DNA of 64,000 nucleotides from Emcibacter nanhaiensis. GTDB lineage: Bacteria; Pseudomonadota; Alphaproteobacteria; Sphingomonadales; Emcibacteraceae. The translations under genes were made by a program, and so were the position numbers. The notes beneath the pieces are model-generated. The model had not been told where the DNA came from and did not search any database. It worked only from the letters and a program-made list of their open reading frames with translations. Shown here in pieces: positions 1 through 64,000 of this stretch; within the stretch, counting starts at the first letter, position 1, and every line of letters begins with the position of its first letter. Location: contig NZ_VFIY01000014.1 in assembly GCF_006385175.1 (NCBI RefSeq), forward strand, positions 186,001 to 250,000. Direction: 5' to 3'.

Positions 1-42
1 CGAAATAAATAACAAACGGCACTGGAAAATCGGCGCGAGTCA

Positions 43-55
43 CCCCATTATGGGG
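43..55 (+). promoter_or_regulatory. Palindrome covering the uvrB ribosome binding site
   Basis: CCCCAT, one T, then ATGGGG form a perfect inverted repeat that ends three bases before the uvrB ATG at 58. The right arm carries the only plausible Shine-Dalgarno purines (GGGG), so a hairpin in the mRNA would hide the ribosome binding site. The pairing is seen directly; a regulatory effect is inference. No LexA-type GTTC-N7-GTTC site is visible in the 57 bases available. Confidence 0.35.
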
Positions 56-57
56 AC

Positions 58-2265
<2,208 letters not shown>

Positions 2266-2334
2266 GGAGCAGTTTTAGGGGGGAACGCGTATTGGTTATA
2301 TTTCTACTTTTGTACATTTGATTAGGGTCTCAAA

Positions 2335-2991
2335 TCAAATGTTCGCATCAAGATTATCTGCATTTAGGACCAATACGTCTTCGACAAAGTTCTCAATATT
2401 CGGTATTGCATCTAAAAAACAAACCTCTGCAATGGCCTTTTCCGTTCCATATTTAGACTTTCGTTCTGAGAATGGATAGCTCGTAATATCCTTAAAAAGA
2501 TTCTTGGAGCGCGGATGTGCAAATGGTTTTGTACAACCGCTGTTTATAGGCGAAATTCTCAGTCTTTTTACATATTCTTTGACAAGCGGCTCCGTTCTCA
2601 CAATAAGAACGTCATGATTAAGGTCCCGATAGGCTTTTGCCGAGATCATAGTTTTCAATCGACTTTTCGTAGGCCAGAAAAATACCATGGAGTTCAACAG
2701 ATAATACCATTCTGAAGGCATCATTGTTCCATTGAGTGCCCTGATTACGCCTTTGTCAGTCATTGGAATTTGGTCACGAATAACAGCATCTGGCAAGTGT
2801 TTACTTTGAATCGTGACACATTCTGGTCGATGCTGAGTAGCTACAATAGATTTTGTACTATCATCAATCTCGTAAAGTTCCAGCAGTGAATTTGTTGAAA
2901 GAAGGCCGTGCTTTTTTATTGTCGGCCAACTTTTATTCCAAGCCATATGATAGAGTACTGGATAATGAGTATATAATTCTTCTAATTCCAT
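2335..2991 (-). CDS. DUF7002-like protein, possible ADP-ribosyltransferase-fold effector
   Basis: This is the third gene of the AT-rich island operon, 218 residues. The N-terminus (YHMAWNKSWPTIKKHGLLS) has the H...I..HGLL pattern of ART-fold proteins such as DarT. It matches my memory of DUF7002, as do the central FFW segment and YRDLNHDVLIV. A C-terminal AIAEVCF offers an acidic residue where ART enzymes keep their catalytic Glu. An ART activity is inference from this H/FFW/E pattern and from the macro domain encoded in the same operon. The ATG at 2991 overlaps the upstream stop as TGATG, which implies translational coupling; a TTG two codons earlier is less likely. A weak 8-bp inverted repeat (2316-2340) lies at the 3' end without a T-tract. 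Confidence 0.7.
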   Translation of the reverse strand: MELEELYTHYPVLYHMAWNKSWPTIKKHGLLSTNSLLELYEIDDSTKSIVATQHRPECVTIQSKHLPDAVIRDQIPMTDKGVIRALNGTMMPSEWYYLLNSMVFFWPTKSRLKTMISAKAYRDLNHDVLIVRTEPLVKEYVKRLRISPINSGCTKPFAHPRSKNLFKDITSYPFSERKSKYGTEKAIAEVCFLDAIPNIENFVEDVLVLNADNLDANI

Positions 2992-4610
2992 CACCAACGC
3001 CGCCGATCAATAACACATTTAAAGTCAAATTTATTCGCGATAAGTGAACATGGTACACCAGAAACAGATTCCACGGCCTCGATGAAATTTATAGTTTCTT
3101 TTGTTAATTGTTCAAAACGAGCTGCATTTGCATTTTTAATATCAATATGATCTACAAAGGTCAAAGCGATATCAGTTGGTGAATTTAAATGACACGCCTT
3201 TCTCAATAAACTCCAGTCGAATTCGCACACTCTGCGGGGATTGCCAGAAACTGACCCGACCTCCGAAGATCTCAATTGCTGTAAATCATTCCCTGACCTT
3301 TCAGCAATCACCTCCCACGTTGTCTCCTTATCCATACCCCCTGAGTTCCCCCCCACACGTATAGGATAAGTCCTGCAAACCAGCACAATTTTCCTTACGC
3401 GCCTTGGCCCTATTCCTGCTTCAGCCAAACAACCGGATACCGTTGTATCCCTAGAAGTAACGGAAGGATATTCGCCATGGTATAAACTTAACCCTGTGCC
3501 TTGGGTGCCCTCCAAGAGAATTTTATGACCTTCCGCATAAGCTTTCTCCAGATGTTTATATGTAGGACCTACATAAGGAAGCAAGTCCGGGCATATTTCT
3601 CCCAAATTTTTAGCCAGCTTGCATACTTTTTCGTCTCGAAATCTATTTCTTATTCGTCTCGACGCAGCAGCTCCTACACCTTGCGCTGTTGACCCAATCC
3701 CTTTCTTTAAAAATTGCTCTTCCCAATCGATATCTTCTTGGGAAATAATCGCAACATTTTCATCAATCGTAAGCCTATCCGGGCTGATTTCACATTCTCT
3801 TATTTCTTTGAGTAACCCTTGTGGATTAACTACTGCACCTGGACCTATAAGTATTTTCGCTTTCTCGTTTCTGCGACAGCCACAGGGTAATGATCTGTGT
3901 GTGTAGGGAGGATCCTCATATATTTTGTGACCCGCGTTTGGACCTCCAACCCTCATCAAGATGCCATATTCTGGCGATAAATAGTCGGCAATATTCCCCT
4001 TACCCTCGCTCCCTAACTGCCCCCCGATCAGAACATCAACTAGCTGATCTGATGATCTAGAAACAAGATTCAAACGTGAATAAACATGACTAAAGACACC
4101 ATTTCCTGTGAATCTATCTGTATCGACAACGATATCAGCTACATGCTCAAGCTTTGAAACACCTTTCTCAGAAGTATTCCTTGAAATACGGTCAAAATCT
4201 ACTCCTCTATCTGTATCTCGCTCACGTGAAACAAAACGCTCTTTACGTACTTGAAAATCAGCTCGCAAATGAACATGTTTTAGATGACGATGACCAAACG
4301 ACTTTTGAAGGGCTTCTATCTGACCCTGTTTCCGCACACCGTCAAGAATTATTGGAAGATCGTATTCTGGTTTGCGTCTTAGTCGGCCAACTGCGTCAGC
4401 TATCCAAGCAAAGCCTGTTTCATTATCGAGCTTGTTCCCAGCCCTCTGAAGTGCGGTTCTTTCTTTTTTGGTTCTCGGTTTTTGTTGAAGAATTAAATCA
4501 GAAGTTTTAACAACTGGAAATCCAGTAGCATCTCTCAGATCTTTAGCTAACTGTGACTTTCCGCACGCTATTTCACCACTAATAATAATTAGCTTCAACG
4601 TCGTTATCAT
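2991..4610 (-). CDS. P-loop (deoxy)nucleotide kinase fused to PurZ-like adenylosuccinate synthetase
   Basis: A 539-residue fusion. Residues 1-180 are a small P-loop kinase: Walker A GEIACGKS at 12-19, and an ILDGVR segment at 88-93 as in NMP or dephospho-CoA kinase-like proteins. Residues 188-539 are a short adenylosuccinate synthetase: GGQLGSEGKGN at 196, PNAGHK at 224, GSTAQG at 306, EGTQG at 367, VTSRD at 384, YPIRVGGNSGG at 415. Canonical PurA has GDEGKGK with a catalytic Asp; here the residue is Ser201. The Ser, the TSRD motif and PIRVGGxSGG match phage PurZ as I remember it (the enzyme joining aspartate to dGMP in 2-aminoadenine synthesis). The catalytic His equivalent (His228) is kept. 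Gaps are 12 nt upstream and a 1-nt stop/start overlap downstream. The substrate is unknown; a dedicated deoxypurine nucleotide is inferred. It is not the housekeeping purA. Confidence 0.85.
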   Translation of the reverse strand: MITTLKLIIISGEIACGKSQLAKDLRDATGFPVVKTSDLILQQKPRTKKERTALQRAGNKLDNETGFAWIADAVGRLRRKPEYDLPIILDGVRKQGQIEALQKSFGHRHLKHVHLRADFQVRKERFVSRERDTDRGVDFDRISRNTSEKGVSKLEHVADIVVDTDRFTGNGVFSHVYSRLNLVSRSSDQLVDVLIGGQLGSEGKGNIADYLSPEYGILMRVGGPNAGHKIYEDPPYTHRSLPCGCRRNEKAKILIGPGAVVNPQGLLKEIRECEISPDRLTIDENVAIISQEDIDWEEQFLKKGIGSTAQGVGAAASRRIRNRFRDEKVCKLAKNLGEICPDLLPYVGPTYKHLEKAYAEGHKILLEGTQGTGLSLYHGEYPSVTSRDTTVSGCLAEAGIGPRRVRKIVLVCRTYPIRVGGNSGGMDKETTWEVIAERSGNDLQQLRSSEVGSVSGNPRRVCEFDWSLLRKACHLNSPTDIALTFVDHIDIKNANAARFEQLTKETINFIEAVESVSGVPCSLIANKFDFKCVIDRRRW

Positions 4611-4622
4611 TATCTCGTCAAA

Positions 4623-5957
4623 TCATTTTGGGGGTAGATCATAAATTTTAACGTTAATATTTCTTAGTACCAAGGTTTCTAAAATAATCCCCTCGATCAC
4701 ATTCCAATTTCCACCAGCTTGCCCCGCCCCTATACGCGGCATTTGAACATCTAATATATTTTTCTCGATTAAGTATTCGGCCAATTTTTCGAACGCAGCA
4801 TATAGGGCTGAATAACGAATACGCGGTTTGGATGATTCTCCGTAGCCAGATTGGGCTATCAAGCTTGCAATATACCGATTTTCCTCAATCGAAAACGAAT
4901 GAAAGTTACCAAGTCGGAATTTTTCCTTAAAATTCGTTACCCATCTACGATAATCTGCATTCGCCGACGGATATTTTCGGGCCAAAGCCCGTGCAAACCC
5001 AAAACCTCCCCAACTTCTCGCTTTATTATTTACCAAATGTACAATTGCGGAATCTGAAGAAGAGGAAAATTCTGATGCGTCGCCATGACGATATTCAATT
5101 TTTGAGGAGAGAGTTTTTCCATCATTATTAGGATACGCGAAGCCCGCAATCCTTATTTCACTTGTTCCAGGATAAGGGGGGAGACCTACCGCCTCAACTT
5201 TCAGTTCGGGCAAATCATCAGACCAAATCTCGATAGCATTCGATGTTGTCCCAATTGCCACGCATTCATCAAAGCATCTGGAATCCTTGATTTTAAGACC
5301 TTCCACCTTACCATGTGGCCAAGAAGATGACGGAATAGCATAATCCAATCTATATTCACTACCCTTATCGGTTTTTACTTTCGAAACCGCAAAACTAATG
5401 GCTGGAAATTTTGCGACTTTTGCCATTCGAATAAGCATCGCCTCTGTGGAAACTTGAAACCTCTGCCGTAGTTTCATAACTTCCTCGATTGGCTTTGGAG
5501 TGTCAAAGTTGTCCGAAATAGAGCCAATAGGCATGAGGATTTCGGCAGCTCCAATGTTACAAAGCATTTCGAGTTGCCAATTTTTCTCATCAATACTTTG
5601 TTTTGTCCTATACCTTGTCTTTTCTGCCCAATCGTCAAAGAAGGTATGGGCAATCTCATGAGCTATAGAAAAGTTTACACGCCCCAATGACTTATTCGGG
5701 TTGTATTCAATGATGTAATTGGAAGTTTCTTGAAAAATACGAGCATCGGGAACTGATGCGTTAGGGCGGACGACAATACCTCGCAACGCTGCAAGTTCCA
5801 GAGGATCAAATGGTGGCCCCTGCCATCCCATATCAACAGCGTCTAAAACTAATGACTGCGCCGTCTCTTCCATTTTTTCTACGGGATCTATGTCTTGTGC
5901 AAATTTCAAAACAGATTGATTTTCCCACACAACTTCGCGTTTCATAATAAATCCCAT
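4623..5957 (-). CDS. ImmA/IrrE-type zinc peptidase fused to a macro domain
   Basis: First gene of the island operon, 444 residues. Residues 30-180 are an M78 (ImmA/IrrE) metallopeptidase: HEIAH at 100-104, with Glu139 in NIGAAEILMP as the likely third zinc ligand. In known family members the peptidase cleaves a repressor. Residues ~287-444 are a macro domain of the ALC1/DarG kind: VNNKARSWGGFGFA from 309 and MPRIGAGQAGGNW from 406. Such domains bind or remove ADP-ribose. The middle (180-285) is unassigned. No helix-turn-helix is visible. The second ATG (residue 5, position 5945) has a GGGA about six bases upstream, and a TATAAT lies directly before the first ATG, so the shorter start may be the real one. 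A role as sensor or antitoxin for the downstream effectors is inference. Confidence 0.85.
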   Translation of the reverse strand: MGFIMKREVVWENQSVLKFAQDIDPVEKMEETAQSLVLDAVDMGWQGPPFDPLELAALRGIVVRPNASVPDARIFQETSNYIIEYNPNKSLGRVNFSIAHEIAHTFFDDWAEKTRYRTKQSIDEKNWQLEMLCNIGAAEILMPIGSISDNFDTPKPIEEVMKLRQRFQVSTEAMLIRMAKVAKFPAISFAVSKVKTDKGSEYRLDYAIPSSSWPHGKVEGLKIKDSRCFDECVAIGTTSNAIEIWSDDLPELKVEAVGLPPYPGTSEIRIAGFAYPNNDGKTLSSKIEYRHGDASEFSSSSDSAIVHLVNNKARSWGGFGFARALARKYPSANADYRRWVTNFKEKFRLGNFHSFSIEENRYIASLIAQSGYGESSKPRIRYSALYAAFEKLAEYLIEKNILDVQMPRIGAGQAGGNWNVIEGIILETLVLRNINVKIYDLPPK

Positions 5958-5962
5958 ATTAA

Positions 5963-5968
5963 ATTATA
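5963..5968 (-). promoter_or_regulatory. Candidate -10 box of the island operon
   Basis: On the minus strand this reads TATAAT, five bases before the first ATG of the ImmA-macro gene. No convincing -35 hexamer sits 16-18 bases further upstream. If it is used, transcription would start at about the first ATG, which favours the second ATG at 5945 or leaderless translation. Confidence 0.35.
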
Positions 5969-6234
5969 AAGAGAACTCGAACAAGCAGCTTTTAACCAAG
6001 AATCATTCACTACATCTCTAATAATAGAAATAAGCACAATCTGGACCAAGCATATAAATTAATCTTTTGAGCCGACGATATTTTGAAACCTCATCACAGT
6101 TAACTAAAAATTGCAGAGCATCTTTAGCATCAGCGACTTGAGTTCATTTTAAGTTCTGCGCTGATCCAAATTAGTTTTTAGATGTGTGACAATATAAACA
6201 TACTGCTTTCTCGGAAATCTCAGAGAAAGGACAT

Positions 6235-6306
6235 CGTTCCCGCCCGGGCAAGGACCGGGCGGCGGGGGAAACCACCCGGGCCGAAGGACTGCCCGGAACG
6301 GGAACG
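6235..6306. repeat. 72-nt GC-rich two-tier hairpin at the island border
   Basis: The outer arms CGTTCCCGCCCGGGCA (6235-6250) and TGCCCGGAACGGGAACG (6290-6306) pair along almost their whole length with one bulge or mismatch. An inner stem, CCGGGCGG against CCACCCGG, pairs with one mismatch around a short G/A loop. It could be a structured RNA, a REP-like element or an old terminator, although no T-tract follows on either strand. Its GC content contrasts sharply with the AT-rich island next to it. Confidence 0.6.
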
Positions 6307-6372
6307 ACGACTTGGCGCAGGAATTCCAGAGTATATTTCCCGCGATTTTAAAACCTCAATCCAAGACCCGAA

Positions 6373-6765
6373 TTAAGTGCCGAGCTCGCGCTTGACCGCG
6401 GCCCTCAGGGTCTCCAGCAGCACGCGGCCCTCCGCCGTCATGCCTTTCAGATCATTGCGCATCATCAGGGCGATGCTGTCGCGGATCGCTTCCATGGCCG
6501 GGCATAAGCCGTGGCCCTCGTTGATCAGCTCCCGCATCATGCCCGCCGCCTGGGTCACCAGCGGCCAGTCAAAGGTCCCGGCCCGGCTTTCGATGTCATA
6601 GGCGATATCATGCATCCTGGTGTAGTCCCGTTCCGACATGGCCATGGCGAGCTCGACCAGCTCCGCCTGCATCATATGGGCGTAGGTGTCCGCCTCTTCG
6701 GCGATCATCGCGTTGGCCCGGGCCAGTCTGGCCTGCACGGCCGGTGAAAATTTGCTAACGCCCAT
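6373..6765 (-). CDS. Small helical protein of unknown function, possible Hpt-like partner of the receiver protein
   Basis: 130 residues, almost entirely predicted alpha-helix, with no signal peptide or membrane segment. Its start overlaps the end of the preceding receiver-domain gene by 11 nt, so the two are probably co-translated. The size and helical make-up recall histidine phosphotransfer or chemotaxis-linked helical proteins, with MHDIAYDIESRAG as the candidate His-bearing helix. I cannot recognise a defined family, so the Hpt idea is inference only. Confidence 0.6.
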   Translation of the reverse strand: MGVSKFSPAVQARLARANAMIAEEADTYAHMMQAELVELAMAMSERDYTRMHDIAYDIESRAGTFDWPLVTQAAGMMRELINEGHGLCPAMEAIRDSIALMMRNDLKGMTAEGRVLLETLRAAVKRELGT

Positions 6766-7306
6766 GGGCGACCTCCTTGACTTCCGCCTCCGTTATCTCT
6801 TCCGTAGTCGCCGCGCCCGCGGCGCGCCGTTCCTCCTTGCCGCTCCAGTCCGTCTGCCGCCGCCGCCGGCACGGGCCGACATAGCCCGGCGCCTGGATGA
6901 ATTCGCGCTGCTTGAACAGGGCGCAGGCGAGCTTGACCAGGATCTGGTCGGGCGAGACCGGCTTGGCGAGGATTTCGTTGGCGCCCAGGTCCCGCGCCCG
7001 GCACACATTGAGCCGTTCGGTGAAGGCGGTGCAGAGGATGACCGGGGTGCGGATTTTATCCTCGTCGGGGTTGCGGCGCACCGCCTCGAGCAGCCGGAAG
7101 CCCTCGCCGCCCTGTTTCAGGCAGTCGACAAACACGCAATCCCAGGGTTTTTCGTTGAACAGCTTGATCCCGGCCTCGACCGAGCGCACATAGGTCACGG
7201 CCCCCACATCGAGAATATCGAGGACCTCTTTGATGACATAACCGGGATAGGCGTCATCAACACGCCGTACTTTTTTGTCGTCGAAATCGGGATCCCTCGG
7301 GAACAT
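6755..7306 (-). CDS. Single-domain response regulator (receiver) protein
   Basis: 183 residues. The receiver domain covers about residues 12-135: an acidic pair Asp17/Asp18, the phosphorylation site Asp61 in DCVFVDC, a Thr93 in LCTAF and Lys115 in LAKPVS. The C-terminal ~45 residues are charged and low in complexity, and no DNA-binding or enzymatic output domain is present. It probably signals by protein-protein contact in the cytoplasm. The helical protein 6373-6765 overlaps its 3' end by 11 nt and is the obvious candidate partner. No histidine kinase is nearby. Confidence 0.85.
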   Translation of the reverse strand: MFPRDPDFDDKKVRRVDDAYPGYVIKEVLDILDVGAVTYVRSVEAGIKLFNEKPWDCVFVDCLKQGGEGFRLLEAVRRNPDEDKIRTPVILCTAFTERLNVCRARDLGANEILAKPVSPDQILVKLACALFKQREFIQAPGYVGPCRRRRQTDWSGKEERRAAGAATTEEITEAEVKEVAHGR

Positions 7307-7447
7307 GGGCCGGCAACCTTCAATTGGTTTACTCAGTTACTGTGCTGAGCGTATTAGAGTCTGGTAAAGTAAAGATTAATCCGGAGCGGCATTTTGCGGC
7401 TTTTTGAAAATATTTTTTGCCCGTGCCGACCGGGCAGCAAGAGAGCC

Positions 7448-7819
7448 TCATTGCGAGGGCCGGGTCAGGATATAGAGGGCGACAAAATTCATGCACAGGA
7501 TGGCCGAGCAGACCGCGATCACCGGGGCGTCGGAAAAGAACAGCAGGTAGACGGCGCTGCCGCTCATCACCACGACGGCGGTGATTTTACCTTTCCTGGG
7601 GATCACGCCCCTGTCCTGCCACTGTTGCAGCGGCGGGCCGAAGCGCGGATGGTGGTAGAGCCAGTTGTGGAAGCGTTCCGAGCCGTTGGAAAAGGCCCAG
7701 AGGGCGAGGATCATGAAAATGGTGGTGGGCAGGACCGGCAGGAACAGGCCGATAAATCCGGTGATGAAGAACAGGATGCCGAGCAGGTTATAGATCCAGC
7801 GTTTGGTTCGTGCAATCAC
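7448..7819 (-). CDS. DUF454 / YbaN-family inner membrane protein
   Basis: 123 residues with the family layout. An N-terminal pair of hydrophobic segments (NLLGILFFITGFIGLFLP and FMILALWAFS) is followed by a conserved soluble loop with FHNWLYHHPRFGPPLQQW, then a C-terminal hydrophobic pair. The LPVLPTT turn is typical of YbaN/DUF454. The molecular function of the family is not established. It is monocistronic, with about 140 bases between it and the receiver gene downstream on the same strand. Confidence 0.85.
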   Translation of the reverse strand: MIARTKRWIYNLLGILFFITGFIGLFLPVLPTTIFMILALWAFSNGSERFHNWLYHHPRFGPPLQQWQDRGVIPRKGKITAVVVMSGSAVYLLFFSDAPVIAVCSAILCMNFVALYILTRPSQ

Positions 7820-8001
7820 CGCGGTACTTCCAGATGTCGGGACCGGACACGTCCGGCAGGGCTGTTAAGAACGATTATCATATTCTACTTTTTGCTAACC
7901 GTCCATGCCTTATTCAGGCGGGCTTTACAGGGAGGGAGGAAGATCCTGCCTTCATGTGCGCCCGGCCCCGGCTCTGGCTATCCCCATCATTATGCCCAGG
8001 A

Positions 8002-8235
8002 TCATACGTTGTGCTGCTGTGCGACAGCCGCGGCATAACGGGCGGTTTCAACTTTCTGCTGGGTCACGGTCCCGGCGGCGATGGTGCCGATCACCAGGGC
8101 AGACAGAATGGCGAAGCTTGCCAGCATGGAAGCGCCTTCCACTTTTTTGAAGCGGCGCGGTTTGGCGACTTTTACACCGTTGGTGACAAGACCGATGAAG
8201 CTGTTGCGGTCGATGCTGTCAGTAAAGATGGTCAT
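8002..8235 (-). CDS. Small single-span membrane protein, unknown function
   Basis: 77 residues with one clear transmembrane segment near residues 35-57 (MLASFAILSALVIGTIAAG). A basic stretch before it (KPRRFKK) suggests the N-terminus stays in the cytoplasm. The start is well supported by AAAGGAG eight to ten bases before the ATG. No family is recognised. It is flanked by noncoding sequence on both sides, so it is probably a stand-alone transcript. Confidence 0.65.
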   Translation of the reverse strand: MTIFTDSIDRNSFIGLVTNGVKVAKPRRFKKVEGASMLASFAILSALVIGTIAAGTVTQQKVETARYAAAVAQQHNV

Positions 8236-8598
8236 TTCTATTCTCCTTTAATTTCCTTCGGCACAATGCCTTGGTATCTCCGTAGCTGATATAGTGTTAT
8301 ATCGCGTTGCTGTTGTAGTTATGTATAACACCTAAACGGAAAAGGTCAACAACAATCGGAAAGAATTTTATCCTTTCCTTATTTTTCAATGGGTTACGGG
8401 ATAAAAAATATGGCCTGGAGGTGTATCAGGGGTGTGTTACAGGTGTGTTATCTGGCCCGGATTCGGGTGATTCTGCTGTTTTAGGGGGCTGATTCACCCC
8501 TGAGTCATACACCGGGTAACACACCCCTATTCAGCTCTGTTGCTTGCCGCCCTTTGCCGGGACTGGTATCCTCACACTTTATCGCTGGGAGATATATC
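8236..8598. other. Intergenic region with a long nested inverted repeat
   Basis: 363 bases between two divergent genes. Perfect arms GGGGTGTGTTAC (8429-8440) and GTAACACACCCC (8516-8527) enclose further paired segments: GGTGTAT 8420-8426 with ATACACC 8507-8513, and CAGGGGTG 8427-8434 with CACCCCTG 8495-8502. The GGTGTGTTA half-site also recurs directly at 8431-8439 and 8442-8450. It may be a multi-site operator or a structured RNA. No gene is present. Confidence 0.65.
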
Positions 8599-8991
8599 AT
8601 GAGCACGGATACGAGATTGACAGAGTGGCACAAGGCGGTGTTTGACAAGGACCTGGCGCTGCTGAGCCAACTGCTGCATCCCGAGGTCGAGTTCAACTCG
8701 CCGTTTGTCTGGACCCCCTACCAGGGCCGCGACAAGGCGCTCGGCATTCTTTCCACCGTGGTCGATGTGTTCGAGAATTTCACATATCACCGGGAATGGG
8801 TCGACGGCAACGAGATGGCGCTGGAGTTTTCCGCCAATATCGGCAAGGTCAGCCTCAAGGGCATCGACCTGATCCGCTGGAACGACGACGGCCAGATCAC
8901 AAATTTCGAGGTCATGGTCCGGCCCGGCAACGGCCTGATGACCCTGGCCCAGACCATGCAGCAGCGGCTCGCCGAAAAGGGCCTGATGTAG
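8599..8991 (+). CDS. SnoaL/NTF2-like fold protein
   Basis: 130 residues from the ATG at 8599, which follows a GGGAGA Shine-Dalgarno; an in-frame ATG 15 codons earlier lacks one. The pattern WHKAVFDKDLALLSQLLHPE near the N-terminus, then PYQGRDKALGIL, is typical of the NTF2-like SnoaL superfamily (small cone-shaped alpha+beta barrel). Members include polyketide cyclases, limonene-epoxide hydrolase-like enzymes and pure binding proteins. The substrate cannot be inferred. It is monocistronic, behind the nested inverted repeat described for 8236-8598. Confidence 0.8.
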   Translation: MSTDTRLTEWHKAVFDKDLALLSQLLHPEVEFNSPFVWTPYQGRDKALGILSTVVDVFENFTYHREWVDGNEMALEFSANIGKVSLKGIDLIRWNDDGQITNFEVMVRPGNGLMTLAQTMQQRLAEKGLM

Positions 8992-9007
8992 ACCCTACTC
9001 TTCTCCC

Positions 9008-9703
9008 CTAATCCTGAAGAGCGAAGTCGACCGCCGCCTCGGCATGGAGGATGGTGGTGTCGAACACCGGAATGGCCAGATCCTCCTGGCTGATCAGCAG
9101 GCCGATTTCGGTGCAGCCGAGGATGACGCTGTCCGCCCCCTGCTCCGCCACCAGCCGGTTGATGATCTCCAGATAGGCCTGTTTCGACGCCGGCGGGGTC
9201 CTGCCCCTGACCAGGTCGTCAAAGATCACGCAATGCACCCGGTCGCGGTCTGCCTTATCCGGCACGATCGCCTCGACGCCGTTGCGCACCAGCCGGTCGC
9301 GGTAGAAGTCCTGCTCCATGGTGTAGCGGGTGCCGAGCAGGATCGGTCTGCTGCAGCCCTGCTTCCTGATCTCGCGCGCGGTCACGTCACAGACGTGCAG
9401 GATCGGCGCATAGAGGCTGTCCGCCATCAGGTCGGCGCTCTTGTGCATGGTGTTGGCGCAGATCACCAGCGCATCGGCGCCGCCATCCTGCAGGGTGCGC
9501 CCGGCCCGGATCATCATGTCATGCAGCCGGTCCCAGTCGCCGGTCACCTGCAGTTCCTCGATCTCGGCAAAATCAAACGACCACAGCAGCAGCCGGGCGG
9601 AATGATGGCCGCCGAGCCGGTCCGCCACCATGCGGTTCATTAGTTTATAGTAGGAAGCCGTGCTTTCCCAGCTGATGCCGCCGATCAGGCCGATACATTT
9701 CAT
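9008..9703 (-). CDS. Aspartate/glutamate racemase family protein
   Basis: 231 residues, the usual size for cytosolic PLP-independent Asp/Glu racemases. The start MKCIGLIGGISWESTASYYKL is the family signature. The two catalytic cysteines are visible in VICANTMH (first half) and VILGCTEIGLL (second half), so a two-base racemization mechanism is intact. It overlaps the upstream MarR-GNAT gene by 4 nt and is therefore co-translated with it. Substrate specificity (Asp versus another amino acid) is not decidable from sequence. Confidence 0.92.
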   Translation of the reverse strand: MKCIGLIGGISWESTASYYKLMNRMVADRLGGHHSARLLLWSFDFAEIEELQVTGDWDRLHDMMIRAGRTLQDGGADALVICANTMHKSADLMADSLYAPILHVCDVTAREIRKQGCSRPILLGTRYTMEQDFYRDRLVRNGVEAIVPDKADRDRVHCVIFDDLVRGRTPPASKQAYLEIINRLVAEQGADSVILGCTEIGLLISQEDLAIPVFDTTILHAEAAVDFALQD

Positions 9704-10671
9704 GACGCTTTCCTTTCCTCTGGCTTCCGCCCTGCATCCCGGCCCTGCCAGATCATGTGATGGTCGGCCCGGGCGAAGGGGCTGTCTTCCCTGAGCGGCG
9801 CCTCGCGGAAGCCGTATTTCTCATAAAGGGAGATGGCCGGGGTCAGTCTGGTGCTGGTTTCCAGATAGAGATGGCTGCCGCCCCGGGCCTCGAAGCGGTC
9901 GATCACATGGGCCAGCAGTTTTTCGCCGATGCCATGGCCGCGGGCCTGCTCCAGAACCCCCATTTTGCTGACCTCGAACGCGCCGTCGCCCTGGTGTTTG
10001 AGCGCCACCACCCCGACCGGCTCCCCGTCCAGCAGGGCGATGTAGATCTCCCCGCCCCTGGCCAGCACCTGGCCTTCCGGGTCCCGCAGGTTCTTCAGGT
10101 CCTCCTCCTCCATCTCGAAATAGGCCTCGAGCCATTGGCGGTTGATGTCAAACCAGGCGTCGGCATAGTTGACGTGAAAGGGCACGATCTCAACCTCGGC
10201 AGGCTGCTTGCGGCCGGCTTCCTCCATGACCCGCTGGTACAGGGAACGCCGGTCCAGGGCCAGCTCCACTTCGGCCAGCGCCTGCAGGATATCGACCTCG
10301 CACTCCTGGCGCACGCCAATGATCGCCCGTTCGGCAGCGCCCCACAGCGGTTCCAGCTGCTCGACCAGCTTGCGCCCTTCCCCGCTCAGGCGCACCACCC
10401 GGCTGCGGGCATCCTCGCCGGTTTCCATGTCCAGCAGCTTCCGGCCATGCAGCTGTTTGACAATCTGGCTGATGGCCGAGTGGCTGAGGCCGCAAAGCTG
10501 GGCCAGTTCGGCAATGGTCTGCCCCTCTTCTTCCTGGGCCAGGGGGTAAATCACCGGGAAATAACGCACCCGGAAATCGATGCCGCTTTCCGCATAGATC
10601 TTCTCCATGTCCGTGGCCAGTCGTTCATATAGCCTTTTCAGTCGTGTCCCCAAGCCAAGATCCAGAAACAT
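9700..10671 (-). CDS. MarR-type regulator fused to a GNAT acetyltransferase
   Basis: 323 residues. The N-terminal half is a winged-helix MarR domain: TIAELAQLCGLSHSAISQIVKQL is the HTH, followed by the wing containing DARSRVVRLS. The C-terminal half (about 165-315) is a GNAT fold with the acetyl-CoA loop in ARGHGIGEKLLAHVIDRF and a LYEKYGF ending. This is a known two-domain arrangement in which an acetyltransferase is tied to a regulator. The ATG at 10671 is preferred because AAGGTGAT lies just upstream; a TTG five codons earlier has no such signal. It overlaps the racemase by 4 nt. Confidence 0.9.
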   Translation of the reverse strand: MFLDLGLGTRLKRLYERLATDMEKIYAESGIDFRVRYFPVIYPLAQEEEGQTIAELAQLCGLSHSAISQIVKQLHGRKLLDMETGEDARSRVVRLSGEGRKLVEQLEPLWGAAERAIIGVRQECEVDILQALAEVELALDRRSLYQRVMEEAGRKQPAEVEIVPFHVNYADAWFDINRQWLEAYFEMEEEDLKNLRDPEGQVLARGGEIYIALLDGEPVGVVALKHQGDGAFEVSKMGVLEQARGHGIGEKLLAHVIDRFEARGGSHLYLETSTRLTPAISLYEKYGFREAPLREDSPFARADHHMIWQGRDAGRKPEERKAS

Positions 10672-10720
10672 TATGATCACCTTCAATACAAATACATTAC
10701 CATTTATATAAATTCTAATA

Positions 10721-10737
10721 CATATATGGTTAACAAG
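10721..10737. repeat. 17-bp motif shared with the 37.1-kb intergenic region
   Basis: CATATATGGTTAACAAG occurs here, between the divergent MarR-GNAT and lipid kinase genes, and again exactly at 37098-37114 between a methyltransferase and the PEP-CTERM gene. It contains the palindrome GTTAAC. A shared regulator is possible, but two copies could also be chance in AT-rich spacers. Confidence 0.45.
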
Positions 10738-10824
10738 ATCAAGCCAAAAAATGCCCCATTTTATTGTGGTAATGGCCGCACAGGGTTACTACAGTGTCAC
10801 CGTTGCGTCTCTTGAGGGGAAAAT

Positions 10825-11739
10825 ATGTCCGCCGCCGCTGCCGAACAGTCCGACTCGCGTCGCCGCATCACAGTGATTTACAATCCGGGGGCCGGGCGGA
10901 GAAACCTTCGCAAATTCCATCGTGTTATGGATCGCCTGCGCCGGGCGGGCTGCCAGCTTGTCCTCAGGGAAACCTGCCATTCCGGCCACGCCGCCGAACT
11001 TGCCCGACAGGCGATCCCGGACGCCCCCGATGTGGTGGTCGCCGCCGGCGGCGACGGCACCCTCAACGAAGTACTGAACGGACTGTATGGCAGCACCATC
11101 CCCCTCGCCTTTCTGCCCATGGGCACCGTCAATGTGTTCGCCCGGGAAATCGGCCTCGGCAGGTCGGTTGACAGGATCACCGACAACATCCTCCACGGCA
11201 GGCGGCGACAGATCGTGCCCGGCTGCTGCAACGGCCGCTATTTCCTGCTGATGGTCAGCTGCGGCCTCGACAGCCATGTGGTGCACCGGGTCAACCTGAA
11301 GCTCAAACGGCTGATCGGCGGCGCCGCCTACGGGATCAGGTTCCTGCAATATATGTTCAGCTATCCTGACCTGCAAATGACTGTCACCGCAGACGGCCGC
11401 GACTATCGGACATCGTCGGTAATTGTCAGCCGTGGCAAGCTCTATGGCGGCAGCATGGTGCTGGTGCCGCATGCGGATCTTTATACGCCCAGCCTCCAGG
11501 TGGTGATGCTGCATAAAAAGGGGCTCCGGGCCTTACTGTCCTATGGCTGGTCCTTTCTCAACCGCCGCCTGTGGCTGAGAAGCGATGTCACGACCGTGGA
11601 AGCCCGGCAGGTATCGATCAGCTCCGAGCAGGATCACCCTTACCAGATGGACGGTGATCCGGCCGGGCGCCTGCCGGCGGAGATCCGGCTGGCAGAGCAG
11701 CCCGTTTCATGTATTATTCCAGAAAAAACACCGACTTAA
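10825..11739 (+). CDS. Diacylglycerol/sphingosine kinase family lipid kinase
   Basis: 304 residues. ITVIYNPGAG near residue 15 and VVVAAGGDGTLNEVLNGL near 72-90 are the nucleotide-binding signatures of the DAGK catalytic domain. PMGTVNVFARE follows, a variant of the usual LGT.N.FA motif. The C-terminal beta-sandwich (from about residue 130) with SSEQDHPYQMDGD completes a YegS/BmrU-like protein. It likely phosphorylates a lipid at the inner membrane; the acceptor is unknown. The start is preceded by GAGGGGAAAAT. It is the first of a run of plus-strand envelope genes. Confidence 0.88.
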   Translation: MSAAAAEQSDSRRRITVIYNPGAGRRNLRKFHRVMDRLRRAGCQLVLRETCHSGHAAELARQAIPDAPDVVVAAGGDGTLNEVLNGLYGSTIPLAFLPMGTVNVFAREIGLGRSVDRITDNILHGRRRQIVPGCCNGRYFLLMVSCGLDSHVVHRVNLKLKRLIGGAAYGIRFLQYMFSYPDLQMTVTADGRDYRTSSVIVSRGKLYGGSMVLVPHADLYTPSLQVVMLHKKGLRALLSYGWSFLNRRLWLRSDVTTVEARQVSISSEQDHPYQMDGDPAGRLPAEIRLAEQPVSCIIPEKTPT

Positions 11740-11842
11740 CCACATTTTAAAAATTGCGCGGCATGTTTATCATATTATGATCATAAATGACGGGCATACA
11801 TTCAGGTAAAGTCCGGACTCCAGCAAGGGGAAGAAAAAGAAA

Positions 11843-13726
11843 ATGTGCGGCATTGTTGGCATCGTCACCCGACCGGACAGGCGCCCGGACCAGGTCCTTC
11901 TTAAAAAAATGATGGACGCCATCTATCACCGCGGCCCGGACGAAGAAGGCCAGTTCCTTGATGCCGGCGTCGCCCTCGGCCACCGCCGGCTGTCAATCAT
12001 CGACCTGAGCAGCGGCCAGCAGCCCATGTATACCGAAGACAAACAGGTCTGCATTGTCTACAACGGTGAAATCTATAACTTCCCGGAAATCAGGAAAGAA
12101 CTGGAGGCGCTGGGCTACAGCTTCCGCACCCACTGCGATACGGAAGTGATCATGAACGCCTATCATGCCTGGGGCGAGGAAAGCGTCAGGCGGATCCGCG
12201 GCATGTTCGCCTATGCCATCCATGACAAGCGCGCGGGCAAGGTGTTCCTGGCCCGGGACCGGCTGGGCATCAAGCCGCTGTTTTACGCCAATGTGGGCGA
12301 CGACACCCTGATTTTCGGCTCCGAGCACAAGGCGCTGACCGTCTATCCGGGCCTCAACAGGAAAATGCGCCCGCAGAGCGTGGAGGATTATTTCTCCCTC
12401 GGCTATGTGGCGGAACCGCACACCATCTATGAAGATGTCTACCGGCTGGAGCCGGGCCATACCCTGACCGTGGACATGGCCACCGGCAACAAAAAAATCA
12501 CCCAATACTGGAACGTGCAGTTTGATCCCAGCTACCGCGGCAAGTTCGACGACGCCAAAGACGAACTGTCCGCCCGTATCCGCGAGGCGGTCAAAATCCG
12601 CATGGTCGCCGATGTGCCGCTCGGCGCGTTCCTGTCCGGCGGCGTGGATTCCAGCGCCGTGGTCGCCGATATGGCCACCATTGACGACAAGCCGGTCAAT
12701 ACCTGCTCCATCGCCTTTTCCGATCCCAAGTTCAACGAGATCGATTACGCCAACGAAGTGGCCAAACAATATAAAACCAATCACTGGACCCGGGAAGTGG
12801 ACCCCAATGACTATTCCCTGGTGGACCAGCTGATGGACGTCTATGACGAACCCTATGCGGACAGTTCCGCACTGCCCACCTACCGGGTGTGCGAGCTGGC
12901 CCGGGAGCGGGTCACTGTGGCGCTGTCCGGCGACGGCGGCGATGAAAACCTCGCCGGCTACCGTCGCTACTGGCTGCATATGCTGGAAGAACGGCCGCGC
13001 CAGATGTTGCCGTACGGATTGCGCAAGGCAGTGTTCGGCCCACTGGGCGAGCTTTACCCGAAACTGGATTGGGCACCCCGGTTCCTGCGCGCCAAAACCA
13101 CCTTCCAGGGACTGGCCCGCAATTCGGTGGAGGCTTATTTCTACGGCGTGTCCATCTTCAAGAAGGACATGAAGCAGAAACTGTTCAGCACCGGTTTCAA
13201 AAACGACCTGCAGGATTATGAAGCGCTGCAGGTGTTCGAACGCCATGCCAAAGAGGCCGACACCGACGATCCGCTGTCCCTGATCCAGTACCTGGACCTC
13301 AAGACCTATCTGGTCGGCGACATCCTGACCAAGGTCGACCGGGCCTCCATGGCCCATTCGCTGGAAGTGCGTGTGCCGCTGCTCGACCATCATCTGGTGG
13401 AATGGATCGCCACCCTGCCCTCCGACATGAAACTGAAGGGCAGCGAGGGCAAATATATCTTCAAGAAATCGCTCGAGGGCCGGCTGTCCGACGACATCCT
13501 GTATCGCAAGAAAATGGGCTTCGCCGTGCCGCTCGGCCGCTGGTTCCGGGAGGAACTCAAGGACAAGATCCGCGAATCCGTGCTCAGCGAACGCATGAAG
13601 GACAGCGGCTATTTCGATGCCGACTACCTGCAACAGCTGGTCGACCAGCACCAATCCGGCGTCCGGGACTTCAGTGCGCCGCTGTGGACACTGATGATGT
13701 TTGACCAGTTCCTTGCCCGCTGTTAA
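11843..13726 (+). CDS. Asparagine synthetase-like glutamine amidotransferase, exosortase/EPS-associated type
   Basis: 627 residues, class II amidotransferase. Cys2 in MCGIVGIV is the glutaminase nucleophile. The synthetase domain has FLSGGVDSSA (PP-loop, ~259-268) and SGDGGDENLAGYRRY. Length, the GYVAEPHTIYEDVYRLEPGH segment and a glycosyltransferase 42 nt downstream fit the exosortase A-associated amidotransferase 1 subfamily rather than housekeeping AsnB. Those proteins amidate a sugar or other precursor in exopolysaccharide synthesis. A PEP-CTERM substrate protein is encoded at 37.3 kb, so the cell evidently has that system, though the exosortase itself is outside this window. Asparagine synthesis remains an alternative. 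Confidence 0.85.
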   Translation: MCGIVGIVTRPDRRPDQVLLKKMMDAIYHRGPDEEGQFLDAGVALGHRRLSIIDLSSGQQPMYTEDKQVCIVYNGEIYNFPEIRKELEALGYSFRTHCDTEVIMNAYHAWGEESVRRIRGMFAYAIHDKRAGKVFLARDRLGIKPLFYANVGDDTLIFGSEHKALTVYPGLNRKMRPQSVEDYFSLGYVAEPHTIYEDVYRLEPGHTLTVDMATGNKKITQYWNVQFDPSYRGKFDDAKDELSARIREAVKIRMVADVPLGAFLSGGVDSSAVVADMATIDDKPVNTCSIAFSDPKFNEIDYANEVAKQYKTNHWTREVDPNDYSLVDQLMDVYDEPYADSSALPTYRVCELARERVTVALSGDGGDENLAGYRRYWLHMLEERPRQMLPYGLRKAVFGPLGELYPKLDWAPRFLRAKTTFQGLARNSVEAYFYGVSIFKKDMKQKLFSTGFKNDLQDYEALQVFERHAKEADTDDPLSLIQYLDLKTYLVGDILTKVDRASMAHSLEVRVPLLDHHLVEWIATLPSDMKLKGSEGKYIFKKSLEGRLSDDILYRKKMGFAVPLGRWFREELKDKIRESVLSERMKDSGYFDADYLQQLVDQHQSGVRDFSAPLWTLMMFDQFLARC

Positions 13727-13768
13727 TCTGGTTGGGAAATCAGAGCATCAGGGGCCGGGACACTGGAT

Positions 13769-14935
13769 ATGCATATCCTGACAATCACATCACTCTATCC
13801 GAACTGCCTGCAGCCCCGGCATGGCATTTTTGTCAAAACCCGGTTCGAATATCTGGATAAAATCCCCGGGTTCAGCCGCACAGTCATCGCCCCGGTCGCC
13901 TGGGCGCCGGTGCTGTCCTGGCTCCCCGGTCACCGCTTCAGACTTTATGCCGGCGTCCCGGAGCGGGAAAACCAGAACGGCATAGAAGTTTATCACCCCC
14001 GTTATACGACCATCCCCGGGACCGGCCTGGTCGATGTCGGCCGGGCCATGGAGAAGGCCGCCGGCAGCGTTATCGCGGAAGTTTTCAACCATGCCGAACA
14101 ATTCGACCTGATCGACGGCCAGTATCTCTATCCCGATGGTGTCGCTGCCGCCTATGTCGCCTGCAAACTAGACAAGCCGCTGGTGCTGACCGCCCGCGGC
14201 AGTGATGTGAATTACTGGATGACACGGGAAGACGCCCGAACGAAAATCCTCGACGCCATCGACTATGCCGATGCGGTCATCTGCGTCAGCCAGGCCCTGA
14301 AGAAGTCCCTGATGGAGTATGGCGTGGCCGAAGAAAAACTGGTTGTCCTGCCCAACGGCGTGGACGAAACCGTGTTCCACCGGGAGCACAAACCGACCAC
14401 CCATCAGGACTATCTCCTGTCTGTTGGCAACCTGGTGCCGCTCAAGGGACATGATATTGCCCTCAGGGCGTTGTCGAGCCTGCCCGATAAAAAACTGATC
14501 ATCATCGGCCAGGGGCCGGAGGAAAAAGCCCTCAAGCAGCTGGCGCGGGATCTGGCCATCTTCGACCGGGTGATTTTCCTCGGCCATGTGCCCCAGCGGG
14601 ACCTGGCCCGTTACTATGTCCATGCCGACGCCGTTCTGCTGATGTCCAGCATGGAAGGCATGCCGAATGTTATCCTGGAAAGCCTGGCCTGCGGCACGCC
14701 GGTCATTGCCACCAGTGTGGGCGGCATCCCGGAAATCGTCGACGACAGCAAAGGGATTTTGCTCAAGGAACGCAGTCCGGAAGCCCTGGCCCAGGCGCTG
14801 GCAGATTTTTACAGCAAAAACTGGGACCACGATGCGATCGCCGCCTCCATGAAATCACTGGACTGGGTATCAGTGGCTGAAAGACAGCATGATCTCTATA
14901 AAAAGGTCCTGGCCGGACGCTGGGCAAAAATCTGA
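13769..14935 (+). CDS. GT4-family glycosyltransferase
   Basis: 388 residues, GT-B fold. The N-terminal domain starts at ILTITSLYPNCLQPRHGIFV. The donor-binding C-terminal domain has LLSVGNLVPLKGHDIALRA and the conserved E-x7-E segment EGMPNVILESLACGTPVIAT. It most likely transfers a sugar from a nucleotide sugar to a lipid-linked polysaccharide precursor at the cytoplasmic face of the membrane. It lies 42 nt behind the amidotransferase and is probably in the same transcript, which supports an exopolysaccharide role. The exact sugar is unknown. Confidence 0.9.
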   Translation: MHILTITSLYPNCLQPRHGIFVKTRFEYLDKIPGFSRTVIAPVAWAPVLSWLPGHRFRLYAGVPERENQNGIEVYHPRYTTIPGTGLVDVGRAMEKAAGSVIAEVFNHAEQFDLIDGQYLYPDGVAAAYVACKLDKPLVLTARGSDVNYWMTREDARTKILDAIDYADAVICVSQALKKSLMEYGVAEEKLVVLPNGVDETVFHREHKPTTHQDYLLSVGNLVPLKGHDIALRALSSLPDKKLIIIGQGPEEKALKQLARDLAIFDRVIFLGHVPQRDLARYYVHADAVLLMSSMEGMPNVILESLACGTPVIATSVGGIPEIVDDSKGILLKERSPEALAQALADFYSKNWDHDAIAASMKSLDWVSVAERQHDLYKKVLAGRWAKI

Positions 14936-15024
14936 AATCGTCTTTTTTTCGCCCCGCCCCCTAGGCATCGATCTCCGGGACCTATATAAGATGCCAAGCA
15001 CATTCATTACCGGTACAGAGAGTT

Positions 15025-15981
15025 ATGGAATATATTCAGGTTGTTGGTGGTCTGGTTCTTCTTGTCATTGCAGGGGACATGCTGGTTGGCGGCGCCGTAT
15101 CCATGGCCTACCGGCTGGGCATCAGCAAAGTGGTTATCGGTTTAACTGTTGTCGCCTTCGGGACGTCCGCGCCTGAGCTCGTGGTCGGCGTGGATGCCGC
15201 CCTGTCCGGCGCACCGACCCTGGCGCTCGGCAATGTGGTGGGGAGCAACACGGCCAACATTCTGCTGGTCATGGGCCTGCCGGCGCTGATCATTCCCTTC
15301 ACCTGCTACAACCTTGAAGTCCGCAACAACTATTTCATCATGCTGGTCAGCAGCGTTCTTTTTATCCTGCTGTGCTTTACCGCCCCGCTGCGCTGGTGGC
15401 ACGGCAGCCTGCTTTTGCTGCTGTTGTTCGGTTACCTGTTTCACTCCTACCGGGAAACCCGCAAAACCCGCAGACTGGCCCGGGAAGCCCTGGAAGATGT
15501 GGAAGGGGTGCCGGAAAAGCCGCTGGCCCTGTGGAAATCCATCGTCTATCTGGCCGGCGGACTGGCGGGTCTGGTGTACGGCGCCCACATCCTGGTGGAC
15601 GGCGCCGTGATCATTGCCTCAGATTTCGGGGTCCCGAAAGCCGTCATCGGCCTGACCATCGTTGCCATCGGCACCTCCCTGCCGGAACTGATGACCGTCA
15701 TCATGGCCGCCAAGCATAGACATGGCGATGTGGCCTTTGGCAACGTGATCGGCAGCAATATCTTCAACCTGTTCGCGATCATGGGCGCCACCGCCCTGAC
15801 CACTCCGGTACCGGTGCCAAGGGATTTCCTGACCCTCGATCTCTGGGTCATGCTTGGCGCCTCCCTGATGGTGTTCCCCTTTGCCCTGCGAAACAAGGAA
15901 TTGACCCGTTCCTGGGGCGCCCTGCTCACTCTCGGTTATATGGGATATCTTCTCTATCTCAGCCGCCACCTGGCCGGCTGA
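15025..15981 (+). CDS. CaCA-family sodium/calcium antiporter
   Basis: 318 residues with about ten transmembrane segments and the two inverted alpha repeats of the family. Repeat one has VVAFGTSAPELVVGV and GNVVGSNTANILLV; repeat two has VAIGTSLPELMTVI and GNVIGSNIFNLFAI. The acidic residues in the PEL motifs bind the cation. A charged cytoplasmic loop of about 40 residues separates the halves. It resembles E. coli YrbG. Ion specificity is from the family, not tested. It is probably transcribed separately from the glycosyltransferase 90 bases upstream. Confidence 0.93.
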   Translation: MEYIQVVGGLVLLVIAGDMLVGGAVSMAYRLGISKVVIGLTVVAFGTSAPELVVGVDAALSGAPTLALGNVVGSNTANILLVMGLPALIIPFTCYNLEVRNNYFIMLVSSVLFILLCFTAPLRWWHGSLLLLLLFGYLFHSYRETRKTRRLAREALEDVEGVPEKPLALWKSIVYLAGGLAGLVYGAHILVDGAVIIASDFGVPKAVIGLTIVAIGTSLPELMTVIMAAKHRHGDVAFGNVIGSNIFNLFAIMGATALTTPVPVPRDFLTLDLWVMLGASLMVFPFALRNKELTRSWGALLTLGYMGYLLYLSRHLAG

Positions 15982-16078
15982 GGCAAAAAAACACAAAAGA
16001 AATTGCGCTTTTTCGAATTTGCGATTAAACAGTGTTTTTTGTTACCCATACTAACTAATAATCTTGGGCCGGATAGTT

Positions 16079-16486
16079 ATGCAGAAAAGTAACCTGACAC
16101 CTCTGAAGTTGGCCAATGCCGCCAAGTCCCTGCGTCATGTCTTTGTCAATGACCTGATCATCGACGGGCACATCGGCATCTATGACCACGAAAAGGAAAA
16201 GGCCCAGAAAATCAAGATCAGCGTCGATCTCGCGGTTGAAGAAAGCGAACACCCCCTGCAGGACGACATCAACAACGTCCTGTGCTACGAGGCGATCGTG
16301 AACAATATTGAAACCATGGTCCATTCCGGTCATATCCATCTGGTGGAAACCCTGGCGGAAAACATTGCCCAGATGAATCTCCAGGATGCCCGCGTTGCCA
16401 CCGTCAGGGTCCGCGTGGAGAAACTGGAGGCCTTTTCCAACACCGCCAGCGTCGGTGTCGAAATCGAACGCAGCCGCAAACTCTGA
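16079..16486 (+). CDS. folB: Dihydroneopterin aldolase-like protein
   Basis: 135 residues from the ATG at 16079; an in-frame TTG five codons earlier is an alternative. FVNDLIIDGHIGIYDHEKEKAQ near the N-terminus, CYEAIVNNIETMV in the middle and VRVEKLEAF near the end are the hallmarks of the tunnelling-fold FolB family. FolB cleaves 7,8-dihydroneopterin in folate synthesis and forms a cytosolic octamer. It is not next to other folate genes, so another tunnelling-fold activity cannot be fully excluded. It is followed by the DnaA-box-rich spacer. Confidence 0.8.
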   Translation: MQKSNLTPLKLANAAKSLRHVFVNDLIIDGHIGIYDHEKEKAQKIKISVDLAVEESEHPLQDDINNVLCYEAIVNNIETMVHSGHIHLVETLAENIAQMNLQDARVATVRVRVEKLEAFSNTASVGVEIERSRKL

Positions 16487-16936
16487 AAAGTCGCTACGGT
16501 TCAGTTTAAGGGCTTGAAAATCAAGCAGATAACCGGCCGAATCCTCATAAGTTGTGCACAGCAATAGACAGACAGTTATTTAGCGTAACAAATGTGTAGT
16601 ACTCGCTGGAAAAACAATTTCAAAAGCCCCCTTGACTTTGTTTTTATTGTTTATTTTCAATAACTTGCTTTCAATGCACATTTTTTATGCAATTTGATAA
16701 AACCCCAGAGTTACTGCCGTCTTCAACATTCTGTCAAAAAGTTATGCACCGAGTTATCCACAGGTTACGTGGATAGATTTGATGGCGACTCTTTGACATT
16801 TTTGTTACTGCTTGATTCACAAGGCTTTTTACGATTTGTTAATCTATTGTTTTGCTTTTTCTAATATTGATTGTAACGCAATCAGACCAAAATCGGCAGT
16901 TCAGTCACTGCAAATTTTCAGGTATAGACTCTAGTC
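16487..16936. other. AT-rich intergenic region with clustered DnaA boxes, possible oriC
   Basis: 450 bases without a gene. One perfect DnaA box, TTATCCACA, is at 16754-16762. Single-mismatch boxes are TTATGCACC (16742-16750), TTGTGCACA (16552-16560) and TGATTCACA (16813-16821). Looser copies are at 16672-16680 and, reversed, near 16768-16776. Long T-rich tracts (16629-16660, 16795-16860) could be a DNA-unwinding element. Against it, the genes on both sides point the same way and dnaA, hemE and parAB are not here. It may instead be a DnaA-titration site or simply the uvrC promoter region. Confidence 0.5.
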
Positions 16937-18781
16937 ATGAATGAAGGCGTCGAGGTCATAAAATCCTATCTCAAAACCCTGCCGGGCAAACCGGGGGTAT
17001 ATCGGATGCTGGATGAACATGAGAAGGTCCTCTACGTGGGCAAGGCCAAGAGCCTGAAGAACCGGGTTTCCAACTATGCCAACCTGCGCGGCCTCGGCTA
17101 CCGCATTGGCCGCATGGTGACCCTGACCCGTAGTATGGAATTTGTCACCACCAATACCGAGGTGGAGGCCCTGCTTCTGGAAGCCAGCCTGATCAAGCGC
17201 TTCAAACCACCCTATAATGTACTGCTGCGCGACGACAAGTCGTTCCCCTATATCCGCATCGACATGTCACACCCCTCTCCCCGGGTCATGAAACATCGCG
17301 GTGCGCGCAAGGACGGCAGCATCTATTTCGGCCCCTTTGCCTCGGTCAGCGCGGTCAATTACAGCCTCCACATTCTGCAGAAGGCCTTTCTGTTGCGGAC
17401 CTGTTCGGACAATGTCTTCAGCCACCGCACCCGGCCCTGCCTGCTGTATCAAATCAAGCGCTGTGCAGCGCCCTGTGTGGACAAGATCACACACGAGGAA
17501 TATGACGCCCTGGTGCAGTCGGCCCGCGACTTCCTGAGCGGCAAAAGCCAGGAAATCAAAAAGGTCATGACCGACAAAATGATCGAGGCCAGCGACCGGA
17601 TGGAATTCGAACTGGCGGCCGTCTACCGCGACCGGCTCAAGGCGCTGGCGGCGGTCCAGTCGCGCCAGGACATCAACCAGGGACATCTGGAGGATGCGGA
17701 TATCATCGCCGCCTTCCAGGAGGGCGGACAAACCTGTATCCAGGTCTTCTTTTACCGCGCCGGGCAGAACTGGGGCAACAAGGCCTATTTCCCGCGCCAT
17801 GACAAGGACCAGGCCATTGACGAAGTGCTGCCGGCCTTCATGTCGCAGTTTTACGACAACAAGGAACCGCCGAGGCTGATCCTGGTCAACGCCCATATGG
17901 CCCAGAAAAAACTGCTGCAGGAAGCACTCAGCATGAAAGCCGGCCGGGCCGTCAAGATCACCTTCCCGCAACGGGGCGAGAAGTTCAATATGGTGGCGCT
18001 GGTGGAGAAAAACGCCCGCGAAGCCCTGGGCCGCAAACTTACCGAGAGCGCCAGCCAGAAAAAGCTGCTGGAGGGTGTGGCCCGGGTCTTCGACCTGGAA
18101 AACCCGCCGAACCGTATCGAGGTTTATGACAACAGCCATATCTCCGGCACCAATGCGCTCGGCGCCATGATCGTGGCCGGCCCGGAAGGGTTCGAGAAAA
18201 ATGCCTACCGCAAGTTCAACATCAAGTCGGACAAGCTGACCCCAGGTGACGACTTCGCCATGATGCGGGAAGTGATGACCCGCCGCTTCAGCCGCCAGCT
18301 CCGGGAAAACCCGGACCGGGACGACGCCAGTTGGCCTGACCTGCTAGTGATCGACGGCGGCAAGGGGCAGCTCAGCGCGGTGATGGAAATCCTCGCCGAC
18401 CTGGGTCTGGAGGATATCGCCATCGTCTCCATCGCCAAGGGACCGGATCGTAATGCCGGACGGGAGGATTTCTATCTGCCCGGCAAAGAACCGTTCAAAC
18501 TTGCCCCCAATGATCCGGTACTCTATTTCCTGCAGCGGCTGCGCGATGAGTCCCATCGCTTCGCCATCGGCAGCCACCGCCAGCAACGCGGCAAGACGAT
18601 GCAGAAATCGCTGCTCGACGGCCTGCCCGGCGTGGGGCCGCGACGCAAAAAAGCGCTACTGATGCATTTCGGCTCCGCCAAGGCGGTGGCCGGGGCCGCG
18701 CTGGAGGACCTGGGCCGGGTCGAAGGGATCAGCAAAACGCTGGCCCAGTCGATCTATGACTATTTCCACGACAACGACTGA
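16937..18781 (+). CDS. uvrC: UvrABC excinuclease subunit C
   Basis: UvrC makes the 3' and 5' incisions of nucleotide excision repair on the UvrB-DNA complex. The 614-residue protein has the GIY-YIG nuclease at the N-terminus (PGVYRMLDEHEKVLYVGKAK), then a Cys cluster (RTCSD...RCAAPC). A UVR motif lies near 203-238, the RNase H-like 5' nuclease with EVYDNSHISGT and LLVIDGGKGQ near 395-480, and a C-terminal helix-hairpin-helix pair (LPGVGPRRKKALL). All parts are intact. It is followed closely by pgsA and the moaD-moaE pair on the same strand, the arrangement seen in many proteobacteria. Confidence 0.98.
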   Translation: MNEGVEVIKSYLKTLPGKPGVYRMLDEHEKVLYVGKAKSLKNRVSNYANLRGLGYRIGRMVTLTRSMEFVTTNTEVEALLLEASLIKRFKPPYNVLLRDDKSFPYIRIDMSHPSPRVMKHRGARKDGSIYFGPFASVSAVNYSLHILQKAFLLRTCSDNVFSHRTRPCLLYQIKRCAAPCVDKITHEEYDALVQSARDFLSGKSQEIKKVMTDKMIEASDRMEFELAAVYRDRLKALAAVQSRQDINQGHLEDADIIAAFQEGGQTCIQVFFYRAGQNWGNKAYFPRHDKDQAIDEVLPAFMSQFYDNKEPPRLILVNAHMAQKKLLQEALSMKAGRAVKITFPQRGEKFNMVALVEKNAREALGRKLTESASQKKLLEGVARVFDLENPPNRIEVYDNSHISGTNALGAMIVAGPEGFEKNAYRKFNIKSDKLTPGDDFAMMREVMTRRFSRQLRENPDRDDASWPDLLVIDGGKGQLSAVMEILADLGLEDIAIVSIAKGPDRNAGREDFYLPGKEPFKLAPNDPVLYFLQRLRDESHRFAIGSHRQQRGKTMQKSLLDGLPGVGPRRKKALLMHFGSAKAVAGAALEDLGRVEGISKTLAQSIYDYFHDND

Positions 18782-18865
18782 CCTTAACTTTTCGCAAGAG
18801 TCTATTGGCAGTTGCCCGCGCTTGGCTTATATAAGGCGGTAGACCCGATAAGAAGCCAGAGTCCC

Positions 18866-19414
18866 ATGTTTAATCTGCCCAACATTCTGACATTGTCCCG
18901 TATCCTGATGATCCCGCTGCTGGTGGGGTCCTTCTATATCGAGGGACATGTGGGCAACTGGATCGGCTTCGCCATTTTCGCCCTGGCCGGAATCACCGAC
19001 TTTTTTGATGGTTATCTCGCCCGCCGACTGAAACAGTCTTCCAAGCTGGGCGCCTTCATGGACCCGATCGCCGACAAGCTGCTGATTGCCGCCGCCCTGA
19101 TGATGATGGTGGCGGTCGAACGCATCTCCGGCCTGTCGGTGCTGGCCGCCGTGGTGATCCTGTGCCGCGAGTTTCTGGTCTCCGGCCTCCGGGAATTCCT
19201 GGCCGAGCTGAAAGTCAGCGTGCCGGTCACCAAACTGGCCAAGTGGAAAACCACCATCCAGATTTTTGCCCTCGGCTTCCTGCTGGTGGGCGAGGCCTCG
19301 CCCAAGGCGATCCCGTCCATCGAGATCGGCGATGCCTGCCTGTGGATCGCCGCACTCCTGACCCTCTATACCGGCTATGACTATCTCCGCGCCGGCCTCA
19401 AGCATATGGACTGA
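18866..19414 (+). CDS. pgsA: CDP-diacylglycerol-glycerol-3-phosphate 3-phosphatidyltransferase
   Basis: 182 residues from the ATG at 18866, directly before MFNLPNILTLSRI, the standard start of the family; a TTG 18 codons earlier is unlikely. The CDP-alcohol phosphotransferase motif D-x2-D-G-x2-A-R-x8-G-x3-D-x3-D is complete in the stretch from ITDFFDGYLARR to GAFMDPIADK. Several transmembrane helices follow. It makes phosphatidylglycerol phosphate at the inner membrane. The gene sits between uvrC and moaD in one likely transcript. Confidence 0.96.
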   Translation: MFNLPNILTLSRILMIPLLVGSFYIEGHVGNWIGFAIFALAGITDFFDGYLARRLKQSSKLGAFMDPIADKLLIAAALMMMVAVERISGLSVLAAVVILCREFLVSGLREFLAELKVSVPVTKLAKWKTTIQIFALGFLLVGEASPKAIPSIEIGDACLWIAALLTLYTGYDYLRAGLKHMD

Positions 19415-19417
19415 ACC

Positions 19418-19669
19418 ATGAAGCTGCTTTATTTCGCCAGGGTACGGGAAGATGTCGGCACCTCGGAAGAGGATCTCTCTCTACCGGCTGAAATCAAAAC
19501 TGCAGGCGATCTGCTGGCGCACCTGCGCGGCCGGGGAGACAATTATACCCGCGCCCTGGAAGACATGAATCGCATCCGCATCGCAGTCAACGAAGTCTAT
19601 GTGGATCTGGACCATCCGGTTTGCGACAGCGACGAAGTGGCGGTCTTCCCGCCCATGACCGGAGGCTGA
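19418..19669 (+). CDS. moaD: Molybdopterin synthase small subunit (MoaD)
   Basis: 83 residues with the ubiquitin-like fold and the essential C-terminal Gly-Gly (FPPMTGG), which is thiocarboxylated to donate sulfur to precursor Z. MKLLYFARVREDVG is a typical MoaD start. It begins 3 nt after pgsA and is followed after 3 nt by moaE, its partner in the heterotetrameric molybdopterin synthase. Confidence 0.95.
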   Translation: MKLLYFARVREDVGTSEEDLSLPAEIKTAGDLLAHLRGRGDNYTRALEDMNRIRIAVNEVYVDLDHPVCDSDEVAVFPPMTGG

Positions 19670-19672
19670 ACC

Positions 19673-20122
19673 ATGAAAATTTCCGTCCAGACAGAGGATT
19701 TCTCGCTGGAGCAGGAAAGTGCCGCCCTGCGCGGCAGCCGTACCGACATCGGCGCCATGGTCAGCTTTACCGGCCTGGTGCGCGATATGCCGCCGGGATC
19801 GCTGACAAGCATGACGCTCGAGCATTTCCCGGGCATGGCGGAAAAGCAGCTCACGAATATTGCCAAAGAAGCCGAGCGGCGCTGGCCGTTGCAGGACCTG
19901 ACCGTGATCCACCGCTACGGCACCCTCCAACCAGGCGAGCAGATCGTCCTGGTGCTGACCGCCTCCCCCCACCGCCAGGCTGCCTTTGAGGCCGCCGCGT
20001 TCCTGATGGACTGGCTCAAGACCGACGCGCCCTTCTGGAAGAAGGAAGCCACGACCGACGGGGAATCATGGGTGGACGCCAAAGCCGAAGACGATGCGGC
20101 CCGGGACCGCTGGAAGAGCTGA
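19673..20122 (+). CDS. moaE: Molybdopterin synthase catalytic subunit (MoaE)
   Basis: 149 residues. GAMVSFTGLVRD, the central ERRWPLQDLTVIHRYGTLQPGEQIVLV and the near-C-terminal WKKEATTDGESWVDAK with the catalytic lysines are all present. It converts precursor Z to molybdopterin with sulfur from the MoaD thiocarboxylate. It is the last gene of the uvrC-pgsA-moaD-moaE run. Confidence 0.96.
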   Translation: MKISVQTEDFSLEQESAALRGSRTDIGAMVSFTGLVRDMPPGSLTSMTLEHFPGMAEKQLTNIAKEAERRWPLQDLTVIHRYGTLQPGEQIVLVLTASPHRQAAFEAAAFLMDWLKTDAPFWKKEATTDGESWVDAKAEDDAARDRWKS

Positions 20123-20238
20123 CGATTTTCCAGAATCGGGACTCCCTTCACCATACTTGTCGGCATTTTTTACAGTATTAGAAAACCCTCATTTTAATGA
20201 AATATATATCCCGTTGATTTTTTGTGGTTTTTCCTGAC

Positions 20239-20254
20239 TGGTATGCTTCTTGCT
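20239..20254 (+). promoter_or_regulatory. Sigma-54 (-24/-12) promoter candidate
   Basis: TGGTATGCTTCTTGCT keeps the invariant GG (20240-20241), exactly ten bases, then GC (20252-20253), with TTGCT at -12. It differs from the consensus TGGCAYRNNNNTTGCW at one position. It lies 165 bases before the next gene, and the first thing downstream is a strong terminator, which suggests a short RNA. Confidence 0.5.
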
Positions 20255-20264
20255 ATCAATGAGG

Positions 20265-20350
20265 GCATATTCTCCTGTGCTCCAGGGCACGGGTCGCCAC
20301 TTCCGCTTTGTCAGAAATTTTCTGCTGAGTATCACGGAAGTGGTTTTTTT
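20265..20350 (+). ncRNA. Candidate sigma-54-driven small RNA with intrinsic terminator
   Basis: From the start expected for the sigma-54 promoter at 20239 the transcript would be about 86 nt. It contains a GTGC/GCAC hairpin (20276-20290), then CCACTTCCG (20297-20305) pairing with CGGAAGTGG (20335-20343), with an inner CAGAA/TTCTG stem, followed by seven T. The 5' part has CTCC motifs that could pair with ribosome binding sites. The element could equally be just the terminator of the moa transcript, whose last gene ends at 20122. Confidence 0.4.
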
Positions 20351-20419
20351 ATGGCTTTATCTCTGCCCGCCAATCTGTAAAACTGGCCCCATAACAAAAA
20401 TCCAATACATGGGGATATC

Positions 20420-22096
20420 ATGAAATCAAAAATCTCACTCCTGCTGGCTTCCGCCACCTGCCTTGTTACCCTCTCCGCCTGCGGACCGGAGGAAAAGGCC
20501 CCCGAAGCCAAAACCGCAGAAACCACCAAAATGACCTGGGTGTCCGAGGAAGCCCGCAAGCGGGCCGACATTTATGCGCCCTATACGCTGACGGCCGACC
20601 TGTCCGCCTACAGCGACAACCAGAAGGAAATGCTGAAAATCCTGATCAGCGCGTCAGAAACCATGGACGAGCTCTACTGGCTGCAGGCCTATGGCGATAA
20701 AAACAAACTGCTCGATGCCGACCTGCCGGAGGACGCCAAAGAATTCGTCCGCCACAATTACGGTCCCTGGGACCGGCTCGACAGCGACAAACCGTTCCTG
20801 ACCGGTGTCGGCGAAAAGCCGCTGGGCGCCCGGTTCTATCCGGCCGACATGAGCAAAACGGAATTCGAGGCCTGGGACAATCCCGACAAGGACGGGCTCT
20901 ACAGCCTGGTGCACCGGGACGATGCCGGCAACCTGACCCTTGTCCCCTATCATAAAGCCTATGCCATCAAGCTGGAAAAAGTGGCGGAAGAGCTTCGCGC
21001 TGCCAGCCGGCTGGCGCAGAATGCAGAATTTGCCAACTATCTGCGCATGCGGGCCGATGCCATTCTCAGCGACGACTTCCAGGCCAGCGACATGGCCTGG
21101 ATGGACATGAAAAGCAATCCGGTCGAGCTGGTGATCGGCCCGATCGAAACCTATGAGGACCGGCTGTTCGGCTATCGCGCCGCCTATGAATCCTATGTCC
21201 TGCTCAAGGACATGGCCTGGAGCGAACGATTGAGCAAATATGCCGCTTTCCTGCCGGAACTGCAGCGGGGCCTGCCGGTGCCGGAAGAATATAAAGCCGA
21301 AGTGCCAGGGACGGACTCTGACCTCAATGCCTATGACGTGATCTATTATGCGGGCCACAATAACGCCGGTTCCAAGACCATCGCCATCAACCTGCCCAAT
21401 GACGAACAGGTGCAGCTGGCCAAGGGCACCCGCCGCCTGCAGCTGAAAAACGCCATGAAGGCCAAGTTCGACCAGATCATGCTGCCGCTGAGCGAGGTGC
21501 TGATCGCGCCGGACCAGCGCCAGCATATCACCTTCAACGCCTTTTTCGCCAACACCATGTTCCATGAAGTGGCGCATGGGCTCGGCATCAAAAACACCCT
21601 CGACGGTACCGGCACGGTGCGGGCCGCGCTCAAGGAAACCGCCAGCGCCCTGGAAGAAGGCAAGGCCGACATCCTCGGTCTCTATATGGTCGCCAAGCTG
21701 CATGAGAAGGGTGAACTGCCCGAAGGCGAGCTGATGGATTATTACACCACTTTCCTCGCCGGTATTTTCCGCTCGGTCCGCTTCGGCGCCACCGAGGCGC
21801 ACGGCCAGGCCAATATGGTGCGCTTTAATTATTTCCAGGAGGCCGGCGCCTTCAGCCGCGACGACAGCGGCCATTACCATATTAACTTCGACGCCTTTGA
21901 GGAAGCCGTCGCCGGGCTCAGCCGCCTGATCCTGACCCTGCAGGGGGACGGCGATTATGACGGGGCGAAGAAGCTTCTGGCTGAACAGGGCGTGGTCCAT
22001 GAGGCGCTCGCCGCCGACCTGGACCGGCTCGCCAGGGCCAACATCCCGGTGGATGTCTATTTCATCCAGGGCGAAGAGGTGCTGGGCCTGAAATAA
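20420..22096 (+). CDS. M49-like (dipeptidyl-peptidase III type) zinc peptidase, lipoprotein
   Basis: 558 residues. The N-terminus is a lipoprotein signal with lipobox TLSAC, so the protein is anchored in the envelope. The zinc motif HEVAHG in MFHEVAHGLGIKNT is followed about 35 residues later by EEGKADILGLY, matching the second metal-binding Glu motif of the DPP III/M49 clan. DPP III itself has a six-residue HEXXGH; here it is the plain HEXXH as in the bacterial Zn-dependent hydrolase branch. It probably removes dipeptides or processes a periplasmic peptide. It stands between the sigma-54 RNA candidate and a DUF6491-like gene on the same strand. Confidence 0.8.
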   Translation: MKSKISLLLASATCLVTLSACGPEEKAPEAKTAETTKMTWVSEEARKRADIYAPYTLTADLSAYSDNQKEMLKILISASETMDELYWLQAYGDKNKLLDADLPEDAKEFVRHNYGPWDRLDSDKPFLTGVGEKPLGARFYPADMSKTEFEAWDNPDKDGLYSLVHRDDAGNLTLVPYHKAYAIKLEKVAEELRAASRLAQNAEFANYLRMRADAILSDDFQASDMAWMDMKSNPVELVIGPIETYEDRLFGYRAAYESYVLLKDMAWSERLSKYAAFLPELQRGLPVPEEYKAEVPGTDSDLNAYDVIYYAGHNNAGSKTIAINLPNDEQVQLAKGTRRLQLKNAMKAKFDQIMLPLSEVLIAPDQRQHITFNAFFANTMFHEVAHGLGIKNTLDGTGTVRAALKETASALEEGKADILGLYMVAKLHEKGELPEGELMDYYTTFLAGIFRSVRFGATEAHGQANMVRFNYFQEAGAFSRDDSGHYHINFDAFEEAVAGLSRLILTLQGDGDYDGAKKLLAEQGVVHEALAADLDRLARANIPVDVYFIQGEEVLGLK

Positions 22097-22203
22097 CGGA
22101 GTTTCGGGCGGCATGATCCTGATCAATGCCTGAACCGGCCGTTCAAGTCAGGTTCAGATATTATGAATATAATAGTGTCACAAATCGCGACTGGAGACAG
22201 AAA

Positions 22204-22683
22204 ATGAAAAAGCTGATGTTGATGTTTGCCGCCCTGACCCTGTTTGCCACCCCTTTTACCAGTCTTGGCGCCTGGGCCGCGGACAGTGGCGGAAAAGTGC
22301 CCGTCGAGGAAGCCGCCACGGCCGAACCGGCGCCGCTGACCGATGAGCAGTATAAGGAGATGACCAAGCGGCTGAGCAGGGAAAACGACTGTATTTTCAT
22401 CCGCACCATCGACAGCTGGACCGCGCTCGACCGCACCCACCTGCTCCTTTATGCGCCGACCCGCAACCATCCCTATCTGCTGGAAGTCGCACCAACCACC
22501 TACAACCTGATGTTCGAGGAACAGCTGGCGATCTACAGCAAGACCGGCGAGAACCTCTGCCCTTACGGCCGCAGCGGCCTGCTGCTGAAAGACGAGCATC
22601 TGTTCATCCGCGGCATCGCCAAGATCACCAAGGAAGAAGCCCAGCAGCTGAAGGCCTACAAGAGGGCGAAAAAGAACAAATAA
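22204..22683 (+). CDS. DUF6491-like secreted protein
   Basis: 159 residues. The start at 22204 is chosen because GGAG lies upstream and MKKLMLMFAALTLFATPF begins a Sec signal peptide cleaved after AWA. The mature part has CIFIRTIDSWTALDRTHLLLYA and two later features (LCPYGRSGLLLKDEHLFIRGIAKI) that resemble DUF6491, a periplasmic family of unknown role with paired cysteines. It is followed at once by a strong terminator. Confidence 0.7.
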   Translation: MKKLMLMFAALTLFATPFTSLGAWAADSGGKVPVEEAATAEPAPLTDEQYKEMTKRLSRENDCIFIRTIDSWTALDRTHLLLYAPTRNHPYLLEVAPTTYNLMFEEQLAIYSKTGENLCPYGRSGLLLKDEHLFIRGIAKITKEEAQQLKAYKRAKKNK

Positions 22684-22710
22684 TCTTTTACCGGAGATTA
22701 TTGACGAAGA

Positions 22711-22742
22711 AGGCCGGAGAGGAAACTCTCCGGCCTTTTTTA
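22711..22742 (+). terminator. Intrinsic terminator after the DUF6491-like gene (left inverted copy)
   Basis: GGCCGGAGAG (22712-22721) pairs perfectly with CTCTCCGGCC (22726-22735) around a GAAA tetraloop and is followed by seven T. The same hairpin with the same flank occurs in inverted orientation at about 23181-23211, on the far side of the small orphan gene. Confidence 0.9.
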
Positions 22743-22760
22743 TTCCGCAACGAGAGACAA

Positions 22761-23108
22761 TTATAGCTGATTAAATCTTTCTAGTTCTCGATCGATTTTC
22801 CCCAATATTATGTTGTAAATCTTGGGAAGCTCATCCTTTACATCACTATATAGATTTTCTATTTTCTGATCTTCCTTGGCCAAGGCATCCGCATTCCAAA
22901 ACTTTCTTATTGGACCGATAGGAAAACTATCTAGATCTGAATCCAGCTCTTGCAAATAGTTCAAGTCCTCATCCTTATCTAAACCCAGCCTCATCAAGGT
23001 CGACCAGATCCCAAAGCTATGTTCGAGAAATTCGTGAAGAGGCAATGTTGTATCCATGGCCATCAAAACTTTCTCTCTCAGAGAAAGCAAGTCGTGTTCA
23101 TTTAGCAT
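22761..23108 (-). CDS. AT-rich orphan gene of unknown function
   Basis: 115 residues, acidic and helical, with no signal peptide or membrane segment. Its base composition is clearly more AT-rich than its neighbours, which points to recent transfer. It sits alone between two inverted copies of one terminator hairpin. MDTTLPLHEFLEHSFGIWSTLMRLG and the acidic DSDLDSFPIGPIRKFW stretch recall small immunity-type proteins, but I recognise no family. No toxin gene is adjacent. Confidence 0.6.
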   Translation of the reverse strand: MLNEHDLLSLREKVLMAMDTTLPLHEFLEHSFGIWSTLMRLGLDKDEDLNYLQELDSDLDSFPIGPIRKFWNADALAKEDQKIENLYSDVKDELPKIYNIILGKIDRELERFNQL

Positions 23109-23180
23109 CAGTAACCCCCGGATATTTTCGTCAGAAAAACGTTACTTAGGAAGCTACATTAAAACAATAGATTCCTGAGT

Positions 23181-23211
23181 AATAAAAAACCGGAGAGTTT
23201 CCTCTCCGGCC
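23181..23211 (-). terminator. Intrinsic terminator of ilvE (right inverted copy)
   Basis: On the minus strand CCGGAGAG, loop GAAA and CTCTCCGG are followed by TTTTTTATT. Stem, loop and tail are the same as in the plus-strand terminator at 22711-22742, apart from two bases (CC) missing before the T-tract. It ends ilvE transcription. Confidence 0.88.
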
Positions 23212-23241
23212 TTTTCGTTATTCTCGTTTGTCCGATCCGGC

Positions 23242-24120
23242 TCAGAGGCGGCCGTTGACCAGGTTTGTATAGTCGTCCATCAGGTCCTTGCACAGCTCCT
23301 GGACCGCATATTTATAGGGGCCGATTTCGCCAAGCGGGGCGATCTCGGCGGCAGTGCCGGTCAGGAAGGCGCCATCAAAGTCGGCCATTTCCTCGGGCCA
23401 GATGTCGCGGACAATGACTTCGATGCCGCGCCGTTCCGCCAGTTCGATGGCGGTCTGGCGGGTGATGCCGTCAAGCACGCATTCCACAGTCGGGGTATGC
23501 AGCTTGCCGTCCTTGATGAAGAAGATATTGGCGCCGGTGGCTTCGGCGACCCGGCCCTTGTAATCCATCATCAGCGCGTCATCAAAACCCTCGGCGCTGG
23601 CCGCATCCTTGTTCATGGAGGCAATCATATAGAGGCCCGCCGCCTTGGCCCGGACCGGCGCGGTATGCGGGGCCGGACGGCGCCACTCGGCCAGATGCAG
23701 GCGCAGGCCCTTCTCGCGGGCTTCCGGGCTGAAATAGGACGGCCACACCCAGGTGGCGATGGCCAGGTGAACCTTGGAGCCCTTGGTGGCCACGCCCATG
23801 GTTTCCGCACCGCGCCAGGCAACGGGACGGATATAGGCGTCAGTAAGGCCATTGGCTTTGACGGTCTCTTCAATGGCGGCGTCGATCTGCTCGGCGCTGT
23901 AAGGAATTTCGAAACCGAGAATACGGCCGGAGTTGATCAGCCTCTCGCTGTGCTCCCGCGATTTGAACACCTTGCCGCTGTAGGCGCGCTGGCCCTCGAA
24001 CACACTGCTGGCATAATGCAGGCCATGGGTCAGGACATGAAACTGGGCCTCGCGCCAGGGAATCAGTTTCCCGTTGTACCAGATAAAACCATCGCGATCG
24101 TCAAACGGCTGTGCAGACAT
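23242..24120 (-). CDS. ilvE: Branched-chain amino acid aminotransferase
   Basis: 292 residues, fold type IV PLP enzyme. The active-site lysine is in MMDYKGRVAEATGANIFF (about residue 158), and the VFEGQRAY and IRPVAWRG segments are typical of IlvE. It catalyses the last step of Leu, Ile and Val synthesis, or the first step of their breakdown, in the cytosol. It is monocistronic, divergent from a MarR gene, and ends at the inverted terminator copy. Confidence 0.95.
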   Translation of the reverse strand: MSAQPFDDRDGFIWYNGKLIPWREAQFHVLTHGLHYASSVFEGQRAYSGKVFKSREHSERLINSGRILGFEIPYSAEQIDAAIEETVKANGLTDAYIRPVAWRGAETMGVATKGSKVHLAIATWVWPSYFSPEAREKGLRLHLAEWRRPAPHTAPVRAKAAGLYMIASMNKDAASAEGFDDALMMDYKGRVAEATGANIFFIKDGKLHTPTVECVLDGITRQTAIELAERRGIEVIVRDIWPEEMADFDGAFLTGTAAEIAPLGEIGPYKYAVQELCKDLMDDYTNLVNGRL

Positions 24121-24222
24121 ATGTCACCTCAAAAGAATTGGATCTTCAACAAGTTAACCGGCCACTCGTCCTTGAATACGGGCGAAAAAACCGGCATCTT
24201 TGAATGATTATTTCACAAAGTT

Positions 24223-24259
24223 GTTGATATCAGTAACATTATACTTAAAATATGTCAAC
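24223..24259. promoter_or_regulatory. Inverted repeat, possible MarR autoregulatory operator
   Basis: GTTGATAT (24223-24230) and ATATGTCAAC (24250-24259) are imperfect mirror arms immediately before the ATG of the MarR gene and within the shared ilvE/MarR spacer. MarR proteins often bind such repeats in their own promoter. The assignment is inference. Confidence 0.35.
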
Positions 24260-24778
24260 ATGGCTGACGTATTCAACATTGAAAAAAATTCCCCCGCAAT
24301 GATGCAGGAGGACGATATTTTCCTCAAGGGCATGGAACTGCTCTACTTCGCCTACCGGGACTTTATTTCCTGGCCGGACGATGTGCTGCAGCAGTATGGC
24401 ATGGGCCGGGCGCACCACCGCATCCTGCATTTCGTCAGCCGTAATCCGGGGCTGATGGTGGCCGACCTGCTGAAACTGCTCAATATCACCAAACAGTCCC
24501 TGTCCCGGGTGCTCGGCATGCTGGTGGAACATGGCTATATCCGTCAGGAAATCGGCCCCAGCGACCGGCGCCAGCGGCTGCTGTATCTCACCGACAAGGG
24601 CGAAAAGCTGCTGACCGAGATCGCCGAGCACCAGAAGGAGCATCTGCTCAAGGCCTGCCGCACCGCCGGCCCCGAGGCTGTGGCAGGCTTCTGGTCGGTG
24701 CTGACCGAGCTCATCAACGAGGAAAACCGCACCGAAGTCCTCGAACATGTCAACCGGCCGCAGTTCACTGATCAATAA
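24260..24778 (+). CDS. MarR-family transcriptional regulator
   Basis: 172 residues from the ATG at 24260; a TTG 20 codons earlier is possible but lies inside the candidate operator. The winged helix is clear: ILHFVSRNPGLMVADLLKLLNITKQSLSRVLGMLVEHGYI as the HTH region, then the wing SDRRQRLLYLTDKGEKLL. The ligand is unknown. It diverges from ilvE, which it may control, and is followed directly by the O-antigen ligase-like gene. Confidence 0.92.
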   Translation: MADVFNIEKNSPAMMQEDDIFLKGMELLYFAYRDFISWPDDVLQQYGMGRAHHRILHFVSRNPGLMVADLLKLLNITKQSLSRVLGMLVEHGYIRQEIGPSDRRQRLLYLTDKGEKLLTEIAEHQKEHLLKACRTAGPEAVAGFWSVLTELINEENRTEVLEHVNRPQFTDQ

Positions 24779-24825
24779 CGATCTTCTGCTTGACCGGCGT
24801 GATATTTGCCCGGATACTCGCCTTC

Positions 24826-26091
24826 ATGTATGTGGGATTTCAAAGCTTTAATCAACTTTCGCCCCTTGGGAAACTGCTGTGCGTTCTGCTGGTGATCCTG
24901 CCCCAGGCGGTGCTGTTCCTGCATCCCAACACCCTGCTGCCCAGTAGCCCCAAAGAAATCGCTTTTCCCACGATTGTGGAATTTATTTTCATTGTCGCCT
25001 TCTTTGTCTTCCTGCTGCTGCGGCGCTATCAGTTCCGCCTCTCCCCGCCGATCATCTGGGGCTGTTTCCTGCTGTGGCTGGTTGCCTCCCTCCTGACCCT
25101 GAACACGGCGGCCAATGCCGGACAGGCGGCCCACAAATATATCCAGTATCTGGTTCATTTCCTGTTTGCCGTGGCGCTGCTCAACTATATGAGAAAAGAA
25201 AAAGGCGAAGCCCTCAGCCTCTATATTGCGCTGCTGCTGTCGCTGTACCTGATGCTGTTTGTGTTCACGGGCCTGACCGCCTTTCTGTCGCAACAGCCGG
25301 GATTTAACTGGACCGGCCACCTGCCGGGATTCAGCAACGTGCGGCACCTGGACTATATCCTGGCCGTGATGCTGAGCGCCACCGCCATGCTGCCCTATGC
25401 CGCCAGAAATATCATGTTCGGCCGCTGGAAAACAATCTTCTTTGTGACCCTCACTTTGCTGTGGCTGCTGTTGTGCTGGACCGGCGGCCGGGGCTCCATC
25501 CTGGCAGCTCTCGGCGCTGTCGCCATCTGCCTTTTCCTGATGCGGAAAGACCGCATAACAAGACAGGTGGCGATTGTTTTTTTCGGCTCGATGATCCTGG
25601 GCGCCCTGATGTCCCTGGCGCTGCCGCGACCGGACAACAATTACGGCCTGATCCGCTTTGCCACCACCATCACCACCGAGGGAGGCCTCAACAGCCTGAG
25701 TTCGAACCGGGTGGCGATCTGGCTGGAAGCCCTGGAACACTGGTGGGCGGCGCCGTGGTTCGGGGTCGGCGCCGGCCAGCTTAAATTCATCGCCCAGGAA
25801 ACGAGCGGGATTTTCGTACAACCCCATAATGTGGTGATCCAGGCGCTGCTGGCCTGGGGCATTGTCGGCGGCCTGCCTTTCCTGGCAGCGCTGGGCGGCA
25901 GCCTGTGGTCAGGTTTCCGGCATGTGAACCAGCGCATGGCAGACAATCCGGCGGCAGTCGCCGGCCTCGCCATCATGCTGACCATTGCCGCCAACGCCAT
26001 GATTGACGGCACCCTCTATCATCCGGTGCCGACCTTCCTGTTCCTGATTGGCATGGGACTGGCGCTGACGCCGTCCCCGAAAAGAGCCTAG
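24826..26091 (+). CDS. O-antigen ligase / Wzy-type polysaccharide membrane protein
   Basis: About 421 residues with ten or more hydrophobic segments. The large periplasmic loop around residues 290-340 contains SLSSNRVAIWLEALEHWWAAPWFGVGAGQ and PHNVVIQALLAWGIVGG, the pattern of the Wzy_C domain with its conserved Arg and His. It ligates or polymerises lipid-linked sugars at the outer face of the inner membrane. The ATG at 24826 is preferred over a TTG 12 codons upstream. It converges with proC, the two ends overlapping by 4 bases. Confidence 0.85.
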   Translation: MYVGFQSFNQLSPLGKLLCVLLVILPQAVLFLHPNTLLPSSPKEIAFPTIVEFIFIVAFFVFLLLRRYQFRLSPPIIWGCFLLWLVASLLTLNTAANAGQAAHKYIQYLVHFLFAVALLNYMRKEKGEALSLYIALLLSLYLMLFVFTGLTAFLSQQPGFNWTGHLPGFSNVRHLDYILAVMLSATAMLPYAARNIMFGRWKTIFFVTLTLLWLLLCWTGGRGSILAALGAVAICLFLMRKDRITRQVAIVFFGSMILGALMSLALPRPDNNYGLIRFATTITTEGGLNSLSSNRVAIWLEALEHWWAAPWFGVGAGQLKFIAQETSGIFVQPHNVVIQALLAWGIVGGLPFLAALGGSLWSGFRHVNQRMADNPAAVAGLAIMLTIAANAMIDGTLYHPVPTFLFLIGMGLALTPSPKRA

Positions 26092-26930
26092 TCCGCCAGT
26101 TCGCGGGACCGGTCATAGGCGGCGCGAATGGCCCGGGCCATCAGTTTGCCGAGCCCCTCTTCCCCCATCAACACATCCAGCGCGGCCTGGGTGGTGCCGT
26201 TGGGGCTGGTGACATTGATGCGCAGCTGGCTGGCGCTCTCGCTGGACTGGTCCAGCAGGGCGCCGGCGCCGATCACCGTGCGCAGCGCCAGTTTCATGGC
26301 CAGGTCCGGTTCCAGTCCGACCCGCTCCCCGGCCGACGCCATTGCCTCCACCAGATGGAACACATAGGCCGGGCCACTGCCGGACACGGCCGTCACAGCG
26401 TCGATCAGACCTTCTTTCTCCACCCAGTCCACCTCGCCGACGGCGGAGAGCAGTGCGGTGCAGGTCTCCTTCTGGCTTTCACTGACCAGGGAATTGGCAC
26501 AGCCGACGGTAATGCCCATGCCGATCGCCGCCGGGGTATTGGGCATGGCGCGTACAATGGCCTTGTCCGCGCCCAGCCGGCTTTCAAACCAGGACAGGGT
26601 CTTGCCCGCCGCGATGGACAGGAGCAGGCTTTCCGACAACTCCAGTTCACCAAGCTGTCCCACAGCGTCATCCATCATCTGCGGCTTGACCGCCAGCACC
26701 ACGAAAGAGGGCGTTGTCCCGTCCGGCAGGTCGGCGGCATTTTCAACAAAAGCACAGGGATCAAGCTCCGGCACCATATTCCGGGCCGGTTCAAGATGGG
26801 GGTCGACGACCCATACCGCGTCGCTGGAAAGCCCCTGCCCCAGCCAGCCCTGCAGCATGGCGCCGCCCATTTTCCCGCAGCCGATCAAAAGCAGCGGATG
26901 TTGCGATGTTATGCGGGATAGATCTGACAT
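26088..26930 (-). CDS. proC: Pyrroline-5-carboxylate reductase
   Basis: 280 residues from the ATG at 26930, preceded by a GAGG signal. The Rossmann motif is LLIGCGKMGGAMLQGWL near residue 13, and the C-terminal signature is VSGSGPAYVFHLVEAMASAGERVGL. It reduces P5C to proline with NAD(P)H in the cytosol. It is the last gene of the ubiK-ybjN-proC minus-strand operon, 20 nt after ybjN. Confidence 0.96.
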   Translation of the reverse strand: MSDLSRITSQHPLLLIGCGKMGGAMLQGWLGQGLSSDAVWVVDPHLEPARNMVPELDPCAFVENAADLPDGTTPSFVVLAVKPQMMDDAVGQLGELELSESLLLSIAAGKTLSWFESRLGADKAIVRAMPNTPAAIGMGITVGCANSLVSESQKETCTALLSAVGEVDWVEKEGLIDAVTAVSGSGPAYVFHLVEAMASAGERVGLEPDLAMKLALRTVIGAGALLDQSSESASQLRINVTSPNGTTQAALDVLMGEEGLGKLMARAIRAAYDRSRELAD

Positions 26931-26950
26931 GACAAACCTCTTCAGCCGGC

Positions 26951-27457
26951 TCAGGCGTGGCCGACGGTCTCGAGAAGAGCGGCTTCCAGCGCTTCGCGCG
27001 GGGACTTTCCAGCCCACAGCACGAACTGGAACACCGGATAATAACGGTTGCACTCACCAAGGATCACCTGGGTGACCTGTTCACAGACATGGACCGTGTC
27101 CTGCAGGCTGCCGGTCAGCATCTGGGTGCTGCGGAACATCACCGTGTTGTCTTCGGTCCAGATACTGAAATGCCCCAGAACCAGCCGTTCATTCACCAGG
27201 TTCATGACTTCCAGCATATTGGCCCGCTTGCTGTCGGGCACCCGCATGTCCAGCATGCCGGCCGACTGCAGCATATTTTCTTCCATCAGCCAGAAAAAGC
27301 GGATGTGGAAGTCGCACCATTCCCCGGTTACGGCCACGGTGATTTCCTCGTCGCCGGCGCGCTCATAGGGCCATTCATTCTGATTGATGATCATCTCAAG
27401 GATGTCCAGCGGATTGCCGCCGCTTTCCTCCAGACCGTCAAATACCAGTGATGTCAT
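26951..27457 (-). CDS. YbjN-domain protein
   Basis: 168 residues, alpha+beta, no signal peptide. WPYERAGDEEITVAVTGEWCDFHIRFFW and the later GHFSIWTEDNTVMFRSTQML match the YbjN (sensory transduction regulator-like) family common in Alphaproteobacteria, which resembles type III secretion chaperones. Its biochemical role is unknown. Its start overlaps the ubiK stop (ATGA), so translation is coupled. Confidence 0.88.
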   Translation of the reverse strand: MTSLVFDGLEESGGNPLDILEMIINQNEWPYERAGDEEITVAVTGEWCDFHIRFFWLMEENMLQSAGMLDMRVPDSKRANMLEVMNLVNERLVLGHFSIWTEDNTVMFRSTQMLTGSLQDTVHVCEQVTQVILGECNRYYPVFQFVLWAGKSPREALEAALLETVGHA

Positions 27458-27747
27458 TTCTTTTTCTCTAGCTTGGCGATTTTTGCTTCCAGAGCTTCCA
27501 CTTTGCCGGCAAGCTCCTCGTTCTGGCGGCGGGCTTCGGTCGCCAGTTCCCTGACCACCTCGAATTCCTCGCGGGTGACCAGGTCCATATCAATCAGGAT
27601 GGTTTCCAGTCGCTGCCTGACCAGGTTTTCCACTTCCTGTTTCATGCCATGCAGGGTGCCGGCGGCACTTTGCCCCAGTCTCGCCAGGTCGTCGAAAAAT
27701 TTATTGTCAGTCTGCACCGGATCAGTTTCCTGTTTGTTCATATTCAC
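27454..27747 (-). CDS. ubiK: Ubiquinone biosynthesis accessory factor UbiK
   Basis: 97 residues. The N-terminal half (FFDDLARLGQSAAGTLHGMKQEVENLVRQRLE) is the BMFP/UbiK domain, and the C-terminal third is a coiled coil rich in Glu, Lys and Ala. It forms trimers with UbiJ and helps the Ubi complex make coenzyme Q, which suits a cell with a bc1 complex. It is the first gene of the ubiK-ybjN-proC operon. Confidence 0.88.
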   Translation of the reverse strand: MNMNKQETDPVQTDNKFFDDLARLGQSAAGTLHGMKQEVENLVRQRLETILIDMDLVTREEFEVVRELATEARRQNEELAGKVEALEAKIAKLEKKK

Positions 27748-27875
27748 TCATCTCAATATGAACAATCGCCGGTGACTTGCCAAGAAGATTCCAGACGCCA
27801 TTGCTTGACTTCCCGATAAAGGCCGTCATGATAACGGGCAAATGACTGTAAAACAGCGATGTCCGGCAATTTCCC

Positions 27876-28697
27876 ATGATCGAATTTCTCTTGTCCTCCG
27901 CCCTGACCTATCCCGAGATTGACCCTATTCTGGTGGAAATCGGCCCCGTAGCGATTCGCTGGTACAGCCTCGCCTATCTGGCCGGCTGGTTTCTCGGCTG
28001 GGCCTATATGCTGAAGCTGATCAAGGCAAAAGGCGCCCCCTGCACCAAGGACCAGGTGGCGGATTTCGCCTTCTGGGCCATGCTCGGCACCATTCTCGGC
28101 GGCCGGCTCGGCTATGTCCTGTTTTATAATTTTTCCTTCTATCTGGAGCATCCGGGCAAGATTTTCGCCCTGTGGGACGGCGGCATGTCGTTCCATGGCG
28201 GTTTCCTCGGTGTGGCGCTGGGCACCTGGTACTTCTGCAACCGCTCGAAGGTGCCGTTCCTGCGCTTTGCCGATGTCGTCGCCTGCGTCGCTCCCATCGG
28301 CCTGTTCCTGGGCCGCATCGCCAATTTCATCAACGGTGAACTCTTTGGCCGGTTGACTGACTCTCCGCTTGGCATGGTGTTCCCGGATGGCGGCCCGCTG
28401 CCGCGCCACCCGAGCCAGCTCTATGAAGCGAGCCTGGAAGGCATCGGCCTGTTTCTGTTGTTGTCGTTCCTCTATTATTTCACCTCAGCCCGGCAAAAAC
28501 CGGGGCTGATTGCCGGAACCTTCCTGATCGGCTATTCTGTCAGCCGGACCATTGTGGAAAATTTCCGCCAGCCGGACAGCCAGCTGAATTTCCTGTGGGG
28601 AACGGATTTCCTGACCATGGGGCAATTGCTGTCAGTGCCGATGGTTCTGGTCGGGCTCTATCTGATTTTCAGGCCCGGGAAAAACAAGCTGCTGTAA
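27876..28697 (+). CDS. lgt: Prolipoprotein diacylglyceryl transferase
   Basis: 273 residues with seven transmembrane helices. The Lgt signature GRIANFINGELFGR is complete, and the catalytic His lies in SFHGGFLG. It transfers diacylglycerol from phosphatidylglycerol to the lipobox Cys of lipoproteins, several of which are in this window (20.4 and 63.4 kb). First gene of an lgt-midA-pgeF run. Confidence 0.97.
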   Translation: MIEFLLSSALTYPEIDPILVEIGPVAIRWYSLAYLAGWFLGWAYMLKLIKAKGAPCTKDQVADFAFWAMLGTILGGRLGYVLFYNFSFYLEHPGKIFALWDGGMSFHGGFLGVALGTWYFCNRSKVPFLRFADVVACVAPIGLFLGRIANFINGELFGRLTDSPLGMVFPDGGPLPRHPSQLYEASLEGIGLFLLLSFLYYFTSARQKPGLIAGTFLIGYSVSRTIVENFRQPDSQLNFLWGTDFLTMGQLLSVPMVLVGLYLIFRPGKNKLL

Positions 28698-28713
28698 TTT
28701 CAGACCTTTGTCC

Positions 28714-29808
28714 ATGAATGAACTGAAACAACATCTGATCAACCTGATCGACCTGCAGGGGCCGATCCCGCTGTCCCTCTATATGGCGGAGGCGCTGGGC
28801 AACCCGGAACATGGCTATTACATGAAGCAGGACCCGTTCGGCATGAAAGGGGACTTTACCACCGCCCCGGAAATCAGCCAGATGTTCGGCGAAGTTGTCG
28901 GCCTGTGGTTTGCCAACAACTGGCTGAATATGGGCTCGCCACCGAAAATACATCTGGTCGAAGTGGGCCCGGGTCGCGGTACCCTGATGGTCGATATGCT
29001 GCGGGCAATGAAAATCGTGCCCGGTCTTCTCGACAGCCTCAGCCTGCACCTGGTGGAAATGTCACCCGCGCTGCGCAAGATCCAGGGGGAGAAAATCTCG
29101 CCTTACCTGTCCCCAACCTGGCATGACCGGCTTGGCGACGTGCTGCAGGAGGCAACCGACGCGCCGCTGTTCCTGATCGGCAACGAGTTTTTCGATGCCC
29201 TGCCGATCCGCCAGTTCCAGAAGGGGCCGAAGGGCTGGCACGAGCGGCTGGTGGGCCTGGATGCAAACCGGGAACAATTGCAGTTTGTCCTGAGCCCGGA
29301 ACCAGTGATCACACCGGACCTTATTCCCGACGCCCTGATCCGGGCCGAAGAAGGCGCCATCGCCGAGGTCTGCAGCGCCGCAGAAAATCTTGCGAGGGAT
29401 GTGGCCGGGCATCTCAAGGATTACGGCGGGGCAGCCCTGTTCATCGACTACGGCCATGATCGCCACGGCACCGGCGACACCTTCCAGGCCCTGGAACAGC
29501 ATGAATATGTCGATGTCTTCAAAAACCCGGGGAATGCGGACCTGACGGCCCACGTCAATTTCCAGCGCCTGAAGGAATGTGCGGAAGCTGCCGGCGGCCG
29601 TGTCCTGGGACCGGTACCCCAGGGCGACTTCCTTACCGCAGTCGGCATTGAACAGCGGGCCTCCTCGTTGCTGGTCACGGCGACTGAACAGCAGAAGACC
29701 GATATCATGTCGGCGCTGAAACGGCTGGTGTCGCCGGACGAGATGGGAACCCTGTTCAAGGTCATGGCGATCATCGATCCCGGCCTGCCCGAGCCGGCAG
29801 GATTCTGA
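28714..29808 (+). CDS. NDUFAF7/MidA-family class I SAM-dependent methyltransferase
   Basis: 364 residues from the ATG at 28714; a TTG two codons earlier is less likely. The SAM-binding motif is HLVEVGPGRGTLMVDMLRA, and the characteristic FLIGNEFFDALPIRQF and LFIDYGHDR segments are present. The eukaryotic homologue methylates a complex I subunit arginine during assembly; the bacterial target is uncertain. It sits 16 nt after lgt and 1 nt before pgeF, a conserved alphaproteobacterial order. Confidence 0.92.
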   Translation: MNELKQHLINLIDLQGPIPLSLYMAEALGNPEHGYYMKQDPFGMKGDFTTAPEISQMFGEVVGLWFANNWLNMGSPPKIHLVEVGPGRGTLMVDMLRAMKIVPGLLDSLSLHLVEMSPALRKIQGEKISPYLSPTWHDRLGDVLQEATDAPLFLIGNEFFDALPIRQFQKGPKGWHERLVGLDANREQLQFVLSPEPVITPDLIPDALIRAEEGAIAEVCSAAENLARDVAGHLKDYGGAALFIDYGHDRHGTGDTFQALEQHEYVDVFKNPGNADLTAHVNFQRLKECAEAAGGRVLGPVPQGDFLTAVGIEQRASSLLVTATEQQKTDIMSALKRLVSPDEMGTLFKVMAIIDPGLPEPAGF

Positions 29809-29809
29809 C

Positions 29810-30586
29810 ATGACAGCGAAGTTCCTGACCAGCCCGCAGCTCGAAGAGATCCCCGGCGTCCGTCACGTTTTTTTCACCCGGCGCGGGGGATGTTCCACAG
29901 GCATTTATGAAAGCCTTAATTGCGGCATCGGCTCCCGCGACCGGCGCGAAGACGTGCTGGCCAACCGGCAGGCCTGCCTCGACGCACTGGGCAGCAGCAC
30001 GGCCGACCTCTGCGGCGTCTATCAGATCCATAGTGCCGAGGTGGCCCGGCTGGATGCCCCCTGGGGCCTTATCCCGGAGCTCAAGGCCGATGCCATCGTG
30101 ACCCGGCAGAGAAATGTGGCGATCTCGATCCTGACCGCGGACTGCGCCCCGGTCCTGTTTGCCGATCCGGGGGCCGCGGTGATCGGCGCCGCCCATGCGG
30201 GCTGGCAGGGGGCGCTTGGCGGCATCCTGGAAAACACCTTGTCGGAAATGGAAGCGCTTGGTGCCGACCGACGCCGCATCTGCGCGGTTGTCGGCCCCTG
30301 TATTGCCCAGGCTTCCTATGAAGTGGGCCCGGAATTCCGGGACCGTTTTCTCGAACGGGAAGAAAGCAACGGGCGCTGGTTCCTGCCCTCCGGCAAGGCA
30401 GAACATTTCCTGTTTGACCTGCAGGGCTATGTCAAGGACCGGCTGACCGGGGCCGGCGCAGGACAGGTTGCTACCCTGGACCGGGACACCTATCGCGAGG
30501 AAGAGCTGTTTTTCAGTTACCGCCGCACTACCCACCGCAAGGAAGAGGATTACGGGCGGCAGATTTCCATGATCCAGCTGACCTGA
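29810..30586 (+). CDS. pgeF: PgeF/YfiH-type peptidoglycan editing factor (laccase-domain protein)
   Basis: 258 residues. The three metal or active-site elements are present: QIHSAEV (His), LTADCAPVLFADP (Cys) and GAAHAGWQG (His), with GPCIAQASYEV following. Relatives hydrolyse or phosphorolyse purine nucleosides or act on mis-built UDP-MurNAc-Ser in peptidoglycan synthesis; the old polyphenol oxidase name is doubtful. It ends the lgt-midA-pgeF operon. Confidence 0.93.
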   Translation: MTAKFLTSPQLEEIPGVRHVFFTRRGGCSTGIYESLNCGIGSRDRREDVLANRQACLDALGSSTADLCGVYQIHSAEVARLDAPWGLIPELKADAIVTRQRNVAISILTADCAPVLFADPGAAVIGAAHAGWQGALGGILENTLSEMEALGADRRRICAVVGPCIAQASYEVGPEFRDRFLEREESNGRWFLPSGKAEHFLFDLQGYVKDRLTGAGAGQVATLDRDTYREEELFFSYRRTTHRKEEDYGRQISMIQLT

Positions 30587-30763
30587 GAAATTTGCCAAAA
30601 AAACCCATCTGTTCTTTACACATTTGTGACTCCCTGTTAGCGTCCGCCCGATTTCAAAGACCGGAGTCGCTTTTTGGACCAGTTGCCGTTATAAGAGACT
30701 CACTGGTCAATCGTTTGCAAACAGTAGTCATGTGTCATATTCCAGAATGAGGTAAGTTCGAAA

Positions 30764-31696
30764 ATGAAGCTCTTGTCAGGAAACAGCAACCTCCCCCTTT
30801 CCGAAGCCATTGCAGCCTGTCTCGACATGGATCTGGTCAAGGCCGATATCAAAAGATTTTCTGACGAGGAAGTCTGGGTCGAAATCCAGGAAAATGTGCG
30901 CGGTGAGGACGTCTTCCTGATTCAGCCGACAAACTTCCCGGCCAACGACAACCTGATGGAACTGCTGATCTGCATCGATGCCCTGCGCCGGGCCTCTGCA
31001 CGACGCATCACTGCAGTCATCCCCTATTTCGGATATGCCCGCCAGGACCGCAAACCCGGGCCGCGCACACCGATTTCCGCCAAGCTGGTGGCCAACCTGG
31101 TCACCACCGCCGGCGCCAACCGGGTTCTGACCATGGACCTGCATGCCGGCCAGATTCAGGGTTTCTTTGATATTCCTACCGACAACCTGTTCGCCTCACC
31201 GGTCCTGATTCAGGACATTCGCGAAAAATATGACACCGACAACCTGATGATTGTTTCTCCCGACGTCGGCGGCGTGGTTCGCGCCCGGGCCTACGCCAAC
31301 CGGCTTGGCGCCCCGCTGGCCATCATCGACAAGCGTCGCGAACGGGCCGGTGTTTCCGAAGTGATGAATGTGATCGGTGATGTCAAAGGCTATAAATGTA
31401 TCCTGGTGGACGACATTGTTGATTCTGCCGGCACCCTGTGCAACGCCGCCGGCGCCCTGAAAGCCCACGGCGCTACCGCCGTCAGCGCCTATGTGTCCCA
31501 CGGGGTTCTGTCCGGCAAGGCCGTCGAGCGCGTCACCGGCAGCGAAATGGATGAACTGGTCACCACCGACAGCATCATGGCGACGGATGAAGTCAAAAAC
31601 GCCCACAATATCCGCCAGATCACCATTGCCCCGCTGTTTGCCGAGGCCATCAAGCGGATTCATGAAGAGCTTTCCGTCTCTGTTCTTTTTGACTGA
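30764..31696 (+). CDS. prs: Ribose-phosphate pyrophosphokinase
   Basis: 310 residues, standard length. [19 protein letters not shown] (ATP and ribose-5-phosphate loop), the His in [13 protein letters not shown] and the PRPP-binding [18 protein letters not shown] are intact. It makes PRPP for nucleotide, His, Trp and NAD synthesis in the cytosol, and feeds Apt at 38.5 kb. It begins 177 bases after pgeF and probably has its own promoter. Confidence 0.97.
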
Positions 31697-31714
31697 TCGG
31701 GAAAATATTTGACC

Positions 31715-31848
31715 GGGCCGGACCTGACCGGCCCACCATCCCGCATTTTATAATATTTTCCGCCAATTTATGCCAAATAGTGATTGTCTTTTGACCTTTT
31801 ACGGGTTAAAAGCGGCGACTTACGGACTGTGGCACCCCTGGAGGCCAC
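31715..31848 (+). promoter_or_regulatory. Structured leader between prs and rplY
   Basis: Two hairpins are visible. GGGCCGG (31715-31721) pairs with CCGGCCC (31728-31734) just after prs but lacks a T-tract. GTGGC (31829-31833) pairs with GCCAC (31844-31848) shortly before the rplY ribosome binding site AAGGAG. The second could serve autoregulation by L25; this is inference. Confidence 0.4.
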
Positions 31849-31881
31849 CGGCCGCGTTTTAATTTTTAAGGAGAATTCAAA

Positions 31882-32529
31882 ATGGCTAACCCAGTTTTAA
31901 AAGCTGAGTTGCGCGAAAAAGCGGGTAAGGGGTCCTCTCGCGCTCTGCGGAGAGAAGGCAAAATTCCCGCCGTCGTGTACGGCAACAAAAAAGATCCGGT
32001 AACAGTGACCATCGATCGCATCGAGCTGGTCAAGCAGCTGAACACCGGCGGTTTCCTGAACACCACCTACGACATCGAAGTCGGTGGTAAAAAAGAAATG
32101 GTTCTGCCCCGTGATGTGCAGTTCCACCCGGTAACCGACTGGCCGCTGCATGTTGATTTCCTGCGCCTGGCTCAGGATGCCACTGTTAACATCAACATTC
32201 CGGTTCACTTTGTAAACGAAGAAACCTGCCCGGGCCTGAAAGCCGGCGGTGTTTTGAACGTGGTGCGTCACGAAGTGGAATTCAGCTGTCCCGCGAACGC
32301 CATCCCGGAAGCGATCGAGATCGACATTTCCGCACTGGAGCTGGGCGAGAGTGTCCACATCAGCTCTGTGAAGCTGCCTGAAGGCGTGACCCCGGTTATT
32401 GAAGACCGTGACTTCACGATCGCCACCATCGCTGCCCCGAGCGGCCTGAAGAGCGCCGAAGCCGAAGAGGCCGAGGAAGGTGAAGGCGAAGCCGCTGAGG
32501 CAGCTGAAGAAGAGGCAGGCGAGGAATAA
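31882..32529 (+). CDS. rplY: 50S ribosomal protein L25/general stress protein Ctc
   Basis: 215 residues: the N-terminal L25 domain that binds 5S rRNA ([15 protein letters not shown]) and the C-terminal Ctc beta domain, followed by an acidic Glu/Ala-rich tail from about residue 193. The long two-domain form is normal in Alphaproteobacteria. The start has a strong AAGGAG. It is the first gene of rplY-pth-ychF. Confidence 0.97.
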
Positions 32530-32556
32530 TCCTCCTGCTCCAGACAGGAACCAGCC

Positions 32557-33174
32557 ATGTTGTTATTGGTCGGGCTCGGTAATCCGGGCAGCAAATACGA
32601 CAACAACCGGCATAACATCGGGTTCATGGCGGCGGACATTATTGCCCGCCGCCATAATTTTTCCGCCCCCAGGGATCGTTTCCAGGCCCAGGTTTATGAA
32701 GGACGACTGGGCAGCGAAAAATGCCTGATCCTGAAGCCGCAGACCTATATGAATCTGTCCGGTCAGGCGGTCGGGGAAGCTGTGCGCTATTTCAAGCTGA
32801 CCCCCGACGATGTGATAGTGTTCCATGATGAGCTGGATATTCCGGCGGGAAAGCTCAAATTTAAAACCGGCGGCGGGCATGCCGGCCATAACGGCCTGCG
32901 GAGCATCGAGCAGCATATTGGCAAGGAGTTTCACCGGATCCGTATGGGCATTGGCCATCCGGGGGATAAAAGCCGGGTCACCGGCCATGTGCTTGGTGAT
33001 TTTTCGAAGCAAGACCAGGAGTGGCTCGATCCGCTTCTCGACGCCGTGGCCGACGCAGCACCGAAACTTGCCGAAAGCGGGGCCGCCTTTCTCAATGCAG
33101 TGGGATTGATCCTCAAGCCCCCTGCCCCGAAGAAAAAGCCCGAAAACGACAACACACAGAATTCAAACCAGTAA
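32557..33174 (+). CDS. pth: Peptidyl-tRNA hydrolase
   Basis: 205 residues. GLGNPGSKYDNNRHNIGF carries the catalytic His and binding Asn; VFHDELDIPAGKLKFKTGGGHAGHNG carries the Asp. It recycles peptidyl-tRNAs released from stalled ribosomes. The C-terminal ~15 residues are a Lys/Pro/Asn-rich tail. It lies 27 nt after rplY, the classic order. Confidence 0.97.
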   Translation: MLLLVGLGNPGSKYDNNRHNIGFMAADIIARRHNFSAPRDRFQAQVYEGRLGSEKCLILKPQTYMNLSGQAVGEAVRYFKLTPDDVIVFHDELDIPAGKLKFKTGGGHAGHNGLRSIEQHIGKEFHRIRMGIGHPGDKSRVTGHVLGDFSKQDQEWLDPLLDAVADAAPKLAESGAAFLNAVGLILKPPAPKKKPENDNTQNSNQ

Positions 33175-33186
33175 CAGGATCAAACC

Positions 33187-34290
33187 ATGGGTTTCAAATG
33201 CGGTATTGTAGGCCTTCCCAATGTGGGCAAGTCGACTTTGTTCAATGCGCTGACCAATACGGCAGCGGCGGCAGCAGCCAACTATCCCTTCTGCACCATT
33301 GAACCCAATGTGGGCCAGGTCCCGGTTCCCGATCCGCGCCTCGCCAAGCTGGCGGCAATTGCCGGCTCCAAGGAAACCCTGCCCACCCAGCTCGGCTTTG
33401 TAGACATTGCGGGCCTGGTGCGCGGCGCCTCCAAGGGCGAAGGCCTGGGCAATCAGTTTCTGGCCAATATCCGCGAAGTGGACGCCATTATCCATGTGCT
33501 ACGCTGTTTCGAGGATGAGGATATTACCCATGTGGAAGGCAAGGTGGATCCCATCGCCGACAAGGAGACCATTGAAACCGAGCTGATGCTGGCGGACATG
33601 GAAAGCCTGGAGAAACGTAAAGACAACCTGGTGCGCAAGATCCGCGGCCAGGACAAGGACGCCAAGGCCATGATGGCCGTGGTCGAGAAAGCTCTTGCGG
33701 TGCTTCAGGACGGCAAGCCTGCCCGCACCACCGAAGTGAACGACGAAGACGAAGCCAAAATCCTGCACGAGCTGCAGCTACTGACCACCAAACCGGTGCT
33801 TTATGTCTGCAACGTCAATGAAGATGATGCGGCAGAGGGCAACGAGCTCACCCGCCGGGTTGAGGAAATGGCCGCCGCGGAAGGCGCCGTCACGGTAAAT
33901 ATCTGTGCCGCCCTGGAAGAGGAAATTGCCCAGCTTGACGACGAAGAGGAACAGAAAGCCTTCCTCGCCGACCTGGGGCTGGGCGAAACCGGTCTCGGCC
34001 GTGTGATCCGCGCCGGATACGACCTGCTGAACCTGATCACCTATTTCACGGTCGGACCCAAGGAAGCCCGCGCCTGGACCGTAACCCGCAACACCAAGGC
34101 GCCCCAGGCCGCCGGCGTTATTCACACCGACTTTGAACATGGCTTTATTCGGGCGGAAACCATCGCTTATGACGACTATATTGCCTGCAACGGCGAGTCC
34201 GGCGCCAAAGAAGCCGGCAAAATGCGCCTGGAAGGCAAGGAATATATCGTCCAGGACGGCGATGTGATGCACTTCCGCTTCGCGACCTGA
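33187..34290 (+). CDS. ychF: Redox-regulated/ribosome-binding ATPase YchF
   Basis: 367 residues. The P-loop [14 protein letters not shown] is near residue 8 and [21 protein letters not shown] is the switch II region. A helical coiled-coil arm spans about 130-200, and the C-terminal TGS domain ends with [13 protein letters not shown]. YchF (Obg family) prefers ATP, binds the ribosome and is linked to stress control. Third gene of rplY-pth-ychF. Confidence 0.97.
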
Positions 34291-34313
34291 TCAGAAATGC
34301 CGGAAGGGCGGGA

Positions 34314-35534
34314 TCAGTCCCCGCCCCGGCGCAGGATTGGTAGCTTGAAGCTCGCCCCACCGGCCAAAAAGAAATAGCCCATAAGCGCCGCCACTGTAGT
34401 GGACAACATGACTATGGACATGGGGGTCAGGGTCCCGTCATTCACCACCCCGGTCAATGAACCGATGATCCCGCCGACAAAATATTGGGCAGTCCCGAAC
34501 ACGCCGCTGGCAGTGCCGCTTTTCTCCGGAAAATAGGACATGAAGCAAGTCATGCCGTTGGAGGCTGTCAGCCCCATGCAGCCGACACCAAGGATCATCA
34601 GCGGGAAGACGAACTCCAGCCGGGCATAACCGGTGAGATTCAGCAGCACGAATCCAGCCATGGCCGCGCACTGCAGCGTCAGCCCCATGCCGAGGATCTG
34701 ATGCGGGGAGAAGAAATTCAGCAAAATGGGGTTGGTACGGTTCAGCACCATGGCCATGACCATATTGGAGCCGAACAGGAACGGGAACATTTCCTCGGAG
34801 ACGCCGAAATAGCTGATATAGAGGAAGGAGGAGCCAGTCAGGAATATATAGACCAGCGTCATACAGAAGGACTGGCTGATAATATATCCGACCGCCCTTT
34901 TATTCCGGAAAATTTCCAGATAGTCCCGCATCACTTGGGCAACGGAAAAACTGCCTTCCGGCTTGTGCTGCCGTTCGGGCATGCGTGGCATAATCACCAG
35001 CAACAGGACCAGGGCATAAAGGGCGATCACAAAGAAAATCCAGTGCCAGCCCAGAAACAGGAGGATAAAAGACCCCAGCCCCGGCGCCACCAGCGGCGCA
35101 ATACCCATGATCAGGCCGATCAGGGCAAAGATGCGGGCGGCTTCCTTGCCATCAAAACGATCCCTGACAATCGCCGGACCAACCACTGTGACAAACCCGC
35201 CACCAACCGCCTGGAACAGCCTCAGGCCGATAATAATATCGGCGGACGGGGCAAAAATAATGCCCAGGCAGCAGGTGAGGAAGACGAAGAGGCCAATGCG
35301 ACTGAGACGCCGGCGACCGAAATGGTCTGACAGCGGTCCGCCAAACATAAGGCCAAACCCCAACCCGAGGAAATACACGGCGATGGAAGTTTGCATATAG
35401 CTGACCTTGACGCCGAAAAACTCCGCCATGGTGGGCACGGCAGGAAGATAGGCGTCCGTCGCCATCGGCGACAAGGCGACCAGCATGCCCACCAGAAGCG
35501 CCAGTTTTTTGCCACTTTTCTGCTCTGTCATCAA
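34314..35534 (-). CDS. Bcr/CflA-family multidrug MFS transporter
   Basis: 406 residues with twelve hydrophobic segments. The opening TDAYLPAVPTMAEFFGV and the loop GGPLSDHFGRRRLSRIG between helices 2 and 3 are the Bcr/CflA version of MFS motif A. It exports small molecules by proton antiport across the inner membrane; the substrate is unknown. It is divergent from the MaoC gene across a spacer holding two 14-bp direct repeats. Confidence 0.92.
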   Translation of the reverse strand: MMTEQKSGKKLALLVGMLVALSPMATDAYLPAVPTMAEFFGVKVSYMQTSIAVYFLGLGFGLMFGGPLSDHFGRRRLSRIGLFVFLTCCLGIIFAPSADIIIGLRLFQAVGGGFVTVVGPAIVRDRFDGKEAARIFALIGLIMGIAPLVAPGLGSFILLFLGWHWIFFVIALYALVLLLVIMPRMPERQHKPEGSFSVAQVMRDYLEIFRNKRAVGYIISQSFCMTLVYIFLTGSSFLYISYFGVSEEMFPFLFGSNMVMAMVLNRTNPILLNFFSPHQILGMGLTLQCAAMAGFVLLNLTGYARLEFVFPLMILGVGCMGLTASNGMTCFMSYFPEKSGTASGVFGTAQYFVGGIIGSLTGVVNDGTLTPMSIVMLSTTVAALMGYFFLAGGASFKLPILRRGGD

Positions 35535-35587
35535 ATGCCCTGACTTTGGATTGATTATGCCGATACTTTATGGGACCGAAAAAGATT

Positions 35588-35647
35588 TACAAGTTAATTA
35601 TTTGCACAATATTCGTTTGCCTTACTTACAATATACAAGTTAATTAT
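35588..35647. promoter_or_regulatory. Pair of 14-bp direct repeats in a divergent promoter
   Basis: TACAAGTTAATTAT occurs at 35588-35601 and again at 35634-35647, 46 bases apart start to start, in the spacer between the MFS transporter and the MaoC gene. Exact repetition of an AT-rich 14-mer in a shared promoter suggests a regulator binding two sites. No regulator gene is adjacent. Confidence 0.5.
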
Positions 35648-35725
35648 ATGCCCTGTCCATATTGATTCCTGACAACACACCTGCTAGTTTCCCCAAGCCA
35701 CAGCCCGAGGGAAGGATAAGCGACA

Positions 35726-36217
35726 ATGGACTTGTTTACGTTAGAGGATTTCAAAGTCGGCCAGACAGACGAGTTTGGTGACTATCTGATCACCAAGGAA
35801 GAAATCATCGAATTCGCCAGGAAATATGATCCCCAGCTTTTCCATACCGATGAAGAATATGCCAAAAAATTCCATTTCGGTGACCTGATTGCCAGTGGCT
35901 GGATGACCTGTTCCGTCATGATGCGGATGTTCTGTGATCATTTCCTCAACAATTCCGCCGGCGCCGGCGCTCCGGGCGTGGACGAACTGCGCTGGAAAAA
36001 ACCGGTTTATGCCGGTGACCGCCTGCATTGTAAAACGGAAGTGCTGGACGTTATTCCCTCAAAAAGCCGGCCCTATCTCGGCACGGTCAAAACCAAAGTC
36101 GAAGTCATAAACCAGAAGGACGAGATCGTCCTCAGCCTCATTACCATCGCCATGTTCCTGAAGCGGGAAGCGGCGGAAAAGGCACAGACAGAAGGGCTCG
36201 CGCGGCTGCACGGTTGA
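35726..36217 (+). CDS. MaoC-like dehydratase (hotdog fold)
   Basis: 163 residues. The hydratase-2 active-site pattern is DPQLFHTDEEYAKKFHFGDLIASGW, with the Asp and His in place, followed by the hotdog core LRWKKPVYAGDRLHCKTEVLDV. Such proteins hydrate enoyl-CoA or bind acyl-thioesters in the cytosol. Its stop meets the stop of the convergent methyltransferase with no spacer. Confidence 0.92.
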   Translation: MDLFTLEDFKVGQTDEFGDYLITKEEIIEFARKYDPQLFHTDEEYAKKFHFGDLIASGWMTCSVMMRMFCDHFLNNSAGAGAPGVDELRWKKPVYAGDRLHCKTEVLDVIPSKSRPYLGTVKTKVEVINQKDEIVLSLITIAMFLKREAAEKAQTEGLARLHG

Positions 36218-36970
36218 TCAGCCCACCTGCCCCACCCGCAGCATCAGCGGCCAGGAGACCTCGCGAACCTTGGCCGGGTCTCCCCAGGCCGACAACAGGC
36301 GATCCCGCACCAGCGGCAGTGGATCATGCCCCTTGTCCTGCTTGTATCTGGCGACCGCCGACCAGGACCCGAAATAACCCATCAGCTGTTCGAAGTCCCA
36401 CAGCACAGTCATGGCGATGTCCGGCGCCGCCACCGTCCTGAAAGGAAAAGCCAGCCTCTTGTAGCCTTCCTCCACATGGATCCTCTCAGGCGGCCAGTAG
36501 GGGCCAATAATGCCGTTGTAGAGCTCTTCAATCGCGTCATCAATTTCCGGGGTCACGGAAGTTACGGCATAACTCCAGACAGCGATATAGCCGCCCGGTC
36601 TGACCACCCGCCTGACCTCCCGGTAAAAGGCCTCAAGGTCAAACCAGTGCAACGCCTGGGCCACGGTTACAAGATCAGCGATTCGATCTTCCAGGGGACA
36701 CTTGTCGGCCAGGGCGACCGCAAATGTGACGTTGTCCGGACCATGCGCATTGGCAATTTGCTCTGCACTGCCGTCAGTGGCGACAACTTTACTGAAATAG
36801 CGCGCCAGTCCCCGGCTCGCCTGGCCGCTGCCACAGGCACAGTCCCAGACCAGCTCCCGCCCGCCAAGGCCGGCAAGATAACCGAATAGCTCCTCCGGAT
36901 ATTCCGGACGGAACCGGCCATAGGACGTGGACTGGGTCGAAAAATGATCTTTAAATATGCCGTTGGACAT
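36218..36970 (-). CDS. Class I SAM-dependent methyltransferase
   Basis: 250 residues. The SAM motif is LVWDCACGSGQASRGLARYF; VVATDGSAEQIANA and the downstream LVTVAQALHWFDLEAFYREVRRVVRPGGYIAVW are motifs of the UbiE/biotin-synthesis-like methyltransferase_11 group. The target is unknown. The N-terminus FSTQSTSYGRFRPEYP is typical of a small-molecule methyltransferase subgroup. Monocistronic. Confidence 0.9.
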   Translation of the reverse strand: MSNGIFKDHFSTQSTSYGRFRPEYPEELFGYLAGLGGRELVWDCACGSGQASRGLARYFSKVVATDGSAEQIANAHGPDNVTFAVALADKCPLEDRIADLVTVAQALHWFDLEAFYREVRRVVRPGGYIAVWSYAVTSVTPEIDDAIEELYNGIIGPYWPPERIHVEEGYKRLAFPFRTVAAPDIAMTVLWDFEQLMGYFGSWSAVARYKQDKGHDPLPLVRDRLLSAWGDPAKVREVSWPLMLRVGQVG

Positions 36971-37097
36971 ATGCTTCTTTCGCTAAATTATCCATGGATA
37001 AGCGTGTTGCCGCTGAGCCATTACAGTCTAGTACACGGCCCTCCGAAACACAAATTTGCACCGGCGTTCACTACCCCTTTTTGCATATATTGAAAAT

Positions 37098-37114
37098 CAT
37101 ATATGGTTAACAAG
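37098..37114. repeat. 17-bp motif, second copy
   Basis: CATATATGGTTAACAAG, identical to 10721-10737, located about 155 bases upstream of the sigma-54 promoter. That distance is compatible with an enhancer-type activator site, but this is inference. Confidence 0.45.
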
Positions 37115-37267
37115 TGTTTGAATTATATTAACTATATTTGTTAATCAAGATGATAATAATTGTCATACTATTGCAGTGTAAAAATAAGAGTTTCATGTGT
37201 AAGGATTTCTTTACAGTTATGTTTTTTGATAACTGTCCAACCCCTTGATTCTCAACAAAATCCCAAT

Positions 37268-37283
37268 TGGCATATTTCTTGCT
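37268..37283 (+). promoter_or_regulatory. Sigma-54 promoter of the PEP-CTERM gene
   Basis: TGGCATATTTCTTGCT fits TGGCAYRNNNNTTGCW at every position: GG at 37269-37270, ten bases, GC at 37281-37282. Transcription would begin near 37294, about 36 bases before the ATG. From memory, PEP-CTERM genes in exosortase A bacteria are often RpoN-dependent through PrsK/PrsR, which agrees with this site. Confidence 0.75.
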
Positions 37284-37329
37284 GCTGATACTCCCGATCA
37301 ATTTCGGTCGTGTAAGAGGAGATTAATCT

Positions 37330-38481
37330 ATGAAAGCCAAATTTTTGGTCATCGCCGCTACCGCGTTAACCACCCTGTCGGGTGCCAGCGCGTTTGCCGG
37401 CACAATTACGGACTGGAACACGGATAATGTTGATGTACCTGCCGGTCCCTATATTGATGATGTTACATATTACAGCACAATTTATGATCAGGATGTCACT
37501 GGCGGTACCGCCGGTGCCACCACCAACGGCAGAATTGCCTTCACCCCGCCGGAAGCCTCCGGTCCGGGTATCACCGTTATCAACAATGAGCCCTATCCCG
37601 GTGAGGGCAACGCCATTCCGGATTGTATCATCGCCTCCGGCGGTGCCGCATGCCAGGATCCGTTCCAGAGCGGCAAACGTTACAAGCTGCAGATTACCGA
37701 TACCGGCGCTATTGACCTGGTCTTCAACGTCAGCGAAGACGCTGAAGTAAACAGCTACCGCGTCTTCCAGAAGATCATCAACGCCACCGGCGGCCGCCTG
37801 GAAGGTTTCGACATCCAGCTCGGCTTTAACATTGGTGACGAGTTCGTGCAGTCCACAGCGGGCGACGGCCTCGGCTTTGACCTGGCCGAAGGGTCCCAGG
37901 CCAATTTCCCGTTCGGCCTGTTCGGCGATGCCGACACCAACCAGCATCACGATCTGGACGGTTTCTTCGACAATGATGCCCGGGCCGGTTTCCTGACCAG
38001 CCTGACGGAAGACGAACTGAGCTCCACTGGCCTGTTCGGTGTTTATGAAGAAATGTTCGGTGACTGGCTTGCCCTGTCAATGGTACCGGAAGGCTATTTC
38101 TGGGATCATGACGGCGATCCGGAAACCGACGCAATCCTGATGGCCTGGCTGAACGCCGACGGCGAGTGGGAAATGCGTCGCGCCGAAGATGGTAGTGAAG
38201 CCGTTCCGACTGCCCCGACCATCGTAACAGAACAGGACCTGATCGATGCCGGCTATGAACTCGGTGTGATCGAGGATCTGGCCAACGTCAACACCGACTT
38301 CTATATCTCTGTCGGTGATATCTCAAGCTGGCTGACCTATGACGTTTCACCGCTTGCGCAGATCGGCGAAGCCAGCTTCACTTTGCGCCTGGTAGCGAGA
38401 GAAGTTCCGGCCCCTGCCGCCCTCGGCCTGATGGGTCTGGGTCTCGGCCTGTTCGGCTGGCGCCGTCGCAAATCAGCCTAA
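37330..38481 (+). CDS. PEP-CTERM-type surface protein (choice-of-anchor F-like)
   Basis: 383 residues. A Sec signal peptide (MKAKFLVIAATALTTLSGASAFA) leads into an extracellular beta-rich region. The C-terminus is a PEP-CTERM sorting signal: VPAPAALGLMGLGLGLFGW, then RRRKSA. The usual PEP triplet is PAP here. Exosortase would cleave the signal and hand the protein to the outer surface. ITDWNTDNVDVP and GGRLEGFDIQLGF recall the choice-of-anchor F family (from memory). A single gene behind a sigma-54 promoter, closed by a strong terminator. Confidence 0.85.
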   Translation: MKAKFLVIAATALTTLSGASAFAGTITDWNTDNVDVPAGPYIDDVTYYSTIYDQDVTGGTAGATTNGRIAFTPPEASGPGITVINNEPYPGEGNAIPDCIIASGGAACQDPFQSGKRYKLQITDTGAIDLVFNVSEDAEVNSYRVFQKIINATGGRLEGFDIQLGFNIGDEFVQSTAGDGLGFDLAEGSQANFPFGLFGDADTNQHHDLDGFFDNDARAGFLTSLTEDELSSTGLFGVYEEMFGDWLALSMVPEGYFWDHDGDPETDAILMAWLNADGEWEMRRAEDGSEAVPTAPTIVTEQDLIDAGYELGVIEDLANVNTDFYISVGDISSWLTYDVSPLAQIGEASFTLRLVAREVPAPAALGLMGLGLGLFGWRRRKSA

Positions 38482-38507
38482 CCTGATTAGGTAGAACAGC
38501 TTTAGAC

Positions 38508-38536
38508 CGCCCCGGCCCAGCCGGGGCGTTTTTTTT
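38508..38536 (+). terminator. Intrinsic terminator of the PEP-CTERM gene
   Basis: CGCCCCGGC (38508-38516) pairs with GCCGGGGCG (38520-38528), followed by eight T. It lies 27 bases after the stop. Confidence 0.93.
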
Positions 38537-38547
38537 ATGCAGAAGAC

Positions 38548-39078
38548 CTATTCCCCTTCGTAAGACACAAGACAATGGACCGGACATCCGTGGGCCCGCA
38601 ATTTATCGGCTCCGCCCAAGTCCGGCAGATCGATAACAAACAGGCTGCCGATCACTTCCGCCTTCACGTCGCGCAGAAGCTCCAGGGCGGCCACCGCCGT
38701 GCCGCCGGTGGCAATCAGGTCATCAACGATCAGTACCCGGTCACCGGGCTCCACCGCGTCGGTGTGGATTTCCAGGGTATCGGTGCCATATTCCAGGTTA
38801 TATTCCCGGCTGATTGTCTTCCAAGGCAATTTTCCGGCCTTGCGGACCGGGACAAACCCCACCCCCAGGTGATGGGCCAGCGCCCCGCCGAGAATGAAGC
38901 CCCGCGCCTCGATGCCGGCGATCCGGGTAATCTTCATGTCTGAACAATGATCCGCCATCTCAAGGATCAACCGCTGCAGGGCCCTGCCGTTCTGGAACAG
39001 GGTCGTGACATCCCGGAACTGGATGCCGGGAATAGGATAGTCGGGGATGGTGCGAATATGGTCCCTGATCCAGCTCAT
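38548..39078 (-). CDS. apt: Adenine phosphoribosyltransferase
   Basis: 176 residues. The PRPP-binding motif RVLIVDDLIATGGTAVAALEL is intact, and PIPGIQFRDVTTLFQNG is the usual N-terminus. It salvages adenine to AMP using PRPP. It overlaps mtnP by 4 nt: MtnP releases adenine from methylthioadenosine and Apt recaptures it, so the pair forms one pathway step after the other. Confidence 0.96.
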   Translation of the reverse strand: MSWIRDHIRTIPDYPIPGIQFRDVTTLFQNGRALQRLILEMADHCSDMKITRIAGIEARGFILGGALAHHLGVGFVPVRKAGKLPWKTISREYNLEYGTDTLEIHTDAVEPGDRVLIVDDLIATGGTAVAALELLRDVKAEVIGSLFVIDLPDLGGADKLRAHGCPVHCLVSYEGE

Positions 39079-39965
39079 TTCTCTTCTCCCCCCAGGACCC
39101 GGGCCGTAATGGCCGACAGGCGGGCCAGCATCTGCGGATCCCGCGCCGCCGGCGCCGTCATCATCGCCGTATCCAGGGCATGGTCACAGCCCTTCACACA
39201 GGGGTGACGATCACCGGCCTGCGCCAGCAACGGCGCCACCGTCCTGACCAGGCGCTTACCCTTGTCTACGTTCGCCGACAGTGTTTTCAGAATTTCCTGC
39301 ACATCCACCGTGCCGTGATCCGGATGCCAGCTGTCATAGTCGGTGACCATCACCACCGGGCAATAACAGATTTCCGCTTCCCGGGCCAGCTTGGCCTCCG
39401 GCATGTTGCTCATGCCGATCACATCACAGCCCCAGGCGCGATACATTCTGGATTCCGCAATGGTGGAAAATTGCGGCCCTTCCATGGCCAGGTAGGTCCC
39501 GCCGCGGTGGCAGGGGATCCCCTCCTGTTTCAGCGCCCGCTCGACCACGTCAGACAGGCTGTCGCAGGTGGGATGGGCAAAGGAGACATGGGCGACCAGG
39601 CCGGGGCCAAAAAAGCTCTTGTCCCGGGCGAAGGTGCGATCGACATACTGGTCGACGATGACAAAATCACCGGGTTTCAAATCTTCGCGAAAGGAGCCCA
39701 CGGCGCTGATGGACAATATGTCGGTCACCCCCGCCCGCTTCAGGGCGTCGATATTGGCCCGGTAATTAATGTCCGTGGGACTGTATCTGTGTCCCTTGCC
39801 ATGCCGCGGCAGAAAAACAAGCTCCTGGCCGTCCAGGGTGCCGAAAACAAGTTCGTCAGAAGGCTCCCCGAACGGGCTCTCAAGCCGGAGCCGCTGCATA
39901 TTCTCCAGCCCCTCCAGATCATACAGACCGCTGCCGCCGATAATACCGAGTTTTGTCTTTGTCAT
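39075..39965 (-). CDS. mtnP: S-methyl-5'-thioadenosine phosphorylase
   Basis: 296 residues. GIIGGSGLYDLEGL at the start, LPRHGKGHRYSPTDINYRAN for phosphate and nucleoside binding, and LAMEGPQFSTIAESRMYR are typical of MTAP-type phosphorylases. MSNMPEAKLAREAEICY follows and the Asp of VTDYDSWH binds the base. It splits methylthioadenosine, the polyamine and quorum-signal by-product, to adenine. Coupled to apt downstream. Confidence 0.95.
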   Translation of the reverse strand: MTKTKLGIIGGSGLYDLEGLENMQRLRLESPFGEPSDELVFGTLDGQELVFLPRHGKGHRYSPTDINYRANIDALKRAGVTDILSISAVGSFREDLKPGDFVIVDQYVDRTFARDKSFFGPGLVAHVSFAHPTCDSLSDVVERALKQEGIPCHRGGTYLAMEGPQFSTIAESRMYRAWGCDVIGMSNMPEAKLAREAEICYCPVVMVTDYDSWHPDHGTVDVQEILKTLSANVDKGKRLVRTVAPLLAQAGDRHPCVKGCDHALDTAMMTAPAARDPQMLARLSAITARVLGGEEK

Positions 39966-40002
39966 TTTATCGCCTCAGGATAATCCACTAGCAGCAGCAT
40001 AC

Positions 40003-40031
40003 AAAAAGGGCTGCCCGGGGGCAGCCCTTTT
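40003..40031 (-). terminator. Bidirectional-looking terminator after petABC
   Basis: AAAAAGGGCTGCC and GGCAGCCCTTTT form a strong stem with A and T tracts on both sides, 38 bases downstream of petC on the minus strand. It ends the petABC transcript before mtnP. Confidence 0.88.
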
Positions 40032-40069
40032 CTTTGAAATCTTTATTTGAGCGGCTAATTTCTGCCGTC

Positions 40070-40903
40070 TTATTTCTGGTCGTCTTCCTCGTCCAGTTTC
40101 GCCCAGACAGACTTGTTGGCAAAATAGAGCAGGATGGTGAGCACGATCATGAAGCCCATCACCCGCAGGCCGAGGGACTTACGGGCCTCCAGCTTGGGCT
40201 CGGACGCCCAGTACATGAAGGTCGCAACGTCGTGGGCCATCTGCTCAACCGTTGCCGGCGTACCGTCAGCATATTCCACCTGGTCGTCACCGAGCGGCGC
40301 TGCCATGGCAATCTGGTGTCCGGCAAAGACGCGGTTATAGTGCAGGCCATCCATCACATGGAAACCTTCCGGTGCTTCTTCATAACCGGTCAGGATGCCC
40401 ATGATATAGTCTTCACCGTAAATGCTGTTCCACGGTGTGAACAGGGACAGGTGCTCACGGCTTTTGGCCAGCACAGAGAAGTCCGGCGGATAAGCACCGC
40501 CGTTGGCCGCACGGGCTTCTTGCTCATTGGCAAACGGAGACGGGAAATAGTCGGACGGACGACCCGGACGAGTGAACATTTCACCATCGTCGTTGGGACC
40601 GTCTACAACTTCATAGTCCTTGGCAATAGCCTTCAGTTCGTCTTCGTTGTAACCAAAGGCTTCCAGTTCACGGAAAGCCACCATTTTCAGGGAGTGACAG
40701 GCGGAACAAACTTCCTTGTAAACCTGGAAACCACGCTGCAAGGCAGCCTTGTCATATGTCCCGAACGGTCCGGCATGAGGCCATTCGTGCTTTTCAATAT
40801 GCACTTCTTCGCCACCACCGGAAGCATGCGCCATACCCGCGCCAAGTGTCACGACAGAGACTGCAACAACAGCAAGGCTGATATTTTTAAGTGATTTCAA
40901 CAT
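40070..40903 (-). CDS. petC: Cytochrome c1 of the bc1 complex
   Basis: 277 residues. A signal peptide precedes the periplasmic domain, CSACHS provides the covalent heme site (CxxCH near residue 60) and a single C-terminal transmembrane helix (RVMGFMIVLTILLYFA) anchors it. It passes electrons from the Rieske protein to cytochrome c. Last gene of petABC, 5 nt after petB. Confidence 0.96.
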   Translation of the reverse strand: MLKSLKNISLAVVAVSVVTLGAGMAHASGGGEEVHIEKHEWPHAGPFGTYDKAALQRGFQVYKEVCSACHSLKMVAFRELEAFGYNEDELKAIAKDYEVVDGPNDDGEMFTRPGRPSDYFPSPFANEQEARAANGGAYPPDFSVLAKSREHLSLFTPWNSIYGEDYIMGILTGYEEAPEGFHVMDGLHYNRVFAGHQIAMAAPLGDDQVEYADGTPATVEQMAHDVATFMYWASEPKLEARKSLGLRVMGFMIVLTILLYFANKSVWAKLDEEDDQK

Positions 40904-40908
40904 ATCCC

Positions 40909-42180
40909 TTAGCCTTTCTTTTTGTCGAGTACAGCCTGCGCAATACTGGTCGGCAGGGGTTTGGTCGTTTCCGTGCGGCTGACAAACGGCAGCAGCACCA
41001 GGAAGTAACCGAAGTAGTAAACAGTGGAAACCTGGGCAAAAATCAAAGCAGAGATTCCACCATCACCGACATGCAGAATGATATCGTCGGGTGACTTGCC
41101 TCCCAGGTAGCCGAGGAAGATACCGTTGACTACAAACAGCCAGAACAGGAACTTGGTCACGGGGCGGAAGGTGGCGGACCGTACTTTGGAGCCATCGAGC
41201 CACGGCAGGGCAAACAGGATCAGGATGGAGGCAAACATGGCCACAACACCCAGCAGCTTGTCCGGAATGGCGCGCAGGATCGCATAGAACGGCAGGTAGT
41301 ACCATTCGGGCACGATGTGAGCCGGGGTCACCATCGGGTCAGCCTCGATATAGTTATCAGGGTGACCGAGGATATTCGGCATATAAAAGACAAACAGGGC
41401 GAAGAACATGATGAACACAGCCAGCCCCAGTCCGTCTTTCACCACATAGTAGGGATAGAACGGAATACGGTCAGCCGGGCCTTTTACTTCGATGCCCAGC
41501 GGGTTGTTGGACCCCGGGATATGCAGCGCCCAGATATGCAGGATAACAACACCGGCAATCACGAACGGCAGCAGATAGTGAAGACTGAAGAAGCGGTTGA
41601 GCGTCGGGTTATCGACGGAGAAACCACCCCACAGGAAGTTCACGATGTCATCGCCGATTACCGGGATAAAGTCAAAGGCGCTGAACAGGTTGGTAATAAC
41701 CGTCGCCCCCCAGAAGCTCATCTGACCCCAGGGCAGCACGTAACCCATGAAACCGGTCGCCATCATCAGCAGATAAATGATGATGCCGAGGAACCACAGT
41801 ACCTCACGCGGCGACTTGTAGGAGCCGTAATACATGCCGCGCAGGATATGCACATAGACCACGACGAAGAACATCGAGGCGCCGTTGGCATGGATATAGC
41901 GCAGCAGCCAGCCGTAGTTTACATCACGCATGATGTGCTCGACACTGCGGAAAGCGTAATCCACATGCGGCGTATAATGCATGACCAGTACGATCCCGGT
42001 CAGGATCTGGACCACCAGCATGAAGCCGGCCAGGGAACCGAAGTTCCACCAGTAGTTCAGGTTGCGCGGCTCGTAGCAGCCGGCGCCAACATAGCGATAA
42101 ACAGTGTTCAGGATCGGCAGACGATCATTGAACCACTTCACCCCCGGATTCGTGGGGTTGTAATCTTCTTTATAGGCCAT
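40909..42180 (-). CDS. petB: Cytochrome b of the bc1 complex
   Basis: 423 residues with eight transmembrane helices. The heme-ligating His pairs lie in the second and fourth helices ([51 protein letters not shown]). The Qo-site PEWY motif is present in [15 protein letters not shown]. It oxidises ubiquinol at the periplasmic side and is the proton-moving core of the complex. It lies 10 nt after petA. Confidence 0.97.
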
Positions 42181-42190
42181 TTACCCCTCC

Positions 42191-42724
42191 CTATCCGATT
42201 TTCACGGTTGTGTCGTTGAGGAATACATATTCCGGAATCGGCAAGTTCAGCGGAGCCGGACCCTTGCGGATACGACCGGAAAGGTCATAGTGAGAGCCGT
42301 GACAGGGGCAGAACCATCCGTCCGGACCGGTTCCATGGACATCCAGCGGCACACATCCAAGATGGGTACACACACCGACCATGATCAGCCATTCCGGTTT
42401 CTGAACCCGGGATTCGTCTGTCGCAGGATCCTTCAGGTCTGCATTATCGTCGGCTTCCGCCTTGGCGATTTCCTCTGCACTGCGATGCCGGATAAATACC
42501 GGCTTACCGCGCCAGAGAACCTTGACGGTCTGTCCTACGGGAATTGCGGACAGATCTACTTCTGTGGATGCAAGTGCCAGCACATCGGCTGCCGGATTCA
42601 TCTGATCGATCAGCGGCCAGGCTGCCAGGGCGGCACCTGTAACACTGACCGCTCCACTTGCGACATAAAGGAAGTTACGACGGGTAACTTCACCTTCCTG
42701 TTCATTGTGGTCTATAGTGGCCAT
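42191..42724 (-). CDS. petA: Rieske iron-sulfur protein of the bc1 complex
   Basis: 177 residues. A twin-arginine type N-terminus (TRRNFLYVASGAVSVTGAA) serves as export signal and membrane anchor. The [2Fe-2S] ligands are in CTHLGC and CPCHGSHYD, with the disulfide-forming Cys also present. First gene of petABC, with GAGGGG upstream of the ATG. Confidence 0.97.
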   Translation of the reverse strand: MATIDHNEQEGEVTRRNFLYVASGAVSVTGAALAAWPLIDQMNPAADVLALASTEVDLSAIPVGQTVKVLWRGKPVFIRHRSAEEIAKAEADDNADLKDPATDESRVQKPEWLIMVGVCTHLGCVPLDVHGTGPDGWFCPCHGSHYDLSGRIRKGPAPLNLPIPEYVFLNDTTVKIG

Positions 42725-43048
42725 TAAAAAACCCCTCGAATGCGAATACGCAGATTAAAACTCAGTAAAATCAATATTTCTCAGACGGGATATGGGAACT
42801 TAATCCACCCTACTAACAACCAAATGCCGAACCCATCCAAAACAAACTCTGCGAGCACAGGTTTACTCAGATTAAACACAAGATGCAACGACTTTTCACA
42901 AGATTAGGACAAGTTATTTCCTGCTAAAAAACCGATTGCTCTGGGAATTACCCACTCGGGGTTGCTTTTCGGAAGGCTCTCAGGCGGTTGCGGACCGGAC
43001 ATTAATGGAATATATCTGGCAGCGAAACTTCAACCTCGTAATATTACA
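42725..43048. other. Divergent promoter region petA/trmL
   Basis: 324 bases, AT-rich near petA and GC-richer toward trmL. I see no gene, long repeat or RNA. It must hold the petABC and trmL promoters, but no unambiguous -35/-10 pair stands out. Confidence 0.7.
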
Positions 43049-43519
43049 ATGATTCAGCTCGCCCTTTATCAGCCCGACATACCGCCGAATACGGGCACCA
43101 TTATCCGCATGGCGGCCTGCCTCGGTGTCACCGTCCATATTATAGAGCCCTGCGGCTTTCCCTTCGGCGAAAAATCATTCCGCCGGGCCGGTATGGATTA
43201 CCTGGACCAGAGCCTGGTCGTCCGCCACCGGAGCTGGGAGGATTTCCTTGAGGCGAAGCCAGACAGCAGCCGTCTTTTGCTGCTGACAACTGCGGGCGCC
43301 ACTCCTTATACCGATTGCAGCTTTGAGACAGACGATATCCTGCTTCTCGGCCGCGAAAGCGCCGGCGTGCCCGAAGATATCCATACCCTGGCTGATCAGC
43401 GCCTGCTGATCCCCATGACCCCGGACACAAGATCGTTGAATGTGGCGGTCTCTGCCGCTATGGTGCTGGGGGAGGCCCTGCGCCAGACAAATCAATTTCC
43501 GAAAATTCCCACAGGATAA
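43049..43519 (+). CDS. trmL: tRNA (cytidine/uridine-34-2'-O)-methyltransferase TrmL
   Basis: 156 residues from the ATG at 43049, directly before [19 protein letters not shown], the family start. The SPOUT knot motifs [16 protein letters not shown] and [20 protein letters not shown] are intact. It methylates the wobble base of tRNA-Leu isoacceptors. It begins the trmL-hemF-lipase run, opposite petABC. Confidence 0.94.
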
Positions 43520-43523
43520 AAAA

Positions 43524-44396
43524 ATGGCCCTTCTTGACGAAGCCCTGACCCATGAGAGGCAACAAAAAGCCAAGGACTGGTTTGAAAGCCTGCGCGACCG
43601 CATTTGCGCCGCCTTTGAAAAGCTGGAAGACGAGCTGACCGGCACCTACAGCGACCGGGAACCGGGACGGTTCGAGCGCACCACCTGGCACCGGGAAGGA
43701 GATCCGGAAAAAGGCACCGGCGTGATGTCGGTAATGAAGGGACGGGTATTCGAGAAGGTCGGGGTCAATGTTTCCACCGTGCACGGGGAATTCGCCCCGG
43801 AGTTCGCCAAATCCATGCCCGGCGCCGAGGAGGATCCGCGCTTCTGGGCCAGCGGCATCTCCCTGGTCGCGCATATGCAGAATCCCCTGGTGCCGGCGGT
43901 GCATATGAACACCCGACATATTGTCACCAGCCGCGGCTGGTTCGGCGGCGGCGCCGATCTCAATGCCGCCCATCCCAATCCGGCTGATACCGCCGACTTC
44001 CATGCCGCCTTCAAGGCGGCCTGCGACAAGCATGATCCCGATTATTACGACAAATACAAAAAATGGTGCGATGAATATTTCTTCATCAAGCATCGCAACC
44101 GGGCCCGCGGCGAAGGCGGTATTTTCTATGACCAGCTTAACAGCGGCGACTGGGAGGCGGATTTTGCCTTCACCCAGGATGTCGGCCTCGCCTTCCTGGA
44201 TATCTATCCCAAACTGGTGGCCCGGCATATGAATGAAAGCTGGACCGAAGAACAGCGCGAAAAACTCCTTGTCTATCGCGGTCATTACGCCGAGTTCAAC
44301 CTGGTTTACGATAGGGGCACCACCTTCGGCCTCAAGACCGGCGGCAATGTGGACGCCATCCTGATGTCCCTGCCCCCGGAAGCCAAATGGCCCTGA
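43524..44396 (+). CDS. hemF: Oxygen-dependent coproporphyrinogen III oxidase
   Basis: 290 residues from the ATG at 43524, with AGGA upstream and only 4 nt after trm[37 protein letters not shown] and [20 protein letters not shown] are signature regions of the aerobic enzyme. It makes protoporphyrinogen IX in heme synthesis, serving the cytochromes encoded next door. Confidence 0.96.
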
Positions 44397-44411
44397 GGAT
44401 CGGGTAACGCC

Positions 44412-45281
44412 ATGCGGTTCCAGGTTCCGGACAAGCCCGTCAATCTTCGCTTTCCCACGTCGGGCGGGAAATATTTCTGGGAAGACCTGTATTATTTTGC
44501 CGGCTGGCGCATCCAGAAACATATCTGGACCGGTCATTGCCGCCTGCTGGACGACCGGGACGCGCGGCGCAGCTGGGGCAGCTATGAGCACTGTCTGAGC
44601 CAGTTCCGCCATTTCCGCAACAAGTACGACCTCAAATTCAGTTCGACACATCTTGTGGTGTTGCTGCACGGCCTTGCCCGGCACAAGAATACCATGAAGA
44701 AACCGGCCCGGTTCCTGACGGAAAAAGGTTATGACTGCTACCTGGTCAATTATCCCAGTACTTTCCAGTCGGTGGAGGACCATGCCGATCAGGTTGAAGA
44801 GACCCTGAACCGGCTCGAGGATATTGAAACCGTGTCTTTTGTCGCCCACAGTCTGGGCGGCCTGGTCTGCCGGGAACTTCTGTCCCGGAACTCGGACTGG
44901 CGACGTAAAATCAAAATCAGCCGGCTGGTGATGATCGGCACCCCGAACCAGGGCGCCAGGATTGCCCGCTTTTTTGATCCGCTGTGGCTGTACCGGACCA
45001 TCAGCGGTCCCTCGGGCCAGGACGTCCAGCCGGGCAGAGTTTCCCGTTTTGCCCTGCCTTCTGTCCCGACCCTGGTGATTGCCGGCGGGCGGGCGACAAA
45101 AAGCGGCTTCAACCCGTTCCTGCAGGAAGACAATGACGGCATCGTCACTGTCGAGGAAACCAAGGTGGAAGGCATGACCCGGTTCCTGCGGGTCCCGGCC
45201 ATACACACTGTCGTCATGGATCATCCGGAAACCTTAAAGGCCATCGGTGAGTTTTTACAGGATCAGGACCCGGCGAGCTGA
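44412..45281 (+). CDS. Alpha/beta-hydrolase, triacylglycerol lipase-like
   Basis: 289 residues. The nucleophile elbow is [17 protein letters not shown], and [22 protein letters not shown] is the oxyanion-hole region. A later Asp ([12 protein letters not shown]) and the final [12 protein letters not shown] His can complete the triad. No signal peptide, so it is likely cytosolic or peripheral. Its 3' end overlaps the convergent macro-domain gene by 19 nt. Confidence 0.88.
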
Positions 45282-45772
45282 TCGCGATAAAGTTCTTCCG
45301 TTCCCGTATCAAAACAGCAGAAGATCACCTGTTGCGGACCAGCCGGATGGGTGATGGCCCAGTCCCTGACCGTGGCCACGGCGATCTCCGCCGCCCGGGC
45401 GGAAGGGAATCCAAAGATGCCGGTGGAAATAGCAGGAAAGGCTATCGATGTGATGTCGTTTTCTGCGGCAAGATCCAGACAGGAGCGATAGCAGGAAGCG
45501 AGAAGTTCTTCCTCATTTTCCCCACCGCCGCGCCAAACCGGCCCCACGGTATGCAGGATGTAGTTGGCCGGCAGGTTGAAGCCCGGGGTGATAACCGCCT
45601 CCCCGGTGGCGCAATGGCCGATCTGCTGGCAGGCATCAATCAGTTTCGGGCCGGCGCCGTGGAAAATAGCGCCGCACACACCACCGCCGGGCATCAACCG
45701 GCTGTTGGCAGCATTGACAATGGCATCCACGTCAAGCGCAGTGATATCTCCTCTGAGCACAGAAAGCTCCAA
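45263..45772 (-). CDS. Macro-domain O-acetyl-ADP-ribose deacetylase
   Basis: 169 residues, a stand-alone MacroD/YmdB-like domain. [23 protein letters not shown] holds the ADP-ribose-binding Asn and Gly loop, and [15 protein letters not shown] is the second binding loop. It removes acetyl-ADP-ribose or mono-ADP-ribose. It is the last of four minus-strand genes (DUF1285, Nudix, CCA, macro), 4 nt after the CCA enzyme. This differs from the ALC1/DarG-type macro domain in the 4.6-kb island. Confidence 0.93.
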
Positions 45773-45776
45773 TGGC

Positions 45777-46970
45777 CTACTCCTTTATATCCAGAAGGTC
45801 CTCCCGGCCCAGAGTATAGTCGCTTTCTTCCCAGATTTGTTCGAGTTTTTTCAGTTTCTGACCCAGTTCCGGTCCCGGCTCCTCGCCATTCTTCAGCAAA
45901 TCGCGGCCCTGCAGGGGGAAGGACGGGATGTTATAGTGCCGCGCATAGCTCACTTGCTCTGCCGTTCCGTGGATAACAAGATGGAATAGAACCACATTGC
46001 GTCCCAAACGATACAGCAGGCGGCGCAGATCCTTTTCCGTCAGCTCACCTTCCAGCTCCGGATGCTGCAGCGCCAATGCGGCAAGCTCCGTTATTTCCCT
46101 GCCGGACAGGCGCAGGTGCCGCGCCATGGCCCGGCTTCGCACCTCGTCCCGCGGCAGCAACGTGGCCAGCCGGGCGACAACCGAGCACAGGCCAAGCTGT
46201 TTTTCCCGACGGACGAAGCGCAGAAACGCCGCTGTCCCAACATTGTCCGGCAGCACCTTGTCCAGGACGCCGGTTTCCGCCATCACCGGCAGGATGCGTT
46301 CTGCTGCGGAAAAGGACAAAAGCTTGCGCATTTCCTGGGCCAGTCGCTCGCCGGACAACCCGGTGATCAATTCTCTCTCGGCAATGCAGGCCACGAGGCC
46401 TTCCTCGTCGAGGGTTGCCTCGTCAAACTGGGCGGCGAAGCGGAAAAACCGCAGGATCCTGAGGGCATCCTCGCGGATTCGCTGCGTGGCATCGCCGATA
46501 AAGCGGACATGACGTTTTTCTATATCCGGCCAGCCGTTGCAGGGATCATAGAGGGTGCCATCGCCGTCCAGGTAAAAAGCATTGACGGTCAGGTCGCGCC
46601 GTTTGGCATCCTCCAGCCAGTCATCGGTAAAGGCCACATCGGCATGGCGGCCATAGGTCTCGACATCCTGCCGGAGGGCCGTGACTTCAACCACCTCCCC
46701 CTTGGAGACCGCTGTGATTGTCCCGTGTTTGAGACCGGTCGGAATTACCTTGATACCGGCCCGCTCCAGGCGTCCCATCGTCTCTTCCGGATGCAGCGAA
46801 CAGGCCACATCGATATCGCCGATCGGCCGCCCCATCAGGCTGTCGCGCACACAGCCGCCCACCAGCCGCGCCACACCGTCCCCTTCGTTCAACACCTGAA
46901 GCAGCTTTTTCAGGCCCGGACGGTCAAGCCATGCGACCTGTTCCCGATCCAGCTTCTTCAGCGGTTGCAT
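45777..46970 (-). CDS. cca: CCA-adding tRNA nucleotidyltransferase
   Basis: 397 residues from the ATG at 46970. [23 protein letters not shown] is the class II nucleotidyltransferase motif with the catalytic Dx[14 protein letters not shown] and [19 protein letters not shown] follow in order, and the helical body comprises the rest. It builds or repairs the tRNA 3' CCA end. Its start codon overlaps the Nudix stop, giving coupled translation. Confidence 0.94.
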
Positions 46971-47620
46971 CAGGACATCTCCCGCAGCAGGCGGCTGAAC
47001 CGGACCAGCATGGCGGCCGTCGCGCCCCAGATATAGTGTTCCGGGTGCGGGCAAACATAATAATGCCGTTTCTTGCCCTGCCAGTCCCGGCTTTCCAGGG
47101 TCTGGTTATTCTCATCGAGAATGAATTCCAGCGGCACTTCGAAGACCTCATCAACTTCAGAAGGGTCCGGCACCAGCTCGAAATCTGGATCGACAAAGCC
47201 AACGACCGGGGAAACGGTATAGCCGGTCACGGTTTCATAATCCTCCAGGGCGCCAACAATATCTACCTTTTCCGGAAGCAGGCCAATTTCCTCCTGCGCT
47301 TCGCGGAGGGCTGTATCGATTGCGTTTTCATCTTCCTCATCACAGCGTCCGCCCGGGAAAGCGACCTGGCCGGCATGGTGCGTCAGCTTGGGAGAGCGTT
47401 TGGTCAGCAACACGGTCAGTCCCTCTGGCCGGTCCACAAGCGGCACCAGCACGGCGGCCGGTTTGAGCGGCAACTCACTGCGCGGGATAACGCCGTCCGG
47501 CCGGTAGATGGCCTGGTCCGCCAGCGCCGGCCGGTTCCAGGCCCGCTTTTCCGCCGGCCTTTGCGCCCGCCAGCATTCCGGATCATGCAATTCCACAATC
47601 TTGCGGATTTTTTGCTTCAT
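46970..47620 (-). CDS. CoA pyrophosphatase-like Nudix hydrolase
   Basis: 216 residues from the ATG at 47620, which overlaps the DUF1285 stop by 4 nt; an earlier in-frame start is less likely. The Nudix box [20 protein letters not shown] with EEIGL is intact. The preceding [20 protein letters not shown] fits the UPF0035/NudL CoA-type subgroup. It probably hydrolyses CoA or a related diphosphate in the cytosol. Confidence 0.92.
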
Positions 47621-48201
47621 TCCGCGGTCCCCAAAACAAAAAACTCGCCCGAACTCCACAGGCCAAAGACTCCGTCCCGCTCCTCCGCAAGCCCGGCCAG
47701 TTCATAATAGACCGGCCGGCTGATCAAGGCCTCCAGCCTGTCCCGCACCAGCAGGTACGGAGACGGCTCGCCGGTCTGCGGATCAAACTCGACGCGCAGC
47801 GGATGGCCGCCATCCATTGTAACATACTCATCCAGGTTGGTGCGGAAGTGCAGTGTCTGCGCCTGCCCTTCGCCTTCCCGTTGCAACTCCACCGCCACAA
47901 AGGGCCGGTCTTCCACCCGGATACCGACTTTCTCGACCGGGGTCACCAGATAATATTTGCCGTCCTCATCGTGACGCAGGATGGTGGAAAAGAGTTTGAC
48001 CATGGCCGGGCGGGTGATCGGCGTACCCATGTAATACCAGCTGCCGTCGCGGCGGATTTCCATGTCGATGTCACCGCAAAACTCCGGTTTCCATTTATGC
48101 ACCGGCGGCAGGCCTTTTCCTTCGGCCGCCTTTCTGGCTTCCGCGGCAAAAAGTTCCGGCCGGAACCCTGAAACCTGCTCTTTATTAGCCTTTCCTGACA
48201 T
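47617..48201 (-). CDS. DUF1285-family protein
   Basis: 194 residues. [36 protein letters not shown] followed by [24 protein letters not shown] is the DUF1285 pattern, a two-domain beta-rich fold found widely in Alphaproteobacteria. The function is unknown. It opens the operon with Nudix, cca and the macro-domain gene, an order I recall as conserved in the class. Confidence 0.9.
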
Positions 48202-48270
48202 AAATCACTCTTCCCATTGACTTTCATCAATATAGGATTTGATCCAGTTAATTGAAAGTGTCGTGAAAAG

Positions 48271-48774
48271 TTATTTTGCCGGCTGCACGATGCCGGAAAC
48301 CCCCTTCATGGCGCCGGGCACCAGTTCCCGGGCAAGCAGGCGGTTATAGTCCACCGGGCCCGGCAGGAAAAGGTCCAGGGCCAGGTCCCGGGAGAAACCG
48401 ACACGCCGATAATAGGGTTCATCACCAACAAGGATCACCCGCTCATAGCCAAGCTCTTTTGCCCGCTCGAGACCGAATTCCATCAGGGCAATACCGTATC
48501 CCTGGCCCTGCTTGCTGGCCTTGACGGCAATTGGCCCCAGCAACAGGGCCGGCCACTCCTGCCCCGCGTCTGATTTGATCATCACCGGCCAGAACTGGAG
48601 GCTTGCCTTGAGCTTGCCGTCCTCACGGATCACAAAACACAGCTCACTGACGCTGGGCACGCCTTCGCGCAGCTTGTAGACCGTCTTGATCTGGCGATTG
48701 CTGCCGAAACATTCGTCAAGCAGCGCGTCGATATCTTCCAGGTCACTGTCCTGCTGATGTGTAATATGCAACAT
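48271..48774 (-). CDS. GNAT-family N-acetyltransferase
   Basis: 167 residues. The acetyl-CoA-binding element is LGPIAVKASKQGQGYGIALMEFG, followed by GYERVILVGDEPYYRRVGFSR; this is the YhbS-like subgroup of predicted small-molecule acetyltransferases. The substrate is not predictable. Monocistronic, with about 70 bases before the DUF1285 gene. Confidence 0.88.
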   Translation of the reverse strand: MLHITHQQDSDLEDIDALLDECFGSNRQIKTVYKLREGVPSVSELCFVIREDGKLKASLQFWPVMIKSDAGQEWPALLLGPIAVKASKQGQGYGIALMEFGLERAKELGYERVILVGDEPYYRRVGFSRDLALDLFLPGPVDYNRLLARELVPGAMKGVSGIVQPAK

Positions 48775-48856
48775 GGGCCGTACTCAAAATAAATTGCAGC
48801 GGAAGTATCATACTACAGCCTTGCGCACCAGAAAAATCATCACCTCACACATGAAA

Positions 48857-48882
48857 AAGGGCGGGATTTTTTTCCCGCCCTT
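48857..48882 (-). terminator. Intrinsic terminator of the porin gene
   Basis: AAGGGCGGGA and TCCCGCCCTT form a perfect ten-base stem, with a T-tract on the minus strand, 30 bases after the porin stop. Confidence 0.9.
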
Positions 48883-48911
48883 CCTGAAAAATCCGTCTTT
48901 ATGACAGAGGC

Positions 48912-50198
48912 TTACCAGTCAACCTGGAAACGCAGGCCCCAGGTGTCGATGTTTTCACCGTCGTCATCTCCACCTTCAATATCGGCGTTGGAGTAGTTGG
49001 CCATGACGCGGGTATAATCGTTCAGGTGCCAGTTCACGCCGACCATAAAGCTGTCCTGCTTGCCGCCGTCAATGGCAACATCGGCATCCGTCAGGTCGAT
49101 GGTGTCATACCGGACAACAACCTGCCAGGCACCCATGCCACCCTCGAAGACCGGGTTTGCCACTTTTACGCGGCTGAAAGCACCATTTTTATAGGGGCGG
49201 CTTTCACCGGTGATGAAATAGCTGAGATCGATATAGCCGCCGTTGAAGCTGGCGTTCTCGCTCATACCAATAAGGTTGGCCGTCTGCCAGGCCCATTCAG
49301 CCTGGGCGGAAAACGGGCCCATGACGCCGGCCAGTTCCACACCGTAGAAGGTGTCGGATTCGGCAGCCATACTTCCCGTATCAACATATTTATCCGCTTG
49401 GTGGTTATGCGGACGCTGGCTGTATTTGGCCGTACCGGCTTCATCCAGTTCACGATGACGGATGGAGGCCCCGACATGGACCAGACCGTCATCCAGTTTC
49501 ACCGCATAAGTCGCCCGGGCCGCATAGGTGCGGTCTTCAATGCCGCCATCACCACCGGCGTCACCCTGGAACAGGCCGGCCTTGAAAGTCATGTTATTTT
49601 CCGCATAGGCCACGGCAATACCGGTCTGGCGGGCCAGGCCAAAGGCGTCGGTGAAGGAACCGCGCTCCATGAGAGAGATATAGCGGGAAGATGTCTGCTC
49701 TTCGAGGGAGTTCGGTGTTTTGAACTGTCCGACTTCGATGGTGACCGGTTTCAGGTCCCATGCCAGGTAGGCATCCTTGATTTCAACTTCGTCACCGGCG
49801 AAATCGGCTTCAAACTTATATTTTACGTCCTTGAAAACTACACCTTCAACGCCAAGGCGGGCGGTGCGGAACTCGGTATTGTCAACTGTGGTACCGCTGC
49901 TGTCGGAGACATTGCCGTAATCCACATATAGACGGCCGCGCACCTTCATTTTGAAGTTACCGTCCTTGCTGGACAGTTCCGGAGCGCCCTTCCATTTAAC
50001 CTTCAGGTCCGGGCCGGAGTCTGCGGATTTCTTTTCGGCCTGATCCTGTTTTGCTTTCATCTCATTGACCTGCTGTTGCAGGGCATTGATCTGTTTCTGC
50101 AGTTCCTCAATTGTCTGGGCAGACACAGGTGATGCAAGCAGTGCACCTGTTATTGCTGTTGCAGCTGCCAATCCGGCTATTCTTAACCTGGAAGACAT
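48912..50198 (-). CDS. OprP/OprO-like outer membrane porin
   Basis: 428 residues from the third in-frame ATG, at 50198, chosen because GAGGA lies upstream and MSSRLRIAGLAAATAITGALLASPVSA is a clean signal peptide. A short coiled coil (EELQKQINALQQQVNEMKAKQ) precedes a beta-barrel whose strands alternate polar and apolar residues to the end, and the chain closes with FQVDW, a C-terminal aromatic for BAM recognition. Phosphate selectivity is only a family name; anion or polyphosphate uptake is possible. Monocistronic. Confidence 0.88.
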   Translation of the reverse strand: MSSRLRIAGLAAATAITGALLASPVSAQTIEELQKQINALQQQVNEMKAKQDQAEKKSADSGPDLKVKWKGAPELSSKDGNFKMKVRGRLYVDYGNVSDSSGTTVDNTEFRTARLGVEGVVFKDVKYKFEADFAGDEVEIKDAYLAWDLKPVTIEVGQFKTPNSLEEQTSSRYISLMERGSFTDAFGLARQTGIAVAYAENNMTFKAGLFQGDAGGDGGIEDRTYAARATYAVKLDDGLVHVGASIRHRELDEAGTAKYSQRPHNHQADKYVDTGSMAAESDTFYGVELAGVMGPFSAQAEWAWQTANLIGMSENASFNGGYIDLSYFITGESRPYKNGAFSRVKVANPVFEGGMGAWQVVVRYDTIDLTDADVAIDGGKQDSFMVGVNWHLNDYTRVMANYSNADIEGGDDDGENIDTWGLRFQVDW

Positions 50199-50388
50199 AA
50201 TTTTGTTCCTCATCATTTTGTTTGCAGTTGGGTCTTCAATACACGCTTGGGACTAACAATACATTAGATCTTCTTAAATCATTAATTCCGATAATGTTTC
50301 AGATATTTTACATTTGTTACAATATTGTGACACTCTTGTAACAATGGCTGTTTTTTTACCCCTCACAGAACCTGCCCACATAAAAAAA

Positions 50389-50404
50389 GCGGCTTGCCAG
50401 CCGC
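50389..50404 (-). terminator. Terminator after the cysI-DUF934 operon
   Basis: GCGGCT and AGCCGC pair around TGCC, with seven A on the left and Ts on the right. On the minus strand this ends the sulfite reductase transcript 38 bases after DUF934. Confidence 0.8.
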
Positions 50405-50441
50405 CTTCTTTTTACCTTAATGAAAAAAAATTGTCATATAT

Positions 50442-50921
50442 TCAGCGGCGCCGGTACAAAGGCACTTTCTGGTCTGCAGACACCTGATAGGTTTCTGAAA
50501 AATCATCCAGGCCCTTGATTTCTTCCTCGATATTTTTGCCGTTCTTTATTTCAAAGGCATTAAAACCGCAGCGTTGCAGATAAAACAGCTGATCGCGCAT
50601 GATGTCGCCCACGGCGCGGATTTCACCTTTGTAACCGTACTGGTCGCGGAGGATCTTGGCGTAGCTGTAGCCGCGCCCGTCCATGAAGCTGGGAAAATTA
50701 ATGGCCACCACGTCAAATTTTTCCAGATCGTCGGCAATTTCCGAGGGATGCTGATCCGGTTCCAGCTGGACCCCCAGCTTGCCGTTCTTGTTCTGCAGCG
50801 AATCCCGATCCGCCTGCCAGATGTCCAGCGGCACGATCACATCGCCCAGGAACATATCCTGGTTGGGACCCACGTGGCGCCAGTGATCTTCCACAATTTT
50901 TCTGTCTTTGATAATTTTCAC
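50442..50921 (-). CDS. DUF934-family protein, sulfite reduction accessory
   Basis: 159 residues. VVAINFPSFMDGRGYSYAKILRDQYGYKGEIRAVGDIMRDQLFYLQRCGFNAFE is the DUF934 core. The family is nearly always next to the ferredoxin-type nitrite/sulfite reductase and is assumed to assist assimilatory sulfate reduction. It overlaps the reductase gene by 4 nt. The usual next gene, cysH, is absent here. Confidence 0.93.
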   Translation of the reverse strand: MKIIKDRKIVEDHWRHVGPNQDMFLGDVIVPLDIWQADRDSLQNKNGKLGVQLEPDQHPSEIADDLEKFDVVAINFPSFMDGRGYSYAKILRDQYGYKGEIRAVGDIMRDQLFYLQRCGFNAFEIKNGKNIEEEIKGLDDFSETYQVSADQKVPLYRRR

Positions 50922-52597
50922 AGCGCCGCTCCTTTCAGGGACACATCCTCATACACCTGTTCCTTGAACGCATCCATGCCGACCCGGCGGTAGGTATCGA
51001 GGAAACGCTCCCCCTCTTCCCGCACATCCAGATAGGTCTTCAGCAAACGATCGACAGCAGGGACAATCTCGTCTTCATCAAACGCCGGCCCCATAATCTT
51101 GCCGATGGAGGCATCATCTTCCGCAGAACCGCCCAGGGTGATCTGGTAATATTCCGTGCCCTTCTTGTTCACCCCAAGGATGCCGATATGACCTACGTGA
51201 TGGTGACCGCAGGCGTTGATGCAGCCGGACATTTTCAGTTTCAGCTCACCCAGGTCATAGAGATAATCCATATCATCGAAATAGGTGCCAATCTTCTCGG
51301 CGATGGGGATGGAACGGGCATTGGCCAGGGTACAGAAATCCAGGCCCGGGCAGCAGATCATATCCTGCAGCGTGCCGATGTTGGGCAAGGCAAAGCCGAG
51401 CGCCTTCAGTTTTTCCCACAGTTGCGGCAGATCATCCAGCTTCACATCCGCCAGCACCAGATTCTGCTCGTGGGTGGTGCGGATTTCGCCAAAGCTGAAT
51501 TCATCCGCCAGGTCGGCCACGGCCAGCATCTGGTCGTCCGTGGCGTCCCCCGGCGGCACGCCCGGCTTCTTAAGCGAGACAATGACAATGGCATAGCCCG
51601 GCTTCTTGTGGGCCGTCACATTGTTCTTGACCCACCAGGAAAAGTCGCGGTTGTCAGCGAGCAACTGGTCCACGCGGGAAGATCTGGCCGGCAGATCCTC
51701 ATAAGCGGGTTCGGTGAAATAGCTTTTGACCCGGTCCATTTCTTCCCGGTCCAGAATAACACCGCCCTGGGCCTGAATGTTCTGCCATTCCTCATCCACC
51801 CGGCGGGTAAATTCCTCCTGCTTCAGTTCATGCACCAGGATTTTGATGCGGGCCTTGTATTTGTTGTCACGACGGCCGAACTGGTTATAGACCCGCATAA
51901 TCGCCTCGGTATAGGTCAGCAGGTCCTTTTCCGGCACAAAGTCGTTGATCAGTTTGCCGATCATCGGGGTACGGCCCATGCCGCCGCCCACATAGACCTC
52001 GAAGCCGACCTCGCCGGCGTCATTCAGGACCGCCCGATAGCCGATGTCATGATACAGGATCGCCGCCCGGTCATTCTTGGCCCCGGTGAAGGCCATTTTG
52101 AATTTGCGCGGCAGGTGGGCGAATTCCGGATGGAAGGTGGACCACTGACGCATGATTTCCGCATAGGGGCGCGGATCGACCGCTTCATCCGGCGCCACGC
52201 CCGCATACTGGTCGGCGCTGATGTTGCGGATACAGTTGCCGCTGGTCTGGACCGCGTGCATTTCCACCGACGCCAGGTCGGCCAGGATATCCGGCACCTT
52301 GTCCAGGGTCGGCCAGTTATACTGCAGGTTCTGGCGGGTGGTGAAGTGACCGTAGCCCCGGTCATATTTGGTGGCAATATGGGCCAGCATCCGCATCTGC
52401 TCGGAGGACAGCAGCCCATAGGGCACCGCCACCCGCAGCATATAGGCGTGCAGCTGCAGATAGAGGCCGTTCTGCAGCCGCAACGGCCGGAACTCCTCCT
52501 CGGTCAGTTCACCACGGAGACGGCGCTCCACCTGTCCCCGGAACTGGGCGACGCGCTCATCAATGATGCGCTGGTCATAATCGTCATATTTATACAT
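50918..52597 (-). CDS. cysI: Ferredoxin-type nitrite/sulfite reductase
   Basis: 559 residues. The siroheme-[4Fe-4S] ligands are in CPGLDFC (C-x5-C) and CINAC (C-x3-C) followed by GHHHVGHIGILG. Two NiR/SiR ferredoxin-like half-domains flank them. It reduces sulfite to sulfide, or nitrite to ammonia, in six electron steps. The DUF934 partner favours sulfite. The gene is preceded by an AT-rich spacer with direct repeats. Confidence 0.94.
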   Translation of the reverse strand: MYKYDDYDQRIIDERVAQFRGQVERRLRGELTEEEFRPLRLQNGLYLQLHAYMLRVAVPYGLLSSEQMRMLAHIATKYDRGYGHFTTRQNLQYNWPTLDKVPDILADLASVEMHAVQTSGNCIRNISADQYAGVAPDEAVDPRPYAEIMRQWSTFHPEFAHLPRKFKMAFTGAKNDRAAILYHDIGYRAVLNDAGEVGFEVYVGGGMGRTPMIGKLINDFVPEKDLLTYTEAIMRVYNQFGRRDNKYKARIKILVHELKQEEFTRRVDEEWQNIQAQGGVILDREEMDRVKSYFTEPAYEDLPARSSRVDQLLADNRDFSWWVKNNVTAHKKPGYAIVIVSLKKPGVPPGDATDDQMLAVADLADEFSFGEIRTTHEQNLVLADVKLDDLPQLWEKLKALGFALPNIGTLQDMICCPGLDFCTLANARSIPIAEKIGTYFDDMDYLYDLGELKLKMSGCINACGHHHVGHIGILGVNKKGTEYYQITLGGSAEDDASIGKIMGPAFDEDEIVPAVDRLLKTYLDVREEGERFLDTYRRVGMDAFKEQVYEDVSLKGAAL

Positions 52598-52635
52598 CGC
52601 GGTCTTTCCACTGCCGGCATTGGCCAGCCTAAAAT

Positions 52636-52680
52636 TATTCTACATATATTTTAATGTATATTATTATATTCTACATATAT
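52636..52680. promoter_or_regulatory. Direct and inverted repeats upstream of cysI
   Basis: TATTCTACATATAT occurs at 52636-52649 and at 52667-52680, spaced by 31 bases (about three helical turns). Between them ACAT and ATGT arms form an inverted repeat. A sulfur-responsive regulator binding the cysI promoter is plausible; the divergent gene at 52804 could share it. Confidence 0.5.
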
Positions 52681-52803
52681 AACGACATAAATATCATAAT
52701 TCAATACAAGACGCACCAATTCCCCTATTATTTTTTCATAAAAGAGACATAAAATAGATTCATGATGCCGGCTTGAACAACCGGGTATAGGGATTCACAC
52801 CAG

Positions 52804-54357
52804 ATGTCTATTCACAAAAACTCTTTCTTCCCCAAGGCAGGAAGAACGATAATCACGTTTTTCCTGCTGTCTGCCGTCGCCTTTCCCGCCATGGCGAACC
52901 AGATGGAACTTTCCACCCTGGCGACCTGGGAAACGGGCATCCATGGCAAGAGCGCGGCGGAGATCGTCGTATTTCAGAAAAGCACGGGGAATATTTATTT
53001 CGTTAACGGGGCCACCCCCTCTGTTGAGGTGGTCAGACTGACGGCCAGTGGTGAAATAGAACATGTCACCCGGCTAAAGCTCGCCAAATCGGAAAGCCCC
53101 ACCAGCGTTGCGGTGCGCGACGACCTGATCGCCGTGGCCGTACATGATGACAAAGCCAAGGGCCGGCCGGGTAAAATCGTTTTCTTTAGTAACGGGCATC
53201 ACCGGATTAGGGAAATTGCCGCCGGGTCTCTGCCTGATATGGTCACCTTCAGCCCGGACGGGCGCTATGTGCTGGCCGCCAACGAAGGCGAACCGCACGG
53301 CAAGGTTGACCCCGAAGGATCGGTGACTGTCATCGACCTGGCGACCGGCATCGACAAAGCGACATCCTCCCTGGTCACCTTCCGCAACCTTGACCGGCAG
53401 GCGCTTGTCGAGGCAGGCGTGCGGATCGCCCCCGGCAAAAGCATGGCCGAAGATGCGGAACCGGAGTATATCGCCATCTCCGGCGACAGCCGCACCGCCT
53501 GGGTGTCCCTGCAGGAAAACAATGCCCTCGCCCGGATCGATATCGCCGGGGCCAGGCTGGAGAAAGTCATTCCCCTTGGCCTGAAAGATCACAGCCGGGC
53601 GGAAAACGCCCTGGATGCGGTTGACGGCGACGGCATCCACATTGTCCCCCGCCCGCTCTATGGCATGTATATGCCCGACAGTATTGCCGTGCTCGAGCAC
53701 GGCGGCGAGAATTACATCCTGACCGCTAATGAAGGCGATGCCCGTGACGAGGAAATCAAGCTGGCCGCCGCCAAACTTGATCCTGCCGCCCTGTCCCCGG
53801 CGGAACGAAAGGAACTGGCGCGCCTGCGCCTGTCCGGCACCGATGGCGACCTGGATGGCGACGGCGATATCGACCGCCTCCAGACCTATGGCGCCCGCTC
53901 CTTTTCCATCTTTGACATGGACGGGCACCTGGTGTTTGACAGCGGCAGCGACTTTGAACGCATCACCGCCGACCGGTTGGGCGAATTTTTCAACAGCGAC
54001 AAAGATGTCGGCAACAGCGGCGACAGCCGCAGCGACAACAAGGGTCCCGAACCGGAGGGCCTCACCATCGGCAAAGTGGGCAATCGCATTTATGCCTTTA
54101 TCGGTCTGGAAACCACCGGCGGGGTCATGGTCTATGATGTCACCGATCCCCGGGCGCCGTTCTTTGCCGCCTATCACAATCCGCGCAAATTCGACACCGG
54201 CTTCGACTTCAGCAGCTCAAAAGACATGACAAAAGCCGGCTACCTCGGCCCGGAAGGCCTGAGCTTCGTCGCGGCCGAGGACAGCCCGACCGGCACGCCG
54301 CTACTTTTGATTGCCTATGAGATCAGCGGGAATGTGGAAATTGTGCACATTAACTGA
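52804..54357 (+). CDS. Choice-of-anchor I-type secreted beta-propeller protein
   Basis: 517 residues. After a signal peptide (to AFPAMA) come repeated blades such as PTSVAVRDDLIAVAVHDD, PDMVTFSPDGRYVLAANEGE and EYIAISGDSRTAWVSLQENN. This is the pattern of the choice-of-anchor I / alkaline phosphatase-associated propeller family. It contains Asp-rich loops (GDLDGDGDIDRLQ) that could bind calcium. The function is unknown; surface or periplasmic location is inferred. It is truncated of any PEP-CTERM or autotransporter anchor. Confidence 0.85.
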   Translation: MSIHKNSFFPKAGRTIITFFLLSAVAFPAMANQMELSTLATWETGIHGKSAAEIVVFQKSTGNIYFVNGATPSVEVVRLTASGEIEHVTRLKLAKSESPTSVAVRDDLIAVAVHDDKAKGRPGKIVFFSNGHHRIREIAAGSLPDMVTFSPDGRYVLAANEGEPHGKVDPEGSVTVIDLATGIDKATSSLVTFRNLDRQALVEAGVRIAPGKSMAEDAEPEYIAISGDSRTAWVSLQENNALARIDIAGARLEKVIPLGLKDHSRAENALDAVDGDGIHIVPRPLYGMYMPDSIAVLEHGGENYILTANEGDARDEEIKLAAAKLDPAALSPAERKELARLRLSGTDGDLDGDGDIDRLQTYGARSFSIFDMDGHLVFDSGSDFERITADRLGEFFNSDKDVGNSGDSRSDNKGPEPEGLTIGKVGNRIYAFIGLETTGGVMVYDVTDPRAPFFAAYHNPRKFDTGFDFSSSKDMTKAGYLGPEGLSFVAAEDSPTGTPLLLIAYEISGNVEIVHIN

Positions 54358-54798
54358 ATCTAAACTATTTGGACATAATTTAGACATTGTTAGACATTTT
54401 CCTCCCCAGACTTGGGCGGCCTCGTGAGAAGCCGCCTATCTTTTTACCCTAACCCCCTGATAAATTTAACAAAATTGAGCCCGCAGCGGAGCTTTTTCTG
54501 ATCAAGCTACTTCTAATTTTTTCAGTATGTTAGACCGGATTTTTAAGGTAATTTATCGCGAACCCGCCCTAACTGCCCCCAATCCGCTGCCGCCCGGAAT
54601 CCCCGTTAAGCATTTTCATTTACCAGGAGTCACCCCGCCCGAATTGATCCATCTGCTTCACGGGCCGCGCATTTTTTCCTACAATTTATTTCGCCGAGTC
54701 GCCGTGATTCTGACACACCGGCGCGCTACCCGTACATTACGGGTTCATGTTGATCTGATTTAATGGCTCTGCCACCGGCAAACAGGAAGGAATGGAAA
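54358..54798. other. Intergenic region with terminator
   Basis: 441 bases. A terminator follows the beta-propeller gene: GGCGGC (54415-54420) pairs with GCCGCC (54431-54436) and is followed by a T-rich tail. A 78-codon reading frame at 54527-54763 has no ribosome binding site or recognisable composition and is not called. AGGAAGGA before 54799 is the ribosome binding site of the next gene. Confidence 0.7.
54415..54445 (+). terminator. Terminator of the choice-of-anchor I gene
   Basis: Six-base GC stem GGCGGC/GCCGCC with a ten-base loop, then TATCTTTTT. Confidence 0.75.
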
Positions 54799-55410
54799 AT
54801 GTTACTGAAATATTCGTCCAAAGCGCTCGCGTTCTTACTGGCCACCTCCGTGATGACCACGCCCGTACTGGCCGATCCGCCACCGCCGAAACCACAGGTC
54901 CACGCGAAGGGTCCGCCGCCAAAGGCCAAGCCGTTCAAGCCCCATGTCCATCCGGGCACCCCGCTGCATGCCGGGCCGCGCTCGCCTTACGTGCGGCCGC
55001 TGCCGCCGAACCGGCACCGCGTCTATCGCGGGGTCAGAATCTATCGCCCCTACGGTCATGTCTATCCCGGCTTCGGTTTCTACTATACAGATAATGACGC
55101 CTGGTTCTGGCTTGCCTTCACCGCCTTTACCGTCATCCTGATCGCGGAACTGAGCGAGCAACAGCAACGCACCCATGAAGCCGCCATCATCCAGGCCAGC
55201 CGCGCACCGATCGGCGAAACCATTTACTGGCAGGATGGCCGGGCCTCGGGCCGGGTCGTCGCCACCCGCGAAGGCACCAGTTCGCTCGGCCGCTATTGCC
55301 GCGAATTCCAGCAGACCGTCACCATCGGCGGCAAGTCGGAAACTGCCTACGGCACCGCCTGCCGGCAGCCGGACGGCCAGTGGGAAATCATCTCCACCAG
55401 CAACAACTGA
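54799..55410 (+). CDS. Proline-rich envelope protein with 17-kDa surface antigen-like domain
   Basis: 203 residues from the ATG at 54799 (AGGAAGGA upstream). A signal peptide ends near VLA; a Pro/Lys/His-rich segment (about 27-75) follows, then a hydrophobic helix (WFWLAFTAFTVILIAEL). The C-terminal domain, GETIYWQDGRASGRVV, YCREFQQTVTIGG and GTACRQPDGQWEII, matches the RT0821/17-kDa surface antigen type. It probably sits in the envelope. Function unknown. Confidence 0.75.
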   Translation: MLLKYSSKALAFLLATSVMTTPVLADPPPPKPQVHAKGPPPKAKPFKPHVHPGTPLHAGPRSPYVRPLPPNRHRVYRGVRIYRPYGHVYPGFGFYYTDNDAWFWLAFTAFTVILIAELSEQQQRTHEAAIIQASRAPIGETIYWQDGRASGRVVATREGTSSLGRYCREFQQTVTIGGKSETAYGTACRQPDGQWEIISTSNN

Positions 55411-55417
55411 CTACAGA

Positions 55418-55440
55418 AAGGGGCCGCGATGCGGCCCCTT
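55418..55440. terminator. Bidirectional terminator between convergent genes
   Basis: AAGGGGCCGC and GCGGCCCCTT form a perfect ten-base stem with a GAT loop, between the surface-antigen gene (+) and the two-repeat gene (-). No long T-tract follows. Confidence 0.75.
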
Positions 55441-55459
55441 CCCTTGGAATTTCTGAAAT

Positions 55460-55888
55460 TTACGCAACCAGGTCGAGTTTAATTCCGGCATCAAGCAGGG
55501 CTTGGTTGATGCTTTCCTTATCCTCTTCCGTCAGGTTGGCCATGTCATAGGAATCAAAGATACTGTCCAGGGTGGCGGCATCTTCTTCACTGAGCTCGAC
55601 CATGCCGCCGGGTCCGCCCGGCCCCCTGCCGCCTTCCGGCGGCGGGGGCGGTGCGAACTGGGACAGGTCAAAACCTGCGTCCTCGATCATGGATTTCAGT
55701 TCCTCGCTGGGAGGAATGCCGGCATCTTTCAGCGCCTGGAAGATGGATTGTGCATCTTCCTCACTGAGCGAACTGGCATCATATTGCGACAGAATGTCAG
55801 AGACCGTAGATTTCTGATCCTCTGTCAGGGGACTTGAAGAGGGAGGCGGCGGCCTAAACCCACCGGCTCCTCCGACTGCGTCAATCAT
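55460..55888 (-). CDS. Two-repeat acidic protein with Pro/Gly linker, unknown function
   Basis: 142 residues built from two copies of one ~38-residue unit: LTEDQKSTVSDILSQYDASS... near residue 22 and LSEEDAATLDSIFDSYDMAN... near residue 98. Each has a Leu/Ser-rich helix, a short S/N-L-S/T-E-E-D step and a second helix ending in ALxDAGI. A Pro- and Gly-rich linker joins them. The helix-step-helix plan resembles degenerate EF-hands, but the calcium loop is not complete. No signal peptide. Similar repeat proteins occur in marine bacteria, function unknown. Confidence 0.75.
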   Translation of the reverse strand: MIDAVGGAGGFRPPPPSSSPLTEDQKSTVSDILSQYDASSLSEEDAQSIFQALKDAGIPPSEELKSMIEDAGFDLSQFAPPPPPEGGRGPGGPGGMVELSEEDAATLDSIFDSYDMANLTEEDKESINQALLDAGIKLDLVA

Positions 55889-55982
55889 ATTACCTCCTCA
55901 CTAGGTAATATCCCCGGGCCACACCCCGCTGAAAACCAAGCAAGAGCCGTGCCGACAGCGTGAGCAAGTCCTTATATTTACG

Positions 55983-56747
55983 TCAGAATTTTGAAAAATC
56001 CGGCGGGCGTTTTTCGAAGAAGGCGGTCGCCACCTCCATGAATTCGGGAGTTTTCAGCCGTTCCGCAAACAATAGCCCCTCTTCATCCATGCGATCCTGG
56101 ATTTCCTGATTATTTTTGCGGAGCAGTCGTTTGGTCTCCATAAGGGCGGTCGGCGCTTTGCCGGCCAGCTCCCGGGCGCGCTCCAGCACCTGCTCGCGGA
56201 AATTATTGCCCGGCAAAATCCGCGCCACCAGCCCGGCCCGCTCCGCCTCTTCGGCGTCCAGCACTTGGCCCATCATCAGCATCTCGGTCGCCTTGGCCAT
56301 GCCGATCAGGCGCGGCAGCAGCAGCGAGGACGCCGCCTCCGGCACCAGCGCCAGGTTGGCGAACGGGGTGGAGAAGGTGGCTTCCGGTGACGCGTACACC
56401 AGGTCGCTGTGCAGCAACAGGGTGGTGCCGATGCCCACCGCCAGGCCATTGACCCCGACCATGATCGGCTTTTCGAAATGGGAAATGGTTTTCAGGAAGC
56501 GGAACACCGGGGTCTTTTCCGCGTGGCGCAGCCCGGCGGCAAAATCCTTGAGATCATTGCCGGAGGTAAAGGCATCGCCATTGGCCAGGATCACCACCGC
56601 ACGCACGCTCGCATCCTCCGCGGCCTCGACCAGGCCGTCGCTGAGCGCCGTATACATGTCCTGGGTGATGGCGTTCTTCTTGTCCGGCCGGTTGAAGGTG
56701 AGGACCAGCAGGCTGCCGTCCCGTTCGTTGAGGATATAGTCGTCCAT
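55983..56747 (-). CDS. Enoyl-CoA hydratase/isomerase family protein
   Basis: 254 residues from the ATG at 56747 (GGGAGCAGGGAAC upstream). LTFNRPDKKNAITQDMYTAL, the oxyanion-hole segments ANGDAFTSGNDLKDF and GVNGLAVGIGTTLLLHSDLVYA, and PEAASSLLLPRLIG are typical crotonase features. The position of the second catalytic Glu is filled by Glu in VPEAASS, which favours isomerase/hydratase activity. The C-terminus EKRPPDFSKF is usual for the family. Monocistronic. Confidence 0.92.
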   Translation of the reverse strand: MDDYILNERDGSLLVLTFNRPDKKNAITQDMYTALSDGLVEAAEDASVRAVVILANGDAFTSGNDLKDFAAGLRHAEKTPVFRFLKTISHFEKPIMVGVNGLAVGIGTTLLLHSDLVYASPEATFSTPFANLALVPEAASSLLLPRLIGMAKATEMLMMGQVLDAEEAERAGLVARILPGNNFREQVLERARELAGKAPTALMETKRLLRKNNQEIQDRMDEEGLLFAERLKTPEFMEVATAFFEKRPPDFSKF

Positions 56748-57034
56748 GTTCCCTGCTCCCAAATGTTGTTAGAAACAGTCTAGGCGATCCGCGAGGAAAT
56801 TTCAAACGATCGTTTTAGTGTCATTATCAAAATGAAACTGTCTATACTCATCATCAATCAAAAATTGCGGAGACAATGCCAAAAATTCGTGAATATCACC
56901 AAAAAAGCCATATTTGACTCTTATATTAAATACATAATATAAACTCACGCTGTGCGAAAATTGCACATTATTACGATTTAGCATAGACTAACTAATTATT
57001 AACGCATTGCTGAAACAATTGAGGGGGAGTGGAC

Positions 57035-57289
57035 ATGGATGTCATGAAAAAATATATTGTTAAAGCAATATGGGATGAAGAGGCCAAAGTCTGGTCAGTA
57101 GATGAAACAGACGTACCCGGTCTTGCAGCCTGCGCCCCGACCCCTAGCGATCTTGTAGAGATCCTGATGGATTTAATTCCTCAGTTGGTGGAATTGAATG
57201 ACGGGTGCATCGAACACAGTAAAGATCACCAATCAGTACCCTTTGAACTTTTCGCTCAATATGACGGAAACTTCGAAGCGGTTTGCTGA
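57035..57289 (+). CDS. hicB: HicB-like antitoxin (DUF1902)
   Basis: 84 residues from the ATG at 57035, preceded by GAGGGGGAGT; a GTG two codons earlier is possible. KKYIVKAIWDEEAKVWSVDETDVPGLAACAPTPSDLVEILMDLIPQ is the partial RNase H-like HicB fold, DUF1902 type. It would neutralise the HicA toxin encoded next. No C-terminal DNA-binding domain is present, so autoregulation would need another factor. The upstream 280 bases are AT-rich. Confidence 0.85.
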   Translation: MDVMKKYIVKAIWDEEAKVWSVDETDVPGLAACAPTPSDLVEILMDLIPQLVELNDGCIEHSKDHQSVPFELFAQYDGNFEAVC

Positions 57290-57486
57290 TGCCTGATAAT
57301 TTCTACAGGAAACTCACAAAAATACTCAAAAATCACGGGTACGCCTTCTATAGAAGCGGCAAGGGTGACCATGAGATCTGGCGAAGAAACGGCACCGGTC
57401 GAAGTATTAGCTTGCCCTCGAAATGCCCTTCACGGCATACCGCAAACCAAGTCCTGAAGCAAGCGGGCATTGACGAAAAGCTCTAG
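57289..57486 (+). CDS. hicA: HicA-like mRNA interferase toxin
   Basis: 65 residues. The start overlaps the antitoxin stop as TGATG. The double-stranded RNA-binding-like HicA fold is shown by FYRKLTKILKNHGYAFYR and GKGDHEIWRRNG, with the catalytic His in GDHEIW. HicA cuts mRNA and slows growth when free. The antitoxin-first order is less usual than hicA-hicB but known. Confidence 0.88.
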   Translation: MPDNFYRKLTKILKNHGYAFYRSGKGDHEIWRRNGTGRSISLPSKCPSRHTANQVLKQAGIDEKL

Positions 57487-57551
57487 CCTCGGAAATAAGA
57501 CTTCTAGGTACATCTGGCGTAAAATCGCATAGTATCCTCTCCCCAAAAGAA

Positions 57552-57577
57552 AAGGGCCGCGCGTTGGCACGGCCCTT
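57552..57577 (-). terminator. Terminator of groESL
   Basis: AAGGGCCG (57552-57559) pairs with CGGCCCTT (57570-57577), with a U-rich tail on the minus strand (from AAAAGA on the left). It lies 34 bases after the groEL stop. Confidence 0.85.
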
Positions 57578-57610
57578 CCCTGTAACTCTTGGCGTATGAC
57601 GCGACGTGGC

Positions 57611-59284
<1,674 letters not shown>

Positions 59285-59339
59285 TCAATTGGTCGCGAGA
59301 ATGAAGTTTCGATCGCGCCTGAAAATTTTTGGGGGTGTA

Positions 59340-59357
59340 TTATTCGATGATGCCGAG
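59340..59357 (-). pseudogene. Remnant of a second groES 3' end
   Basis: Reading the minus strand, CTCGGCATCATCGAATAA encodes LGIIE-stop, the same last residues as groES, whose own end reads CTCGGTATTATCGAGTAA just upstream at 59362-59379. The two differ only at synonymous positions, so this looks like a leftover of a second groES joined by recombination. Confidence 0.5.
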
Positions 59358-59361
59358 CCAA

Positions 59362-59649
59362 TTACTCGATAATACCGAGAATGTCGGACTCTTTCATGAT
59401 CAGCAGGTCTTCACCGTCGACTTTGACTTCGGTGCCGGACCATTTGCCGAACAGGACGGTATCGCCTGCTTTCACATCCAGAGCGGTCACGGCGCCGTCT
59501 TCGGCTTTGTGGCCGGAACCAACGGCGATCACTTCACCCTGGCTCGGTTTTTCCTGTGCGGTGTCGGGCAGAATGATGCCACCGGCGGTTTTCTGTTCTG
59601 CGTCAACGCGACGAACCAGAACACGATCATGCAAAGGACGAAATGCCAT
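59362..59649 (-). CDS. groES: Co-chaperonin GroES
   Basis: 95 residues. [41 protein letters not shown] includes the mobile loop that docks onto GroEL. It caps the GroEL chamber. It is the first gene of the operon behind a perfect CIRCE element. Confidence 0.99.
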
Positions 59650-59689
59650 TTCGTAATTCCCTCTTGTTAGACTTGGTTTTGAGTTAAGG

Positions 59690-59716
59690 TTAGCACTCGC
59701 TCCCTGTGAGTGCTAA
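59690..59716 (-). promoter_or_regulatory. CIRCE element (HrcA operator) of groESL
   Basis: TTAGCACTC (59690-59698), nine bases, GAGTGCTAA (59708-59716): a perfect match to the CIRCE consensus, 40 bases upstream of the groES start. HrcA represses groESL through it, with relief upon heat shock. hrcA itself is not in the window. Confidence 0.97.
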
Positions 59717-59878
59717 CAGCTGCCTAGAGAGATAATCCATGGGGGAATAGAGTCAAGGGCGGTGATCGAAAAAAATGATGTTTTTTCCGATTTTTTAGAT
59801 CGCAGGCGGAACCGCCTGCCCCGATCGGGTCATATGTGGGGAGCTCCAGTCTTTATACAAGGGGAAATGCGAAACAAA

Positions 59879-60451
59879 TCACGCCCGGTACGGCAGCAGG
59901 TGGCGGACCATTTCGCGCATGGTTTCAATGGCCGGTTCCGGGCCGAACAGCTTGGCGCCCTGGATCGCGCCTTCCAGGATCACCATCAGTTGCCGGCCGA
60001 AGGAGATCGGATCCTTGAGGCCCATTTCCGCGCCAAGGGTGGCGAATTGTTTCATGGTGCGTTCCTTGTGGGCGCGGATCGCCCTGAACACAGGTCCCTT
60101 GGGATCGGAATATTCCGCCGCCCCCATCTGGAACATACAACCGTTGAAATCTGCTGACCGAAACCATTCCTCATAGATCTCGAGCCAGACCTGGAGCCGA
60201 CCGGCCGGTTTTTTCTCCCAGCCCAGCGTTTTCTGGCGATATTGTTCGGCAAACCATTCCTCGCGCCGCTTTAGCACCGCCACCACCAGATCGTCCTTGG
60301 ACTTGAAATGATTGTACAAGGTCATCTTGGCGACACCTGCTTCCTTGAGGATGGTATCGATGCCGGTGGCGTGATAGCCGTGCTCATTGAACAGCCTGAG
60401 CGCCGTTTCCACCAGATGCTCCTTGCGTGATGATGCCCGGGATGATGCCAT
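59879..60451 (-). CDS. TetR/AcrR-family transcriptional regulator
   Basis: 190 residues. The N-terminal HTH is KEHLVETALRLFNEHGYHATGIDTILKEAGVAKMTLYNHFKSKDDLVVAVL, followed by a ligand-binding helical domain. It faces the HPP-GST-PNPOx-GST genes across a spacer with three CCTGTCT half-sites, so it probably represses itself and those genes until an electrophile or other small molecule binds. The family recalls NemR/AcrR-type regulators. Confidence 0.93.
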   Translation of the reverse strand: MASSRASSRKEHLVETALRLFNEHGYHATGIDTILKEAGVAKMTLYNHFKSKDDLVVAVLKRREEWFAEQYRQKTLGWEKKPAGRLQVWLEIYEEWFRSADFNGCMFQMGAAEYSDPKGPVFRAIRAHKERTMKQFATLGAEMGLKDPISFGRQLMVILEGAIQGAKLFGPEPAIETMREMVRHLLPYRA

Positions 60452-60469
60452 GACGTAACCTTATACAAA

Positions 60470-60600
60470 CCTGTCTGATTTCCTTTTAAAAATCATACTC
60501 TGTTTCCGAAAAACACGCAACATCACAGATTTGTGAAGAAATAATCGTTGAAAATATACTGACCTGTCTGTATTTAATTCTAAAAGAGACAGACCTGTCT
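60470..60600. promoter_or_regulatory. TetR operator cluster
   Basis: CCTGTCT occurs at 60470-60476, 60563-60569 and 60594-60600. The last one is part of the palindrome AGACAG-AC-CTGTCT (60587-60600). The copies lie in front of both divergent genes, which suits a TetR protein controlling both directions. Confidence 0.65.
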
Positions 60601-60624
60601 ATATATTTTCATGAGAACAATGCT

Positions 60625-61119
60625 ATGCACCTTCTAAAAACTGTACAACCAACCGCCGGACGGGACTACCGGCATATTTTCTGGTCCTGGCTCGGCGGCG
60701 CCGTCGCTATCGGCCTGCTGGGCGCACTGACCGGCTATACCAATGTTCCCCTTTTGATGGCGCCGTTTGGCGCAAGCTGCGTTCTTGTTTTCGGACTTCC
60801 CGAGAGCCCCCTGGCCCAACCCCGTAATGTCATCGGCGGCCATACCCTCACCGCCCTGACCGGATTTATCTTCCTTTATCTGTTCGGGGATGGCTGGTGG
60901 GCTATTGGACTGGCTGTCGGCACGGCCATCGCCCTGATGCAATTGACCCGGACGACCCACCCCCCCGCCGGGGCAAACCCGATCCTGGTGATGTTGTCCG
61001 CGCCGACAGCCTCTTTTCTTCTGTTCCCCGTACTCAGCGGCGCCCTGCTCGTCGTGTTCGTGGGAATACTTGTGAACAACATCTCAACTACACGCTCTTA
61101 CCCCCTCAAGAAAGGATAA
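60625..61119 (+). CDS. HPP-family membrane protein
   Basis: 164 residues with four to five transmembrane segments. PFGASCVLVFGLPESPLAQPRNVIGGHTLTALTG and the HPP motif (TRTTHPPAGANPILVML) define the family, whose cyanobacterial and chloroplast members transport nitrite. The role here is unknown. First gene of the run controlled by the divergent TetR regulator, 4 nt before a GST gene. Confidence 0.9.
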   Translation: MHLLKTVQPTAGRDYRHIFWSWLGGAVAIGLLGALTGYTNVPLLMAPFGASCVLVFGLPESPLAQPRNVIGGHTLTALTGFIFLYLFGDGWWAIGLAVGTAIALMQLTRTTHPPAGANPILVMLSAPTASFLLFPVLSGALLVVFVGILVNNISTTRSYPLKKG

Positions 61120-61123
61120 TATC

Positions 61124-61729
61124 ATGTATAAACTTTATGACCTCTCCCTGTCCGGCCATTGCCATCGCGCGCGGCTGTTCCTGAACCTGCTCGGTCTCGA
61201 CTATGAAGCCGTTCCTGTCGACCTGCTGTCCGGGGAGCATCTGCAGGAGGCGCATCTCAAACGCAATCCCTTCGGCAAGGTGCCGGTGCTGGACGATGAC
61301 GGTTATCTGGTGCGGGAATCCAACGCCATCCTGGTCTATCTGGCGCTCAAACACAAAGCCCGGGACTGGTACCCCACCGACGACGCCAAAGCCGCCGCTG
61401 AAATCCAGCAATGGCTCAATGTGGCCGCCAGTGAGCTGCTGCAGGGCCCGGCCAAGGCCTATGTGGCCCGGGTATTCGGCGGCGATGACAAAACCTATAA
61501 TGAAGGCGTGGAATTGAGCCACAAGCTTTACGCCGTGCTCGACCCGTTGCTGGACGGCCGCGACTGGCTGGTCGGCGACCGCCCGACCATTGCCGATGTG
61601 GCCCTGTACAGCTATGTCTCCCGCGCACCGATCGCCGGGGTGGATATTTCCGGCTATGGCAACATCCAGCGCTGGCTCGCCAATGTGGAAGGGCTCGCGG
61701 GCTTTGTCGCCATGCCCGATCCGGCATAA
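61124..61729 (+). CDS. Glutathione S-transferase family protein (copy 1)
   Basis: 201 residues. The thioredoxin-like N-terminal domain has the cis-proline loop FGKVPVLDDDGYLVRESNAIL, and the helical C-terminal domain follows from about residue 85. It is closely similar to the copy at 62712 along the whole length, so the two are tandem paralogues. It probably conjugates glutathione to electrophiles. Second gene after HPP. Confidence 0.92.
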   Translation: MYKLYDLSLSGHCHRARLFLNLLGLDYEAVPVDLLSGEHLQEAHLKRNPFGKVPVLDDDGYLVRESNAILVYLALKHKARDWYPTDDAKAAAEIQQWLNVAASELLQGPAKAYVARVFGGDDKTYNEGVELSHKLYAVLDPLLDGRDWLVGDRPTIADVALYSYVSRAPIAGVDISGYGNIQRWLANVEGLAGFVAMPDPA

Positions 61730-61733
61730 GGCC

Positions 61734-62633
61734 ATGGACGATATCAGCAATCACATGACAGAGCTCTCCCCCTTTCACAAGGGGGAGCAGCGCCTGCAGG
61801 ACCGCGCCGGGCGACGCGAACTGGCGGAAAATATCGGCCGCAAGTTCATCCGGCCGTACCTTACCGAAGAGCAGCAGGACTTCTTCCGGTACCTGCAGTA
61901 TCTGTTCCTGTCGGCGAGGGACCGGGACGGCTGGCCGCGGCCGCTGTTTCTGCAGGATGACCTGCCGCTTATAACGGTGCCGGATGATCAGCACCTGATC
62001 CTGCATGGCCCGTCCGGCGATCTCAGGGACGGACAGCAGCTCGGCGTGCTCGGGCTGGATCTCAGCACCCGGCGGCGCAATCGGGTCAACGGACGGGTGA
62101 TTGCCCGGGAGGACGGGTTCACGATCCTGCGGGTCGATCAGGCGTTCGGCAACTGCCCACAATATATTGACCTCGAAACCGTCAACGATATTCCTGCTTC
62201 CGGACCGGAGGCACCCCTCCCGCACCTCACCTCGGAACTGCAAATGATTATCCGCAGCAGCCGGCGCTTTTTCATTGCCAGCGGTTATGACGCCCATCTG
62301 AATGACGCATTCAGCGGCATGGATATCTCGCACCGCGGCGGCGCGCCCGGCTTTGTCCAGCTGCCCGCGCCGGACCGGCTGCTGTTCCCGGATTATGCCG
62401 GCAATAATTTCTTCAACACCCTCGGCAATATCCTGATGGATGGCCGGGCCGGCCTGATGTTTGTGGATTTCCGCACCGGCACGCAACTGCGCCTGCTGGG
62501 CAAGGCCCGGGTGATTTTTGAAAATTTTGATAAAAGCGGGTGGATCGCTCAACCCGATGCGCCGGAAGCGAAGCGGCTGGTGGAGTTGAAGGTCGAAAAA
62601 ATTCTTTTCGCCCCCGGCAAGATACCATCTTGA
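61734..62633 (+). CDS. Pyridoxamine 5'-phosphate oxidase-like FMN-binding protein
   Basis: 299 residues from the ATG at 61734, 4 nt after the GST. A split-barrel flavin-binding domain begins with YLQYLFLSARDRDGWPRPLFL and a second half has FFIASGYDAHLNDAFSGMDISHRGG and NNFFNTLGNILMDGRAGLMFVDF. This is the large COG3576-like group, not housekeeping PdxH. It may reduce or oxidise a small molecule together with the GSTs. Confidence 0.88.
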   Translation: MDDISNHMTELSPFHKGEQRLQDRAGRRELAENIGRKFIRPYLTEEQQDFFRYLQYLFLSARDRDGWPRPLFLQDDLPLITVPDDQHLILHGPSGDLRDGQQLGVLGLDLSTRRRNRVNGRVIAREDGFTILRVDQAFGNCPQYIDLETVNDIPASGPEAPLPHLTSELQMIIRSSRRFFIASGYDAHLNDAFSGMDISHRGGAPGFVQLPAPDRLLFPDYAGNNFFNTLGNILMDGRAGLMFVDFRTGTQLRLLGKARVIFENFDKSGWIAQPDAPEAKRLVELKVEKILFAPGKIPS

Positions 62634-62655
62634 TTTGGCGTTGATTTAAACCATC

Positions 62656-62681
62656 TGTATATTAGAAATACAAAATATACA
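62656..62681. promoter_or_regulatory. Inverted repeat before the second GST gene
   Basis: TGTATAT (62656-62662) and ATATACA (62675-62681) are perfect mirror arms 31 bases before the ATG at 62712. Its position suggests an operator for separate control of this copy. Confidence 0.45.
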
Positions 62682-62711
62682 TAGTGAACATCAGGGCATC
62701 TGGAGAGACAG

Positions 62712-63323
62712 ATGTATAAACTCTATGAAATGGCCTATTCCGGGCACAGCCACCGGGTGCGGCTGTTCCTATCGCTGCTGGGTCTGGACTATGAAAGCCG
62801 GCCGGTAAGCCTGCGCGACGGCGAGCATCTGACCGAGGACTATAAAAAGATCAATCCCTTCGGCAAAATTCCGGTGCTCGACGATGACGGGCTTCTGATC
62901 CGGGAATCCAACGCCATCCTGGTTTACCTGGCGCTCAAACACGGCGCAAAAGACTGGTATCCGGTCGATGACCCGGCCCGGGCCGCCGAAGTGCAGATGT
63001 GGCTCAATGTGGCCGCCAATGATGTGCTGCAGGGCCCGGCCAGGGCTTGGATCGCCACCATGTTCATACCCGATGAAAATGCTGTGCGGGAAGGCCTGGA
63101 AGCAAGCCGCAAACTGCTCGGGATCATGGACCGGCATCTGGAAGGCCGGGACTGGCTCGCAGGCAATGGGCCGACCATCGCCGATGTGGCCAATTATTCC
63201 CATATTTCCAAGGGACCGCGGATCGGCTTCGAGCTCGAGGACTGGCCCAATGTGCTGCGCTGGCAGCGGAATATCGAAGCCCTGCCCGGCTTCATCGCCA
63301 TGCCGACGCCGGAAAACTATTAG
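62712..63323 (+). CDS. Glutathione S-transferase family protein (copy 2)
   Basis: 203 residues, same layout as the GST at 61124. Both begin MYKLY, share INPFGKIPVLDDDG/NPFGKVPVLDDDG and ESNAILVYLALKH, and end with the same PGFIAMP-like close. It arose by tandem duplication around the PNPOx-like gene. It has its own spacer with an inverted repeat, so control may differ from copy 1. Confidence 0.92.
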   Translation: MYKLYEMAYSGHSHRVRLFLSLLGLDYESRPVSLRDGEHLTEDYKKINPFGKIPVLDDDGLLIRESNAILVYLALKHGAKDWYPVDDPARAAEVQMWLNVAANDVLQGPARAWIATMFIPDENAVREGLEASRKLLGIMDRHLEGRDWLAGNGPTIADVANYSHISKGPRIGFELEDWPNVLRWQRNIEALPGFIAMPTPENY

Positions 63324-63372
63324 CTTACTCTGGTAGTGTATTTTGAAAGTTTCCGGGATTACTTCTACCTAA

Positions 63373-63903
63373 TCAAGGAGTTGCTTCATCCTCCAACTTT
63401 TGCAAAAGCATTTCATACATCTTACGCGCATCGTCATGTCCTCGCTCGGCGGCATCCTTAAACCAACGCCGCGCGACACGATAACTCTGCTTTTTTCCTC
63501 TTCCTTCCATGAACATCAATCCTAACCGGTACTGAGCCTCTGCATGCCCTTTGTCCAGAGGCAGTTTAAGAAATTGGTTTGTAAGATAGTAGTCATATTC
63601 CATACCATTCGCCCGGTCCCCCGCCTTGAAGTAATACTTCATCGCCTTTTTGTAATTAATGGGAACACCTATCCCCAATTCGTAGGCTAGCCCCGTTCGA
63701 TACATTGCTTCTTCGTCGTCATGCTCAGCTCGACATTTATAATATTTAAACAGCTGCTCCTGTCCCTCTACCTCACCAAGTCGGGGCGAGCCAACCATAC
63801 TCCGCAAAGATATCGGAAGATCAGAAGCACAATACTCCCATTTATGAGTACAAGACGTAAGCAGTAGCGGTGCGATCAGTATCAGTAAATTCAGCTTTTT
63901 CAT
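63373..63903 (-). CDS. Sel1-repeat lipoprotein
   Basis: 176 residues. A signal peptide with lipobox LLTSC makes it a lipoprotein. Sel1-like repeats follow: AMYRTGLAYELGIGVPINYKKAMKYYFKAG, AQYRLGLMFMEGRGKKQSYRVARRWFKDAAERG. Such repeats scaffold protein contacts. It starts 20 nt after the end of a partial DUF1491 gene on the same strand, with GGGGGGA as Shine-Dalgarno. Its base composition is more AT-rich than its neighbours. Confidence 0.88.
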   Translation of the reverse strand: MKKLNLLILIAPLLLTSCTHKWEYCASDLPISLRSMVGSPRLGEVEGQEQLFKYYKCRAEHDDEEAMYRTGLAYELGIGVPINYKKAMKYYFKAGDRANGMEYDYYLTNQFLKLPLDKGHAEAQYRLGLMFMEGRGKKQSYRVARRWFKDAAERGHDDARKMYEMLLQKLEDEATP

Positions 63904-63922
63904 TATTCCCCCCTTGCCGCTG

Positions 63923-64000
63923 TCAGCTTTGCGGCCGGTACGTCCCCTTCGGATCCTCGACCTCGATCACCCACAGGTCCTCGTCATAGTCGCGCTGGCG
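63923..64000 (-). CDS. Partial gene, C-terminus of a DUF1491-like protein
   Basis: Only the last 25 codons and the TGA stop lie in the window; the 5' part is beyond base 64000. The tail RQRDYDEDLWVIEVEDPKG resembles the C-terminus of DUF1491 proteins, small alphaproteobacterial proteins of unknown function (from memory). Codon third positions are GC-rich as in real genes here. Confidence 0.55.
   Translation of the reverse strand, partial: RQRDYDEDLWVIEVEDPKGTYRPQS

Follow-up and report, generated by a model that had tools for sequence, protein, structure and literature searches.

A predicted DARS-type DnaA site upstream of uvrC in Emcibacter nanhaiensis and other Alphaproteobacteria

The interval between folB and uvrC of Emcibacter nanhaiensis carries three DnaA boxes in one fixed arrangement that is conserved across genera, and its architecture makes it probable that a DARS-type site, at which ADP-DnaA would be exchanged for ATP-DnaA, lies before uvrC. 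This arrangement, which proved to be the decisive feature, had been omitted from an earlier note on the same DNA, where a chromosomal replication origin or, more widely, an oriC or DnaA-titrating site was proposed. Our results support the wider idea that 16487-16936 holds no gene but a site of replication control bound by DnaA; they do not support an origin there, nor titration alone.

The three-box core between folB and uvrC

The window, that is, the whole stretch of DNA analysed, comprises 64,000 nucleotides (contig C14:186001-250000) of a 3.96 Mb genome in 19 contigs; its positions 2001-6000 have a GC content of 0.43, compared with about 0.56 for the window, and are possibly acquired DNA. 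The open reading frames and NCBIfam matches leave 16487-16936 free of genes, as previously described, with the folB stop at 16486 and the uvrC start at 16937. The features of this region are as follows, in window coordinates.

16064..16486, plus strand: folB (dihydroneopterin aldolase), upstream neighbour; ORF matching NCBIfam TIGR00525, 80.8 bits over the cut-off
16552..16560, plus strand: accessory DnaA-box-like sequence TTGTGCACA, one mismatch to TTWTNCACA
16655..16667, plus strand: IHF-type site TTTCAATAACTTG, matching WATCAANNNNTTR at 12 of 13 positions, 74 bp from box III
16674..16692, no strand: palindrome ATGCACATTTTTTATGCAA, counterpart of the class-wide TTGCC-N9-GGCAA
16676-16690: inner 15-mer of the palindrome, fitting the Fis-type consensus GNNYANNNNNTRNNC
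16742..16750, plus strand: DnaA box III TTATGCACC, within the conserved column block of the alignments
16754..16762, plus strand: DnaA box II TTATCCACA, perfect, 3 bp from box III
16768..16776, minus strand: DnaA box I CTATCCACG, opposed to box II across 5 bp
16742..16776, minus strand: candidate DARS-type core, boxes I-II-III read on the minus strand (leave-one-out profile)
16787..16791, no strand: GANTC (GACTC), CcrM-type site, +10 after box I, an offset common to family and order
16814..16818, no strand: GANTC (GATTC), CcrM-type site, +37 after box I (36-37 in 11 of 13 family loci)
16937..18781, plus strand: uvrC, downstream neighbour; NCBIfam TIGR00194, 567.6 bits

The perfect DnaA box reported in the earlier note was recovered as the sole one of the interval, TTATCCACA at 16754-16762. 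The near-perfect box and the two or more single-mismatch boxes described beside it depend on the consensus used: scored against TTATCCACA, no further one-mismatch box was found in 16487-16936, whereas the relaxed consensus TTWTNCACA with up to one mismatch gave five sites (16552, 16732 on the minus strand, 16742, 16754 and 16813), compared with a mean of 1.3 in mononucleotide shuffles (p=0.004). As to the long T-rich tracts, the interval is 63% A+T and T-rich in places. Searches of the folB-uvrC interval for SOS control (LexA box GTTC-N7-GTTC or GAAC-N7-GAAC) and for CtrA control (TTAACCAT or TTAA-N7-TTAA) found neither, an Rfam scan for structured RNA gave nothing above chance, and scans for sigma-70 promoters and terminators gave numbers at chance level.

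When the uvrC-upstream DNA of relatives was aligned, three DnaA boxes were seen to form a block that is free of gaps and kept across genera, and upstream in the family alignment a TTGT-CACA/AACA motif resembling the accessory box at 16552..16560 was also retained. Read on the minus strand, the core of the window is CTATCCACG-TAACC-TGTGGATAA-CTC-GGTGCATAA, with boxes I and II opposed across 5 bp and boxes II and III separated by 3 bp, the same gaps as in DARS1 and DARS2. A weight matrix made without the window scored the core at 49.9 bits, while the runner-up within the window reached 7.5 bits and 800 kb of relatives no more than 14.4 bits, and the core was the only full profile match in the whole genome (E=1.4e-9). 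The second-best place in the genome, C5:61757-61777, is a tandem double DnaA box that corresponds to the II-III half only. A predicted ORF begins at this place, which is about 10 kb away from oriC.

In E. coli, the opposition of boxes I and II has been described as a hallmark of DARSs that ADP dissociation requires (PMC10380432), and box III is stimulatory (PMC10380432; PMC8682772). Tandem boxes 2-3 bp apart are preferred by E. coli DnaA in vivo (PMC11317965). Since E. coli DARS1 and DARS2 were chosen from 52 similar opposed box pairs (PMC5835720), such pairs alone are insufficient to define a DARS. From the architecture as a whole, we infer that the site would function as a DARS. ADP-DnaA would bind boxes I and II, facing each other across 5 bp, while DnaA on box III, in tandem with box II across 3 bp, would stabilize the complex; the opposed AAA+ domains would loosen ADP, and apo-DnaA would depart and then take up ATP. 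Recharged DnaA would ready the cells for the start of replication at oriC near hemE. Binding of IHF and of a dimeric palindrome factor is likewise predicted, and this factor, together with an IHF-type bend some 74 bp past box III, would probably shape and time the complex, in a manner likened to that of IHF and Fis at E. coli DARS2.

Flanking elements and distribution in the class

The IHF-type consensus and the palindrome played no part in finding the core sites, and their offsets from the core were fixed. An IHF-type site was present 72-75 bp from box III in 12 of 13 family, 7 of 8 order and 37 of 54 class loci (0.4, 0.3 and 1.0 in shuffles, respectively), which puts a putative IHF site at a constant spacing from the core, on its box III flank, as in a DARS2-type element. 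TTGCC-N9-GGCAA (at least 8 of 10 positions), starting from about -68, was found in 11 of 13 family, 8 of 8 order and 40 of 54 class loci (shuffles at most 0.2), and the exact Fis-type 15-mer consensus at the same offset in 12 of 13, 7 of 8 and 41 of 54, respectively. The palindrome of the window has itself drifted to ATGCA-N9-TGCAA, with the 15-mer fit retained. The pattern TGCC-N9-GGCA-N57..67-TTATCCACA, which is blind to boxes I and III, was present in 56 of 385 genomes (63 matches listed), as compared with one match for the reversed pattern used as a control; the window does not contain the exact pattern. Some genomes have two palindrome-plus-DnaA-box sites (G212:C1:488805 and 497949; G089:C1; G385:C1), in one genome 9 kb apart. 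The GANTC offsets after box I were enriched in family and order, not class-wide, and the pair may add CcrM/GcrA timing locally.

Of the 385 alphaproteobacterial genomes sampled, 198 had a match to the core profile at E<=0.001, as a rule a single one, and about half of the class sample was without a significant match. Among the matches listed are Sneathiellales, Rickettsiales, Rhodospirillales, Kordiimonas, Paracoccus, Magnetospira and Caenispirillum, together with an Emcibacter MAG encoding a UvrC with 74% identity to that of the window. In the 69 loci inspected, uvrC was directly downstream in 54, always in one orientation with box I toward uvrC, and folB was often upstream of the uvrC-linked cores. 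The core model gave no match in four genomes of one family of the same order (f6; G028, G034, G281 and G362), an apparent lineage-specific loss or divergence. In all 13 genomes with the core elsewhere, some of them small and A+T-rich, the 1.5 kb before uvrC scored at background. Six of the displaced cores still had the IHF-type site 73-75 bp away, and one (L086) still lay just after folB.

Several of these observations count against a DARS. The absence of a match from half of the class sample and from family f6 is one, and the IHF-type site is reversed with respect to IBS2 of DARS2; a search of this genome's HTH_8 matches found only large HTH_8 proteins and no small Fis-like protein. That the core faces uvrC in a constant orientation in most genomes is also compatible with promoter control, and the site might be a DnaA-dependent uvrC operator only, mediating replication-coupled repression or activation without nucleotide exchange. 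The 54 of 69 class loci upstream of uvrC in a single orientation are in agreement with this, as are the repression of uvrB by DnaA in E. coli (PMC6015884) and the status of tandem boxes at 3 bp as the usual target of E. coli DnaA (PMC11317965). However, a single operator has no need of an opposed third box at a fixed 5-bp gap, and at least 13 genomes have the core without uvrC, their uvrC genes lacking a core. In addition, the core lies anywhere from 31 to 692 bp from uvrC, whereas the core-palindrome-IHF offsets are constant, so that the complex seems to be organized around the core rather than around the uvrC promoter. Since the core moves and yet stays at about one per genome, a genome-wide role is favoured over a mere uvrC operator, and we regard the operator-only explanation as unlikely. 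Because DnaA represses uvrB in E. coli, control of uvrC may by analogy be an extra or alternative role, and the predicted DARS-type site may additionally tune uvrC transcription.

Titration and origin readings

A profile of 21 same-order alphaproteobacterial uvrC-upstream cores (model R1), from which E. coli was excluded, was compared with the E. coli loci around DARS1, DARS2, oriC and datA. R1 matched DARS1 over its full length and in register (30.3 bits, E=3.8e-8), and in the DARS2 region the best match, of 18.1 bits, lay in the second box cluster, outside the DARS2 core. At oriC (14.2 bits) and datA (14.9 bits) only the box II-III half was matched, so the profile separates the DARS-type core from both. 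A datA-like site acting by DnaA titration or by ATP hydrolysis with IHF would share with datA the combination of DnaA boxes and an IHF-type site (PMC10380432); however, the box layout of datA is different and its profile match partial, as compared with the whole core matched in DARS1, three boxes would give little titration, and the opposition of boxes I and II marks a DARS. We consider a datA-like role improbable, more so than that of an operator only.

The proposal of a chromosomal replication origin in the folB-uvrC interval can be virtually dismissed on the skew evidence and the hemE locus, its remaining likeness to a hemE-type alphaproteobacterial oriC being that DnaA boxes adjoin A+T-rich DNA. 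The gap between ppsR (PEP synthase regulator, DUF299) and hemE is the usual setting of the alphaproteobacterial origin. In this genome both genes flank a region at C5:51 kb, away from the folB-uvrC site, and the gap between them holds five perfect TTATCCACA boxes within 295 bp (C5:51311-51605); the contig also carries dnaA, and a parS-like site lies 7.5 kb away from the boxes. Across the ppsR-hemE gap, GC skew turns from -0.073 to +0.046, and it is unchanged between the two sides of the folB-uvrC interval (-0.048 and -0.047). The skew check suggested in the earlier note was also run in two complete relatives, sampling twenty 20-kb stretches in each, and placed the minimum at hemE rather than at folB-uvrC, the outcome that the note had named as refuting an origin here: negative skew gave way to positive skew between 4.01 and 4.13 Mb in one (G001; hemE at 4.10 Mb), and in the other between 3.12 and 0.03 Mb (G002; hemE at 3.145 Mb). 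uvrC lies at 2.07 Mb and 1.92 Mb, respectively, past the skew maximum, which makes the uvrC site terminus-proximal. Taken together, these results indicate that C5:51311-51605 is likely the true oriC.

Relation to known DnaA-reactivating sites

To our knowledge, there is no established route by which alphaproteobacterial DnaA passes from the ADP to the ATP form. DARS have been tied to Gammaproteobacteria (PMC4451416), as has the DARS2 core (PMC4245941). One review places DARS in 'many proteobacterial species' with the classes unnamed (PMC10380432), so that earlier notice of alphaproteobacterial cores is possible; our literature search returned nothing relevant on alphaproteobacterial DARS, on uvrC with DnaA-reactivating, or on HdaB. 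If the DARS-type assignment is true, Alphaproteobacteria would gain a DnaA-ADP recharging step so far undescribed for them, and a compact single candidate site in about half of the sampled genomes would make the question accessible by deletion. The conserved palindrome predicts a partner protein.

The same core pattern was found outside the class, near uvrB in Paraglaciecola, Idiomarina, Oceanimonas and Bowmanella and upstream of priA in Comamonas, Aquabacterium and others. The priA-linked cores belong to Burkholderiales and some other beta- and gammaproteobacteria (L099, L130, L134, L153, L167, L168, L183, L199 and others), and TTGCC-N9-GGCAA was present at the same offset in 12 of the 16 priA-linked non-alphaproteobacterial sites; the uvrB-linked cores (L116, L125, L147, L157, L159, L197 and others) were without it. 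In both groups an oppositely oriented IHF-type consensus stood 83-86 bp away from box III. A composite site of common origin across these lineages is plausible, and the repeated link to uvrC, uvrB or priA hints at a coupling of DNA repair, replication restart and initiation. We give about even chances to the fuller proposal that the alpha and beta/gamma lineages, at the least, inherited a DARS core with TTGCC-N9-GGCAA and an IHF bend from a common ancestor, and that this composite site lies mostly beside uvrC, priA and uvrB, works with a palindrome-binding factor, and recharges alphaproteobacterial DnaA-ADP.

Among the E. coli sites, DARS2, upstream of mutH, has the same core architecture (TTATTCACC-TTTTC-TGTGGATAG-AGT-TGTGAAGAA) and is flanked, on the side of box III, by consensus sites for both IHF and Fis (PMC4245941). 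The order of elements is core-IHF-Fis in DARS2, whereas it is core-palindrome-IHF here, and DARS2 has Fis, of which no small counterpart gene was found in this genome. The 74-bp gap to the IHF-type site also occurs at IBS2 of DARS2, but it was not counted as identity because the two sites are opposite in orientation. DARS1, in the uvrB promoter region of the bioD-uvrB interval (TTATCCACT-ATTCC-TGTGGATAA-CCA-TGTGTATTA), has an identical box order, identical orientations and the same 5- and 3-bp gaps, and both sites adjoin an excision-repair gene. They differ in that the gene here is uvrC, toward which the core points the opposite way, and in that an IHF-type site and a palindrome accompany the core, while no IHF consensus with up to one mismatch was found in the surroundings of DARS1. 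From its sequence, the site appears to be a variant of the known DARS, situated in Alphaproteobacteria mostly ahead of uvrC.
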